Shown here: piece after piece, positions 1 through 64,000 of the stretch
Numbering within the stretch: position 1 is the stretch's first letter
How the letters are laid out: each line of letters opens with the position of its first letter
From: Spiroplasma diminutum CUAS-1
GTDB taxonomy: Bacteria; Bacillota_I; Bacilli_A; Mycoplasmatales; Mycoplasmataceae
Direction: 5' to 3'
NCBI RefSeq assembly: GCF_000439455.1
Contig: NC_021833.1
Span: 620,001-684,000 of the forward strand
Length of the DNA stretch: 64,000 nucleotides
Notes under the pieces: generated by a model
The model's input: the letters and a program-made list of their open reading frames with translations, nothing else
Database searches by the model: none
What the model was told of the DNA's origin: nothing
Program-made: the position numbers and the translations under genes

Positions 1-477
1 ATTATACTTTGGAAGTGCATTTGCAATTTCCAAAGCACTGCCACTAAATCCATCAAATATTTTCCCCTGATGAATAAATCCCGATCCAATTCCTGTAGAA
101 AAAGTAAAATATAAAAGTGAATGCAAATCTTTTCTAATTGTAAATTGTCCCAACGCAGCTACATTTGCATCATTGTTAATTTTTACATTATCAATTTTAA
201 ATAAATCTTTAAATTCTTGTAAAACACATTTTTTATTTCAATCTGGAAGATTGTAAGTAATTAATATAGTTCCTGTTTTTAAATCTAATGGTCCTGGACA
301 ACAAATACCAATATAATCAAATGGTTGATTTCAGTTATCAACAATTTCTTTTATTTGATCTAAGTTATTTTGCATGCTGTCACCATCTGTATCAATTACT
401 TCTTTTTTAATTATTTTATTATTTTCAATTAAAGCTATTCTAATTGAAGTTCCACCGATGTCTATTGCTAATTTCAT
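1..477 (-). CDS. ROK family sugar kinase, C-terminal part outside window
   Basis: The first 159 residues of a ROK-family protein (sugar kinase such as glucokinase, or a related sugar sensor). The N-terminal phosphate-binding motif DIGGTSIR is at residues 4-11. A conserved NDANVAALGQ segment lies near residue 100, followed by a glycine-rich GIGSGF stretch. No helix-turn-helix precedes the ATP-binding motif, so a kinase is more likely than a NagC-type repressor. Substrate is not determinable. The gene runs off the left edge. Confidence 0.85.
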
Positions 478-500
478 TTTCTTTGTTACCTTTTCTCACT

Positions 501-1235
501 TTATTTTTTAAATATAAATGTAATTGTTTTAATATTTAAATTTGTTTTATTTCCATAATTTATTAAAAATAAACCATCTTTAAAGCCTTTTGAAGATAAA
601 ATATCACAAAATTCTTTTGTTCCATATCAAGAGAGTTTAAACTCTTGAGTTTCTTGTAATTTATCATTTATAAAATAATCAATTTGATTAATAGTATATT
701 GTTCTACTCAATTAATTTCCTTTGATAAATTTTTTACAAGTATTTTTTTATCTTCAATTTCATGAACATATTCATGAAAACTTCCTGATCTAAATTCTAT
801 TGGCATTATCAAATCAATGATAAGAGTTCCATTATCAATTAATGAATCATAAAAGTTTTCTAAAGTTTTTAATGCTTTTTGTCTTGTTTCTAAAAGATTA
901 AAACTAGCATTTGGAACTATTATATATTCATAAGTATTTTTTTCTTTATAATTTTCTAAATCATCACAAATTAAATTTGCTTGTAAATTTTCTTTTTTTA
1001 AATTTTCTTTACAAATGTCAATCATTTCTTGGGATTTATCAATTCCAGTTATATCTACTTTATATTTTAAAAGTGGAATTAATAATCTTCCATTTCCTAC
1101 TCCTGCTTCAAGAACTTTTCCTTCAATTGGTAAAAGTTGAGATTTATAAAAATTAAGATCTCCATCAATATCTGTTCCTGGCGGTTTTGTTGAGTTATAA
1201 AGTAAACTACTAATTTTTTTATAATGATTTTCCAT
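501..1235 (-). CDS. class I SAM-dependent methyltransferase
   Basis: A 244-residue protein after one TGA is read as Trp. The Rossmann SAM-binding motif VLEAGVGNGRLL is near residues 41-52, followed by an acidic residue in GIDKS and the motif IVPNASFNLL typical of small-molecule or protein class I methyltransferases. The substrate cannot be told. It sits 12 nt downstream of an 87-aa hypothetical gene, so the two are probably cotranscribed. Start is the ATG at 1235. Confidence 0.75.
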
Positions 1236-1247
1236 TTGCTATTCCCT

Positions 1248-1511
1248 TTATTTTTTTATAATTTTATTTTTTGACATTAATAATAAGCATTCATTTTCTT
1301 TATCCAATCTTTTATAAAAGATTGGTCCAGCTGCTTTTATTTTTAGACTAATTCTATCTGTTAATTGTTCAAATTCAATTTCATCTAAATTTTCATAAGT
1401 TTCATCAATATTTTCCACTAATAAATATGGATCTTCAAATGCGTCCAAAACTTTTAAATCAACAATAACATTATTCAATATTCTTATTTCTATTCTTTGA
1501 TATATATACAT
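1248..1511 (-). CDS. hypothetical 87-aa protein
   Basis: A short acidic protein I do not recognise, with no signal peptide or membrane segment and no TGA codon. It begins at ATG 1511 behind an AAGGAAG-type ribosome binding site and ends 12 nt before the methyltransferase, suggesting one transcript. Alternation of hydrophobic and charged residues suggests a small beta-rich cytosolic fold, which is inference only. Confidence 0.6.
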   Translation of the reverse strand: MYIYQRIEIRILNNVIVDLKVLDAFEDPYLLVENIDETYENLDEIEFEQLTDRISLKIKAAGPIFYKRLDKENECLLLMSKNKIIKK

Positions 1512-1563
1512 ACTCTTCCTTCTTTCATTATTATTTTATTTAAAAAATCTATCTAAGTTTAAT

Positions 1564-2358
1564 TTACTTAATATATTCTTCTATTTCACTTACATTATTT
1601 ATTATAGTTTTACCTGTTTCTAATGCTAATTTACTTGCATTTGAAAGAACAAATGAATTTTTAACGTATTTTAACATTTCAAAATCATTGTCTCCATCTC
1701 CACTTGAAATAATATCTTCTTGATTAATATTATATTTTTCTTGTAAATATTTTATTCCACTATACTTGGAAACTTCCTTATGCATTAATTCTAAAACAAA
1801 TGGAGATGTTTGAATAATCTTCATATTTTCTAAATCTTTTAATAAATCTTTAATATAATCAAAATCTTGCACATGCGCATATAATGAAATATTATTAATT
1901 TTTTCATTTGTTAAAATTTGATCAATATATTCATTAAATTTATCTTCTTTTGAAAATCAATGTTCTCTTACAATTGTTGATTCATATCTCGGACTCTCTT
2001 CTTTTATTCCAGATATTTCAATTGAATTAAATGTATCTGAAATTTTAATTCCACATAATTTATGTAATTTATGTAAAACATCATAAATTTTTTTTCGTTC
2101 ACTCATTGGAATTGAAAGTTCATATAGAACTTCATTTCCCTTAAACATTGAAGCTCCATTATTTGTTATTTTATATTCAACATTAAATTTATGAGTTTCA
2201 ATCAATTCATTTATATGATCAATATCTCTTCCTGTTGCAATTATAAATTTATTTTTTTCAGTTCATTTATTTATAAAATTTATATCTCTTTGTACTAATT
2301 CATAATTATTTTCTTTTAATGTTAAAGTTCCATCATAGTCTGAAAATCATCATTTCAT
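1564..2358 (-). CDS. Cof-type HAD-superfamily hydrolase
   Basis: A 264-residue HAD phosphatase of the Cof/SupH class, which usually acts on sugar phosphates or FMN. The nucleophile motif DYDGTLT is at residues 7-13 and the C-terminal metal motif GDGDNDFEM is present. Between them is a cap domain typical of subclass IIB. The start ATG at 2358 gives MKWW; two consecutive TGA codons there encode Trp. A second HAD protein of similar architecture lies at 4416-5273. Substrate is unknown. Confidence 0.85.
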
Positions 2359-2462
2359 ATTACTTTTTTATCCTTTCACGATAAATGATATTAATTAAAT
2401 TAATATCACACTTAAATTATAATAGATAAAAGCATATTTAAAAAGAGGTGTTTAAATAAAAT

Positions 2463-2486
2463 AAAAAACCAACAAAGTTGGTTTTC
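2463..2486 (-). terminator. rho-independent terminator after Cys-rich peptide
   Basis: On the minus strand a 9-bp stem (AAAACCAAC with GTTGGTTTT) with a three-base loop is followed by a T-run. It lies 13 nt after the stop of the 33-aa Cys-rich gene. Confidence 0.8.
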
Positions 2487-2498
2487 ATATGATTAATA

Positions 2499-2600
2499 TT
2501 AACCGTGGTTAGTGTCAGTTGAACACATTTGACAGTCAGCACAGTTATCATCGTAAGTACACTCACAAGTGCAATCTTTGCAATCTTTATTACATTCCAT
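2499..2600 (-). CDS. 33-aa cysteine-rich peptide, metallothionein-like
   Basis: A very small ORF of 33 codons containing eight cysteines, several spaced as CxxC or CxC (CKDCTCEC, CADCQMC). It also has many acidic residues, a terminal His-Gly, and no signal peptide. It has a good Shine-Dalgarno (AGGAAGTG) upstream of ATG 2600 and its own terminator, both arguing for real expression. The composition resembles metallothioneins, so a role in binding Zn, Cu or Cd is inferred. It lies downstream of mtnN with a 55-nt gap. A second, unrelated Cys-rich peptide is at 47729. Confidence 0.65.
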   Translation of the reverse strand: MECNKDCKDCTCECTYDDNCADCQMCSTDTNHG

Positions 2601-2655
2601 GATATCTTCACTTCCTTTCATCCACATTATATTACACAAGATATGAAATATATTT

Positions 2656-3309
2656 TTACTTTAGAATTTCTAAAATAACTTCACTGATTCTTACACTACC
2701 TTGTTTTAAAATTTGGCTAAATTGTAATTCGTTACATCCATTGTCAATATGGTCACTTATTACTTTTAAAGCAATAATTGGTTTTTTAAATATATAAGCT
2801 GATTGAAAGAACCCAAAGCATTCCATATCAAATATTTTTATTTTATCTGATAATGGTTTTATTATTTTATCAATTTGCTCTTGAGAATTTATAAATGTAT
2901 CACTTGAACAAATGTCTACTTTTTTTAAGTCTTTGAAAACTTCTAAAAGTTCTTTATCTGATGAATACCATTTTTCCATTCCAGGAATTTGTCCCAATTT
3001 ATAACCAAATCCTGTTGCATCTGCATTCCCTAAAAATGAGTTTTCAACAACAACAGATTCTAATAAACTTAATTGTGGATCAAATGTTCCTACTAATCCG
3101 GCATTAATAAAGTAATCTATTTCAAATTTTTGATTTATATATGCAAAGCAACTTGATGCATTTATCAAACCAACTTTTGATATCCCTATATATACACTAT
3201 CTTTTTTATAAATTTCAAAATAATCATTTTCAATTAATTCTGCTTTTAATTCTTCAATTAAAGCAGTTGCTTCTTCTTTCATAGCAAATAGAATTGCATA
3301 TTTTTTCAT
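2656..3309 (-). CDS. mtnN: 5'-methylthioadenosine/S-adenosylhomocysteine nucleosidase
   Basis: A 217-residue Pfs/MTAN family enzyme that hydrolyses MTA and SAH to adenine and thioribose or ribosylhomocysteine in the cytoplasm, recycling products of SAM use. The start MKKYAILFAMKEEA carries the family's catalytic Glu region. VVENSFLGNADATGFGY and the C-terminal FDMECFGF (canonical DMEgaA) and KVISDHID (catalytic Asp) are visible. It starts 7 nt after the NadD-YqeK gene and is probably in its operon. Confidence 0.9.
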   Translation of the reverse strand: MKKYAILFAMKEEATALIEELKAELIENDYFEIYKKDSVYIGISKVGLINASSCFAYINQKFEIDYFINAGLVGTFDPQLSLLESVVVENSFLGNADATGFGYKLGQIPGMEKWYSSDKELLEVFKDLKKVDICSSDTFINSQEQIDKIIKPLSDKIKIFDMECFGFFQSAYIFKKPIIALKVISDHIDNGCNELQFSQILKQGSVRISEVILEILK

Positions 3310-3316
3310 CTTTCAT

Positions 3317-4411
3317 TTACCCCTTTATTCAATAGTCATAAGATTCAATTAGTTTCATACCAATTGAATTTTTTGTATTTTTATTAATTGCTACTTCATA
3401 TTGGTTTTTTAAAAGCTCTTTAAAACCTAATAATAAATCAGATTTTACAAGTGCTCTTAGTTTTTCAACTCCTGGATAAGTTCTTTCTAATGAGATTTTA
3501 TCTGCACAGAAAACTATTATATCTAAAGTTGTCATATCTTTTGAACCAACAGTATGATTATATACTGAGTTTATGATTTCTGCATCATTCATTAATCAAT
3601 CATTTTTTAAATGGAATGCACCAGCATATGAATGCCATACAGGAACTGGCTCTTTTAAAAGAGATGGATCATTTTTTAATAGACATTCTTTTAATTCTTC
3701 TTCAGTTCATCGCTTTGCAATATCATGAAGTGTTCCTGCTATTTGAGCCTTATTTAAATCAATATTATTTAATCTTGCCAATTCCATTGCCATTTGTCCT
3801 ACATTTAAACAGTGAAAGTATCTTTTTTCATCCATTCTACTTTCAAGTCTTTCATAAAGATACATTAAATTATTGTTTACATAATCATTTACAGACTTAA
3901 TTTGCAAATTTAAGTCTTCCAAATTTCTAATTTTTGTTGAACTTAAATAGTTATTTTCAAATTCAAATGTTTCTAAATTATACTTTTCAACAATTTCTTG
4001 ATTAAATTCTTTTGATCTTAAAAAAACTTTAAAATCAATTTCTTGAATAAGTTCTGAAAAATGATCTCACTTTTCAAAATTATCTAGTTGATCAGAACCC
4101 ATTATGAATGAAAATTCTAAGTCTGGATATTTAGATTTATAATATTTAACAGTATCATGTGTAAAACTTGAAGTTTGTTTTGATATTTCATAGGTTTCAA
4201 TTTTTACGAAATTTAAATCCATTGTTGCTAATTTCAACATTTCCAATCTTTGAGTAACACTTGAAGTTGAAAGTGTTTTAAAAGGATTTACATAAGCTGG
4301 AATAACTCAAACCTCATCAAAATTTAAATTTGTTTTACAACTTTTTATTATATTAATATGATCTGTATGTACAGGGTCAAAACTTCCTCCAAATAATGCT
4401 ATTTTTTTCAT
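3317..4411 (-). CDS. nadD: nicotinate-nucleotide adenylyltransferase fused to YqeK HD hydrolase
   Basis: A 364-residue two-domain protein. The N-terminal half (about 1-185) is a nucleotidyltransferase with the GGSFDPVHTDH motif (NadD, making NaAD from NaMN and ATP). The C-terminal half is an HD-domain hydrolase with FHCLNVGQMA and GTLHDIAKR, like YqeK, an Ap4A hydrolase in Firmicutes. NadD-HD fusions are known in mollicutes; elsewhere the two are adjacent genes. Three TGA codons are read as Trp. It starts 4 nt after the upstream HAD gene. Confidence 0.9.
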
Positions 4412-4415
4412 TTTT

Positions 4416-5273
4416 TTACCCTTTTCCAACTAATTCTTTAACATATTTTCCTACACCATTGTTTTCAATATCATCAATTATTTTTCAAGCAACTTGTTTT
4501 AAATTATCAACAGCGTTGCCAACAGCTATTCCAAATGGTAACTCACTTACCATTTCAATATCATTGTTATTATCTCCAATAACATGAATATCGTTTAAAT
4601 CAACATTCATTATTTCTGCTCATTTTCTAATTCCACTTGCCTTGTTAATACCTTTTGGCATTGCATCAACTAAAATCCTTGATTGAATTACTGTTGAAGG
4701 ATGATATAGATCTTTTGATTTTAAATAATCTATTAATTTTTTTGCTTTTTCTTGCTCTGTTTCAAAATCCAATGAATACATTAATTTAATTGTTCTATGT
4801 GCATCATTTTCTACTTCTTCTATTAATTCATGATAATCTTCATAAAGTATAAAGTCTGGTTGACAATCATCTGGATAATGTCCATATAATTCTTTATATG
4901 TTTTAACTCTCTCTGCATTTGATAATGCACATAGAGTTGTTGCTGTATATAAAGAAACATCTAAGTCATTTTCAACTGAATATCTTAAAAGATCTACTAC
5001 CAAATTCTTTTCCATTAAGTGTTCGTAGTATACTTCTGAAGTTAAAGGATCTGTTATAGCAGCTCCATTTGAACTAATTACAGGTAATTTGACATTTAAT
5101 TGTCTTATATAGTATTTCATATTTTGAAATGCTCTTCCTGTAACAATAAAAAAATTATTTTCTGTTACATTTTGAAAATCATTTATATCATTAACTGTTT
5201 CTTCTAATATTTTGAAATCATTGTTTTTAACAATGGTTCCATCTAAGTCACTTCCAATATAAGGGTATTTCAT
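4416..5273 (-). CDS. Cof-type HAD-superfamily hydrolase
   Basis: A 285-residue HAD IIB phosphatase. The nucleophile motif SDLDGTIV is at residues 8-15, TGRAFQN forms motif II, and the C-terminal GDNNNDIEM is the Mg-binding motif IV. It ends 4 nt before nadD, forming an operon HAD-nadD-mtnN. In Firmicutes a HAD phosphatase (YqeG) also neighbours nadD, but this one is of the Cof type. Substrate is unknown. Confidence 0.85.
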
Positions 5274-5312
5274 ATTCTTATATCCTCCAAAAATGATTTT
5301 ACAATATTATAA

Positions 5313-5351
5313 AAAAATAACCATATTCATTTAATGAAAAGGTTATTTTTT
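5313..5351 (-). terminator. terminator of the 577-aa hypothetical gene
   Basis: A 10-bp outer stem (GGTTATTTTT with AAAAATAACC) encloses a smaller palindrome around TTCATTAAATGAA. On the minus strand it ends in a T-run. It overlaps the last codons of the gene ending at 5343. Confidence 0.7.
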
Positions 5352-7076
5352 ATAAATATAACTATTTGTAAAATATTCCATAGTTGAAATATCAACAATA
5401 TGAATATCAAATCCTGAAACTTTTACTTTGGGAATTGCACTTAAAACATCATTTACAAATAGTAGACCTTCAATTCTGACATTTTCTTCATCTTTAAATA
5501 CTATACCCATTTTTTTAAGTTGTTTTTTTAGTTTTTTAATATCTTTAGAAACAACATTTAATGTTTTTGAAAATATTGTTTGAACTAATTTTGAATCTGG
5601 TGAAAAAGTATCAATTGTTCTTTTTGCATTTAATCAACTAATATTTTCATTAGAATAAAAGTTAGTAAGTACTAACATTATTATATTTAATGTGGGATTA
5701 TATATTACTGAATTTGCAATTGTTCTGTCAAACATAGCTACACCATCATTTGAAAATAGCGAAATTTTATCTGTATCAAAAGCAGTTATTATATTAAATC
5801 TTTTTTGAATTTTCTTTAATTGATCATTTAAAGTATAATGAAAATCATTTTTTAATAATCTATTAAAATTTTGAACTATTTCTCTGTCCATAAAATTATA
5901 ATCCCTTTGTATTTCATGAGACATTCAAATAAATTCAGGAAATGAAATTAATATTCTATTGTAATTTGAGTCAATGTAATTAAAAATTGGCTTTTTATAA
6001 ATTAAATTATAATAACTGTCAATTTTTAAGTCATGATAATCTCTTGGGTTTTTATCAAAAGTTAAAAAATTAATTACAAATTCTACTTCTTCTTTTGTAT
6101 GTATTTTTTCATTTTTAGATGCTGTTTCAGTAAATACTTCCTTTTCTAATTGTTCCATTAGATAATAACTACTATTTAGAAAGATATTACTTAGTGAATT
6201 TGATAATTTAAAATATTCATTAAATGTTAAGTTATCTCAAATTTTTAATTCATTATAATACTTATTTTTATGTTCTTCAATTGAAGCATAATATGCTTCT
6301 AAACTTCATGATCTAAAATCTTTTACTAATAATTTTCTTTTTTCTTCTTCATCAAAATCATTATCATATTTAAAAATATAATCAAAATCCATTGGAGACA
6401 AAACATTATTATTTACTCTTGGATATACCCTTTTAGTATTATCATGTTTATATTTATAATCACTTAAATCACACGAAGATTTAATATATGTGTACATTCA
6501 AAAGTATAAAAAAATATCTTTATACTCTTCTAAAAAATAAATGTCTTTTTCAACATACTCATCCATCTTTGAAAGTATTAAAGATGTTTCATTATTTTTT
6601 TCATAAAAAAATAATGATCAAGCAGATAAAGTTTCATAATATTCTTTCAAGCTTTTTTTATAAATACTATAATTATATTTTTCTTTAAATAATTTAACTA
6701 CTTTAATGTCTACATTATAAAGTAGTTTATTTACTGTTGATAACATATTATATTCTTGCAATATTAATCTTGAAGCTAAAATGATTGAACTTGTAAACAT
6801 TGCTTTTGCAACTCTTCTGTCACTTTCATTTCTAACAGGAGTAAATCTCTTTGTTTCTTTATTATATGAATTTGAAATATAAAATTCATATCTCATTTGA
6901 ATTTGACTTTCAATATTTTGCTTAAGTTCATGCATATTGTTTTCATATTTTTTAAAAAGCAAAAAAGCTTTTTCTAAATCTTCACCTTTGATATTAAAAT
7001 ACTCAAAATAATTTAATTGATTATCATAATCATAAAAACCATTTTTACCTGAAATTTTATTAAAGCGTTTCTCCAT
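5343..7076 (-). CDS. hypothetical 577-aa protein
   Basis: A single 577-residue reading frame once six or so TGA codons are read as Trp. I do not recognise the family. It is rich in Asn, Lys, Tyr and Phe, has no signal peptide, lipobox or clear transmembrane segment, and looks cytosolic and helical. The start ATG 7076 is followed by MEKRFNKISG. It is monocistronic: a divergent sugar operon lies upstream and its own terminator overlaps its stop. Confidence 0.65.
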
Positions 7077-7194
7077 GAATACCTCTTAAAATGTTATAAA
7101 TATTATACTATTTTTCTTGTTTCTTTAAAACCCCATTTGTTATTAACTTAAAATATTACAAATATATTATTTTCTCTAAAAATAGTTTTTTATA

Positions 7195-7224
7195 TTGAAA
7201 CAAGTTCCAATATTAAAGTATATT
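7195..7224 (+). promoter_or_regulatory. promoter and operator-like palindrome upstream of GH1 gene
   Basis: A -35 box TTGAAA (7195-7200) and -10 TATATT (7219-7224) are separated by 18 bp. The near-palindrome TTGAAACAAGTTCCAA (7195-7210) covers the -35 box. A matching element, TGGAAATAGTTCCA, is upstream of the PTS gene at 11439. The best candidate binder is the neighbouring RpiR regulator (inference). Confidence 0.5.
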
Positions 7225-7273
7225 CTTCTATTAAATGGGCTTATACCCTAAAATCTTATCAGGAGGCGATTTT

Positions 7274-8717
<1,444 letters not shown>

Positions 8718-8719
<2 letters not shown>

Positions 8720-8737
8720 AACCCTTTAGGGTTTTTT
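8718..8737 (+). terminator. terminator between GH1 and MIP genes
   Basis: The stem AAACCCT/AGGGTTT is followed by seven Ts directly after the GH1 stop codon. The next gene starts only 8 nt downstream, so this may act as a partial attenuator rather than a full stop. Confidence 0.65.
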
Positions 8738-8744
8738 TAATAAC

Positions 8745-9497
8745 ATGAATATCTATTTAACTATTTTCATCTCAGAACTAATTGGTTCATTAATAATTTC
8801 AATGATTGGTAATGGAGTAATGGCAAATTGTTTTCTTAAAGGAACATCAAGTGAATCTAAAAACTCTACCTTACAAATTTCAATTGGTTGAGGTCTTGGA
8901 ATAACATTAGGAATTGTTGTTGCTTTAATGCTTGGAGGTACTGCTCATTTAAATTTTATAATTACCCTATTTTATTTATTGACTAATTGATCAAGTATTG
9001 GTCCTTATGCTTTATTTCCAGTTTACATTCTATCTCAAATTTTGGGTTTTGTAATTGGGCAATTTCTTATTATTCTTTTATATTTCGTAAATATAAAAGA
9101 AACTTTAAAAAATGACTTGCAAATAAATTATTTATTGTGCTTTTGTACTGCACCAAATAAAATAAACAAAAAGTTCAATAATTTATACTCTGAATTTATT
9201 TCTGGAATATTCTTTTTATTTGTTTTTACATTTATCGTAAATAATTATAATGGTATTATTGATCCAAAAACTAGTTATATAATTACTTTTATGTGTATTG
9301 TAGCAATTAGTGTTTCGCTTGGCGGAAACACTGGTCCTTCAATATCACCAACAAGAGATTTATCTTTAAGATTTATACATTGATTACTTCCTTTTAAAAA
9401 TAAAGGAAGTAGTAATTGAAAATATTCTTGAATTCCATTAACAGGTTCAACACTTTCATCTATTGTTATCTCAATAATTTGATTGATAATATTTTAA
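8745..9497 (+). CDS. MIP-family (aquaglyceroporin-like) channel with degenerate NPA motifs
   Basis: A 250-residue polytopic membrane protein with about six hydrophobic segments and the internal-repeat layout of major intrinsic proteins. The first half-helix motif, usually AHLNPA, reads AHLNFI (Asn70). The second, usually NPARD, reads SPTRD (Ser201). The Arg-Asp of the selectivity filter is kept. Known GlpF proteins carry glycerol or water; with both NPA motifs altered the permeant here is uncertain. It directly follows the GH1 gene. Confidence 0.7.
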
Positions 9498-9504
9498 ATA
9501 AAAT

Positions 9505-9534
9505 AAAAAACATTTTCCTAAGAAAATGTTTTTT
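9505..9534. terminator. bidirectional terminator between MIP and PTS genes
   Basis: A perfect 13-bp stem (AAAAAACATTTTC with GAAAATGTTTTTT) with a 4-base loop lies between convergent genes. T-runs on both strands would serve both. Confidence 0.9.
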
Positions 9535-9539
9535 ATTTT

Positions 9540-11366
9540 TTAAACTACAACTTCTGCTTCAAAAAAAGTAGAATAGTTATTTTTTAAACTTGATATTGCA
9601 TTGGTCATTTCTTTCTGGATATAATCCTTTTTATTGCCAATTACTTCACTATCTTTTTCAATTTCAACAGATATGTAATTAGTTATAACCTCAAGTTGTT
9701 TATTGTAGGTTTTTATTTTATCAGTAATAATTTTTTCAAGGTCACTAATTTGAGTTGTTAAATCATTGTCCACTGATTTATTGCGTGTTTTTAATTTAGT
9801 AACTTTATTTTTTAGAGATTGTAATTTTAGAAATTCAATTTCAAGTTTTTTATTTTCATTTTTATATTCTTCAACTAATTCTAATTTTTCAACTAAATTG
9901 TTTAGTTTTTTTTCACCTGCTAATTTGTTTATTCTCTTTGTAAAGTATTTATAAGTTTTATACTCATCTTTTCTTTCTGAATAAACCAAACATGTAAAGA
10001 CTGTTGCAAGAATTAGAGCAATTGCTCCTAATACTAAAAATATTGCTCCATCAGTTAATTTCTCAAATCCCAAAAATCCAAAAATACCATTACCTGTATA
10101 ACTTTTCATTTTTAATCCCATTGCACCAGCAACCAATCCCATACTTCCAGATGCAACGCATCCAGCTAAGAAAGGTTTTAATTTTGGTAAGTTAACTGCA
10201 TATAATGCAGGTTCTGTGATTCCAAATATACCTGTTATTGGAAATGTAGATAAAGCATTTGCTTTAAAAGATTTTTCTTTTGCCATAATACCACAACCTA
10301 AAACTGCTCCTGCTTGTGCAAATGCAGAAATTTGCACACAAACATAGTAAACTGAAGGTTGTTCAAGTGTAATCATTGAAGAAAGTACAATTGAAGATAA
10401 CGCCATATGACTTCCTGTTAAAACAAGTGGTTGAAATAATAATGCTATTAAAAATGCTCCAATACCTCATGGTATATCAAGCAATTGTAATACTGCTGTT
10501 GCGATCATTAACTCAATAAGTGAAATGATTGGTCCCATCAAAAAGAATGAACCTGCTAGTATTACTCCAACACTTACAATAGGTGTAAACATACTAGAGA
10601 TAACTGAAGGCATTCAAGTTTTAACTCATCTATGCATATATACAAATGCAATACTTGCAAATATAAATATTAAAATACTTCCATCATAACCTTTGATAGC
10701 TAATTCTTGTCCTGTGCCAAAAATATTTTCAATTAACACTCAACTTTGACCCATCAATAGTCCTGAAGATAAAGTTAATGATACAAGTAAACCTAAAATT
10801 AAATCACCATTAAAATATTTAACTGTGTTAAACCCAAAGAATACTCCAAGTAACATAAATCCAACTCTTTCATTTAAAAATAGAAAAGCTGAAAATAAAT
10901 CAAGTTCACCTAATGGTTTTCCTCACCCACTTTGAGTCAGACCGATTCCAGGCGATGAAAGTAATGCAGATATTCCACTTGAAAGTCCAGTATAAAACAT
11001 CAATGGTAAACATGGAACAACAACTGCAATCACAAAGTTTAAAAGTTTTCTATAAATTGGTGTCTTTATAAGTTGTGTAGTTGATCCAGAGTTACTGTTT
11101 TGAATTATTTTATCCAATGCAGTCTTCACTTTTTCAACATCAGCTCCAATGATAATTTGCAGTTCGTCTCCATTTCAAACCACACCTTTTACTAATGGAA
11201 TTTTTTTAACTACTTCAAGTTTAACTTTTTCTTTATCTATAATTTTAAATCTAATTCTAGTAACACAATTATATAATTCAGAAAAGTTATTTTTTCCACC
11301 AATATGATTTAGTATTTCATTTGCTGTAAGTAAAAATTTATCACTATTTTTATTTTTCTTTATCAT
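9540..11366 (-). CDS. PTS EIIBC component, beta-glucoside type, with coiled-coil tail
   Basis: A 608-residue sugar permease of the phosphotransferase system. The EIIB domain at the N-terminus carries the phosphorylated Cys34 in LYNCVTRIRF. The EIIC membrane domain follows (about 110-455) with the signature GITEPALYAV. The usual C-terminal EIIA domain is absent; residues about 462-608 are instead a charged, coiled-coil-rich tail with no His-containing EIIA motif. Phosphate must therefore come from an EIIA elsewhere. With the GH1 enzyme and RpiR regulator it forms a beta-glucoside-type uptake locus. Confidence 0.88.
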
Positions 11367-11438
11367 TTTTATTTATTTTTCCTTTCAATTTAATTAAAAC
11401 TTTTTTATTAAAATTATTCTATAAATTGAAAAGCATAT

Positions 11439-11452
11439 GGAAATAGTTCCAA
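11439..11452 (-). promoter_or_regulatory. operator-like palindrome upstream of PTS gene
   Basis: TGGAAATAGTTCCA is an inverted repeat 73 bp upstream of the PTS start. Read on the minus strand, TTGGAACTATTTCCAT matches the element at the GH1 promoter (TTGGAACTTGTTTCAA). An AT-rich -10-like TATAGAAT follows at 11416-11423. Confidence 0.45.
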
Positions 11453-11472
11453 ATAAAAGAACTTATTCTATT

Positions 11473-12285
11473 TTAAAAACGGTGTTTTAAATTTCTTAAA
11501 TCAATACTGTCATTTTCTTTTTCTAAAAGAATTAAAAGTTGCTTTAAAATATAAAACATTTTTATTTCTTTGTCATAAATCTTTGAATAATCATCGCTAA
11601 AATTAATTACTAGACTAATATCACAGGCTATAAATTTATTTGATTGTGATGTACTAGAAATTAAGATTTTTTTACTTTTATTATTTGCCATTGAATAAGC
11701 AAAAATAGTTTCTAAATAATTATTGTCTACTCCTGCAACTAAAAAAATTTGAAGGTCTGTTTCTTCAATATAGTCTAAAATTGCACTTGTTGTTTTTTTA
11801 TGTTCTGAATAAACTACATTTTTATTGATAATAATTAGAAAATTTTTTAAATAATTTGCTATTGTATCAAATTCATAACTTGAATGAATATAAATTCTTT
11901 TAGCTTTCAGAATTTCAATTTTAATATCTTCTAAAATTGAAAGATATTCATCAGCTTCATTAACAAAATTAATTATTGAATTTTTAAATAGAAAAAATTG
12001 CTCATTTCCTTTTGTAAGATCATTTTTTATTGTTGTGATAGTTTTATAACTATTTTGATCTTCAAATTTTATCTTATTAATAAACTCCTTATAACCTTCT
12101 AAACCAAAAGATTTTGCATATCTTACAATAGAAGACTTAGCAATATAACAATTATTACTAATGTCAATAATTGATGGATACTTATTTTTATTTATACATT
12201 CAACAATATAATTTGTTATTTGTCATTTAACATCTTCTTTAGATTCCGACAATAAAATAATATTTAATTTCTCTCTTAAATTCAT
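11473..12285 (-). CDS. RpiR/MurR-family transcriptional regulator
   Basis: A 270-residue regulator. The N-terminal helix-turn-helix (about residues 15-75) contains YPSIIDISNNCYIAKSSIVRYAKSFG, typical of RpiR proteins. A C-terminal SIS sugar-phosphate-binding domain (about 100-260) follows, with YIHSSYEFD and LISSTSQS. RpiR regulators sense phosphosugars. It lies next to the PTS gene, which is also on the minus strand, and most likely controls the PTS and GH1 promoters. It starts 18 nt after the zinc-ribbon gene. Confidence 0.85.
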
Positions 12286-12303
12286 TTTTCTTCTCTTTTC
12301 ATT

Positions 12304-12549
12304 TTAAATACTTGTGTAATTTTCAAGTAAACACTCTTCACAAAGATTTCTAATTCTATTTAGTTGAGTTATCAACATATATTTAGAACTTTTTTGACAT
12401 TTATCACATTTAATTTTATTGTTGCCTATTTCATTTGCTCCAATTTCATTAATTGCACAACTTTTACAAATATAAGTAATAGTATTTATCTGATTTACTT
12501 TTTTTAATTCTGCAGGTTTTTTACATTCTAAACATATATTTTTTATCAT
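12304..12549 (-). CDS. small CxxC zinc-ribbon protein
   Basis: An 81-residue protein with four CxxC pairs (CLEC, CKSC, CDKC, CEEC), enough for two zinc sites. The two halves look like a duplicated ribbon. There is no membrane segment. It precedes the RpiR gene by 18 nt and is likely cotranscribed. A nucleic-acid or protein-binding role is guessed from the fold; the family is not recognised. Confidence 0.65.
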   Translation of the reverse strand: MIKNICLECKKPAELKKVNQINTITYICKSCAINEIGANEIGNNKIKCDKCQKSSKYMLITQLNRIRNLCEECLLENYTSI

Positions 12550-12614
12550 TTTTTTATCTCATTTCTATCATTATTATTATATTAAAAAATAATAAAAAAA
12601 TACTACATAAAAAT

Positions 12615-12893
12615 TTGATTTTTCCATTTTTTTTTGATATATTAAATATTGTCCTTTTGGACGCGCTATGGCAATTAAAAAATGAACACAAACACATCAC
12701 TGGTTTGTAATCCTTCATTCTTTAATTCAATATAACATCCTTTCTTTCGATTAGGTCACTAGTTGTTTGCCATAGTTTAAAAGTGACCTTTCATTACTCA
12801 TTCATATCTTTTTAATTATTAGCAAATCAATTATATATGCGTAAGCATAATTAATAATATATAAAAAAGCACTTCCCTAAAGTGCTTTTTTTG
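12615..12893 (+). ncRNA. candidate structured RNA with own promoter and terminator
   Basis: A 358-bp gap without a convincing gene. A good promoter (TTGATT at 12615, 17-bp spacer, TATATT at 12638) points into it and a strong terminator closes it at 12892. Between lie hairpin GTCC-TTTT-GGAC and an 8-bp stem AGGTCACT/AGTGACCT (12753-12789). The loop of that stem holds TTGCCATAG, complementary to CTATGGCAA at 12666 (possible pseudoknot or switch). A hairpin ATGC-GTAA-GCAT has a GNRA loop. A 28-codon ORF (12668-12754) exists but has no Shine-Dalgarno. It does not match tmRNA, SRP RNA or RNase P motifs that I know. Confidence 0.4.
12863..12892. terminator. strong bidirectional terminator
   Basis: The stem AAAAAAGCACTT/AAGTGCTTTTTT with a 5-base loop has T-runs on both strands. 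It ends the 12909-13532 gene on the minus strand and any plus-strand transcript of the preceding gap. Confidence 0.85.
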
Positions 12894-12908
12894 CGTTTAA
12901 ATGAACTT

Positions 12909-13532
12909 TTAATATTTTTTTCTTTTTCTATATAATGGTGCATTCATTCAAGTATGAACAAATATAAATAATGCTGGCATAAAAGACTGGCCTACTCAGT
13001 AAATTGGTTCTTGCATATTTGAAATATTTGCAAATAATATATATTTTGTTGGTTCATTAGTATCTTTAATTAAAAATTCAACATCAGACATTATAATAAT
13101 TCAAGTTATTGAAATAATAATGAAACTTAAAATTAAAATTTTTGATCCTATATCAATGGTTTTAGCTTTCTTAAATCCTCTTCATATAAATAAGTTTATA
13201 AAGCTTAGACAAATCACAAAACATTGAATTATAAGCATTGTAATTATTAAAGAATCTAAAGCTATTAAACTTTTAATAAATCGATTTTGATTGTTAATAT
13301 ATTCAAAAAATAAATTAACATGTCCAAAAGCAATTTGAATTATACTATTTGCATTGATTTCTGGGGCAATAAAAGTGGATTTATCAAAATTTAACCCTTT
13401 AAAGATTATTGTAATATTGTTATCAGTATCTTGATATTCTATTCCAATTACACAAAAGTATAGAAAAAAATATGATAATACTAATAGATTAATTATAAAT
13501 AAAGCATATTTTGCTGGTAATCTAAACTCCAT
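12909..13532 (-). CDS. hypothetical 207-aa membrane protein, about four TM segments
   Basis: Hydrophobic segments lie at about residues 10-30, 90-115, 130-150 and 175-195, with a soluble loop between the first two. The protein ends in a basic tail (YRKRKKY). No family is recognised. It starts at ATG 13532 and is followed by a terminator 17 nt after the stop. It sits directly downstream of the Ig-repeat surface protein but a terminator separates them. Confidence 0.65.
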
Positions 13533-13576
13533 GTTTTTACCTCTATATTCTTATATTATTTTACTAAAAAACAATA

Positions 13577-13599
13577 AAAAAACCAATCATAATTGGTTT
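13577..13599 (-). terminator. terminator of Ig-repeat gene
   Basis: A 7-bp stem (AACCAAT with ATTGGTT) and 4-base loop, followed on the minus strand by seven Ts. It is 27 nt beyond the stop. Confidence 0.75.
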
Positions 13600-13625
13600 A
13601 ATCATATTAAAACTAAGAAATTTCA

Positions 13626-16793
<3,168 letters not shown>

Positions 16794-16926
16794 TTAATTA
16801 GCCCCCACAACTTATTTAATATTTATATTATAACATATTTTTTAAACCTAATTAATTATATAGTATAAACAAAATAAAAGTAAAATACTAGTTTTTTTAA
16901 AAATATTTTTATTAATTAAAAGAAAA

Positions 16927-16968
16927 AAAGTTAAGAATTAATATAAAGTTATTTTCTAACTTTTTTTA
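16927..16968 (-). terminator. terminator overlapping the 3' end of the 180-aa gene
   Basis: On the minus strand AAAAAGTTA pairs with TAACTTTTT, followed by a T-run, spanning the stop codon of the 16949-17491 gene. The following 130 bp to the Ig-repeat start hold only AT-rich promoter-like sequence. Confidence 0.6.
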
Positions 16969-17491
16969 TTTTTTTATTAATTAATTTTATTTGTTTATCA
17001 TTTTCAACCAAATAGTTTTTTTCTTCTAAAAAATTATTAACTTTTTTATTTAATTCATCAAATTCTAAAAACTTTTTTTCTTCTTCTTTTATTTTCAATT
17101 CTTCAATAGTTTTTTTAAATTCAATTTTTTCATCAATTATTTCTTTATCAGTAATTTGAGAAGAAATATTTTTTTTATTTTCTTGATTATTTATTTGTTG
17201 ATTTTCTTCAAAGTAACTCTTTTTTGTTTCTACATATTTTAACTTATCTTTAAATCGATCTTGATTTACAATTATTCCCTGAGCGTTAACAATACCTAAA
17301 AATTCCTGATTATTTTCTTCTCTTTGAGCATTAATAAATTCAACACTATCTGTATTTCTTACAATAACTATTCCACTAATTGATTGAATGTAATAAGTTG
17401 CATCAATTAATCTTGAAAATTGAGCTATCAATTTATTAGTTATACTTTCATAGATACAATAAAATTTATCAATAAGTTCAATATGGTACAT
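16949..17491 (-). CDS. 180-aa protein sharing N-terminal domain with Ig-repeat protein
   Basis: The first 45 residues (FYCIYESITNKLIAQFSRL then IDATYYIQSISGI) align with the N-terminus of the adjacent 1,055-aa protein (AKFARLIDATSYIQTAQGI). The rest is a Glu/Lys-rich coiled coil ending KKIKKVRK. No signal peptide or membrane helix is seen, so it is probably cytosolic. The start ATG 17491 has GGAGG 6 nt upstream; longer frames lack a binding site. Function is unknown. The shared domain suggests interaction with, or duplication from, its neighbour. Confidence 0.7.
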   Translation of the reverse strand: MYHIELIDKFYCIYESITNKLIAQFSRLIDATYYIQSISGIVIVRNTDSVEFINAQREENNQEFLGIVNAQGIIVNQDRFKDKLKYVETKKSYFEENQQINNQENKKNISSQITDKEIIDEKIEFKKTIEELKIKEEEKKFLEFDELNKKVNNFLEEKNYLVENDKQIKLINKKIKKVRK

Positions 17492-17556
17492 TGCAAACCT
17501 CCGTTGATTTTCTTTTATTATATCATAGTTGAAATTAGCACTTTTATTAGACAAAT

Positions 17557-17582
17557 AAAAAAGGAATAACTTAATTCCTTTT
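17557..17582 (-). terminator. terminator of lipoprotein gene
   Basis: The stem AAAAAGGAAT/ATTCCTTTTT lies immediately after the 17583 stop. The minus-strand T-run fits the lipoprotein transcript. Confidence 0.85.
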
Positions 17583-19850
17583 TTATAAGTTTGGATTATA
17601 GTCTTGATTATTGGGATTTTTTGCAACATATTGATTTCAATAATATTCTAATAATCCCTGATATTGATTAGGGATTTTAATTAAAAATTGATGTTCTTGA
17701 GAATCCCTACCAGATTGATTTCATCATTGATTCATATTATCTAAACTTATATCAAAACGTTTTCCAAAAATATTTGTTCTACCAATAAACATTGTTAAAC
17801 TTATTGCTTCTCCTCTTCAAAGTCAATTTATTCCATTTTCATAAATTCCACTTCTTGCATTTCCTTTATTAGTTCTTGAAAAATCATTTACGATAAATGG
17901 AATTTGTTCATTATTAATTAATTCTCCAAAAGCAATATCATCATCAGCATTTTTTGGATCTAAACTATTTGGATTTTTAGAATAATCCAATGAAATTTGT
18001 TGATTGTGAATTTCTAAAATTCCATTTTCATCTATAGAGAAGATATCTTTTAACATTTTAGTTGCAGAATTATTTATTAAAGCCATCAAGTGATAAATTC
18101 TTCATGAATCATCACTTAAATTTTCAGAATTATTGTTTTTATCTAAACTTACTGCTTTTTCTAATGCAATTCTCATTTTATTATTAACATCATCTAATGT
18201 AGGATTTTGAATTGAGTCATCAAATTCAAATATATCAATTGCTCTTCCTACTTTTTCAAAATATTGTAAAAGCAGTAACGGTTTTTCAGTATTATACGTA
18301 TTTAAAAATCTATTTGATCAAAATATGTTTCTAAAGCCTTTATCAGATATATATTCATTCTTAGGTCGTAAATCATCTGGTGAATATCATTGATTTTCTT
18401 TTCCAGTAATTGGTGTAACTTTTGATCAATAATATACCTTAAATTTATAAGATGAATCATATCCAAAATTTGTATATGCACTTTCACTTGATAAAATTTC
18501 ATTATTATCTGGTGTTGAAGTTGCAGCTTTATATAAAGTCGCTGATATATCACCTACATAAAATTTAAATTGACCTGAATTTGGATCATTTAAATTTCTT
18601 GAATTAATTATTATTTGTTTAAAATGTAATTTAAATTGATCTTTTTGGTCTGGATTAATAAAATTATATTTATTTTTTATTACATCTTCTAAAATGGAAT
18701 TTATAGCTTCAATTTCAACTTTAGTTTCTTGTGTTATTCAATCATTCTTTGATAAATTTTCTAGAGAAATTTGAAGCTTTGAAACCATCGCTGGTAATAA
18801 AGTCGCTGCTTCTTCTTTTTCATCTTGGTCAAATAATGGACCACCATTTTCGTTTTCTAAATTTTCTCTATCTATTGCATTTGAAATTAATACTAAATAT
18901 ATTTGATTTTTTATAATATCATCAATTTGGCTATAATTTAGTCCTTCACCAATATAAATTGGATTATCTAGTAAATATTCATTTAATTGATATTCAATTT
19001 CTTGCTTTGAATTTTGCAGAATTAAATTTCCAAAGTCTAAATTTATTATTTTATTATTTACAAAATCAGCTACACTAGGTGAATAATTAAAAAATCCAAC
19101 AGGTATACTTCCTGGAGTTTCGTTTAATATTTCACTTAAATCCAGAAGTCTACTTGAATTTGCAAAACCTTGATAAATAACTCCTAACTCTTGATTATTT
19201 GGATTTATAAAACCACTTTGAACATTAGGATCTGTTCCATAAATTCCTTCATAGTTTGAAGATTCTTTTTCAACAAATCCAGCTGAATCAGAAACAAGCA
19301 TTCTATTTATATTTATTCTTGCGTATTTAAGTGGATTAACACCATTTCAACCCATTTTATCTTCATCTAAAAAAGTAACTGAAAGTGATCATTGATTATT
19401 TTTATCTGTCATTCATCCACTTACATTATTAAAAATTGATGTTGATCCATCTTTTAACATATCTTTTATTGCTCATTGAGATTGTCATGTTAATTTATTT
19501 GCAATTCATCCATATCCAGAAACTTTTGAAGAAATTTCATTTAAAAATTGATTAGCCATTATGTATATTCCAATACTTTTTTTAATAATTGCACCTTCTG
19601 GATGATTTGCAACAATTTCATTTAAACCTAAAGACTCAAAAATTTTATCAATATCTTCACTATTTATTAATTGATTAATTTTAACTCCATTTTTTGTTAA
19701 ATCTTCTGTTTTTAAATTATAAATTGAATTAATTTTTTGTTGATCACTGTATTTTAAAGACATGTCAAGACCACCATTACATGCTACAACAGTAGATGAT
19801 GTAAAAGCAGTTAAACTTATTGCACCTAAAAATGAACATATTTTTTTCAC
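17583..19850 (-). CDS. 755-aa lipoprotein, mollicute type
   Basis: One frame after joining at many TGA codons. The signal peptide MKKICSFLGAISLTAFTSST is followed by the lipobox VVAC with lipid-modified Cys24, a substrate for the LspA encoded at 60582. The mature part is large, Asn/Asp/Trp-rich and has no transmembrane helix, so it is displayed outside the membrane. It resembles the large lipoproteins of unknown function in spiroplasmas. It starts 42 nt after the 242-aa membrane protein, which may be its partner. Confidence 0.8.
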
Positions 19851-19892
19851 TTCTTAACATCCCTTTCAAATTTATTTTATTATACTATCAAA

Positions 19893-20621
19893 TTACTCTT
19901 TTTTTCTTTTATTAGATTTGGTTTCTCTTTTTTCCAATTGAGCAGCTCGTTTTTTTTCTCTTAATAATTCTCTTCATTCTCTATATCTATCAATTTGTTT
20001 TTGGATTCGTCTTCCAATATAACATAATAGCATTCAAATGGTTCAAAATATTATTATTAAAGCAAATACACACCCAACTGCATAATAAAGAATAGCACTT
20101 ATTCCTGCAACTCTTTCCATAAAATTATTACTAAAAATTCCACCAACAGCTCAAAAAGCTTGAGTTGGAAGAAGTCCTCCTCCACCAAAATAAGTTAAAA
20201 TACCTGGAATTAAAGTAAAAACTACTGCCAATCCTGAAAAATGAATAAATTTAGTTCAATATAAATATTTTTCTTTTGGTACATCAATATATTTATCACT
20301 TAATTTTTCTTGTATATATCAATTTGCAAAAGTAAAATATAATACTGGAATAATAGGAATAATAGGAATATATCCTATTATTGTAGCTGCAAATATAAAA
20401 CCTTGTGCTGAGTTTGGCTCTGCTCTTGATTCTCCTAATAACGAGTGCAAACCTCTAAATCAGTAATAAAATCCACCATGGATATTTGGAACTGTATAAG
20501 AAAAAGTTAACATCAAAAATTGGAAAATCAATAAAGATATAATTATAAAAACCATTCAAAAAATTTTATATAATCTTCTATATGGTTTTAATTTTATTAA
20601 AAACTTGTTAAATTTCTTCAT
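19893..20621 (-). CDS. 242-aa membrane protein, four TM segments
   Basis: Hydrophobic helices lie at about residues 20-42, 75-97, 128-150 and 180-205, followed by a strongly basic, charged tail (RREKKRAAQLEKRETKSNKR region). The start ATG 20621 has GGAG at suitable distance. It is the first gene of a two-gene unit with the 755-aa lipoprotein and is divergent from ispH across a 120-bp promoter region. The family is not recognised. Confidence 0.7.
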
Positions 20622-20741
20622 ATTATTGCTCCATAGTATTATTTTAAAGGAAAATACTACTTATAAATTACTAAAAAATAAAAAAATACTTTATAAATAT
20701 AAGTTAAATTCAATAGTAAAATTATTAAAGTGAGGTGTTAT

Positions 20742-21626
20742 ATGAATGTAATTAAAGTAACTCCAAGAGGTTTTTGTCTTGGAGTTGTAATTTCAATAAA
20801 AATGGCAAAAGATACAGTTAAAATGTATCCAGATAAAAAAATATATATGATTGGCCTTTTAGTACACAATAAAATAATAGTTGAAGAACTTGAGCAATTA
20901 GGTATTATTGCTATTGATGATTGAAAAAAATCTCGCTTAGATATTATTAAAACAATTCCAAAAGGAAGCGTAGTTATTTTTTCAGCCCATGGAACTGATT
21001 TAAAAGTAGTTGAATTAGCAAAACAATTAGGTTTAATTGTTGTTGATACAAAATGTGAATGAGTTTTAGAAACTGAAAATATAATGAAAAAGTACTTAAA
21101 CCTTGGATTTGATATTATTTTTATTGGAAAACATTTTCATCCAGAAACAATTGCTTTAACTAGTTTAGATGAAAAAAGAACTCATTTAGTTACTAATATT
21201 GAAGAAGTTGAAAATTTAGATATTAAGAATAAAGATATTTTTATAACAAATCAAACAACCCTTTCAATTCTTGATACAGATATTATTTACAAAAAAATAA
21301 AGGAAAAATATGAAAATGCCATATTTAAAAATGATATATGTGAAGCCACACTTGTTCGTCAACAAGCAGTATTAGATTTAGATCCAGAAAAAGTTGATTT
21401 ACTTTATGTAGTTGGTGATGAAAGAAGTAATAATACTCTAAAATTAGTAGAACTTTCAACAAATAAAGGAATTAAAACAATTAGAATAAATAGAAAAGAA
21501 GAAATCGATTTAAATGATTTAAAAGGAATTCAAAATGTTGCTGTAACAGCTGGGGCTTCTACTTCAAGTATTATTCAAAATCAAACTATTAAATATTTAG
21601 AGGAATTAAAAAATGAAACTATTTAG
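20742..21626 (+). CDS. ispH: 4-hydroxy-3-methylbut-2-enyl diphosphate reductase
   Basis: A 294-residue IspH/LytB, the last step of the MEP isoprenoid pathway, reducing HMBPP to IPP and DMAPP with a [4Fe-4S] cluster. The three cluster cysteines are present: Cys12 (RGFCLG), Cys105 (DTKCEWV, usually TCPLV) and Cys200 (NDICEATLVRQ). The TAGASTSS motif is near the C-terminus. The start ATG 20742 is preceded by GAGGTG. With dxr at 43225 it shows that the MEP pathway operates; uppS would use the product. Confidence 0.93.
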
Positions 21627-21636
21627 TTTCATTTTT
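21611..21636 (+). terminator. terminator of ispH
   Basis: The stem AAATGAAACT/AGTTTCATTT overlaps the last codons and stop of ispH and is followed by a T-run. Confidence 0.8.
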
Positions 21637-21653
21637 TAATTTATTTATTTAAA

Positions 21654-22448
21654 TTAGAGAATAATAAATGTATTTTTAATATCAAATGCACTTATCTTAA
21701 CTTCATCTCCAAAAGTTTTCAATAATTTATTTTCTAAATCATCTATAAAATGATTTTCCATATAGTGTCCTAATGTTAACATATCCATTCCATTTTGATC
21801 TGCATAAAGTCACTCACTTCATTTTGCTTCTCCAGTTACAAAGAAATTATTTTGTAGTTGGAGATGAATCATAGTTGATGCTCCACTACCAGGAGTTAAA
21901 TAAATTTTATCAATTTCTTTTTCTAAATTAGAATTTCTAGTTAGTAATGATTGTTGTTTTCCAAAAATAAATTTCATTTTATCAATTGCTTCTTTTAAGC
22001 TAACTGATCTTAATAATTTAATTTTGTATCCTTCATTAAATTCACCTACTTTATCAACACTCTTAACATTTAATTGTGTTTCTAAAAGATCAATTATATT
22101 TTGTTTTTCACTATTATCATAATTTGTATGAATAGAAAATATTTGAATTTCATTTTCAATGCATAAATCATATATTTCTTTTTTTGCCAGATTTTTCATT
22201 TCAATTTCAAAATCTAAAAACAAAAATGGATGTCTACTTATAATAAAATTTGATTTATTTTCAATAGCAAATTGTATAACTTCCTTTGTTACGTCAAGAC
22301 AAATAACTATATTTTCAATTTCATCTTGACTTTCTAAATTATAAACTTCTTCTAATTGTAATCCTACTTTATCTCATTCTGCTGCACTCTTTTGTGGAAA
22401 TACATCATTTAGATAGTTGATTAAAACATTAGCTTTTATTTTATTCAT
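21654..22448 (-). CDS. Nif3-like dinuclear metal-centre protein (YqfO family)
   Basis: A 264-residue Nif3/YbgI family protein. Features are WDKVGLQLE near the N-terminus, SRHPFLFL in place of the usual metal-binding SHHP, SIHTNYDN (canonical HTN-D) and the C-terminal TGEAKWSEWLYADQNGMDML with GHYMENH. The biochemical role is uncertain in all organisms. In Firmicutes this gene follows trmK and rpoD (yqfN-yqfO), exactly as here. Its start overlaps trmK by 8 nt. Confidence 0.85.
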
Positions 22449-23136
22449 TAATTAAAGTTCTCCTCTTTAAAAGTTTACTTATTTCATTTTTTCTTTTTAA
22501 AGTTTCTTTATATTTTTTATCCTTTTTAGGAATTTGTTGTAATAGTTTAAAAAGTTTTTCTTCTTCTTCTAATCACTTTTGTAAGAATAGTTTATTCTTT
22601 TCATCACGAACTAGTAATGGACCAAATAAAATATCTTTTTTACTTTTTATTTTTGTTCCTGCAAATTTATTTATTTTAATAATTTCATAAATAATTTTGT
22701 TATCTTCAACAATAATTTCTTTTTCAACAAAATATTTTTTTTCCTTAGTTCATTTTCTTATTGGCTCTAAATAAGTATTTGAAGCAATAATGTATGAATA
22801 AATATTTTCATTATCCTTTTTTAAAATATCTAAAATAGAAGTTGATCCCATTCCAGCTATAATACAAGAATCCAATTTTATATTATTTGGTATAGTTCAC
22901 TCAATACCATCTGCAAGTATTGTTTCAACCTTATCTGCAACACCAAATGATGCAAGATTATTTTTTGCTACAGTTAAAGGTTTTAGTGCAACATCTGTTG
23001 CATAAATCTTTTTTGCTTTTCCATCTTTAGCTAAATAAATTGGCAAATATGCATGATCAGTTCCAATATCTGCAACTACTTCACCTTCTGTTATTAAGCT
23101 TGCTAATGAAAAAAGACGTGGAGTTAAAAAACTCAA
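22441..23136 (-). CDS. trmK: tRNA (adenine(22)-N1)-methyltransferase
   Basis: A 231-residue TrmK/YqfN enzyme that adds m1A22 to bacterial tRNAs. The SAM motif VADIGTDHAYLP is at residues 19-30 and the catalytic-region motif CIIAGMGSTSI near residue 90. The C-terminal half is a coiled coil. The start is a TTG at 23136 with AAAGGT upstream, overlapping the end of rpoD; no ATG fits. Part of the rpoD-trmK-nif3 operon. Confidence 0.88.
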
Positions 23137-23137
23137 A

Positions 23138-24529
23138 TTAACCTTTAAAGAAATCTCTTAAAGCTTTTGCTTTTGGATTTGATGCAGATGGTTTGAATTT
23201 TCTAATTGTTTTAGCTTCAATTTGTCTAATTCTTTCTCTTGTAACTTTTAATTCTTTTCCAACCTCTTCTAAAGTTTTTGGTGAATCATATTTTGAAAGA
23301 TGTGAATGAATTATTGCACTTTTATATTTTTGAATTCTTTCAATTGATGTATCATAGTGAATATCTAAATCAGCAATTTCTTGTTTTAATTCTTCATAAC
23401 TATCATCATCACATTCTTCTGCAAGTCTTACTAAAGTTCTTAATTTTGTTGGTAAAATACCAAATCTCATTCTAACAACTTTTTCTTCTCTTGGAGCAAG
23501 AATATCACAGAAGACTTCATCAATTACTTCTCTTAATGCTTCTTTTTCTGCATATTCATCTGGTGATGATATATCTTTATCTTCAACAAAATCACCAAAG
23601 TGTGTATCATCTTCATCTCCAAATGGTTTTTCTAAACTAACTGGCTCGATTGATAATTTCTTAATTTCAATAACTTTTTGAGGAGTAATTCCTTTTCCAA
23701 AAGTTGCTGCAATTTCTTTTGAAGTAGGTTCTCTTCCTAACTCTTGAGTTAATTGTCTTTCAATTCTTGTTAATTTATTAATTGTTTCAACCATGTGAAC
23801 TGGAATACGAATTGTTCTAGCTTGGTCCGCAATAGCTCTTGTTATTGCTTGACGAATTCATCATGTTGCATAAGTTGAGAATTTAAATCCTTTTTTATAA
23901 TCAAACTTATCAACAGCTTTCATTAAACCAATGTTTCCTTCTTCAATAAGATCTGCAAAGTCAAGTCCTCTATTTAAATGTTTTCTTGCAACTGAAATTA
24001 CAAGTTTTAAGTTAGAAGTAATTAATTTATCTCTTCCTTCTTTTGCAATTTCAGGATCACTGTCTTCCAACATTTTTGCATATTCTACTTCTTCATCTTT
24101 TGTTAGAATTTTTGATGACCCAATTTGATTAAAGTATGATTTAATAATATCTTGAATTTTTGTTTCATTACTAATTCCACCAACTCTGTATTTAATTGGT
24201 GCATTATTTTCATTAGCCTTTTTTAAATCCTTTCTTTCTTTATCTCTTTTTGCAAATTCACCTTCAAGTTCATCTGCATCTTCATCGTCAAGTTCTTCGT
24301 CTTCTTCTTCATCTTCTTCTTCAATTAGTTCATCTGTAAATACAACTTCTCTTTTAGCAAGTTCATCAAATAATAAACTAATTTCATCTTCATCTAAATC
24401 TTGAAATTTTTTAAATATAACTTCTTGAATTTCTTCTTGAGCTATTTCGTTATCATTTTTATCTAAGTAATTTCAAAGGTAATCTTTGAACTCTTCCATT
24501 GTTTCAAATTTTTTTAAATTTAATGCCAT
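23138..24529 (-). CDS. rpoD: RNA polymerase sigma factor RpoD with insertion in region 4
   Basis: A 463-residue primary sigma factor. An acidic N-terminal segment (residues about 60-85) precedes region 2, which carries [25 protein letters not shown] and FSTYATWWIRQAI. Region 3 holds [13 protein letters not shown]. Region 4 begins RMRFGI (to about 358) and ends [10 protein letters not shown] with [12 protein letters not shown] (from 418). Between these two parts, normally joined by under ten residues, are about 59 residues of mostly helical, charged sequence. The start ATG 24529 overlaps the dnaG stop (TAATG), so dnaG and rpoD are translationally coupled. Confidence 0.95.
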
Positions 24530-26481
24530 TATTGTTTTCTCCTCTTATCATAAATTTTATTTCTATCTTTTAATAATTCTTCAATTTGTTCTGCAAAATG
24601 ATTTTTTAATTCTTTATCATCTGTTGAGTTAATCTTTTTACTAAAGGACTCAATTTCATCTCTTATTCGATATAATTCAATTGCATCAAAACAGTCATCC
24701 AAACCTTTTTTAGAAAGTGCTTTTTGTAAAGAAGCAAAGTGTCTATTTTTTATTTCAAAAATATATTCACAATATTTTATATCTAATTGTTTTATATCGT
24801 TTGCAATTTGTTCTCAATTGTGACCAACATATTTATTTTCTTTATATTGATCAATTATAAAATTCAATGTTCTTTTTACACCAAGACTTTCAATGTTGTT
24901 AATTCTTTTTGATAACTCTTCTATCAAAGAATCATTGTCGAGAATATTTCAAACAATTGCAGCTTCAGCAAAATGTTTTGAATTTTTATTTGATACTTGT
25001 TGTATAATTTTTTTCTCAATTTTATTTTTTTGAATAGTTTCAAAAGCATTTTCTGGTAAATCAAATTGAGATCCATCTTCTTCAGAAAAACTATTCATCA
25101 TTCTATTTATATACTCTTGATTTGGATCAAAATCAGGAATGAAATTATTTTCTATAATTGTATTTTCACTTTTAATAATATTTGTCTTGATATCTTTTTT
25201 TGATTTTTCAAAAATATTCTTAATAGTTTGAATTTCTAATTTTGTAATTTCAGATAGATTCATTATTATAGAACCAATAATACCTTCATTACTTTCATAT
25301 TTAAGTATTGAAAATACTTTATCAATAAATTCACTAACCTTTATTGAATTTTTTATATCTAAATCTTTTGAAAAATATTTAGAAGCAAAGTTTGCTGGAT
25401 GAATTGTATTTTCAATCATTTGATTAATTAAATTTTTTTCTCCAGCTTTAACAAGCTCATCTGGGTCTTTTCCTGTTTCATTTTCAATTATTGTTACATC
25501 AATATTTTTTTCAAGTAAGAATTGAGAAATCTTTAATGCAGCATTTACCCCTGCTTTATCTCCATCTAGGAATAATTTGTATTTCTTAGCAACTCTTGAA
25601 AATAATTTAATATGATATTCACTCATATTAGTTCCCATGATTGCAACAGTGTTTTTAATATCTATTGATTCTAAACTTATTACATCCATAAAGCCTTCAA
25701 GAATAATTATTTCATTTTTTATTCTTGCTTCCTTTTTTGCACTGTCAAAGTTATAAGCTAACTGTGATTTTTTAAAAATAATATTTTCAATACTATTTTT
25801 ATATTTTGGACTTTCATTTGAATCAATTACTCTTCCAGAAAAACCAATTATATTTGATTCTTCATCAGTTATTGGAAATATTAATCTATTTTCAAAAGCA
25901 CAGTTATATTCAACTCCATTTTTATAAACTAATCCAGATTCAAAAATATTGTCTTTTGAAAATCCCAATTTAATCAAATAATCATAAAGTTTTGCTTTCT
26001 TTGGACAAAAACCTATTTTAAATTTTTCAATTTCTGATTCACTTATTTTTCTTTCAGCTAAATAATTTCTTGCTTTAATTGATAAAGAAGAAATTAATAA
26101 ACCATTAAAAAAGTTTGTAGCAACTTTATTTATTTCAAAAAGAATACTTTCTTTTGAATTATATTTTGGTTTATCTTCAAAATCTTTTAAACCATCTATT
26201 TTAATTTTTAAGTCATTTGCAATTAAAGACAATGCTTTAAAAAATGTAATATTATTAAACTCTTGTACAAAAGTAATAACATTTCCACCAGTTCCACAAA
26301 CAAAACATTTAAATATATTTTTGTCTGGTGAAATATTCATTGAGGGATCTGAATCATCATGAAAAGGACAAATAGAAACGTAGTTTCTTCCCTTCTTTTG
26401 AAGATCAATATACTTTCCAATCACTTCAACTATATTAGCTTTTTTTATAACAGAATCAATTTGTTGTTGTGAGATTGCCAA
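24529..26481 (-). CDS. dnaG: DNA primase
   Basis: A 650-residue primase that makes RNA primers for replication. The CHC2 zinc finger (CPFHDDSDPS to CFVCG) is near residues 38-65. The catalytic core has EGFMDVI and the TOPRIM motif FLDGDKAG. The C-terminal helicase-interacting region is helical. An ATG at 26487 is immediately abutted by AAGGAGGG, leaving no spacing. The in-frame TTG at 26481 has a 6-nt spacing and gives MAISQQQ, so I prefer it; the difference is two residues. The dnaG-rpoD order is conserved in Firmicutes. Confidence 0.93.
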
Positions 26482-26497
26482 TGTCATCCCTCCTTAC

Positions 26498-27865
26498 TTA
26501 AATTAGTTTTGTTAATAAATATTCTTTAAGTTTTATAATTTCAATTCTTTCTTGTTCCATTGTGTCTCTGTTTCTTACAGTTACACAATTATCATTTTCA
26601 GTATCAAAATCTACTGTTACACAATATGGAGTACCAATTGCGTCTTGTCTTCTATAACGCTTTCCAATATTTCCTGTTTCATCAAAAGTAGCATCAAAGT
26701 CTAATAAAATTTCTTTATATAATTCATTTGCTTTTTCCTTTTGTTGTTTCTGTAAAGGCATAATTGCAACTGAATATGGAGCTAATTTATAAGGAAGTTT
26801 CATTACAATTCTTTCCCCATTTTCCAATTGTTCTTCTACGTAACTTTGACAGAAAATTGCTAATAACAATCTTTCAACACCAACACTTGGTTCAATTACA
26901 TTAGCTAAATATTTCTCATTTGTTTCTGGATCAAGATAAGTTAAATCTTGTCCAGAATGACTTTGATGTTGATTTAAATCAAAATCACTTCTATGAGCAA
27001 TACCCCATAATTCTCCTCTTCCAAATGGGAAGTCAAATTCTATATCTACTGTTCTTTTTGCATAATGAGCAAGTTCTTCTTTATCATGCTCTCTTATTGA
27101 ATAATTTTGTTGATCAATAAGAACTACTTTCTCTAAAAAGAACTTAACTTTTTCCAATCAATATTCAAATCAATCATTTGAATCATTTGGTGAAAAGAAA
27201 AATTCTAGTTCCATTTGCTCAAATTCTCTTGTTCTAAAAATGAAGTTACCTGGAGTAATTTCATTTCTAAATGATTTACCAATTTGTCCAATTCCAAATG
27301 GTAATTTTTTTCTTAATGCTCTTTGAGAATTTTTATATTGTACAAAAATTCCTTGAGCTGTTTCTGGTCTCAAGTATACTGTTGAAGCTTCATCTTCTAC
27401 AACACCTTGATTTGTTTTAAACATTAATGTGAATTGTCTAATATTTGTAAAATCGTTAGCATCACATTTTGGACAATTTATTGATTTTTCTTTAATGAAC
27501 TCTTCAATTTCTTGATTAGTTCATCCCCCAACATTCATTTCAGTAAATTTTTCTTCAATTAATTTATCTGCTCTAAAACGTGATTTACACTTTTTGCAAT
27601 CAATTAAAGGATCATTAAAGTTACCTAAATGACCTGAAGCTTGTCATACCTTTGAATTTAATATAATTGATGAATCAAGACCTACGTTATATTCATTTCT
27701 TCTTACAAAAAAGTCTCATCATAATTTTTTTAATTTATTTTTAACTTCAGCACCCAATGGACCATAATCTCATGAATTAGCAAGTCCACCATATATTTCT
27801 GAACCTTGAAAAACAAAACCTTGTGTTTTCAAATGAGAAATTAATTTTTCAATTTCAACTTTCAT
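26498..27865 (-). CDS. glyS: glycine--tRNA ligase, homodimeric type
   Basis: A 455-residue class II GlyRS of the alpha2 (GlyQS/eukaryote-like) type that charges tRNA-Gly. Recognisable parts are [17 protein letters not shown] at the start, the zinc-binding cysteines CKKC and CPKC, motif 2 [19 protein letters not shown], and motif 3 [12 protein letters not shown]. The start ATG 27865 follows CTAGGAG. A small folded leader and terminator-like hairpin lie just upstream. It is placed between recO and dnaG, an order also seen in Firmicutes. Confidence 0.95.
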
Positions 27866-27882
27866 AATTTTCTCCTAGCAAT

Positions 27883-27955
27883 AAAAAATGCAAACTTCGA
27901 GCTTGCATAAATCGAGATACTTAGGAATTTTCCTACTTTTCTCTTATCTTGTCAA
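27883..27955 (-). promoter_or_regulatory. attenuator-like leader upstream of glyS
   Basis: On the minus strand the order is: TTGACA at 27955; stem AGATA/TATCT (27949-27945 with 27919-27915) enclosing hairpin TAGGA-ATTT-TCCTA type (27935-27922); then an 8-bp stem ATGCAAGC/GTTTGCAT with loop TCGAA (27908-27888) and six Ts, ending 18 nt before the glyS start. The last hairpin is a good terminator placed before the ribosome binding site. It could end recO transcripts or act as an attenuator. No T-box consensus is seen. Confidence 0.5.
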
Positions 27956-27968
27956 TACACTATAAGTG

Positions 27969-28751
27969 TTATTTATATTGTTCTGCTTGTTTTTCATTTA
28001 TATTTAATGCAACAGTTCCTTTAAGTAAATTTATTGGTCCCAAATAAAATCCTAAAGTCCTTTCATAATAATCAATAATAATATTATGAATTGCTATTAA
28101 ATCAGTATAAATATACTTTTGCTCAACATTATATTGAATTGTTTTTTTATTTATATTGGAAAGAGTTTTAATAAACCCTTCTGGTTGAATTTTTTCTCCA
28201 GGTCATAAACACCTTGCACAAATAAAACCATTTTCACTATATTCAAATCTAACTATAGGAAATGTGTTTTTCTTACATCTAACACATGTTTTTGTTCTCA
28301 ATGGTTGAATAGACTCTTGAATTAAAGTTGCTATAAAAAATAAATAGTTAATAAATGGATCTTTATTATTATTTATATTATTTAAGCAAAAAGTAAGCAT
28401 TTTAAAGATTTTGTAATGTTTATCACTAATTTGTTCAATTTGATCTAAAATTTTGAACATAATTGAACTATAAACATAATTATTATAATTCTCAGCAATT
28501 TTAAAATAATCTTTTTTTAAAACACCTGTTTTTAATTTACTTATTTTATCTTCTCTTCTAGATTTAAAGATTTCAAAATCACTTAAACTAAAATTTTGAA
28601 CTGAATATTTATTTTTTGAAGTAGATTTATTAACACCTTGAGCAATAAATGATAATTTACCAAATTGTTTACTAAAAACTTTAACAATTTTTGCATAATC
28701 ATCATAATCAGTTGAGTCAATAACAACTGCATTTATTTTTGTAATTGCCAT
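27969..28751 (-). CDS. recO: DNA repair protein RecO
   Basis: A 260-residue RecO, which helps load RecA at gaps. It has an N-terminal OB fold (about 1-80), a helical middle and the zinc-finger region CVRCKK to CARCL near residues 160-183. The start ATG 28751 has AGGTG upstream and follows era by 8 nt; the era-recO order is common in Firmicutes. It ends in KQAEQYK. Confidence 0.9.
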
Positions 28752-28759
28752 TGTTTCAC

Positions 28760-29662
28760 CTAATAGCTATCTTTATCGTAACCTAATTGTTTTATAACTG
28801 AAGCTGATTGTCTCCATTTTTCCTTAGTTTTTACAAATAATTCTAAATAGAATTTTTTACCAAAAAGATGTTCAAGTTTTTCTCTTGAGTTTATTCCTAT
28901 TGATTTAATTTTACTTCCCTTATTTCCAATAATAATTCCTTTTTGACTTTGTCTTTCACAAATTATTGAAGCAATAACTTTAATAATATCTTTTTTTTCT
29001 TCCATTTTATCAATAAGTATTGCAACAGAATGAGGAATTTCTTGATCTGTTTGAAGTAAAATTTCTTCACGAATAATTTCTCTAATTAAAAAACGCTCTG
29101 GTTGATCAGTAAAAGTGTCATCAGGATAGAATTTGATACCTGTCTCTGGTAAAGCTTTTTTAACTTCTTCTAAAAGAAACCCCAAATTCTCTCCCATTGT
29201 TGAAGATACTGTAATAATTTGTTCGAAGTTAAAGTTTTGTGATTTTCATTCTTCTAATTTTTCATTTAACTTTTCATTTGATACAAGATCACTTTTAGTT
29301 ATAACTAAAAATACTGGAACATCTCTTTCTCTTAATGCATTCAAAATAAATTGATCGTTCTCTCCAATAAATTCATTGCTTGGAGCTAAGAATAAAATAA
29401 CATCTACACCTTTTGTAGAAGAAAGAGCTACTTTATTCATAAATCTTCCTAATTCATGTTGTGCTTTATGAACTCCTGGAGTATCAACAAAAATATATTG
29501 AGCATCAGGTTGAGTCAATATTCCATTAATTCTATTTCTTGTTGTTTGTGCTTTACTTGTTACAATTGATACCTTTTTTTGTAATAAGGTATTTAATAAA
29601 GTTGATTTCCCCACATTTGGTCTACCAATAATACTAATAAATCCTGATCTAATTTTTTCCAA
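28760..29662 (-). CDS. era: GTPase Era
   Basis: A 300-residue Ras-like GTPase that binds 16S rRNA and acts in 30S assembly. GTPase motifs are GRPNVGKST (G1, residues 13-21), DTPGVH (G3) and TKSD (G4). The C-terminal KH domain contains GIIIGNKGSKIKSIG. The start is a TTG at 29662 with AGGAG nine nucleotides upstream; there is no ATG alternative. Upstream, the 380-aa membrane protein ends 12 nt before. Confidence 0.95.
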
Positions 29663-29674
29663 TTTCTTATTCTC

Positions 29675-30817
29675 CTATATTGTATTTTCTGATTCTTTAA
29701 TTTGTTGTTCTTCATCTCTTTGGTCTAAATATTGTTCAAAATCATCTTTGTCTTCAAACATATTTAAAACTACTGCTTTAATTTCTTCTTTATCTTTTAA
29801 AGTTCACGTATACCTGATTGCTGCAGTTAATGAAATTATTCAAGGTACAAGTAAAATTAAATATAAATACATATATCACATTAAATACTGTCAAGCTACA
29901 TTTTGAACCATATAAAGTGAATATGTAATTAAACCAAATAAAAATATTTGATTTGCTCAATAAAATATTAAACTTCAATTATTATAAGGAATTACATATG
30001 CAGATAAAAATATTAAATATCCAGCAACAAGAATTATATATTTTATTACATTAAAATCAGTTCTTGCAAAAACATCCATTAAGTGAAAAACACTAGCTGA
30101 AAAAATACAAAATCAACCTGTTATAATCATTAACCTTCTTGATTTAATCTCTCCAGGTGTTACTCAAGTTTTAAAAATAAATCCATTTTCTCTATCTTCT
30201 GTTTTTCTATATCTTTCAATTCTAATTCATTCTCTATTTCACATGTTTACATCTTTAAAGACAGACCTTAAAGGTAAAAAAGTAAATACTGCTATAAAAA
30301 TTGCAATAATTCATATTCATTGAGTTCTTAATGCCATTAAAAGTTCCAAGGGACTTTTAAATTTATGAAGAATACCTACTCAATCAAGTACAAATAGAAA
30401 ACTTCCATAAAGTAATGCTTCAGAAATATATAAGGTATTAAAAATTGCTGTAAATATGCTTGTTCCCTTACTCATGGTCATATTTAACATTACAATAAGT
30501 ACTGAAGACATTATAAACAAATGATAAATTTGAATTGTCATAAAAGTATTTAAAACATTTATTTGGTCTGCATAAAGTCATAATTCACTTTCAGGAATTG
30601 TTGGATTTTTCATTTGACTTTGAACAGCAAAGCGTGCATAAAAATAAAAAATCACTCATATTGCTTGAATTGGCATAGTATAAATAACTTTACAACAAGA
30701 TCTTAATCTAGAAATATAATCTCCTTCTGAAACCATTTTTACATGTTTTGATTTCAAAAATCTTCTTGTTAAGATTTCGCCTAGTTTTCCACCAACAAGT
30801 CTATCTGTTTTTTTCAT
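29675..30817 (-). CDS. 380-aa polytopic membrane protein of unknown function
   Basis: About eight or nine hydrophobic helices are spread between residues 40 and 335, with a basic N-terminus (TRRFLKSKHVK) and an acidic, charged C-terminal tail (EDKDDFEQYLDQRDEEQQ). No family is recognised. It lies in a tight run of five genes with the 227-aa membrane protein (33 nt upstream) and era, so it is expressed with housekeeping genes. Confidence 0.7.
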
Positions 30818-30850
30818 TTTTATTCACCACCTTTTCTTTTATTTATTTTT

Positions 30851-31534
30851 TTATACAAAGAATATATTAATTAATATCAACATAAAACCTAAAAATGGAG
30901 TTCCACAAGATATTCAATATATTATTAAATAGTCTTTTCAAACCTTTTCTTTTTTTGTTAAGTTTATTTGTCTTACTTCATCATTTATAACTTTTTTAAC
31001 TTTAATAAATTCCATATATTTTATTAATGCAGATAAACCTGCTGCGCAAATAAATAAAATTCAAATTGATACAATACCCGAATTAGAGTTCATATTTTGC
31101 ATATCAAATAATCATTTTCCAATATCTGCATATGATCCACCCACAATTACAAGTATAGCTAAAATTCATATTCAAGTATGCATAATTGCTTTTTTTCAAA
31201 TACTGTTGTGGATATACATTTTTGCAAAAAGCTCATTAAAATATCAAATAAATTCTCTATTATTATATTCCATAGCTCCTCTAAAGATTGTTTTTGCATA
31301 ATCAGGATCTATATAAAGTCTTCTCTTATTAACTCCTGTTAATTTTGATAATTTAAGATCATATTTTAATTTTTCAAACAATTTTTCACCATCAATTTTT
31401 GTATGTAATCTTTGATTTAAAACTTTTTTTTGAATTCTTGAAAAAAATAAAGGAGAAAAAACTATTATAAATAGTCCGATTGCAGATAATACATCAGTTA
31501 CAATTGTATCTAATCTGATTATGCTCATTATCAT
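30851..31534 (-). CDS. 227-aa membrane protein of unknown function
   Basis: Four hydrophobic segments at about residues 15-33, 115-137, 150-170 and 205-225, with a soluble, Lys-rich stretch between the first and second. The frame contains several TGA-encoded Trp. It is paired with the 380-aa membrane protein and may form a complex with it (inference from adjacency only). Confidence 0.65.
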
Positions 31535-31566
31535 GTTTATGTCTCCTTTTAATCTTTTAAATTATA

Positions 31567-31591
31567 TAAAAAAACTAGGTAAAAACCTAGT
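31567..31591 (-). terminator. terminator of 245-aa gene
   Basis: The perfect 7-bp stem ACTAGGT/ACCTAGT with a 4-base loop is followed by seven Ts on the minus strand. The stop codon TAG of the 31587-32324 gene lies inside the stem. Confidence 0.9.
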
Positions 31592-32324
31592 TATCTTGAA
31601 TATAATTTTCTTCTATAAACTTATAATATTCATTTGATTTCTTAATTCAAAAGTTAGTTAATTTTTTGAAATACTCACTTTCAACTCATTCTCTGCCTTT
31701 TGATTGAATAATCTCTCCATTTAATAAATTTGAAGTTGGAAACATTTCAAGCATTTCAAAATACCTATTTGGAAATGAAATTATTGGACCTGCACCTTTA
31801 TTTATAAGCAATAGTTGTAACATAAATCAACAAAATAATTGTGTATTTGTTCCAAAAGTACCTTTTACATAATTTTCATGTAAAAATATAGAAAATACTG
31901 GAATTATTTCTTCTGCAGTATTTAAATCTGCTGTTAATTTCAATACTTCATTTATTGAATTATAAACATCATTATCATCAGATTCATTTAAAAAGAAATC
32001 ATATATACTTGCAGCTTTATTTAAAATTAAGTATAAATCTTTGAAATCTGACACTACAAATTTACCAGTACCAGTATTTTCTTCAACTTCCTTATCTTTT
32101 AATAAAATCAATCTTCTAATTTCAGCTCAAGCATCAATTAACATATTTGTGTTATCATTTTTAATTTTTACAATTTCTTCTTCAGCAAAATCTAAGATTT
32201 TTGATTCCATTGCAGTAAATACTTCTGCTATTGAGCAATCTCCACCCATTAATTTTAAACAATTGAATGTGTGATCTGCTCCTGCACCCATTCAAAAGTT
32301 ATTATTTTTATAATATTTTGGCAT
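31587..32324 (-). CDS. hypothetical 245-aa protein
   Basis: A mostly helical, acidic cytosolic protein with no signal or membrane segment, starting MPKYYKNNNFWMGAG at ATG 32324 behind AGGGG. Its N-terminus (NNFWMGAGADHTFNCLKL) faintly resembles that of the next gene upstream (DDFWSEIGATFINAYLKL). The two similar-sized neighbours are probably diverged paralogues. Function is unknown. Confidence 0.65.
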
Positions 32325-32343
32325 TTTTCATTCCCCTTTTTTA

Positions 32344-33063
32344 CTATCCTATATACTTATTTTTTTGAAATTGAGAAAAATGTTCAATTTTTTCTTTATA
32401 TAAAGATACAAATTCTCTAAATTCTTTAGATAATGCAAAGTTTTTAGAATTATTTTGTCTTGCATAAATTAAAACTTTGTTATATAAATCAACCATTCTG
32501 TTCATTTCGTATTCTTCATCAAAAACTGCAATTCCATAACCCCTAGAAATCATAGCTGTTTGAAATAATCAAAATAAATATCTAAAAGTTATTTCTCCTA
32601 AATAATTATGTAATGTAAAGTCAAAAGCAGAAGCTAATAGATACTCAACAATTGAATCGAAAGTTTCAACAATTGATAATTTTGATATTCCTTTTTCAAG
32701 TTTCTCTAAAAACTCTCTACTTTCTGGTGTATATCCTTTAAACATGTCGATATATTCTTCACTTGGGTCTAAATATTTATAAATTTGAATAAATTCTTCA
32801 ATAAGCAAAGTGTCAACTCTTCTTGAAAATTTTTTTTCAAATTCCTTTACTTTTAGAACTATTTTTCTACTAACTTCTCATGATTTAATAAAACCATAAA
32901 CTTCTTTACCATAAACTTCTAAAATTTCTTCATCAGTAATATCTTCATCACTAATTAATTCAAAAAGCTCATCTTTTGAATTTTTTATATTATCCAATTT
33001 TAGATAAGCGTTAATAAATGTAGCACCTATTTCACTTCAAAAATCGTCACTTCTATAAAACAT
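32344..33063 (-). CDS. hypothetical 239-aa protein, probable paralogue of downstream gene
   Basis: An acidic helical protein starting MFYRSDDFWSEIGATF. It shares the pattern D/N-FW-x(3)-GA near the N-terminus and similar length with the 245-aa product that starts 19 nt beyond its stop. No catalytic motif is recognised. It follows cdd by 11 nt in one operon dgkA-cdd-(two hypotheticals). Confidence 0.65.
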
Positions 33064-33074
33064 TTTAACTCCCC

Positions 33075-33485
33075 TTAATTGTTTAAATTTTTATTAGTAA
33101 AAGCAAGAGGTAAAAAATCACTTACTTTAAACGAACCTAAGAATTCATTTTTATTATAAACCCAAACTTCTTGGTTTTCAAAAAGTAATTCAAAAAGAGT
33201 TTGTCTACATGTTCCACATGGAGAACCAAAACCCTCAGAATCTGTATATAATGCAACTAATTCTACATCATTCTTATCATAACCTTGTGCAATCATTTGT
33301 GGTAATGCAACTCTTTCTGCACAAATAGAAGGATTATATGCTGCATTTTCAACATTTACTCCCTTTATTTTAGTTCCATCTTTTAAATAAATAACACACG
33401 ATACTCTAAAATTAGAATATGGTGTATAAGCATTTTCTCTTAATTCTTTTAATTCAATATATACATTTTCTTTATTTAAATTCAT
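33075..33485 (-). CDS. cdd: cytidine deaminase
   Basis: A 136-residue enzyme deaminating cytidine and deoxycytidine in pyrimidine salvage. The zinc-site motifs are CAERVAL (Cys and catalytic Glu) and PCGTCRQ; NVENAAYNPSICAE is the family signature. The length matches the homotetrameric class. It lies 13 nt after dgkA; era-cdd-dgkA-ybeY is a classical Firmicute order, here spread around the same area. It works with deoA at 49903. Confidence 0.95.
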   Translation of the reverse strand: MNLNKENVYIELKELRENAYTPYSNFRVSCVIYLKDGTKIKGVNVENAAYNPSICAERVALPQMIAQGYDKNDVELVALYTDSEGFGSPCGTCRQTLFELLFENQEVWVYNKNEFLGSFKVSDFLPLAFTNKNLNN

Positions 33486-33498
33486 TTTTTAGTCCTAA

Positions 33499-33909
33499 CT
33501 ATTTGAATAGATTCTCTATTGTTGTTATTAATGCTGGTAAATAAATTAAAAATCCAATAACAACAGATAATAAAGCATTAATAATACTTGCAGCTGCACA
33601 AATATCTTTAATTTTTTTAGCTTGAATATTATATTCAAAACTCAATAAGTCAACAAAGTTTTCAATTGAAGTGTTAACAAACTCAAAACCAGTTAAAACT
33701 CCAATTGTAAGCATAACAATCGATCACTGAGTTGGAGTTAATCCTACTCAAATACCAAGACCAATTGCAAATATAACAATAATAAGATAAACAATTAAAG
33801 TTGACTCTTCTCTAAAAGCTGTAAAAATACCCCTAGCAGCATTTGCAAATTTATTTTTAACTCTAGTTCCTACTTTTGTTCTCTTTTTAATATCATTTCT
33901 TCTTGCCAT
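33499..33909 (-). CDS. dgkA: diacylglycerol/undecaprenol kinase family protein
   Basis: A 136-residue DgkA-type integral membrane kinase. A basic N-terminus is followed by three membrane helices. The catalytic signature GFEFVNTSIENFVDLL (E-x-x-N-T-S-I-E) is near residue 72, and KKIKDICAAASIINA follows. Gram-positive members phosphorylate undecaprenol. As uppS is present, recycling of undecaprenol is plausible although no peptidoglycan genes are seen here. The start ATG 33909 has AAAGGTG upstream. Confidence 0.9.
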
Positions 33910-33964
33910 TTGCCTACACCTTTTTTCTGCTCTTTTATTATACTTTAATTAACTTTTATTTCCT

Positions 33965-33994
33965 AAAAAAATAATGCCTTTTAATAAGGCATTA
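33965..33994 (-). terminator. terminator of ybeY
   Basis: The stem TAATGCCTT/AAGGCATTA with a 5-base loop is followed by seven Ts on the minus strand. It overlaps the ybeY stop. Confidence 0.9.
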
Positions 33995-34454
33995 TATATT
34001 CTAAATTTTGCTTTTCTAATATTTTATTAGTAAGTTCAAACATCTCTTTTTCATCTTCTTCACTAGTTTCGTGATCATAGCCCAAAATATGCAATAAACC
34101 ATGAGTGAATAACCAAGCCATTTCCTCTTTTATTGAATGATTATATTTTTGAGCTTTTCTTTGAGCTTCATCGAAAGTAATAAAAATATCACCTATTTCT
34201 TTAAAACCCAATTGCTCATAAATTCCAAAATCATCATCTATTGGGAAAGAAATTACATCACCAACATAATCTTTTCCCCTGTAATTATTGTTAAGTTCCT
34301 TTGAATTTAAAGGATCAATATAATTAACTGATAAGCTTAAAATTTGATCTATTTTCAATATTTCTTTAGTTGATTTTAATAGGTTATTAAATAATAATTC
34401 ATAACCTATTAAATCTTCATCTGTTTGATAATTAAACTCTAATAAATCTTTCAT
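33981..34454 (-). CDS. ybeY: endoribonuclease YbeY
   Basis: A 157-residue UPF0054 zinc metallo-RNase involved in 16S rRNA maturation and ribosome quality control. The metal motif HGLLHILGYDHE (H-x3-H-x5-H) is near residue 130 and the conserved VGDVISFP near residue 63. The start ATG 34454 lies 15 nt after the stop of the exporter-associated 125-aa gene, so ybeY may be cotranscribed with the exporter. Confidence 0.93.
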   Translation of the reverse strand: MKDLLEFNYQTDEDLIGYELLFNNLLKSTKEILKIDQILSLSVNYIDPLNSKELNNNYRGKDYVGDVISFPIDDDFGIYEQLGFKEIGDIFITFDEAQRKAQKYNHSIKEEMAWLFTHGLLHILGYDHETSEEDEKEMFELTNKILEKQNLEYIMPY

Positions 34455-34469
34455 ATTTTCTCCTAGTTT

Positions 34470-34847
34470 TTAAAAAGCGTTAGACATTAAATAAGATAAT
34501 CAAGATATTTTATCTCCAAATATTAAAACATTATTTTTTGGGTATTTTATACTACCAATATTATTAATATTTATTCTTATTAAAGAATTACTATATTCTA
34601 ATTGAGAAGAATATACAAACATACTTCCTTGATTAGTTTCTAAGATTATATAATCAATTAAATTTATATTCAAACTTTTATCACTTATTAAGTATAAATC
34701 AGAATTAATACTTCCCGAATCATCAATATATTCTTGAACAAAAACTGATCCTTGAAAAATTTGTTGCTTTTTAATTACTGAAAGTGAAAATATGAAAGTT
34801 GTAATTGCAAAAAGTAATATAACTAATACTCTAATCTCTTTTTTCAT
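34470..34847 (-). CDS. 125-aa single-TM protein coupled to C39 exporter
   Basis: A basic N-terminus and one hydrophobic helix (about residues 7-24, VLVILLFAITTFIFSLSVI) lead to an extracytoplasmic beta-rich domain. The start ATG overlaps the exporter's stop (TAATG), with GGAGGT upstream, so translation is coupled. Position and topology suggest an accessory (membrane-fusion-like or immunity-like) partner of the exporter. No double-glycine leader is present, so it does not look like the exported substrate. Confidence 0.6.
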
Positions 34848-36877
34848 TAAATTACCTCCACTCTTTTTTCAAAAAAATTTAAATAAGCTAAATCATGATC
34901 ACACATGATTACTAAACTATTACTTTTGTATTCCATAAAAGCCTTAAATAAAAAATATGCTGTATGTTTATCAACATTACTTAAAGGTTCATCAATAAGA
35001 AGCAAATCTCTATCAATAAAAAATAAACTTATAAAATTTATTATTTGTCTCTGTCCTTTACTCAAATTATTTCCATTATCAGTAATTTGCTTATTTAAAT
35101 CTATTTTGTTTCTTTCCAAAATTTCTAATATTTGAAGTTTATCAAGTAATTTTAGATCTATTGAGTTTTTAAATTGTTGCATATTTTCTCATACTGTTCC
35201 TGAAAATAAATAATCATATTGACCAAGATAAAATACTTTTTCTCTATATATATTCAAATCAGCTTCTCTAAATTCAGAAGTTCCATTAATAAAAATATCT
35301 CCTTCATAATTATTAAAATGAGAGGACAATAATTTTAATAATGTAGTTTTTCCACTTCCGCTCTTTCCATAAATGAAAGTATTTTTATCAAAATTAAATG
35401 AGAAATTATTTAACAAACAATTATCATTTACATACTTATATAAATTATTTACTTCTATACTTTTAACTTCTTTAATAATTTTTAATTTATCATTAGTACT
35501 ATCTTCATTTTCAAATAATAATTTTAAACTTTTATCTGCAATTATTATTTCTTGCAAATCTAAAACATAACTTGTTAAATTTGAAAAAAAGCTATTTATA
35601 TAGATACTAATGGATGTATAAAATAATAAATCAGCTAATGAAAATTTATTCTTATTAATATAAAAATATGAAATATAAAATATAAGATAAAAAAATATTT
35701 TGTTAATTAATATAAAAGCAATATCAGATTTATTACTAATAAAAAATATTTTTTTAGATTCGTTCATTGATGATTTAAAAAATTTAAAATTTTTCTTCTT
35801 CATCTCTAACTCAATTCTCTTATATTTAATTTCTTCAAAACCGTCTAGTAATTCTCTGTAACTTGAAGAAAAATTTATCATTTCCCTTTCTCTTTTTAAT
35901 TTTGATTCCCTAAGTAAATAGAAAATAAATAAAGATAATATAAAGCAACTTAGATTTTGTATAATTACAATTGTTAAAATAAATGGAGAAATTATTAGTA
36001 AAAATATGGAAGCCATTATAAATAAAACAAACTCTAATGGTATAGAGATTATAGTTTGATTTATAAATTCTGAAATTACATTTATGTGACTTAATTTTTT
36101 AATTCATTCTTCTTTATTTACTGAATTAAACTTTTCAATTTCCAATTTTAAAATATTATTTTTATAAGTCTTATAAATTTTATTTGTAACTTTCATTTTT
36201 ATTTTATAAATTATTTTATTTAAAAAATAAGATATAGAAAGTTGAACAATCATGACACTTATAAATAATATAAAAATTAATTTTATGGTGTTTGAGTGAT
36301 TTAAACTTATATTTTCCATATATACTTTTAAAAAATTATTACTAATTATAATTAAAATATTTGTAATCATAGATATTAAAAAAATAAAAAATATTTCAAG
36401 TTTAAAATCTTTCATGAAATTAAATCAATTAAAGATGGTTTTATTTTTGAAATCAATTTTTTCAATAAATTTTGAAATAGCCAAATAACCTTGATAAGCC
36501 CTTTTTAATTCATCTTTATTAATTCATATTAAATCGTTATTATTTGGATCTGCAATCAGATAATTATCTTTTCTTCTTTTATAAACAATTATAAAATGTT
36601 CAAGTTGATTTGTATTTAATACATTAAGAACTATAGGATCTGTTATTTGCATTTGCTCAAATTCTTCAAAACTACAAAGATATGAACTAATTTCAATTTT
36701 GTATTTATATAAAATCTTTTCTATATCATACAAACTTAACATTTCATCATTAAGACTATTATTAAACTTAATTTCTTCAATACCAAAATTTTTATTATGA
36801 AAATAATTAATTAACATAGTGGATACAGCTATTCCGCAATCATTTTCACTTTTTTGAGTTAAAAATTTATATTCCAA
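34847..36877 (-). CDS. peptidase-C39 ABC exporter (bacteriocin/peptide-processing type)
   Basis: A 676-residue fused exporter. The C39 cysteine-protease domain (about 1-130) has QKSENDCGIAVSTM (oxyanion Gln, catalytic Cys), EHFIIVY (His) and IADPNN (Asp). A membrane domain (about 150-420) precedes an ATPase domain (about 440-676) with Walker A GKSGSGKTT, signature LSKGQRQ, Walker B LLLIDEP and the switch His in CDHD. Such proteins cleave double-glycine leader peptides and export the cargo. The TTG at 36877, with GGTGA upstream, gives MEYKFLTQ like family members; GTG 36886 and TTG 36889 are alternatives. An in-frame stop lies just above. Confidence 0.88.
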
Positions 36878-36910
36878 ATTTATCACCAATTAATTAATCG
36901 ACATATAAAT

Positions 36911-36939
36911 AAAAAATATGCATTTTTGATGCATATTTT
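36911..36939 (-). terminator. terminator of rimP
   Basis: The stem AAAATATGCA/TGCATATTTT and a short loop are followed on the minus strand by a T-run. It separates rimP from the exporter. Confidence 0.85.
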
Positions 36940-36965
36940 GAATTATTAATTTATAAATTTTTTAA

Positions 36966-37451
36966 TTAGAATTTTACTGCAAATCTTATGAATTCAATTG
37001 CTTCTCATTTTAAATTAACTTTTTTAGGTCTTCCTTTTATAAAGAAATTAAAAGAAAATTCATCATTTTTATAGTCATTTAGTGTTGCTGAAAATTCATT
37101 AAATGATTCAATTGGTTCAATTACTTTTAAATAAAAGAAACTTCCAATACTATTTATTAATAAATCCTTTGACTTAACTACTCTTTCAGCTCCTGCACTT
37201 CCTACTTCTAATATATATGGATCTTTAAGTTCATTTATATTATCAAGTAATACAGAAAGTTTTTCATTTGCTTTTATTAAAGAATCAAAATCTATATTTT
37301 TTTTAGAAAAGTCTTTATTTTCAACAAGTACTTGAAGAACTGTTGATTCAAAATCATTTACTATATTAATTTCATAAAGTGAAAACTCACACTCATTAAC
37401 AATTTCTTTTACTTTATCTAAATAGTTATTTTTAACAATTTCTAATGACAT
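36966..37451 (-). CDS. rimP: ribosome maturation factor RimP
   Basis: A 161-residue RimP, needed for 30S assembly. Conserved features are LYEINIVNDFESTVLQVLV and YILEVGSAGAERVVKS (canonical YxLEVSSPGxxRPL) near residues 79-94. It follows polC as in most Firmicutes, but the expected nusA is missing; a terminator and a C39 exporter follow. It starts 70 nt after polC. Confidence 0.88.
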
Positions 37452-37520
37452 GCTTACCTCTTTTATAAACTTATTTTATATTATTTTATTTAAAAATATA
37501 AAAAAGATAATGAATTAACT

Positions 37521-40500
37521 TTAGAAATTAAATGAAAGTTGTTCATCATCTTTTAAATTATCTGTTATTTTTAATTTAGTAAAAATTTCAATTTGTGTTT
37601 GTGTAACTTGAGTTCTTTGTTTCAAATCACTTACACTTGTTATTTGTCTCTCACTTCTTGCATTTACAATTGAATTTGCCACAGCATCTCCAAGAGAATC
37701 AATAACATTAAATGGAGGAATCAGAATTTTTTTACCTTCCTCATTTTTAAATATAACAAATTTATTTCCATTAGAAATATTGAAATCAATATTTCTAATT
37801 TCAACCCCTCTTGCAAACATTTCCAATAAAACTTCATATATAGTAATTAATGAATTTTCCTTTGCAGTTACAGGTAATTTATTATTTTGTCTATGTTTAA
37901 TATCATCAATTGCTGCTTTTACAGCTTCTTTTCCTTTTAAAGCAGTTTCTAAATCAAAGAAATCTGCTCTAGTTGAAAATCAAACTGCATAATATTCTTC
38001 TGGATAATAAATTTTGTATCAAGCAACTCTATAAGCCATAAGTACATAAGCTGTAGCATGTGCTTTTGGAAACATATATTTAATTTTTAAACAACTGTTA
38101 ATGTATCATTCAGGAACATTATATTCTTTCATAAGATCAATTCATTCTTTTGAAAGACCCTTTCCTTTTCTAACACTTTCCATTATATTAAATGCATTTG
38201 AAGGATCTAATCCCATTGACATTAAATAAACCATAATATCATCACGACAACCAATTACTGATGAAATATTTGCAATACCATCTTTTATTAAAGATTGAGC
38301 ATTTCCAACATACACATCTGTTCCATGACTTAATCCAGAAATTTGAACTAAATCTGCAAATGTTTTTGGTTGTGTTTCTTTTAACATATTTCTGACGAAT
38401 TGAGTTCCGAATTCTGGAAGTCCTATTGCCCCTGTTGTTTCACCAAGTATTGATTCTGAATCAATATTTAGAGCTGAAAGTTCAGAGAAAAGTGAATAAA
38501 CAGTTTTATCATCTGTTGGAACTTTAATTGGGTCATATCCAGTTAAATCATAAAGCATTCTTAAAGCTGTTGGATCGACATGACCTAAAATATCCATTTT
38601 AAGTAAATTATCGTGAATTGAATGAAAATCAAAGTGAGTTGTTTTTCATTCACTATTAGAATCATCAGCTGGAAAATTAACTGGAGTGAAATCTTCTATT
38701 TCATATTCCTTTGGAAGAATAATAATTCCCCCTGGGTGTTGTCCAGTAGTTCTTTTTACACCAGTTGAAAGACTTGCAAGTCTTTCAACTTCTGCTTTAC
38801 GAATTAAATCTAAATTAATATTTTGTTTTTCAAAGTAGCCCATTGTGAATCCATATGCAGTTTTTTCAGCAACAGTTGAGATTGTTCCAGCTCTAAAGAC
38901 ATTGTTTTCACCAAAAATTTGTTTTGTAAAATTATGAGCAATTGGTTGATATTCTCCTGAGAAATTTAAATCAATATCTGGAACTTTATCCCCATCAAAA
39001 CCTAAGAAAGTTTCAAAAGGAATATCGTGACCATCTCCAATTAATTTTGCACCACATTTAGGACAATCTTTTTTAGGTAAATCATAACCACATCTATATT
39101 CTTCTGGAGTTTCAAAATCACAATATTTACATTCTTGACATCTATAATGAGCTTTTAATGGATTTACTTCTGTAATAAGTGAAGTTGTTGCAACAAATGA
39201 ACTTCCAACAGATCCACGACTTCCAACTAAATATCCATCATCATTTGACTTTTTAACAAGTAAATGACTTATTCAATAAACCACAGCAAAACCGTGTTTA
39301 ATAATTGAAGCTAATTCTTTTTCTAAACGAGCTTTAACAATTTCTGGTAGTTGTTCACCATAAAGTAATTTTGCATTTTTATAACATTCATCAGTTAAAA
39401 GTTTATCAACATTTTCAATATTTGGTGGATATGAGCCTGACCTTATAGGACTAATTTTTGAATCTATTAAATCAGCAATTTTATTTGGATTTTCAATTAC
39501 TAGTTCATTAATTAATTCACTATTTTCCAATCATTTAAAATCCTCTAACATTTCATTAGTAGTTCTTAAATGTTGATCAGGATTATCTTTCACTCTTTGT
39601 TTGAAATCATAAAGTGGATGATAAGATCCTCCAAGTCCTTTTGTGTTTATATAAATATCTCTAATTTTTTTAAGCTCTAAATCAATATAATGAGCATCAC
39701 TTGTTGCTATAACTGGAACATTTACTTCTTTTGCAAATTCAATGATTATTAAAATTAATTTTTTTAATTCATCCATTGTTAAATCTTCAGTTTGAATTAA
39801 TTTTTTATAAACACTTAGTGGTTGAATTTCAATGTAATCAAAAGTTTTTATTGCTTCTTTTAGCATTTCATATGTTCCAGTTCTTGCATATTCAAAAACC
39901 ATACCATTTATACATCCACTTCCAATTAGAATATTTCCTTTTTCTCTAAATTCTAAAAGCTTTGATTGAAATATTTTTGGAGATCCTAAAAAATTATCAG
40001 TATGTGAATAAGAAATTATTTTATATAAGTCTTTTAAACCTTCTTGATTTTTTGCCAATACATTTACATGAAAACCTCTAGATCTTCTAAAGTTTTCATT
40101 TTCATATTTATCTTTATTAAATTTATCTCAATCAGAATCAAAATCAATTGGAAGAATTTTTTTAGCTTCACTTCACATGTGTTCATACATATTTGTTAAT
40201 ACTTCTGCATCATAATCAGCACGGTGAGCAATTTTTTCATCATAAAGAATTTGATATGCTTTAGCAACAGTTCCTAATCTATGATTTTTAAGTTTTGGTT
40301 GAAGAACTCTTGCAAGAGAAAGAGTATCAATAACTGTATTTGTCAATTCACCATAACCAAGTTTTTTTGCATAAGTTTGTAAAAAATTAAAGTCGAAATT
40401 TGCATTATGGGCAACCAATATTCCATCTTGAATTATTTCCATTATATTTTTAAATTCAACTTCAATTGAATTTTTATCTGCTAACATTTCATTTGTAATA

Positions 40501-41972
40501 TGAGTAAGCTCGGTTGTAAATTTTTTCAATGGTTTTTTAGGTTTTATGAAAATATCATATTTTTTTGAAGTACCTTCTGCATAATCATATACGTTTGCTC
40601 CAAATTCAATTATTTCATCATGTTCAGGAGAAAGACCTGTTGTTTCTAAGTCAAAAACAACAAATTTAGCTTCTCTTAAATTCTTTTGTTTTGGATTCTT
40701 TACAAGTCATACTTCATCTTGAAGCATTACTACTTCACTACCATAAATTAATTTAAGTTGATTTTCAGGTTCAACACCCTTATTAGCAGCTAACAGAGCA
40801 TAATATGCTTCAGGAAATGATTGAACATTTAAATGATCAGTAATAGCAATTGATTTTCAACCAAATCTTTTTGCAGCTTCAATATAATCTTTTGCACTAC
40901 TTACTCCATCCATTACAGACATTTTTGTATGAGTATGTAATTCAACTCTCTTAAATTTAGCTTCATCTTTTCTAAATACTTTTTTTGACTCTATTTTTTT
41001 ATATTTATTTATATAGAAAATATATGTTTTATCAAAACTTGAAAAGTTAAAATTCCCATTAAACGAAACTCAATCACCTTTTCTTATAATTTGATTTTCA
41101 AATCCAGTCATTTGTTGCTTTGTTTCTTCTGTTATCTCATCAAAAAAAGTTGGATCATTATTTCTTTGAAAGAAAATACACATAACTGATGAAGTTCCAT
41201 CACTAATGGCAATATTATAAATATTTCTTCCAGCTTTTGATTGTCTAATATTTTTAGAAATCACTTCACCATGAATTGTAACGTTTTGTGCGTCTTCTTC
41301 TAAATCAACAATTTTATCATAAGTTGCAATATTTAAAATATCGTCATTTGATCTATATTTTGGTTTTGAAAGAGTTGGTGGAGATTGTTTTTCAAAAAGT
41401 TCATTTTTATTTGTAGATATAAACTGACTTGCTTTCTCATATTTTTCTCTAGTTGATTCTAAAACATCAACTTCTAGATTTTCTTTAACTCTAATTTCTA
41501 AATCAACATTTCTAAAACCATATTTCAATAACTTATTTTTATAATATTCTTTATGCTCTTCTAAAAGTAATTTTTCAGTTTCATTTGAAACATTAAAAAA
41601 TACCATTCTATGATCATTAAAATAATCAACTGTTGATGGAGAAAGAATTTTTATTGTTCCTGTTTTAACTTCTGCTTTTTGTTCTTTTACATATTCAATA
41701 TGATTTCAAATTAAATCTTTTGAATAATTATTATCTTCTACTCAAAGATTTAATTTTGTAGATACATAAGTATTTGTCAACATAGTTGTTTCAATTTTAT
41801 GTAATAGATGAATTGGCAAGAAGTTTTTAATTTTTATAAATACTCTTAATTTATTCGATGTATTACTAAATTCTGCTTCTTTATAAAAGTGAGCTTGATC
41901 AAAATATGTTTCTTCTTGTTCATCTAAAAAAACATTTAAGCTATCAAATAATTCTTTAACTTGTTGATGCAT
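37521..41972 (-). CDS. polC: DNA polymerase III alpha subunit, PolC type
   Basis: The 1,483-residue replicative polymerase of Gram-positives. Domains in order are: N-terminal region; OB fold (about 225-330, TIHGEVISK); PHP with [15 protein letters not shown]; 3'-5' exonuclease starting [17 protein letters not shown] (about 437) with HNANFDF and HRADYDAE; zinc site CQECKYC to CPKCG (about 940-985); catalytic palm [13 protein letters not shown] (about 1000) and [12 protein letters not shown]. Several TGA codons are read as Trp. The start ATG 41972 follows AAAGGAG. Confidence 0.97.
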
Positions 41973-41997
41973 ATTTCAAACTTCTCCTTTTGTACTA

Positions 41998-43221
41998 TTA
42001 CATTATAAAATCTTTTATTGTAATTATCACAAATAATAATAAAAATAAAATTGCTCCTGCTGAATTCACAATAATTTTATATTTTGTTGGTAATTCTTTT
42101 CTTATTATCATTTCTATAAAATTTTCAAGTAATCTATAACCATCTAATGGAGGTATGAAGATTAAATTTAATATAAATAAATTGGCACTTATTGTGGCAA
42201 CATATAAGAAAAATTGTTCAGGACTTTGAAGCAATGTTGCAGTTTGTTTTGCAACTCCCACAGGTCCTACTAAATTTGAAAATTTACCTGTAAAAATTCC
42301 ACCAATTGCTTCTAATATTGAAAATGATGCTTTAAAAGTTTCACCTCATCCAGCTCCATATGCTTGTCCTGTAGTTTTATAAATTCGACTTGGAGCTGCA
42401 ATCCCAACAGAACCATCAAGTGTCATAAACTCTGTGATTTTTGCTTCTTGATATTCTTGTAAAGCAACTCCACTATATTTATCGACCTTTTTATATGCAA
42501 AACTTATTTTTACATTTTCTTTATCTTTTGCCAAAGGTAAATTGTTTATAAAATTATAAACAGTTTTCTTATAGTCAACTGCTTTATTGTTTAATAAATC
42601 ATTTATTTTATCATCACATTTATCTTGTTCAGAATTTTCACTACATATGTTATCAAATAAAACATCATCATTTGATTTCATTGTTCAACCTCAAATTACA
42701 TAGTCTTGACCAACATAATTTAAATTAATTCCAGCTTTTTCTTCTTCATTTTTAATAGCCAAAGCAGCAACTTTATTTTGATCATAGATTGAACCAAAAT
42801 AACTCATATCATTTCTTTTTTCTCCAATTGCTGCAAAAATTGATGTAAATAAAAGTAAAGCTACAAATAAATTCATAGCAGGTCCTGCTAATATAAAAAA
42901 CATCTTTTTTCATCTTGCAATGTAATCTAATTTTCTCTCATCAGGAACTACTACATCTTCTCTATCTTTTGGTGCATCTGCTTTATCTGATGCAATTGAA
43001 CAATACCCCCCTAATGGAAATGCTCTAATAGAAACTCATGTTTCTTTTCCTTTGAATACAAAAATTCTTGGCCCAAAACCAATTGAAAATTCATAAACAT
43101 ATGCTTTGGACATTTTTGCAACAATTAAATGTCCAACTTCATGAATAGTTATTAAAAGTAACATAACAATTATTCCAATAATAAATGCTAATACAACCAT
43201 TCCTGTACTAACTTCACTCAT
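41998..43221 (-). CDS. rseP: RIP site-2 metalloprotease RseP
   Basis: A 407-residue intramembrane zinc protease. HEVGH at about residues 27-31 lies in the first membrane helix, a PDZ-like region is in the middle, and FIPPLDGYRLLE (canonical N/P-x-DG) lies near residue 345 in the third helix. It probably cleaves membrane-anchored regulators or remnant signal peptides. It lies between dxr and polC as in Bacillus, with proS absent from the interval. Confidence 0.92.
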
Positions 43222-43224
43222 GCT

Positions 43225-44352
43225 TTATTCCCCTATTCTTGATATTGTTTTTTTTCTTATTGCAGCATCATAATCAAGTATTTGCTGATAAGTTGTTAAT
43301 TCAATATTTTCACACTCTTCAAATATTATTTCAACAATTTCTGTTATTTGATGAAATTGTATTTTTTCATTCAAAAAGTATTCAACACAAATTTCATTTG
43401 CTGCATTTAAAGCAATTGATTTTGAATTTTTCAATTCAATACATTTCAAAGCAAATTTTATAGGTTTAAATCTGTTTTGATCAATTTCTTTTAATTCCAA
43501 ATTTATTAAATCATTAAATTGTAAATTTTTTTGTCTATCATATGAAATTCTTTTTGGATAATGTAAAAAGTAATTTATTACTTGTTTCATATCAGGTACA
43601 GACAATTGTGCTTTAATTGATCCATCTTCAAATTCAACCATAGAATGAATTATTGATTGAGGGTGTAATAAAGTTACAATATTTTTAATTTTAAATAAAT
43701 GATATGCTTCTAAAATTTCAAAAGCCTTATTAAACATTGTAGAACTATCAATAGTTATCTTTTTTCCCATATCTCAATTCGGATGTTTTAGTGCATCTTT
43801 TAATGATACATTTGCAGTTTCTTGTAATGTTAAATTTCTAAAACTACCCCCCGATGCAGTAATAAATAAAGTATTTACTTTATTTTCATTTTCTAAACAT
43901 TGAAAAATTGCACAATGCTCTGAATCAATTGGATATATTTTTGTTTCACTTTTTTTAAGCATCTCATTAATCAAATTTCCAGCAGTAACAAATGATTCCT
44001 TATTTGAATTTAATAAAATTAAATTATTTTCAATTGATTTTAATGTTACTTGTAAACCAAAAAAACCACTTAGAGCATTAATGACAATTTCATCTTTATT
44101 TGAAAATAATTTTAAAATATCTTCATTATAAAATTCAATATTTGGGTATTTTATTTCTAATTCACTTAGTTTTTTTGTTGAATAAATTTTTTTTAAAGTT
44201 GGAAATGAATGTAAAAAAGATTCAACTTGTGAATCATTTTTACCTACGCTAAGTGCTATTAAATTAAATTTATCTTTATTTTCTTTCAACAATTCTATAC
44301 ATTGTTGTCCAATATTTCCTGATGCTCCAAATAGTATAATATTTTTTATCAT
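43225..44352 (-). CDS. dxr: 1-deoxy-D-xylulose 5-phosphate reductoisomerase
   Basis: A 375-residue NADPH-dependent enzyme for the second MEP step. GASGNIGQQC at the N-terminus binds NADPH. SNKESFVTAG, DSEHCAIFQCLE and ASGGSFRN are active-site loops, and KKITIDSSTMFNKAFE and HPQSIIHSMVEF are family signatures. It begins one nucleotide after the cdsA stop and ends 4 nt before rseP. With ispH it supports isoprenoid synthesis feeding UppS. Confidence 0.95.
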
Positions 44353-44353
44353 A

Positions 44354-45460
44354 TTATATTAAAGCAGCACAAGATATAAAGATAAATAAAATGAACAATG
44401 AGAATATGATTGAGTCTAATCTATCTAATGCTCCCCCATGACCTGGTATTAAGTTTGAATAGTCTTTTATTTTAACTTGTCTTTTTACTCATGAAAATAG
44501 TAAATCTCCAAATAAACCTATTATTGGGAAAACAAGAGATAATAATATATACATAATAACTTCAAGAATAACTGAAGTAGATCCTAAACCTTGCATAATT
44601 TCTCTTAAAGGTTGAAACTCTTTTAATGGTGTTACAAATTGGAAAATCATTGCAAATACTATTCCAGTTCCACTTGCCACACCCATACCAATTAGTGCTC
44701 CTTCTCAAGTTTTTTTTGGACTAATATTTGGACTTAGTTTAGTTTTTCCAAATCTCATTCCACCAAGATATTGAAATGAATCACTTAAGATAATCATTAA
44801 TCATATTCAAACTATTGTATTAAATGAGAACATTGCTCTATCTCTTTCACCATTTGATGAACTTAAAGCCAATGATGTAACTGAAAATGCTTTTAATGCA
44901 AGAATAATGATTATTGTCATTACAACATTTATTAAAGCATTTTTCTGATTAATTCTTTTATCTGCAAAACCAATTATCATTGTTATAAATAAGTAAATAG
45001 TTAATAAAACTGGAAATTGTCATGCTCCAAATCAACTAGTTGCTCCAGTTAAATTCATAGCTTTATAAAATGAAAAATCATATAGAATTTCACTTGATGG
45101 AAAAATAAATAGAATTATTGATAGTGTAATTAACAATACCTGATAATATCATTGTTTAAATCCCATTGTTTTGTTCATTTCAAAATTACAAATTCCTAAT
45201 AAACCAATAGTCAATATTATTGAAGTATAAGACGCAGCTTCTGATGGTGTTTCTATATATGTTTTTAATGAAGTATAAACAGCTCCAGAAACAACAAAAC
45301 CTAAAAGTAAAACAAGAAGAACTAAAGTTGAAAATACTCTTGTTCTTAGATTTCTTTTTACAGAGTCTAATTTGAATCTATTATTACCGATTTTATCATC
45401 TGTAATTGGATCAATTTCAACAGTATCTGTTATTTCAAAATCTTTATCATTAATTTTCAT
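44354..45460 (-). CDS. cdsA: phosphatidate cytidylyltransferase
   Basis: A 368-residue membrane enzyme making CDP-diacylglycerol from phosphatidate and CTP. About eight transmembrane helices follow an unusual 35-residue acidic N-terminal tail. The signature SPKKTWEGALIG, then [36 protein letters not shown], matches the CDS family (listed in two parts: [14 protein letters not shown] and [16 protein letters not shown]). Its ATG overlaps the uppS stop by 11 nt. Confidence 0.95.
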
Positions 45461-46163
45461 CTTTTATTCCTCCAAATCTTCTATCTCTATTATTATAGTC
45501 ATTTATTGCTAAGTTTAAATCTTTTTCTTTAAAGTCTGGTCAATAAATATCTATAAAGTAAAGTTCTGCATAAGCTAACTGTAACAACATGAAATTGCTA
45601 AGTCTCTTTTCTCCACCAGTTCTTATTAATAAATCAACTGCGGGACAATTTTTTGTATACATATTTTCAAAAATATTTCTAATAGTAAAGTCATTAACTT
45701 TTAATAAATTACTATTAATATTATTTAATACGATTTTAAAAGAATTTTCCACTTCTTCAAATGATCCATAGTCCAAAGCTATTTGAACAGTTATCTGGTC
45801 TAAATCCTTTGTTTTTTCTTCAATTTCTTCAATTGATTCTCTAGTTTTCTGAGGAACTTTATTCCTTCTGCCAATTCAAATTACTCTAATTCCCTCTTTG
45901 ATATATTTTTCTTGTTCTTTTTTTGAAAATATTTCTCTTGGAAACTGCATTAAATAATTTACTTCTTCTTTTGGTCTATTTCAATTTTCTGTTGAAAAAC
46001 AAAACATAGTAACATACTTAATACTATTTTTTTTACACTCTAAAATTGTTGGATAAATATTTTCCATACCAATTTTATGTCCATATGTTCTTGTTTTATT
46101 TCTTTGTTTTGCTCATCTTCCATTACCATCAAGAATAAAAGCAATATGTTCTAACTTTTTAAT
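45450..46163 (-). CDS. uppS: undecaprenyl diphosphate synthase, probable ATT start
   Basis: A 237-residue cis-prenyltransferase making the C55 lipid carrier from IPP. HIAFILDGNGRWAK is the catalytic N-terminus, FSTENWNRP and LLIRTGGEKRLSNFMLLQ follow, all UppS signatures. The pepP stop is in the same frame 15 nt upstream and there is no ATG, GTG or TTG between it and HIAFILDG. The best start is ATT at 46163, 6 nt after GAGGG, giving MKKLEHIAF. Non-canonical starts are allowed in genetic code 4. Confidence 0.93.
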
Positions 46164-46178
46164 AAATATCCCTCATTT

Positions 46179-47243
46179 TTATTTAGTTACTTGTAACTCT
46201 CTTAATGGTGTTGTTAAATATTGATAACCATCTTTTGTAACTAAGATATCATCTTCAATTCTAACTCCCCCAATTGTTGGAATATAAATTCCTGGTTCTA
46301 CAGTAACACACATTCCTTCTTGTAATGTTTTGTTTCCTGCAACAGAATTATATGGTTCTTCATGGATTTCAATTCCCAAACCATGACCTGTTCCATGAGT
46401 AAAGTATTTACCATAACCTTTACTGTCAATATAGTCATAACAAATTTTATGAATTTCATTTCCTTTAATTCCAGGTTTAATACTTTCAATACCTAATTGT
46501 TGTGATTTATATACAATTTCATATATTTCTTTTAGTTTTTCATTGTCAGTATTGCCAACTGCAAAAGTTCTTGTCTGATCAGAACAATATCCATTGTAAT
46601 AGCATCCCATATCTAAAGTTACGAATTCTCCAAGTTCAATTTTTTTATCTGTTGGTACAGCATGAGGCATACTTCCGTTTTCTCCACTTGCAACAATTGT
46701 GTCAAAACTTAATTTTTCAGCCCCATTTTTCAAGAATGAATCACTCACAAATCTAGCAAGTTCTTTTTCGCTCATTCCTGGTTTAACAAAATCTAAAACT
46801 TCTAAAAAAACTTTATGAGTAATATCACATGCCTTTTTAATTTGTTCAATTTCTCATTGATCTTTTACCATTCTAATTGCATCAAAATTGTAAGCAATCA
46901 TTTCTGAATTTAATTTTTCTTCAAATATTTTTGAATCTTTTACAAAAACTCAATCACTTTCAAATACTACTTTTTTAATATTATTGTTTGCTATTTCATT
47001 ATTTATTAATTCATATAAATTTCCAAACTCCAAAATTTCATCAATATTTGTTAATAATTTTGAATTTCTTGCAGCTGTAATATATCTTCCATCAACAAAT
47101 AAATATGATTTTTTTTGAGTATATAAAATGTATCCCAATGATGATTGAAATCTTGAAAATCAATATCTATTTTGTGGTGAATTTAACAAAATTGCATCAG
47201 CACCTGTTTCATTTAAAATCTTATTTAATAATTCTTTTTTCAT
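46179..47243 (-). CDS. pepP: Xaa-Pro aminopeptidase (M24 family)
   Basis: A 354-residue M24 metallopeptidase releasing N-terminal residues before proline. It has a creatinase-like N-terminal domain (1-120) and a pita-bread catalytic domain. Metal ligands are visible in TLDMGCYYNGYCSDQTRTF (two Asp), HGTGHGLGIEIHE (His), VTVEPGIY (Glu) and GVRIEDD (Glu). The start ATG is at 47243. It heads the pepP-uppS-cdsA-dxr-rseP-polC-rimP run. Confidence 0.92.
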
Positions 47244-47273
47244 ATTTTATCGCCTCTTCTTATATAACTATAC

Positions 47274-47319
47274 AAAAAAAAGGAATAAAAAACCTTATAA
47301 AAGTATTTTTATATTCCTT
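47274..47319 (-). terminator. terminator of rpmG
   Basis: The stem AAGGAATA/TATTCCTT with an AT-rich loop is followed by As on the plus strand (Ts on the minus). It lies directly after the rpmG stop, before pepP. Confidence 0.6.
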
Positions 47320-47461
47320 ATTTTTTTTGTTTGTGAACTTGGTGAGAATTACATTTAAAGCAGTGTTTTTTAACTTCGATTTTTTCTTTTCTCTTGTCAT
47401 TTTTTGCTATGTAATTTTCTTCTTTACAAGTTGTGCAACGTAGAATAACTCCTTCACGCAT
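47318..47461 (-). CDS. rpmG: 50S ribosomal protein L33
   Basis: The 47-residue zinc-containing (C+) form of L33, with CTTC and CFKC pairs and a basic C-terminus. The start ATG 47461 ([12 protein letters not shown]) has GGAGGC upstream; a longer open frame above it lacks homology. No Cys-free paralogue is seen in this window. Confidence 0.93.
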
Positions 47462-47654
47462 ACTTTTAAGCCTCCTTGATAATTCATTTAAGATATTAAG
47501 CAAATTAATAATACCAAAAAATATAATAGTTTTCTTATTTTTTTTAAAATTTGATACTTTTTTTAACAAAAGATGAATAAAAAATATTAATGATAATAAT
47601 AAATTAGAAAATATTATCTAACTGTGTGATCTAGCAAAAAAAAAAAAAAAAATG

Positions 47655-47724
47655 TTGAAAAAATAAAATTATATAGTATTATCTATATAGATAGTTATCT
47701 ATATAGATAACTATCTTAAGGAGG
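47655..47724 (+). promoter_or_regulatory. promoter with 28-bp perfect palindromic operator
   Basis: TTGAAA (47655) and TATTAT (47677) are 16 bp apart. The 12-bp palindrome ATCTATATAGAT occurs at 47681-47692 and again at 47697-47708, 16 bp apart. The second copy is the core of a perfect 28-bp palindrome, 47689-47716, with arms AGATAGTTATCTAT. It abuts the AAGGAGG ribosome binding site of the Cys-rich peptide gene. The layout fits an ArsR/SmtB-type repressor site. Confidence 0.75.
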
Positions 47725-47728
47725 ATAT

Positions 47729-47797
47729 ATGCTTAGAGTTTCTTTAGGATGTACATGTGAAGTTTGTACATGTACAGATTGTAAATGTGGTAAATAA
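47729..47797 (+). CDS. 22-aa cysteine-rich peptide
   Basis: A 22-residue ORF, MLRVSLGCTCEVCTCTDCKC plus GK, with six Cys as CTC, CTC and CKC plus spacing residues. It has a perfect AAGGAGG five bases before the ATG, a regulated-looking promoter, and a terminator one base after the stop, so it is very probably translated. Composition fits a minimal metallothionein that would bind Zn, Cu or Cd. A convergent ArsR-family gene next to it is the likely metal sensor. Confidence 0.75.
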   Translation: MLRVSLGCTCEVCTCTDCKCGK

Positions 47798-47825
47798 AAA
47801 ATAGAGTTTAAAACTCTATTTTTTA
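47796..47825. terminator. bidirectional terminator between Cys-rich peptide and ArsR gene
   Basis: The stem AAAAATAGAGTTT/AAACTCTATTTTT with T-runs on both strands lies between convergent genes; the ArsR stop is inside it. Confidence 0.9.
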
Positions 47826-48139
47826 TTATTACAGTTTGAACAGGTCATTAAATTTTTCTCCACTTGTAAATCAGATACAAAAGATTTTAAACTATTTACC
47901 ATTTCTCTATTCACTTTATATATTTTTGAATTTTTATCTTTTATTGAATTAATTAAACCCACCTTTTCAAGTAATTTCATATGATAACTTAAAGTTGGTT
48001 GTGTAATATTCAAATTATCCAAAATATTTTGAGCGCATTTATTACAACCACAATCACATATCATATTTATTATTTGTAATCTTGTTGGATCGCCTAAAAC
48101 CTTAAATATTTCAGCAAATTTTGTATAATTTTCTTTCAT
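47816..48139 (-). CDS. ArsR/SmtB-family metal-responsive regulator
   Basis: A 107-residue winged-helix protein. The N-terminal IFKVLGDPTRLQIINMI is the family signature; the recognition helix lies in ITQPTLSYHMKLLEKVGLI. Cysteines at CDCGCNKC (about residues 29-36) and the C-terminal CSNCNNKK are possible metal ligands. These resemble CadC/CmtR-like sites. The start ATG 48139 has GGAG upstream; an in-frame GTG/ATT extension has none. It likely represses the 22-aa peptide gene (inference). Confidence 0.85.
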   Translation of the reverse strand: MKENYTKFAEIFKVLGDPTRLQIINMICDCGCNKCAQNILDNLNITQPTLSYHMKLLEKVGLINSIKDKNSKIYKVNREMVNSLKSFVSDLQVEKNLMTCSNCNNKK

Positions 48140-48255
48140 AAATGTCTCCTTAAAAATCATTTCAAGATTTAATAAAATTATAACAATTTTAAATTAATAA
48201 ACTAATACTTAACAAAAATGTGTAAAATAATAATAGTAATTTAGGAGTGATTAAA

Positions 48256-49062
48256 GTGAGAAAATTACTTAGCGTAATTTCAGCCACAGCACTAGTTGGA
48301 ACATCAACTTTAACTGTTGTTTCATGTAGTTCTAATAAATATTTTAAAGAATTTAAAAAATGAATTGATAATAAAGAATCATTTTTATTATATATTGGAG
48401 CAGATGACTGCACACATTGTATAGATTTTGAAAATGCAAAAAAAGATAATTCTGATAAATTTAATGAAAAATTAATGCAAATAACAACTGGTTATAATCA
48501 AACAATAGCAAATAATGAAAATGAATATCCAGAAACAATGACAGCTTTTGGTGAGAAGTTAAATAATGAAGTTGATTTTAGAGAATTTAAAACAGAAGAA
48601 TTAGCAAATAATTTTAAAGAAAAATGAAGTAAAAATATAATCTCATGAATGGTTGATCAAGTAACGCCAATTTATAAAGATAAAACTTATGGAAATACTG
48701 GTACAAATGATACAGTTGCAACAAGATTATCAAAAAAAGCTGTTGAAGCATACTTTGATAGTTCTGATAATAAAGGAACTCCAATGTTTATTCTTATAAG
48801 AAATGGTAAATTAGTTTCTTGAAACGTTGGTTATTCAAAAAGTTCAGAAGTTGGTCATAGTGGAGTTGATATTGAGAAACTATTTGATCCAATTATTGAA
48901 GATATGAAATATAAAGAAATTGAAGAAAAAATGGTAACTAAAATTAACAATAGTGGCTCTTCTACTGGTGGAGGCGAAGGTGAAACTAGTGAGGATACAT
49001 TAAGCTTTAATTATGCATTGAATGACCAAGATTTAATTAATAATTATTATTTAAATAAATAA
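48256..49062 (+). CDS. thioredoxin-like lipoprotein with CxxC
   Basis: A 268-residue protein from a GTG start at 48256 with TTAGGAG upstream. The signal peptide ends in the lipobox VVSC (Cys24). The mature part starts like a thioredoxin fold: FLLYIGADDCTHCIDFENAK, with the CTHC pair where TlpA/DsbD-like proteins have CxxC, and ends TPMFILIRNGKLVSWNVGYS with the cis-Pro before it. A surface disulfide or metal-binding role is inferred. It is divergent from the ArsR gene. Confidence 0.8.
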
Positions 49063-49092
49063 AAAAATTAGTCAAATTCGACTAATTTTTTT
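49062..49092 (+). terminator. terminator of thioredoxin-like lipoprotein gene
   Basis: The stem AAAAATTAGTC/GACTAATTTTT is followed by Ts, directly after the stop codon. Confidence 0.85.
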
Positions 49093-49111
49093 ATACTTAA
49101 ATTTTAAATAG

Positions 49112-49139
49112 AAAAAAAGCACTTTATAAGTGCTTTTTT
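49112..49139 (-). terminator. terminator of tRNA cluster
   Basis: The stem AAAAAAGCACTT/AAGTGCTTTTTT lies 18 nt beyond the tRNA-Leu gene; the T-run is on the minus strand. Confidence 0.85.
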
Positions 49140-49156
49140 AATCAAGTCCGTAATAA

Positions 49157-49245
49157 TGGTCCCCGGGGCCGGACTTGAACCGGCACGACCGCTTAAAGTC
49201 GCTGGATTTTAAGTCCAGTGCGTCTACCAATTCCGCCACCCGGGG
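49157..49245 (-). tRNA. tRNA-Leu (UAA)
   Basis: An 89-nt tRNA with a long variable arm (class II), anticodon TAA in loop CTTAAAA, acceptor CCCCGGG/CCCGGGG, and encoded CCA. It is the last gene of the five-tRNA cluster. Confidence 0.97.
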
Positions 49246-49263
49246 ATTAATATAAAAAATAAA

Positions 49264-49339
<76 letters not shown>

Positions 49340-49357
49340 GTTAATAATAAAAATAAA

Positions 49358-49432
49358 TGGCTGGGCTAGCAGGATTCGAACCGGCGCATGAGGGAGTCAA
49401 AGTCCCTTGCCTTACCGCTTGGCTATAGCCCA
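49358..49432 (-). tRNA. tRNA-Gln (UUG)
   Basis: 75 nt, anticodon TTG, acceptor TGGGCTA/TAGCCCA with discriminator G and encoded CCA. Confidence 0.97.
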
Positions 49433-49437
49433 ATTAC

Positions 49438-49521
49438 TGGTGGGGAGTGACGGATTCGAACCGCCGAACCGTTAGGAGATGGTTTACAGCCACCCGCGTT
49501 TAGCCACTTCGCTAACTCCCC
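49438..49521 (-). tRNA. tRNA-Tyr (GUA)
   Basis: 84 nt with a long variable arm, anticodon GTA, acceptor GGGGAGT/ACTCCCC, encoded CCA. Confidence 0.97.
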
Positions 49522-49533
49522 TTTAATATAATG

Positions 49534-49609
49534 TGGTGCTGACTAAAGGACTCGAACCTTCGACCTATTGATTACTAGTCAATTGCTCTACCAACTGAGC
49601 TAAGTCAGC
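49534..49609 (-). tRNA. tRNA-Thr (AGU)
   Basis: 76 nt, anticodon AGT, acceptor GCTGACT/AGTCAGC, encoded CCA. An A34-containing Thr tRNA is a known mollicute trait. It is the first gene of the cluster. Confidence 0.95.
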
Positions 49610-49644
49610 AGTTATCCTTTTGTTTAAAAGTAAGAACCTTTTCA

Positions 49645-49674
49645 ATTATACAAAAAAAGGGATTATAAAGTCAA
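49645..49674 (-). promoter_or_regulatory. promoter of tRNA cluster
   Basis: On the minus strand TTGACT (49674-49669) and TATAAT (49650-49645) are separated by 18 bp, about 36 bp upstream of tRNA-Thr. Strong boxes fit a stable-RNA promoter. Confidence 0.75.
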
Positions 49675-49902
49675 TAAAAAAAATAAAAAAAATAAAAAAA
49701 AGCACTCTGGGCGGAGTACTTATTTAATAGATCTAGAACAGTTAATATTATATATATTATAAATCTAAATATTATGTTCATTTGATAGGGCTAAATAAAC
49801 ATTATGGGCTAATGATTTTTTAAAACTATCCTAGACAAAATAATTATATTTTAATTGCTATATTATTTCAATATTTAAAAGCTAATTTTTTTAAAAAAAT
49901 AA
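49675..49902. other. intergenic region with terminator-like hairpin, no gene seen
   Basis: The region holds an A-rich tract and then an imperfect stem AGCACTC/GAGTACT (49701-49720), which on the minus strand ends in eight Ts. It is the likely deoA terminator, though 180 nt past its stop. The remaining AT-rich sequence shows no convincing ORF or further structure. Confidence 0.5.
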
Positions 49903-51213
49903 TTAAACATCTTCATTTGTTAATAATTTTAAAATTAACTCTTCTTGATGAAGTTCTTTATTTAAAACTATTAATTCTTGTGCCTTCTGTTTGAAATTAT
50001 CAATATCTTCTCTATTTGTATATAAAGTCATAATAACATCACCTTTTTTTACAAATTCATTTGAAGTTTTATTTAAATAAATTCCTGCTGCAAAATCTAT
50101 ACTCTCTTCTTTAGTTGCTCGCCCTGCACCTAAATGCATTGAAAGGTATCCTAATTGATCTGCACTTGCAAAACTTAAATACCCATCATTTTGAGCTAGA
50201 ATTTGAATTGTATATTTTGTTTTAAAGTTATTTTCATAGTCTAAAATAACATTAAAATCACCATTTTGAGCTTCTATAAAGTCTTTTAATAAGTGTGCAG
50301 CACTTTTATCTTGTAAAACTTTATTAAGCTCTACTTTTGCTGTTTCTAAGTCTTTAAAGACATTATTTTGAACTAAAGTTAATCCCGCTGCAGTTACACA
50401 CAATTCTATTAAATCTTCTGGTCCATTACCATTTAATGTATCTCATGCTTCTTTAACTTCTATTGCATTTCCAATTGCTCTTCCAAGTGGTTTATCCATA
50501 TTTGTAATCATTACACTAACATTTCTTTTATGTTCTTTTCCAATAGTAATCATTGATTTAGATAATGCAATTGCATTATCTAAATCTTTCATGAAAGCTC
50601 CACTTCCCATTTTAACATCTAGAATTATGCTATCTGCTGGTATTACAAGTTTTTTTGACATAATACTTGATGCAATTAAAGGAATTGAATCAACAGTTCC
50701 TGTAACATCTCTTAAAGCATAAAGTTTTTTATCAGCTGGAACAATTTCACTTGATTGACTCATAATTGATATTCCAACTGTATTTAAAATTTCTTTAAAT
50801 CTAGTTTCTGAAATTTCACCAGTTCAACCTGGACAGCTTTCCAATTTATCAATTGTACCTCCAGTTTGGCCTAAACCTCTTCCAGAAAGTTTTGCAACTT
50901 TTATTCCAAATTTTGCAACTAAAGGTGAAAAAATAAGACTTGTTTTATCTCCTACTCCACCTGTTGAATGTTTATCTGCTTTTAATCCATCAACACCATC
51001 TAAATTATAAGTTATTCCAGAATCGATCATAGCTTGTGTAAAAGAAGCTATTTCAGTTGGTGTCATACCATTAAATCAAACAGCCATATTAAAAGCTGAC
51101 ATTTGATAATCTTTTAGTGAGTTATTTACAAAAGAATTAACTGTTCAATATATTTCTTCTGCTGTCAATTCTTTGTTATTTTTTTTCTTGTCTATAATAT
51201 TTGCAAAGTTCAT
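49903..51213 (-). CDS. deoA: pyrimidine-nucleoside (thymidine) phosphorylase
   Basis: A 436-residue enzyme of the nucleoside phosphorylase II family that splits thymidine, deoxyuridine or uridine with phosphate. The signature [17 protein letters not shown] is near residue 107 and [13 protein letters not shown] binds phosphate. The C-terminal [17 protein letters not shown] matches the family. It is last in the thyA-folA-plsC-deoA run, 24 nt after plsC. The start ATG is at 51213. Confidence 0.93.
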
Positions 51214-51237
51214 CTTATTTTCTCCTAAGAATTCATA

Positions 51238-52104
51238 TTAATAAAAGTTAGTTCTATTTTTTTTATCAATTCTTTTTGGCTTAATTCCAAGTTTTTTTGG
51301 ATCTCAGTTTTTATAAAGATCGATATTTTTGTCTACTTCTTTTTGAACATTTTTTGTTAACATTTCAGTTTTAAGTGAAATAAATTTCTCTGGCATTAAA
51401 GGTTTTCCAAAAACTACTTTAATAACAAATTTACCATGTTTTCTTTTTTCAAATAATCTATATGAATCAATTATTGAAACTGGAACAATTGGAACATATG
51501 CCATTTGTGCTAATTTCATACTTGCAGGTTGAAATTCATTTGTTTCTTGTTTGGCACTACGAGTACCTTCAGGAAAGATTACAACTGTTCTCTTATATTC
51601 TGAAATTAAATCCTTTGCTTCTTTCATAGCACTTAAAGCACTTCTTGGACTATTTCTATCTATTTGAACATTATCTGTTAAATTCATAAAATGCTTAAAT
51701 ATTTTAGTCTTTCAAAGTTCTTTTTTTGCAATAAAAGCAACTGGTTGTTGTAAATTAAAATCATTAATTGCAAGCATTAAAATTGGATCTAAATTTGATT
51801 GGTGATTTGGTGCTAAAACAATACCTCTATCTAATCAATTTTCAATACCAATTACATCTATTTGCACATTTGCAATTTTTAATACTTTTCTAATTTTCTT
51901 TTTAACTCAGTTATATCTTCATTCTTCAGAATAAAGGTTTGGATCTTGCTTAATTTTTCTAGTTATTTTCTTTGCTTTTGCACTAACTCTCCAAATACTT
52001 CATGCATTAGTAAATAATCTTCATTTACTTACATAAGCCATTTCCTTCTTGTCTTTATTATCACTTGCCTTTTGATCTTCTTGTGTTAATTCTAAATGTT
52101 CCAT
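51238..52104 (-). CDS. plsC: 1-acyl-sn-glycerol-3-phosphate acyltransferase
   Basis: A 288-residue acyltransferase making phosphatidic acid, the substrate of CdsA. Motif I is NHQSNLD (H-x4-D) and motif III FPEGTRS; VPIVPVSI is motif IV. The ATG at 52104 (MEHLELTQED) has AAAGG at good distance; an in-frame ATG at 52041 (MAYVSKW) has AAGGA too close. I prefer the first, which adds a hydrophilic 21-residue tail. It starts 2 nt after the folA stop. Confidence 0.88.
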
Positions 52105-52106
52105 AG

Positions 52107-52577
52107 TTAATACCTTTCATAATAGTAAACTGTAAATTCTTTGTAATTTTCTTCTTTTGTAAGATTAAAATCGTTTTTATCTCACTTGGGAGCATATTTA
52201 TCTCCTTGATATTCTTCTTTAATGACACTGATGACAAGTTTATCTGCATAGTCAAAAGCAGTTGAATATATTTGAGAACCGCCTATTACAACTAGTTCTT
52301 CATTAGTAGATTTATACTTTTCTAAAATTTCTTTCAAATTTTTAGATATTTCAAGATTATTATAACTCTTTTCTAATTTTCTTGAAGTAATTAATATATT
52401 TTTTCTATTTGGCAACGGTTTAACAGAAAGTGACTCTCATGTGTTTCTTCCCATTAAGACAGTTTTTCCTTTTGTATAATTAATAAAATGTTGCATTTCT
52501 TCTTTAATATTTCAAGGTAATTGATTATCTTTTCCAATTATTCCACTTTCTGTTTGTGCTCAAAGAAAAGAAATCAT
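52107..52577 (-). CDS. folA: dihydrofolate reductase
   Basis: A 156-residue DHFR regenerating tetrahydrofolate after thymidylate synthesis. ISFLWAQTESGIIGKDNQLPW is recognisable (ISFLWAQTESGIIGK, then LPWNIKEEM). Also VLMGRNTWESL, and VVIGGSQIY for NADPH binding. Its ATG overlaps the thyA stop (TAATG), so the two enzymes are coupled. Confidence 0.95.
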
Positions 52578-53446
52578 TAAACAGCAACTGCTCCTTTAAT
52601 TGCTGGATGACTTTCATAACCTTCAAGTGAAATATCTTCAAATTTAATATCAAAAATTGATTTATTTTCTCAATTAACTTTTAATTGTGCCAATTTTTTT
52701 GGCTCTCTTGTTAATTGTAATTGCAACTGTTCAATGTGATTTGAGTATATATGAGCATCTCCAATTGTATGTATAAAATATCGTGCTTTTAAATTACATT
52801 CTCTTGCAACTAATTCTAATAACAATGAATAACTTGCTATGTTAAATGGAACTCCTAGAAAAATATCTCCACTTCTTTGATAAAGTTGAAGATCAATAAA
52901 ACCATCACTTGATACATAAAATTGAAATAATGAATGACATGGAGGAAGAGCCATTTGATTAACTTCTGCTGGATTTCAAGCAGAAATAATATGTCTTCTT
53001 GAAAATGGGTTTTCTTTAATATCATTTATAAGATTTTTAAATTGGTCAACTCCGTTAAAGTTCCTTCATTGTTTTCCATAAACTGGTCCCAATTCTCCAT
53101 GTTTTTTTGAAAATTCATTATCAACTTTAATTTTTTCAATATATTCTTCTAAAGTCTCATTATTGAATTCATTTGATTTTTTAAATGTTTCATAAGGTCA
53201 CTCATTTCAAATATTTACTTTATTATCAACCAAATATTTAATATTTGTATCTCCACTAATAAATCAAAGTATTTCATGAACTACTCCTTTAAAAAATACT
53301 TTCTTAGTAGTTAATAAAGGAAAACCTTCTCTTAAATCATATCTTGATTGAGTTCCAAATTTTGAAATAGTTCCTGTATTAGTTCTATCTTCACGTTTTT
53401 CATCATTTTTTAAAACATCTTTTACTAATTCTAGATATTGCTTCAT
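52577..53446 (-). CDS. thyA: thymidylate synthase
   Basis: A 289-residue ThyA converting dUMP to dTMP with methylene-tetrahydrofolate. The catalytic Cys is in [24 protein letters not shown] and [20 protein letters not shown] (20 residues) bind substrate. The start ATG 53446 has GGTGA upstream; a longer frame (MVFIFF) lacks a binding site. dUMP may come from the dCMP deaminase at 57884. Confidence 0.96.
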
Positions 53447-53485
53447 ATAATCACCAATAAAGATTATATATGAATTGAAAAAAAT

Positions 53486-53515
53486 AAAAACCACAAAAAT
53501 ATTTGTGGTTTTTAT
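53486..53515 (-). terminator. terminator of 191-aa lipoprotein gene
   Basis: The stem AAAAACCACAAA/TTTGTGGTTTTT is followed on the minus strand by Ts, one base after the stop at 53517. Confidence 0.85.
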
Positions 53516-53516
53516 T

Positions 53517-54092
53517 TTAAAAAACTTTTAATATTAATTTTTTAACAGTGATTTCAATTGTACCTTCTTGCAATTTAGAAACTAATTTTTTAGCACTTTT
53601 CAGATTAGAACTATTTGCCTCAAGAATATCTGCATGAATTATGTCCATATTGAATTTAAAATTTTCTATTATATTTTCACCTTTTTCAAGTTCTTCTTTT
53701 AAATTATTTAATTTATTATAATTTTCATTTTGTCCTGAGCTATATAAGTAAGCAAGTTCTGCTAAAACACTTTCAATATCAGATTGAGGTTGTCCAATTT
53801 TTTTTATTTTTGAATTTTCATTTTTAAAAGCTTTATTTAATAAATCTATTTGCATTCACAAATATATACTTTTTTGTCCACTAGAACCATTTGGATCAAA
53901 AGTTGTTTTTATCTCATCAATTTCAGTATCTAAAAATACTTCATCAAGACTATAAGTTTCTACTTCAGGATCTGGTTTTTCTCCCCCACCATTTCCATTG
54001 CCCCCTTCATCTGGATCAACACATGCTATAACAGAAGCTGATGAAGAAGCAATCAAAGTTGTTGTTGCTAATAATGTTAATATTTTTTTCAT
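53517..54092 (-). CDS. 191-aa lipoprotein
   Basis: The signal peptide [20 protein letters not shown] leads to the lipobox VIAC (Cys24). A Gly/Pro/Asp-rich linker ([18 protein letters not shown]) follows, then a helical, coiled-coil-like domain. Anchored outside the membrane; function unknown. It lies between thyA and a decayed gene, and may belong to a lipoprotein family of which the neighbour is a remnant. Confidence 0.8.
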
Positions 54093-54210
54093 ATTTTTTT
54101 CCTCCTATATTCATTAAAATTTTAAAGAATTCTTCTTGTGAAGATAGTGTTTTATCAAAAATATAAATAAACTGATTTTCTAATTATTTAGCTCTATTTA
54201 TACTATTATT

Positions 54211-54865
54211 TTAAATATCTACTAACTCTTTTTGTCATTTTTATGTATTTTCTCAGATTTTTAATTTTGTTTTAAATAAATTTAAATAATTATTTAATGA
54301 AAAAGTAGCTGGAGAAGATATTGAATTTACTAATTTATATTCTTGGTATTTATTTAAATCTTCAATCATTAATTTTGAATTTGTTTTATTATAACCATAG
54401 AATATTTTTCATAGGACTTCTTTTCTTCAAAGATTTGCTTATTATATAATTTAACTAATTCACTAACTGTTTCACTATTTGATCAATTTTGAAATGTTTT
54501 TTTCAATTAAAATTAATTGCTATTCAAGCTTATTCTTTTCAAAATCACTTGTTATTAAAATTGAAACTTTATTATATAAAGAATAGCAGTATTGATTTAA
54601 TAATAGAGATATTATTCGTATAAAATTTCACATATCATTTAATCAATTTGACTATAGATAAAAAACCTGCAGAAAAATTTGATTTTTGATTTGAAACTGC
54701 ATTTTTCATTTCTGGATGATATTTTTCAAAAACACAATTTACATCTTTATTTAAATTAATATTATTAATAATCCCTAAAGTTGGTATACTAGTCAAAGAC
54801 ATAGTTCCCAACAACTATAATAATGTTTTTATTATTTTTATTTTACCTTTTTTCGACATACTCAT
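54211..54865 (-). pseudogene. decayed secreted/surface protein gene
   Basis: From ATG 54865 the frame reads MSMSKKGKIKIIKTLL and stops at TAG, then continues LLGTMSLTSIPTLGIINNI, a signal-peptide-like stretch with basic start and hydrophobic core. It goes on to NVKCVFEKYHPEMKNA-like sequence and ends at TAA. Further fragments sit in other frames (ETVSELVKLYNKQIFEEKK; then LMIEDLNKYQEYKLVNSIS). At least one stop and two frameshifts break it. Codon use in the fragments is coding-like. Confidence 0.65.
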
Positions 54866-54892
54866 GTCTAAATTAATCTTAACAAAAATATT

Positions 54893-54922
54893 AAAAAAAC
54901 CAACTTATTAGTTAGTTTTTTT
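54893..54922 (-). terminator. terminator of acpS
   Basis: An imperfect stem with one mismatch (AAAAAAACCAACT with AGTTAGTTTTTTT) and a short loop lies 17 nt after the acpS stop. Confidence 0.65.
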
Positions 54923-54939
54923 AATATTAAATAAATTTT

Positions 54940-55260
54940 CTAAATATTTAAAGCAACAGCAACTGAATAATTCTTTTCATGACTTATAGAAATTTCAATA
55001 TTTTTATATATTGCATTTTCAATTACTGGCTTATTATTTTTATAAATAATATTTATTGTATTTGGAAGAACTTTATGTTCAACACATTTAATTAAGGCTT
55101 CTTTTGCAGCTCATCGACCTGATGCAAATTGTATTTGTGCCTCTTTGCTTTGCAATTCTTTTAAAAGTGTTATTTCTTGATCGTGTAAAAAGCGTTTTAA
55201 GAATTTATCTTCTAAATTAATTCTTTGATTTTCAATTATATCTATTCCTATTTTTGCCAT
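54940..55260 (-). CDS. acpS: holo-[acyl-carrier-protein] synthase
   Basis: A 106-residue phosphopantetheinyl transferase. GIDIIENQRI (metal-binding Asp) and FASGRWAAKEALIK (Glu and Lys of the active site) are present, and SISHEKNYSVAVAL closes the protein as in AcpS. It transfers 4'-phosphopantetheine from CoA to apo-ACP. It starts 2 nt after the CvpA-like gene. Confidence 0.93.
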
Positions 55261-55262
55261 AA

Positions 55263-56756
55263 TTAATTCCAATACCCATTTGCAAAGTCAAAGTAATATT
55301 TAATTCAATACACTCCATTGTAAGTTTCAGTTCAAAACTCTTTTTGAACTTCAATTTTTGAAATACTATTTGCTCCCTCATTGTCAAATTCACCTAATTT
55401 CATTTCTCCTGAAGGAGAAATTTCAAGCCCTTTAATTAAGTAATTTGCAGTATATACTGTTGATAAAAATGGCATTGTATCTAAATTGTTTCTTGTTGTT
55501 GCATTTACATAATTTATACTTTTAAAGAAATTATAAGTTAATTTTGGATCTTTTAAAACTGTTGATAAATATCTTTTATTTGTTGTTGTAGTTGAAGCGT
55601 CAATATTATCTGCTAATATAACAAATGGGTTTTCAATTGAATTGCTATCTGCTCATTTATAAAAGCTAACCATTTCTTTTTCATTTAATCACGCTGAATG
55701 AATATCAGTTATATCGTCATCCCTAGTAGCTTTATAATATTTATCTAATGCATTTATTAATTCAACACTTGTAACTGATGTTTGTTGCTGATTTAGTCCA
55801 TTGACAAAAATAGTAGAACCCATCAGCATTAATTCAGATGATAGTCTAAATACAGCTCTTGTATCTTGGGGCATTAATTCTATACAAGTAGAGATTGGTA
55901 AAGAAAATGGATTTGTAGTTGAATAACCTTCTGCCATAACATCTTCATAAATCAAGAAGAAATTTTTTAAATCCTTAACTTCTTTATTTGCTATCATTTG
56001 AGAACCAAGTACCATTAAAGGATCAAGTGCATATTTTGTAAAGCAAGCATTTGAATAAGTAAATCCAAAAATTGGAAGTGATGGTAAGGGAGAAGCTATT
56101 TTTCTAGACAAGGAATATTTTTTATAAGCATTACCTTCTAGAACTTTATTTTTTATTTGTTCTTCTGTCATATTTGAATAATCAACAAGTCCAATTTTCT
56201 GGTGGTCAGTTGCAAACAAAGGAAAACTTGCCATAAAACTAACTGTCATTGAAAGGATCATTCCTATTGCAAGACCATTAAATGCACCTAAAAGAGTATC
56301 AACTTTTCTAATAACTTTAATTCTTCTCATTTTTCTTTTAAATGTTTTATATAGAAAAAAACCAATTAAGTTTACAAATAAAAAGATAAATAAACATAAA
56401 AACATGTATAGCCCTAAAGCTGAAATAGTTTTTAAGAATTCATATGCAGCTCCAGACCCACTTATAGGTATTTCTCCTGTCCCAGGAAGAATTGAACCAA
56501 TTGATTCTCCAATCATATTTCCCAGCGCAGAGAAAGCTTCAACAAGGCCTAACAATACTCAAAGTCTCATAAATAATGGATTTAATGAATTTGTTAAAAG
56601 TGCAGGAACAAAAAGTAATATTAAAACGATTATTAACTGTAAAATCAATATATAAAAGGTAATGAAAAATCCCCTTGTCATACCATATATTGTACTTCCA
56701 ATAATTATTGCAAAAGCAAATATATCAAATAACCATCAAGGTCCTATATTAATCAT
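55263..56756 (-). CDS. CvpA-like membrane protein with large extra domain
   Basis: A 497-residue protein. The N-terminal ~200 residues have four helices and resemble CvpA: an opening aromatic helix, YGMTRGFFITFYI (cf. GFRRGF), and KVIRKVDTLLGAFNGLAIG before the last helix. CvpA proteins are usually about 160-200 residues. The remaining ~290 residues are soluble and unrecognised, probably extracytoplasmic. It is divergent from rnhC and upstream of acpS. Confidence 0.6.
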
Positions 56757-56858
56757 ATTGCTTTCACTCCATTCTCATTATTAACATTATACCAATATTA
56801 TTATTTTATTTATAAACCTTATTTTACATTATAATTTATCTAGAAAGGCTTGAAATAG

Positions 56859-57737
56859 ATGACAAGTTTAAGTTTTAAAAAAGTAGATCAAAATATAATA
56901 AATAAAATTATTGATGATAATCAATTATTTTTAACTGATTCAAAAAATCCAAATATAAAATATTTAATTAAAACAAAAAATAATCTAACAATAAGTATTT
57001 ATACTACAAATACTGTATTAATTCAAGGAAATGATGCTCAATTATTTGCTTTAAAATATAATTTACAAAGTGACATTAATGTTACAAAACCCTTAAGTTT
57101 GGAACTACCAAATATTGGTTGTGATGAAGTTGGTGTTGGTGATTTTTTTGGTCCATTAATAACTTGTTGTGCTTATGTAAATAAAGATTTTATTTTAAAC
57201 TACCCTGAACTAACAAATAGTATTACAGACTCTAAAAAAATTAATGACTTAAAAATAATTGATTTATTTGAACAACTAAAAGATAAAGTCAAATGAGAAG
57301 TTTATATTCTTGACAATTCAAAATATAATAAGGCATATGATATCTATAAAAATACTCATATCTTAAAAGCGATTTGTCATAATCAAGCTTTAAAAAGACT
57401 TTTTAGAAATAATAACGAATTGATTGGACAACAAATAATAATGGATCAATTCGTTGATAAAAAAAATTATTATAATTATTTAAAAGATCAAGAAGTTGTA
57501 ATAGAAGATATATATTTTGAAACAAAAGCAGAATCAAAATATATTTCAGTTGCAATTGCAAGTATTATTGCAAGATTTCACTTTTTAAAAGAAATTGAAA
57601 AATTGGAAAAAGAATTTAATATTAAACTTCCTTTAGGAGCTAGCAATAATGTTAAAGATTATGTTAATACATATAAAAAAGAATTTCCTTTAGAAGTTAC
57701 AAAATTTATTAAATTACATTTTAATAGTAACAAATAA
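56859..57737 (+). CDS. rnhC: ribonuclease HIII
   Basis: A 292-residue RNase H of the HIII type, degrading RNA in RNA-DNA hybrids. The N-terminal domain (1-85) is TBP-like as in HIII. The catalytic acidic residues are in GCDEVGVGDFFGP (Asp, Glu), DSKK (Asp) and QIIMDQF (Asp); AESKYISVAIASIIAR is also conserved. Start ATG 56859. Confidence 0.92.
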
Positions 57738-57766
57738 AAAAAACCCATATTTATATGGGTTTTTTA
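57736..57766 (+). terminator. terminator of rnhC
   Basis: The stem AAAACCCATAT/ATATGGGTTTT with a 2-4 base loop and T-run, starting at the stop codon. Confidence 0.92.
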
Positions 57767-57828
57767 AATCTCAAAGATGGACGCATTGAGAAAATGTATT
57801 AAATTTTAATTAATACTTGAAATACAGA

Positions 57829-57849
57829 GTGTTAGTAATTTACTAACAC
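57829..57849. other. unexplained perfect 9-bp inverted repeat
   Basis: GTGTTAGTA-ATT-TACTAACAC lies in the 146-bp gap between the convergent rnhC and dCMP deaminase genes. No T-run follows on either strand, so it is not a typical terminator. A 16-base A-run starts at 57868. Confidence 0.5.
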
Positions 57850-57883
57850 GACTATATTATATTCTTAAAAAAAAAAAAAAAAA

Positions 57884-58354
57884 TTATTTCAATTCAACTT
57901 TAATTTCTTTTTTATAAATATATTTTATTTTAGCTTCGTCTAGCATTTTTTTAGCTATTTTATTCTCAATAGTATCAATATATTTATCAGATGAATATAT
58001 AATTTTTTTTATTCCTGATTGAATTATGCTTTTTGTACATTCATTACAAGGAAATAAACTAGTGTAAATTTCACAACCTCTTACAGATTCTTTTGATGAA
58101 AGAATAGCATTTAATTCTGCATGAACAATATAAGGATATTTAGTGTCTTTTAAATCTCCTTGTCTATCTCATGGATAGTTATCATCGTTTAATCCTCTTG
58201 GAAGTCCATTATAACCTGTTGAAATGACTTGTTTTAAATCATTTACTATTACACTTCCAACTTGTGTTGTAGGATCTTTACTTCTCATTGCATTTAATTG
58301 AACCATTGCTAAAAAATAAGTGTCTCAATCAATATAATTATCTCGTTTTTTCAT
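57884..58354 (-). CDS. deoxycytidylate deaminase (ComEB-like)
   Basis: A 156-residue dCMP/cytidine deaminase-family enzyme making dUMP for ThyA. Zinc motifs are HAELNAIL (His, catalytic Glu) and PCNECTKSIIQSG (two Cys). TTQVGSVIV near the start is typical of dCMP deaminases. It is last in the ileS-lspA-rluD-rhomboid run, 15 nt after the rhomboid gene. Confidence 0.9.
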
Positions 58355-58369
58355 ATTATCAATTCCCTT

Positions 58370-59674
58370 TTAAGAGCTAATACTTCCATCTGAATTCATA
58401 AATCAATCTCAACCATTCTTTTTAAAGATTATATTTGCAGAATCACTTGTCATTAAATTTCGTCTTACATATAGTTGTAAAGTAATTGCTGAATAAGGAT
58501 CATGAGCTGGTGAATAGTATGAAATTAATGAAAGTGTTAAAGGTAATATAAATGAAATAGTCAATATAACTATTGGAATTATAATTAATTTATCCATAGT
58601 ATTTTTTTTATAAATTGAAAGTAAATATATACTTGATGATATTGCAGCTGAAGCAATTATCATTATATATAAATGCATTTGACCTAAAAATAATGGATAA
58701 ATTACTAAACAAAAGATTGGAAATACCATTCTATTTTTTGAAAATAATTGAATTGGTTCTCTTTTTTTATCTCATGTTGTTACACCCAATACTCCAACAA
58801 CACTTGCCATAAATCCTAACCCACCTGAAAAAACAGCCATTTGATCAGGAACTGCAGCACTCACAAAGAATCCAACTAATGGATAAGTAATAAAGATTGC
58901 AAGAGCAAATCTAAATGATCCAATTAATCCTTCAGTATATCTTGCTATTTTAATTACTCCACCTGTTAAGAATATTATTTGAATGAATGCCATAATAGCT
59001 CCATTTGAATTTGCAGTAAATCCATATGTAAATATTCTTCATCATTGTTGACCCACAATTGTTAAATTTCTATTTGTAGCTCCAAAAAATAAGTCTAATG
59101 ATAAACCATTAATATTTGGAAATCACAAAAATGATAAAACCATTGTAACTAAAGGTAATATAAAAAACATTGAGACTAGAATAATTGAAATAGGTGTATT
59201 TCTATTCATTTTTTGAATAGCTTTTTTAAATTTTATGTTTGATGATTTTGATGGATCTTTTAAAATTTCTACCATTTCTTCATCTGAAATATATTCTTCT
59301 TTGTCTTCTTTTTCATTTTCCCTTAGAGAATCTATTTTTGAAAAATACGGTTTTAACTTAGTTTTAATTGTTTCTAAAGAAGAAACACTTAATGTTAAAC
59401 CTTCTAATGAGATTTCAATATCACTGTCACTTAAAGCAATATTTATTATTTCTATTTTTTCTCTTTTTTGAGTTTTTAAATTCTCTTTTATTTCATTTAA
59501 GTTTTTATCAGAGCTTGCAGGAGAACCTACAGTTACTCTTATTATTTTATAATCAGCTTTTGGATTTATTAAATAAGAAACATATTCATTACTGTAGTTT
59601 TCTAAAGCTTTATATTTTTCAACTTTAACAAAATAGTGAACTAAACTTAATTTTAATTCATTAAAATTTGCCAT
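58370..59674 (-). CDS. rhomboid-like intramembrane serine protease
   Basis: A 434-residue protein with a cytosolic N-terminal domain (about 1-165) and at least six membrane helices. WWRIFTYGF resembles the rhomboid W-R-x(2)-T-Y motif. FSGGLGFMASVVG matches the catalytic-Ser helix (usually GASGAIFG) and GQMHLYIMIIASAA could provide the catalytic His. Serine and histidine are therefore both present, but the motifs are weak and it may be a pseudoprotease. The start ATG 59674 has AGGTGA upstream; GTG 59686 is an alternative. Confidence 0.6.
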
Positions 59675-59686
59675 ATTATTACTCAC

Positions 59687-60601
59687 CTATTCTTTAAACA
59701 TATTGATTTTATCATTAAATTCAATTGGTAATTCACTTATTAATTCAATTTTTTCATTTGTAATTGGATGATTAAATGCAAGTTTATATGCATGTAAATA
59801 CTGACCAAATTCTTCTTTCATATCTTCTCTAAATGCATATATCGGATCTCCAACCACTGGATGTTTTATAAATGCCATATGAACTCTAATTTGATGAGTT
59901 CTTCCTGTTTCAATCACACAACTTATTTTTGTATGATTTTGATAACGCTCTAATACTGTAAAATTTGTTATTGCATGTTTTGAATTTATATCTGTTGTTG
60001 TCATTTTCTTACGATCACCTTTATGTCTACCAATAGGTGCATTAATTTTTCCCGCATTTGGTTCAACAACTCCATGAACTAGAGCTATATATTCTTTATG
60101 AATTTCATTATTTGCCAACATTTCTGTCAATCTTCTATGTGCTTTATCATTTTTAGCAACAATCATTAACCCTGTTGTCATTTTATCAAGTCTATGAACG
60201 ATTCCAGGTCTCAAAACTCCTCCAATAGAAGATAAATCTTTAATCTTAAATAAAAGTCCATTAACAAGAGTTCCACTTGGGTTTCCAGCAGCTGGGTGAA
60301 CTACAAGAGCATTTGGTTTATTAACAACTAATAAGTCTTTGTCTTGATAAACTATTTCAAAATCAATATCTTCTGGTTTAGCTTCAAGTTCTGTAGGTTC
60401 TTTTAAGTTCATTTTGATCAAATCATCTTTTAGTAAGTTATATTTAACACTAACTTGTTGGTCATTTACAAGTACATCATTTGATTCAATTAATTTTTGT
60501 ACATAACTTCTAGAAAAATCATATTCTTCTTTTAAAAAATCAGTTAAAAACTTATCTAATCTACCTGAATCTTGTTCTAATTTAATTTCCACTTGTTCCA
60601 T
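59687..60601 (-). CDS. rluD: RluD-family rRNA pseudouridine synthase
   Basis: A 304-residue RluA/RluD enzyme. An S4 domain lies at about 12-75 (RLDKFLTDFL) and the catalytic Asp is in GIVHRLDKMTTGLMIVAK. ETGRTHQIRVHMAFIKHPVVGDPIY is split here as ETGRTHQIRVHM and HPVVGDPIY. It modifies rRNA uridines. The start ATG 60601 has AAAGGGGG upstream and overlaps the 3' end of lspA. Confidence 0.92.
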   Translation of the reverse strand: MEQVEIKLEQDSGRLDKFLTDFLKEEYDFSRSYVQKLIESNDVLVNDQQVSVKYNLLKDDLIKMNLKEPTELEAKPEDIDFEIVYQDKDLLVVNKPNALVVHPAAGNPSGTLVNGLLFKIKDLSSIGGVLRPGIVHRLDKMTTGLMIVAKNDKAHRRLTEMLANNEIHKEYIALVHGVVEPNAGKINAPIGRHKGDRKKMTTTDINSKHAITNFTVLERYQNHTKISCVIETGRTHQIRVHMAFIKHPVVGDPIYAFREDMKEEFGQYLHAYKLAFNHPITNEKIELISELPIEFNDKINMFKE

Positions 60602-61358
60602 TGTTAACCCCCTTTTTAAATTTTTTTCATTCATTATGTATTTCTTTATTTGTTTTTAAATATTGTTTATATGTAATGCTATTTTCATTTTTTTTAAATG
60701 AACTTGATCAATAAGTTTCAAAAAGTAAAATTTGTTTTGCTCTTAATTCTGCATAAACTTCAAAATCTTCTTGATGTTTTGATTTCATAATAGCTTCTTT
60801 AATTTCGAAGTATATATAAACAAACATAATAACTATTATAAATCCTACTGCTATTGATACTCAAGCATCAGCTAAATTAAATATATAGCTATTTGACCCT
60901 AAAAAATTAAAATCAAATTTTATAAAGTCTACAACTCCACCTTTTACAATTTTACCATTAAGTAATGTACTTGGAGCTCATGCTCTACCTAATAAATTTG
61001 CAAAACTACCTGCAACCATTAAATTAATTGGTATTAATCAATATTTATTTTTCATAAATACAAATATCAAAATTAAAAATACAGTCACTAACGCTGCAAT
61101 AGAAATTGCAAGACCCTTATTTTCAGCATTCATTCCATAAGCTGCTCCAGGGTTTATTTTATATTCAAATTCTATAAACCCTGGTATAAATTTAGCTGTG
61201 GTTCCTTCAATTTTCATATTACTTACAACAATTGCTTTACTTATTCAATCCAAAACCACTAAAAAAAGTATGAGTGGTAAACATCATACTAATTTATATT
61301 TAAATATAAAATTATAATTTTTTAAATTTGACTTAATATTGAAGATAAAGTCTTGCAT
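60582..61358 (-). CDS. lspA: lipoprotein signal peptidase
   Basis: A 258-residue membrane aspartyl protease that cleaves prolipoproteins such as those encoded here. Catalytic Asp residues lie in GGVVDFIKF and FNLADAWVSIAVG. Four helices are present plus a long charged tail beyond residue 200, longer than the usual ~160-residue enzyme. A TGA near the end is read as Trp, so the frame runs on to a TAA at 60582 inside rluD, overlapping it by 20 nt. Confidence 0.92.
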
Positions 61359-61370
61359 AATTTTCACACC

Positions 61371-64000
61371 TTAATTTATTACATCAAAACATCTTTGACA
61401 GATATCGTCTTGCAATTCATCAAAAATTGCTCAACATCTTTGGCATTTTAATCCTTGTTTTAATTCTACACCAACATTTGCAACCTTAGAATTAATTTCT
61501 TGTTTTAAGTCTAAAAAGTTAATTGAATTAACAATTAAAATTTGATTTAAGTCTTTTATTTCTTTAATAAAATCAAACTCAGATTTTAATTGTAAGCTAA
61601 TTACAGCTTCAAATCCCTTTTTAATTATCTTTTCATTTCTTGCTTTTTCAAGTGATTCATTTACATCATCACGTAAATCTAACACTGTGTTTCAGATTTT
61701 AACAAATTCTGGACTTTGTAAGAATTTTTGTTCTCTTAAGTCCAATAAGTGAATTGATTCTTCTTTTTCAATATTTTGCATATGACTATATGCTTCTTCA
61801 ACAGTATGAATTAATACAGGTCTTAGCATATCTAAAAGTACTCATAATTGTTCATACATTACTGTTTGAACTTGTCTTCTTCTTTGTGAATCTTTAGCTT
61901 CTACATAAATAATATCTTTAATAAAATCTAAATAAAATGAAGATAAGTCATTTGTTACATAATTGTTAATTAATTTAAATGCACTATTAAATGAATAATT
62001 TTCCATATCTTTATAGTATTTATCTTTTGTCAAAGTTAAATTATGTAAAGCAAATTTATCAACATCTTCTAAATTACTTTGATAGTTTAATTTTGGATCA
62101 AAATCAACTAAATTAGATAATATAAATCTGATAGTATTTCTAATTTTTCTATATGATTCTGATATTTGTTTTAAGATTTCTTTTCCAATTCTTTGATCAT
62201 CTGTAAAATCAGTTGAAAATACTCAAAGTCTTAAAATATCTGTTCCTAAATCATCTGCAATCTCTAAAGGATCAATTGTATTTCCAATTGATTTAGACAT
62301 TTTTTTACCCTTTTCATCATTTGTCATACCATGAGTTATTAATTCTTTATACGCTGGTTTACCATCATATATAACTGAGTTAATCATTGAAGAATTAAAT
62401 CATCCTCTATATTGGTCATTTCCTTCTAGATAAACATCAAATGGTCTTTGTAGTCCAAAATTTTGTTCGATTGCTAAATTAGAACTTCCTGAATCAAATC
62501 AAACATCAAGAATATCTGTTTCTTTAGTTCAACCTAAACCTCTAAATTGTTCTGGTAAAAATTCATCTGCTGAAAGTTCAAATCAAGCATTTGTATTTTT
62601 TTGTTCAATAATTGATATTGCATAATCAACTATTTCTTTACTAATTTGTGGCTGTTTTTCTTTATCAAAGAAAGCAATAATTGGAACTCCTCAAAGTCTT
62701 TGACGTGAAATAGTTCAGTCATTTCTATCTTTAATAATATTTTTTAATCTCTCTTTTGATCACTCTGGATTTGTTTTTACATTATTTACAATAACATCAT
62801 TGATTTCTTCTTTTACATTTGACAAACTAACAAATCATTGGTGTGTTGCTCTATAAATAACTGGTTTTTTAGTTCTTCAATCATGAGGATATGAGTGTTT
62901 TACAAATTTAAGTTTTAATAATAATCCTTTTTCTTGTAATTCAGTACCAATTATCTTATTGGCATCTTCATAAAATATTCCTTCAAGTCTTGAATCTTTA
63001 ATTGTTACATCAAATTTTCCTTGATTATCAATTGGAGCAAAAGCTTTGATATTATGTTTTGTAACAATTTCAAAGTCATCTTCTCCAAAACCTCCTGCTG
63101 TATGAACAAGTCCTGTTCCAGCTTCGCTTGTTACGTGATGACCAATAACTGTAAATCCAGTTTTGTCATCATATCAAGGATGTTGATAAACAATATTTGT
63201 TAATTCATTTCCTTTATAAGTTTCAACAACTTTTACATTTTCTCATCCAATTTGTTCACTTACTGATTCAAGTAAATCATTTGCTACAATAAATTGTCTT
63301 TCATCATTTTCTGGTTTTACAACAACATAATCTAACTCTTCACCTAAAGCAATTAATTGATTTGAAGGAATTGTTCATGGGGTTGTAGTTCAAACCACAA
63401 GATTTGTATTTTCAAATTTACTATTTTCAATAATTTTACAAGCAACAAAAATTGTTGGAGATTTAACTTCAGCATATTCAATTTCAGCTTCAGCAAGAGC
63501 TGATTCACTTGAAGGAGATCAATAAATAGGTTTTAAGTCTCTATAAATTAATCCCTTTTCTACCATTTTTGAAAATAATTTTAATTCACTTAATTCAAAA
63601 TCATCTGTTAATGTTATATATCTACAATCATAGTCAGTAAAAATTCCAAGTCTTCTAAATTGCTCTGATTGATTTGCAACTTGTTGTAATGCATATTCTT
63701 TACATAAATTTCTAAATTCTACTGGTCCCATTGCTTTTCTATCTATTCCAGTTTTTGTAATTGCAGTTTCAATAGGAAGTCCATGAGTATCTCACCCCAT
63801 TATATAAGGAGAATTATATCCTGATTGATTTTTTCATCTAACAATAAAATCTTTTAAGATTTTATTTAAAGAATGTCCTACATGAATGTTTCCATTTGCA
63901 TATGGAGGGCCATCGTGTAATACAAATGTAGGTTTATTTTTATTTTTTTCAATTTTCTTTTTATAAATACTTTTTTGTTTTCAGTTTTCTTGAATATTTG
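61371..64000 (-). CDS. ileS: isoleucine--tRNA ligase, N-terminus outside window
   Basis: About 876 residues of Ile[22 protein letters not shown] includes the HIGH-like motif, [10 protein letters not shown] follows, an editing CP1 domain is in the middle, and [17 protein letters not shown] is the KMSKS loop. The C-terminal zinc site has CQRCWAIF and CQRCFDVIN. Only the first few dozen residues are missing. It heads an operon with lspA, as in many bacteria, with a 12-nt gap. Confidence 0.97.

Follow-up and report, generated by a model that had tools for sequence, protein, structure and literature searches.

A 22-residue cysteine-rich peptide, a perfect palindrome and a gene for an ArsR/SmtB-family protein lie side by side in a Spiroplasma genome, raising the question of whether so small a locus could form a complete metal-responsive circuit. 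We investigated this question in a window of 64,000 nucleotides (620001-684000 in the coordinates of a mollicute genome of 945,296 bp, in which TGA encodes tryptophan), and assessed conservation across a sample of 20 genomes of the genus.

Organisation of the locus

The peptide MLRVSLGCTCEVCTCTDCKCGK is encoded on the forward strand at 47729-47797, and is preceded by a Shine-Dalgarno sequence, AAGGAGG, read from the sequence at 47718-47724 (forward strand) and found in all the relatives. Both the six-cysteine ORF and its strong ribosome binding site are as the initial annotation had described them. A putative promoter for the peptide gene was placed by consensus only at 47655-47682 on the same strand, with a -35 element TTGAAA (47655-47660) and a -10 element TATTAT (47677-47682). 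These matched the consensus at 10 of 12 positions, the top score of the region, which agrees with the promoter annotated before, though about seven equally good sites would be expected by chance; TATTAT was found at the equivalent position in all 10 genomes with the cassette.

The ArsR/SmtB-family protein, of 107 aa, is encoded on the reverse strand at 47816-48139, tail-to-tail with the peptide gene. Between the two lies an AT-rich hairpin with U/A tracts (47793-47827) and perfect arms of 17 nt, which has a counterpart in 10 of 10 genomes, where the stem sequences differ yet pair. The terminator previously proposed for the peptide thus stands as a conserved paired structure, but was not listed by a terminator scan, which missed it because it is AT-rich and contains few G-C pairs; it is probably a terminator common to both convergent genes.

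A cysteine-rich peptide of 22 residues

The six cysteines of the peptide make up 27% of its residues, and form three CxC pairs. Orthologues of 21-28 aa, with 6-8 cysteines in (CxCxx) repeats, were identified in 10 genomes, the six core cysteines being invariant and the residues between them variable. Third codon positions were the most variable, and synonymous exceeded non-synonymous change in most pairs, a signal that over 13 codons is weak alone. The window peptide has the features by which metallothioneins are recognised in the broad sense (short length, at least ~20% cysteine in CxC or CxxC motifs, few or no aromatic residues), and contains no histidine. Searches against Pfam and NCBIfam, which can miss very short peptides, gave no match at E up to 1 for the window peptide, nor at E up to 10 for one orthologue from the genus, while curated models of bacterial SmtA-type metallothioneins did not match the window peptide and no relative of it was found in the PDB. 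We found no report of a metallothionein in Spiroplasma or other mollicutes in the open-access literature searched, and one may exist elsewhere. The peptide is most likely a metal-induced mini-metallothionein.

A conserved candidate operator at the peptide promoter

We identified a candidate operator, the 15-2-15 inverted repeat TTATCTATATAGATA-GT-TATCTATATAGATAA, at 47679-47710. It spans 32 bp, shares four bases with the -10 box and covers the expected start site. The repeat is built by two copies of the 12-bp core ATCTATATAGAT, at 47681-47692 and 47697-47708, with the spacing of 16 bp that had been annotated earlier, and it contains a 12-2-12 repeat. A 12-2-12 repeat close to the start site is the kind of site documented for SmtB/ArsR repressors (PMC8790569), and the 15-2-15 repeat provides one at the promoter of the target gene. 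Across 10 genomes, mean pairwise identity was 97.5% in the operator, against 50% in the 52 bases upstream.

Each of the 10 ArsR-bearing genomes of the genus contained one copy of the operator, with 0-1 mismatch, and the 10 genomes of the genus that lack ArsR had none, nor had 228 genomes from other genera. As the operator occurs once in the real genome and not at all in a reversed-sequence control, and is limited to ArsR-bearing genomes, its recurrence exceeds chance.

The initial annotation had taken a perfect 28-bp palindrome as the site of the regulator. This palindrome is present, at 47689-47716, sharing sequence with the operator's right half, and a conserved dyad does exist at this position, but the conserved one is the 15-2-15 repeat. 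The outer arms of the palindrome are only partly conserved, being perfect in five of 10 genomes (including G016, through a matched double change), paired at 24 of 28 positions in four and at 16 of 28 in one. Since the arms are intact in only half of the genomes, the palindrome is not the core operator, although its outer arms may contribute an RNA hairpin or part of a third half-site.

The single complete operator per genome suggests that the regulon probably consists of one gene, that of the peptide; arsR itself lacks an operator.

A half-site search additionally returned a second perfect half-operator, ATAGATA-CT-TATCTAT, outside the window and 5' of a SufC-like gene (G000, C1:729176-729191; L253, ~1177-1192). 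This gene belongs to iron-sulfur assembly, and the half-operator upstream of it may be due to chance. We rejected it as a regulon member, given that none of the other genus genomes yielded a half-operator at zero mismatches.

Distribution of the cassette within the genus

Conservation of the peptide, palindrome and ArsR trio in related genomes was the check proposed in the initial annotation, which held that the idea would fall if relatives lacked the peptide ORF. ArsR was found to be encoded in 10 of the 20 genus genomes; the same 10 carry the peptide and one operator copy each, and the other 10 carry none of the three. The trio of ArsR, operator and peptide is all-or-none across the sample, and the peptide, conserved in 10 genomes, comes through this check.

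The genes pepP and rpmG follow one another in all 20 genomes, and a gene for a thioredoxin-like lipoprotein comes next in most. We identified the peptide-arsR pair directly after rpmG in nine genomes, and empty sites at this position in 10 relatives and in G006, whose pair sits elsewhere. In a pepP tree, the nine genomes with the pair at the rpmG site form one clade (99/96) with G006 outside it, giving two changes. The empty sites in relatives, and the separate location of the module in G006, indicate that precisely the peptide and its repressor are gained or lost together, as a self-contained cassette. Blastn against plasmids gave no match, and a related-locus search over genome contigs gave no confirmed relative.

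The lipoprotein, at 48247-49062 of the window, carries a thioredoxin-like CxxC (LYIGADDCTHC) and, in most of the genus genomes, is encoded next to rpmG. We rejected it as a part of the cassette, as it is present at empty sites and lies away from the cassette in G006.

The ArsR/SmtB-family protein and its cysteine clusters

The 107-aa protein scored 65.3 bits against NF033788 (cut-off 55) and 44.5 against PF01022 (cut-off 22), so that its winged-helix domain lies above the curated cut-offs for the ArsR/SmtB family. Its predicted structure is a winged helix (pLDDT 84), closest to the structures of As(III)-ArsR, CzrA and SmtB, with CadC also matched; sequence matches in the PDB were likewise to CzrA, CadC, SmtB and ArsR. 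The two cysteine clusters noted before in this convergent protein are C28xCxCxxC35 and C100xxC103, and all six cysteines (28, 30, 32, 35, 100 and 103) are invariant in 10 sequences.

We found neither of two known metal sites in this protein. The alpha-5 Asp/His site of SmtB and CzrA is absent, the single histidine (H53) lying in the recognition-helix region and the C-terminal helix having none, and the alpha-3N site of CadC type (an N-terminal cysteine pair plus CxC) is absent too, with no cysteine before residue 28. As both the alpha-5 histidine site and the N-terminal cysteine pair of CadC are missing, we infer that the metal site is of a cysteine-only kind; the cysteine arrangement is an exact match to no characterised sensor site.

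Related pairs and peptides in other genera

In another genus of the same family, we identified arsR homologues (E ~1e-28 to 1e-30) with a short cysteine peptide immediately 3'. The peptide after arsR at one locus (L026) is MEVNKFMCNCNCKCNDCTCASNGTSCK, in operon order. At the other (L025), a doubtful 8-aa peptide, MCPDCGCC, read by hand and with a good Shine-Dalgarno sequence, follows the arsR homologue at ~1500-1530; after its TAG comes CLFCQHK..., and it may be a peptide in minimal form or what is left of a longer, decayed one. The operator-like sequence ATAGATA-N2-T(A/G)TCTAT lies upstream of arsR in this second genus, the arrangement of L025 and L026, and the core dyad ATAGATA-N2-TATCTAT goes with the peptide-ArsR pair in both genera.

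Short CxCxxCxCxxCxC ORFs, mostly with a Shine-Dalgarno sequence, were additionally identified elsewhere in the mollicutes: L029 (37 aa), L043 (28), L175 (24), L177 (23), L179 (26), L181 (30), L182, L184 (24), L243 (23), L245 (31), L246 (27), L247 (38) and L248 (22). So short a peptide, which the initial annotation expected to be unusual in a mollicute, is thus no isolated case, as several genera of mollicutes have short (CxCxx)n peptides. A profile search found no ArsR of the cassette type beside L029, L043 or L175-L184, and the neighbourhoods of L243-L248 were inspected by eye alone. Several further matches to the pattern across the order were TGT/TGC repeats or out of frame, and were dropped.

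In another mollicute family, L246 (G049), L247 (G043) and L248 (G054), which are all three genomes of one genus, have a (CxCxx)n peptide of 22-38 aa 3' of a proC-like gene; a sister genus, g16, has P1B ATPases. Three mollicute loci (L178, L183 and L244) encode longer proteins in which CxCxxCxC stretches look as though a metallothionein-like segment had been fused on, and the 344-aa protein of L178 ends in ...CSCKCQKCTCTECKC.

Beyond the mollicutes, a metallothionein ORF lies directly after arsR in Rothia (L066) and Mobilicoccus (L101), in operons that are independent of the Spiroplasma cassette, and similar peptides occur in Flavobacteriaceae (~33 aa, 11 cysteines) and Actinobacteria. None of the relatives tested matched Pfam or NCBIfam. 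Common descent and convergence may each explain the (CxCxx)n peptides, whose repeats are too short to tell. The Flavobacteriaceae peptide, of the type MKNKECTCNCEGCSKGNCQNCTCENCTCTNCNC, was seen at L056, L083, L106 and some 30 further loci; at the three loci inspected, it lies, as judged by eye, between genes for an ECF-type sigma factor and an OsmC-like protein.

A model for metal-induced expression of the peptide

We consider it highly probable that the locus is a two-gene metal-detoxification cassette, in which a metal-induced mini-metallothionein would be repressed by ArsR. Metal-free ArsR would bind the 15-2-15 operator over the -10 box and start site, blocking transcription of the peptide; a rising thiophilic metal would then bind the cysteine clusters of ArsR, which would leave the DNA; and the ensuing de-repression would allow the 22-aa (CxCxx) peptide to be made and to chelate the metal. 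We infer repression, release from DNA and metal binding from the observed placement of the operator across the promoter and its conservation amid a diverged intergenic region, from the all-or-none occurrence of the trio and the core dyad of the second genus, and from the metal sensors to which ArsR is related.

The principle is known from SmtA/SmtB, and what is new is the very small peptide variant. In SmtA/SmtB of Synechococcus, and in NmtA/AzuR and BmtA/BxmR of cyanobacteria, an ArsR/SmtB repressor is likewise paired with a metallothionein, and the promoter or start site carries a 12-2-12 type inverted repeat (PMC8790569). In contrast to these systems, the Spiroplasma peptide is far shorter and matches no curated family, the genes are convergent and not divergent, and ArsR has neither the His-rich alpha-5 site nor an operator at its own gene, such as the repressor genes of many autoregulated systems have. 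The Cys-type sensors CadC, ArsR and CmtR share with the Spiroplasma protein a fold and a cysteine cluster near the DNA-binding helices, and CadC and ArsR match it by both sequence and fold. However, the ligand set of CadC and CmtR differs from its CxCxCxxC and C-terminal CxxC, it scores far under the cut-off of the CmtR equivalog model, and the target of these sensors is a pump, whereas here it would be a peptide.

Fungal copper mini-metallothioneins of the Neurospora type, with ~25 aa and 7 cysteines, are similar to the Spiroplasma peptide in length, cysteine content and CxC motifs, a likeness that is presumably convergent, but the Spiroplasma peptide is bacterial, has regular (CxCxx)n spacing and has an ArsR partner. 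MymT of Mycobacterium tuberculosis is longer than the Spiroplasma peptide, unrelated to it in sequence and under a different regulator. Like the proposed function of the peptide, that of this bacterial metallothionein is linked to the detoxification of metal, in its case copper (PMC7387436).

P1B ATPases and the choice of metal

We investigated the distribution of P1B ATPases above the family cut-off. Within the genus, these were present in none of the 10 metallothionein-positive genomes and in seven of the 10 negative ones (Fisher two-sided 0.003), and across the order (246 genomes) in 0/20 positive and 71/226 negative genomes (two-sided 0.0013), comparisons that are not phylogenetically independent, coming mostly from a single genus, in which the metallothionein label changes twice. 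One genome (G115), whose peptide match sits inside a long ORF, was left out of the order statistic, and outside this genus no within-genus signal remained, a lack of overlap having a chance probability of 0.46.

All seven ATPases of the genus carry CPC, YN and MxxSS, which together we take to be a copper signature. A scan of three of them with the copper-ATPase model TIGR01511 placed one above the cut-off and two nearest that subfamily, below the cut-off, and a CsoR/RicR-like gene lies beside two of the seven. Because the cassette and these copper-type ATPases are complementary in distribution, copper(I) is the leading candidate for the metal, weakly favoured over zinc or cadmium. More broadly, we tentatively suggest, at somewhat less than even likelihood, that ultra-short (CxCxx)n metallothioneins of ~22-38 aa replace P1B ATPases in mollicutes, which would have pump or peptide and never both, and that, in this Spiroplasma group, a dedicated ArsR senses copper through a new CxCxCxxC...CxxC site and has the peptide as its only target. 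The peptide would then rank with the smallest of the regulated metallothioneins known from prokaryotes.

The same mechanism could instead respond to zinc, cadmium or lead, as in SmtA/SmtB and CadC, which we regard as a serious possibility if not a probable one. CzrA, SmtB and CadC, the nearest characterised repressors, respond to these metals, and the genus may lack export of zinc or cadmium as well, since no CDF efflux protein was found in any of its genomes; the seven P1B ATPases, however, occur only in relatives without the cassette and look copper-type, and the peptide has no histidine.

Readings without a metal

A redox role is unlikely, in which ArsR would sense thiol redox state or reactive sulfur, like RexT and BigR, and the peptide would buffer thiols or persulfides in cells that may lack glutathione. 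ArsR-family redox sensors do exist, RexT controlling a thioredoxin (PMC8960804), a thioredoxin-like lipoprotein adjoins the cassette, and ArsR shows a weak NCBIfam similarity to BigR, far under the cut-off. However, this lipoprotein occurs without the cassette at empty sites and apart from it in G006, two multi-cysteine clusters together with (CxC)n repeats are what metal-thiolate sites typically show, and the fold and sequence neighbours of ArsR are mostly metal sensors.

Control at the RNA level, with the palindrome as a 5'-UTR hairpin or the ORF as a leader peptide, appears very improbable. The 5' UTR in the window folds better than shuffled sequences (z = -2.4), and the matched double change of G016 falls in the outer arms; yet these arms are broken in five of 10 genomes while the DNA dyad is near-invariant, even in the part that lies at the probable start site or 5' of it, what follows the ORF is a putative terminator and no further gene on the same strand, and the Rfam scan gave a sub-threshold chance match only, with none at the gathering score. 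That this small cysteine-rich ORF is the precursor of a modified natural product or bacteriocin is barely credible, since the cassette has no modifying enzyme or transporter and the empty sites differ by two genes only, against which stands an insignificant match of a different mollicute peptide to a cysteine-rich RiPP model (E = 2.5).

Implications for metal handling in mollicutes

The peptide is matched by none of the curated family libraries that we searched. If the metal-induced cassette that we propose is correct, the locus would form a complete and compact circuit of one repressor, one operator and one 22-aa effector, in genomes undergoing strong reduction, and would provide a ready-made small metal-sensing switch. 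The metal handling of wall-less minimal bacteria is little known and, if the complementary distribution holds, a genome can exchange active metal export for a sequestering peptide of 22 residues.
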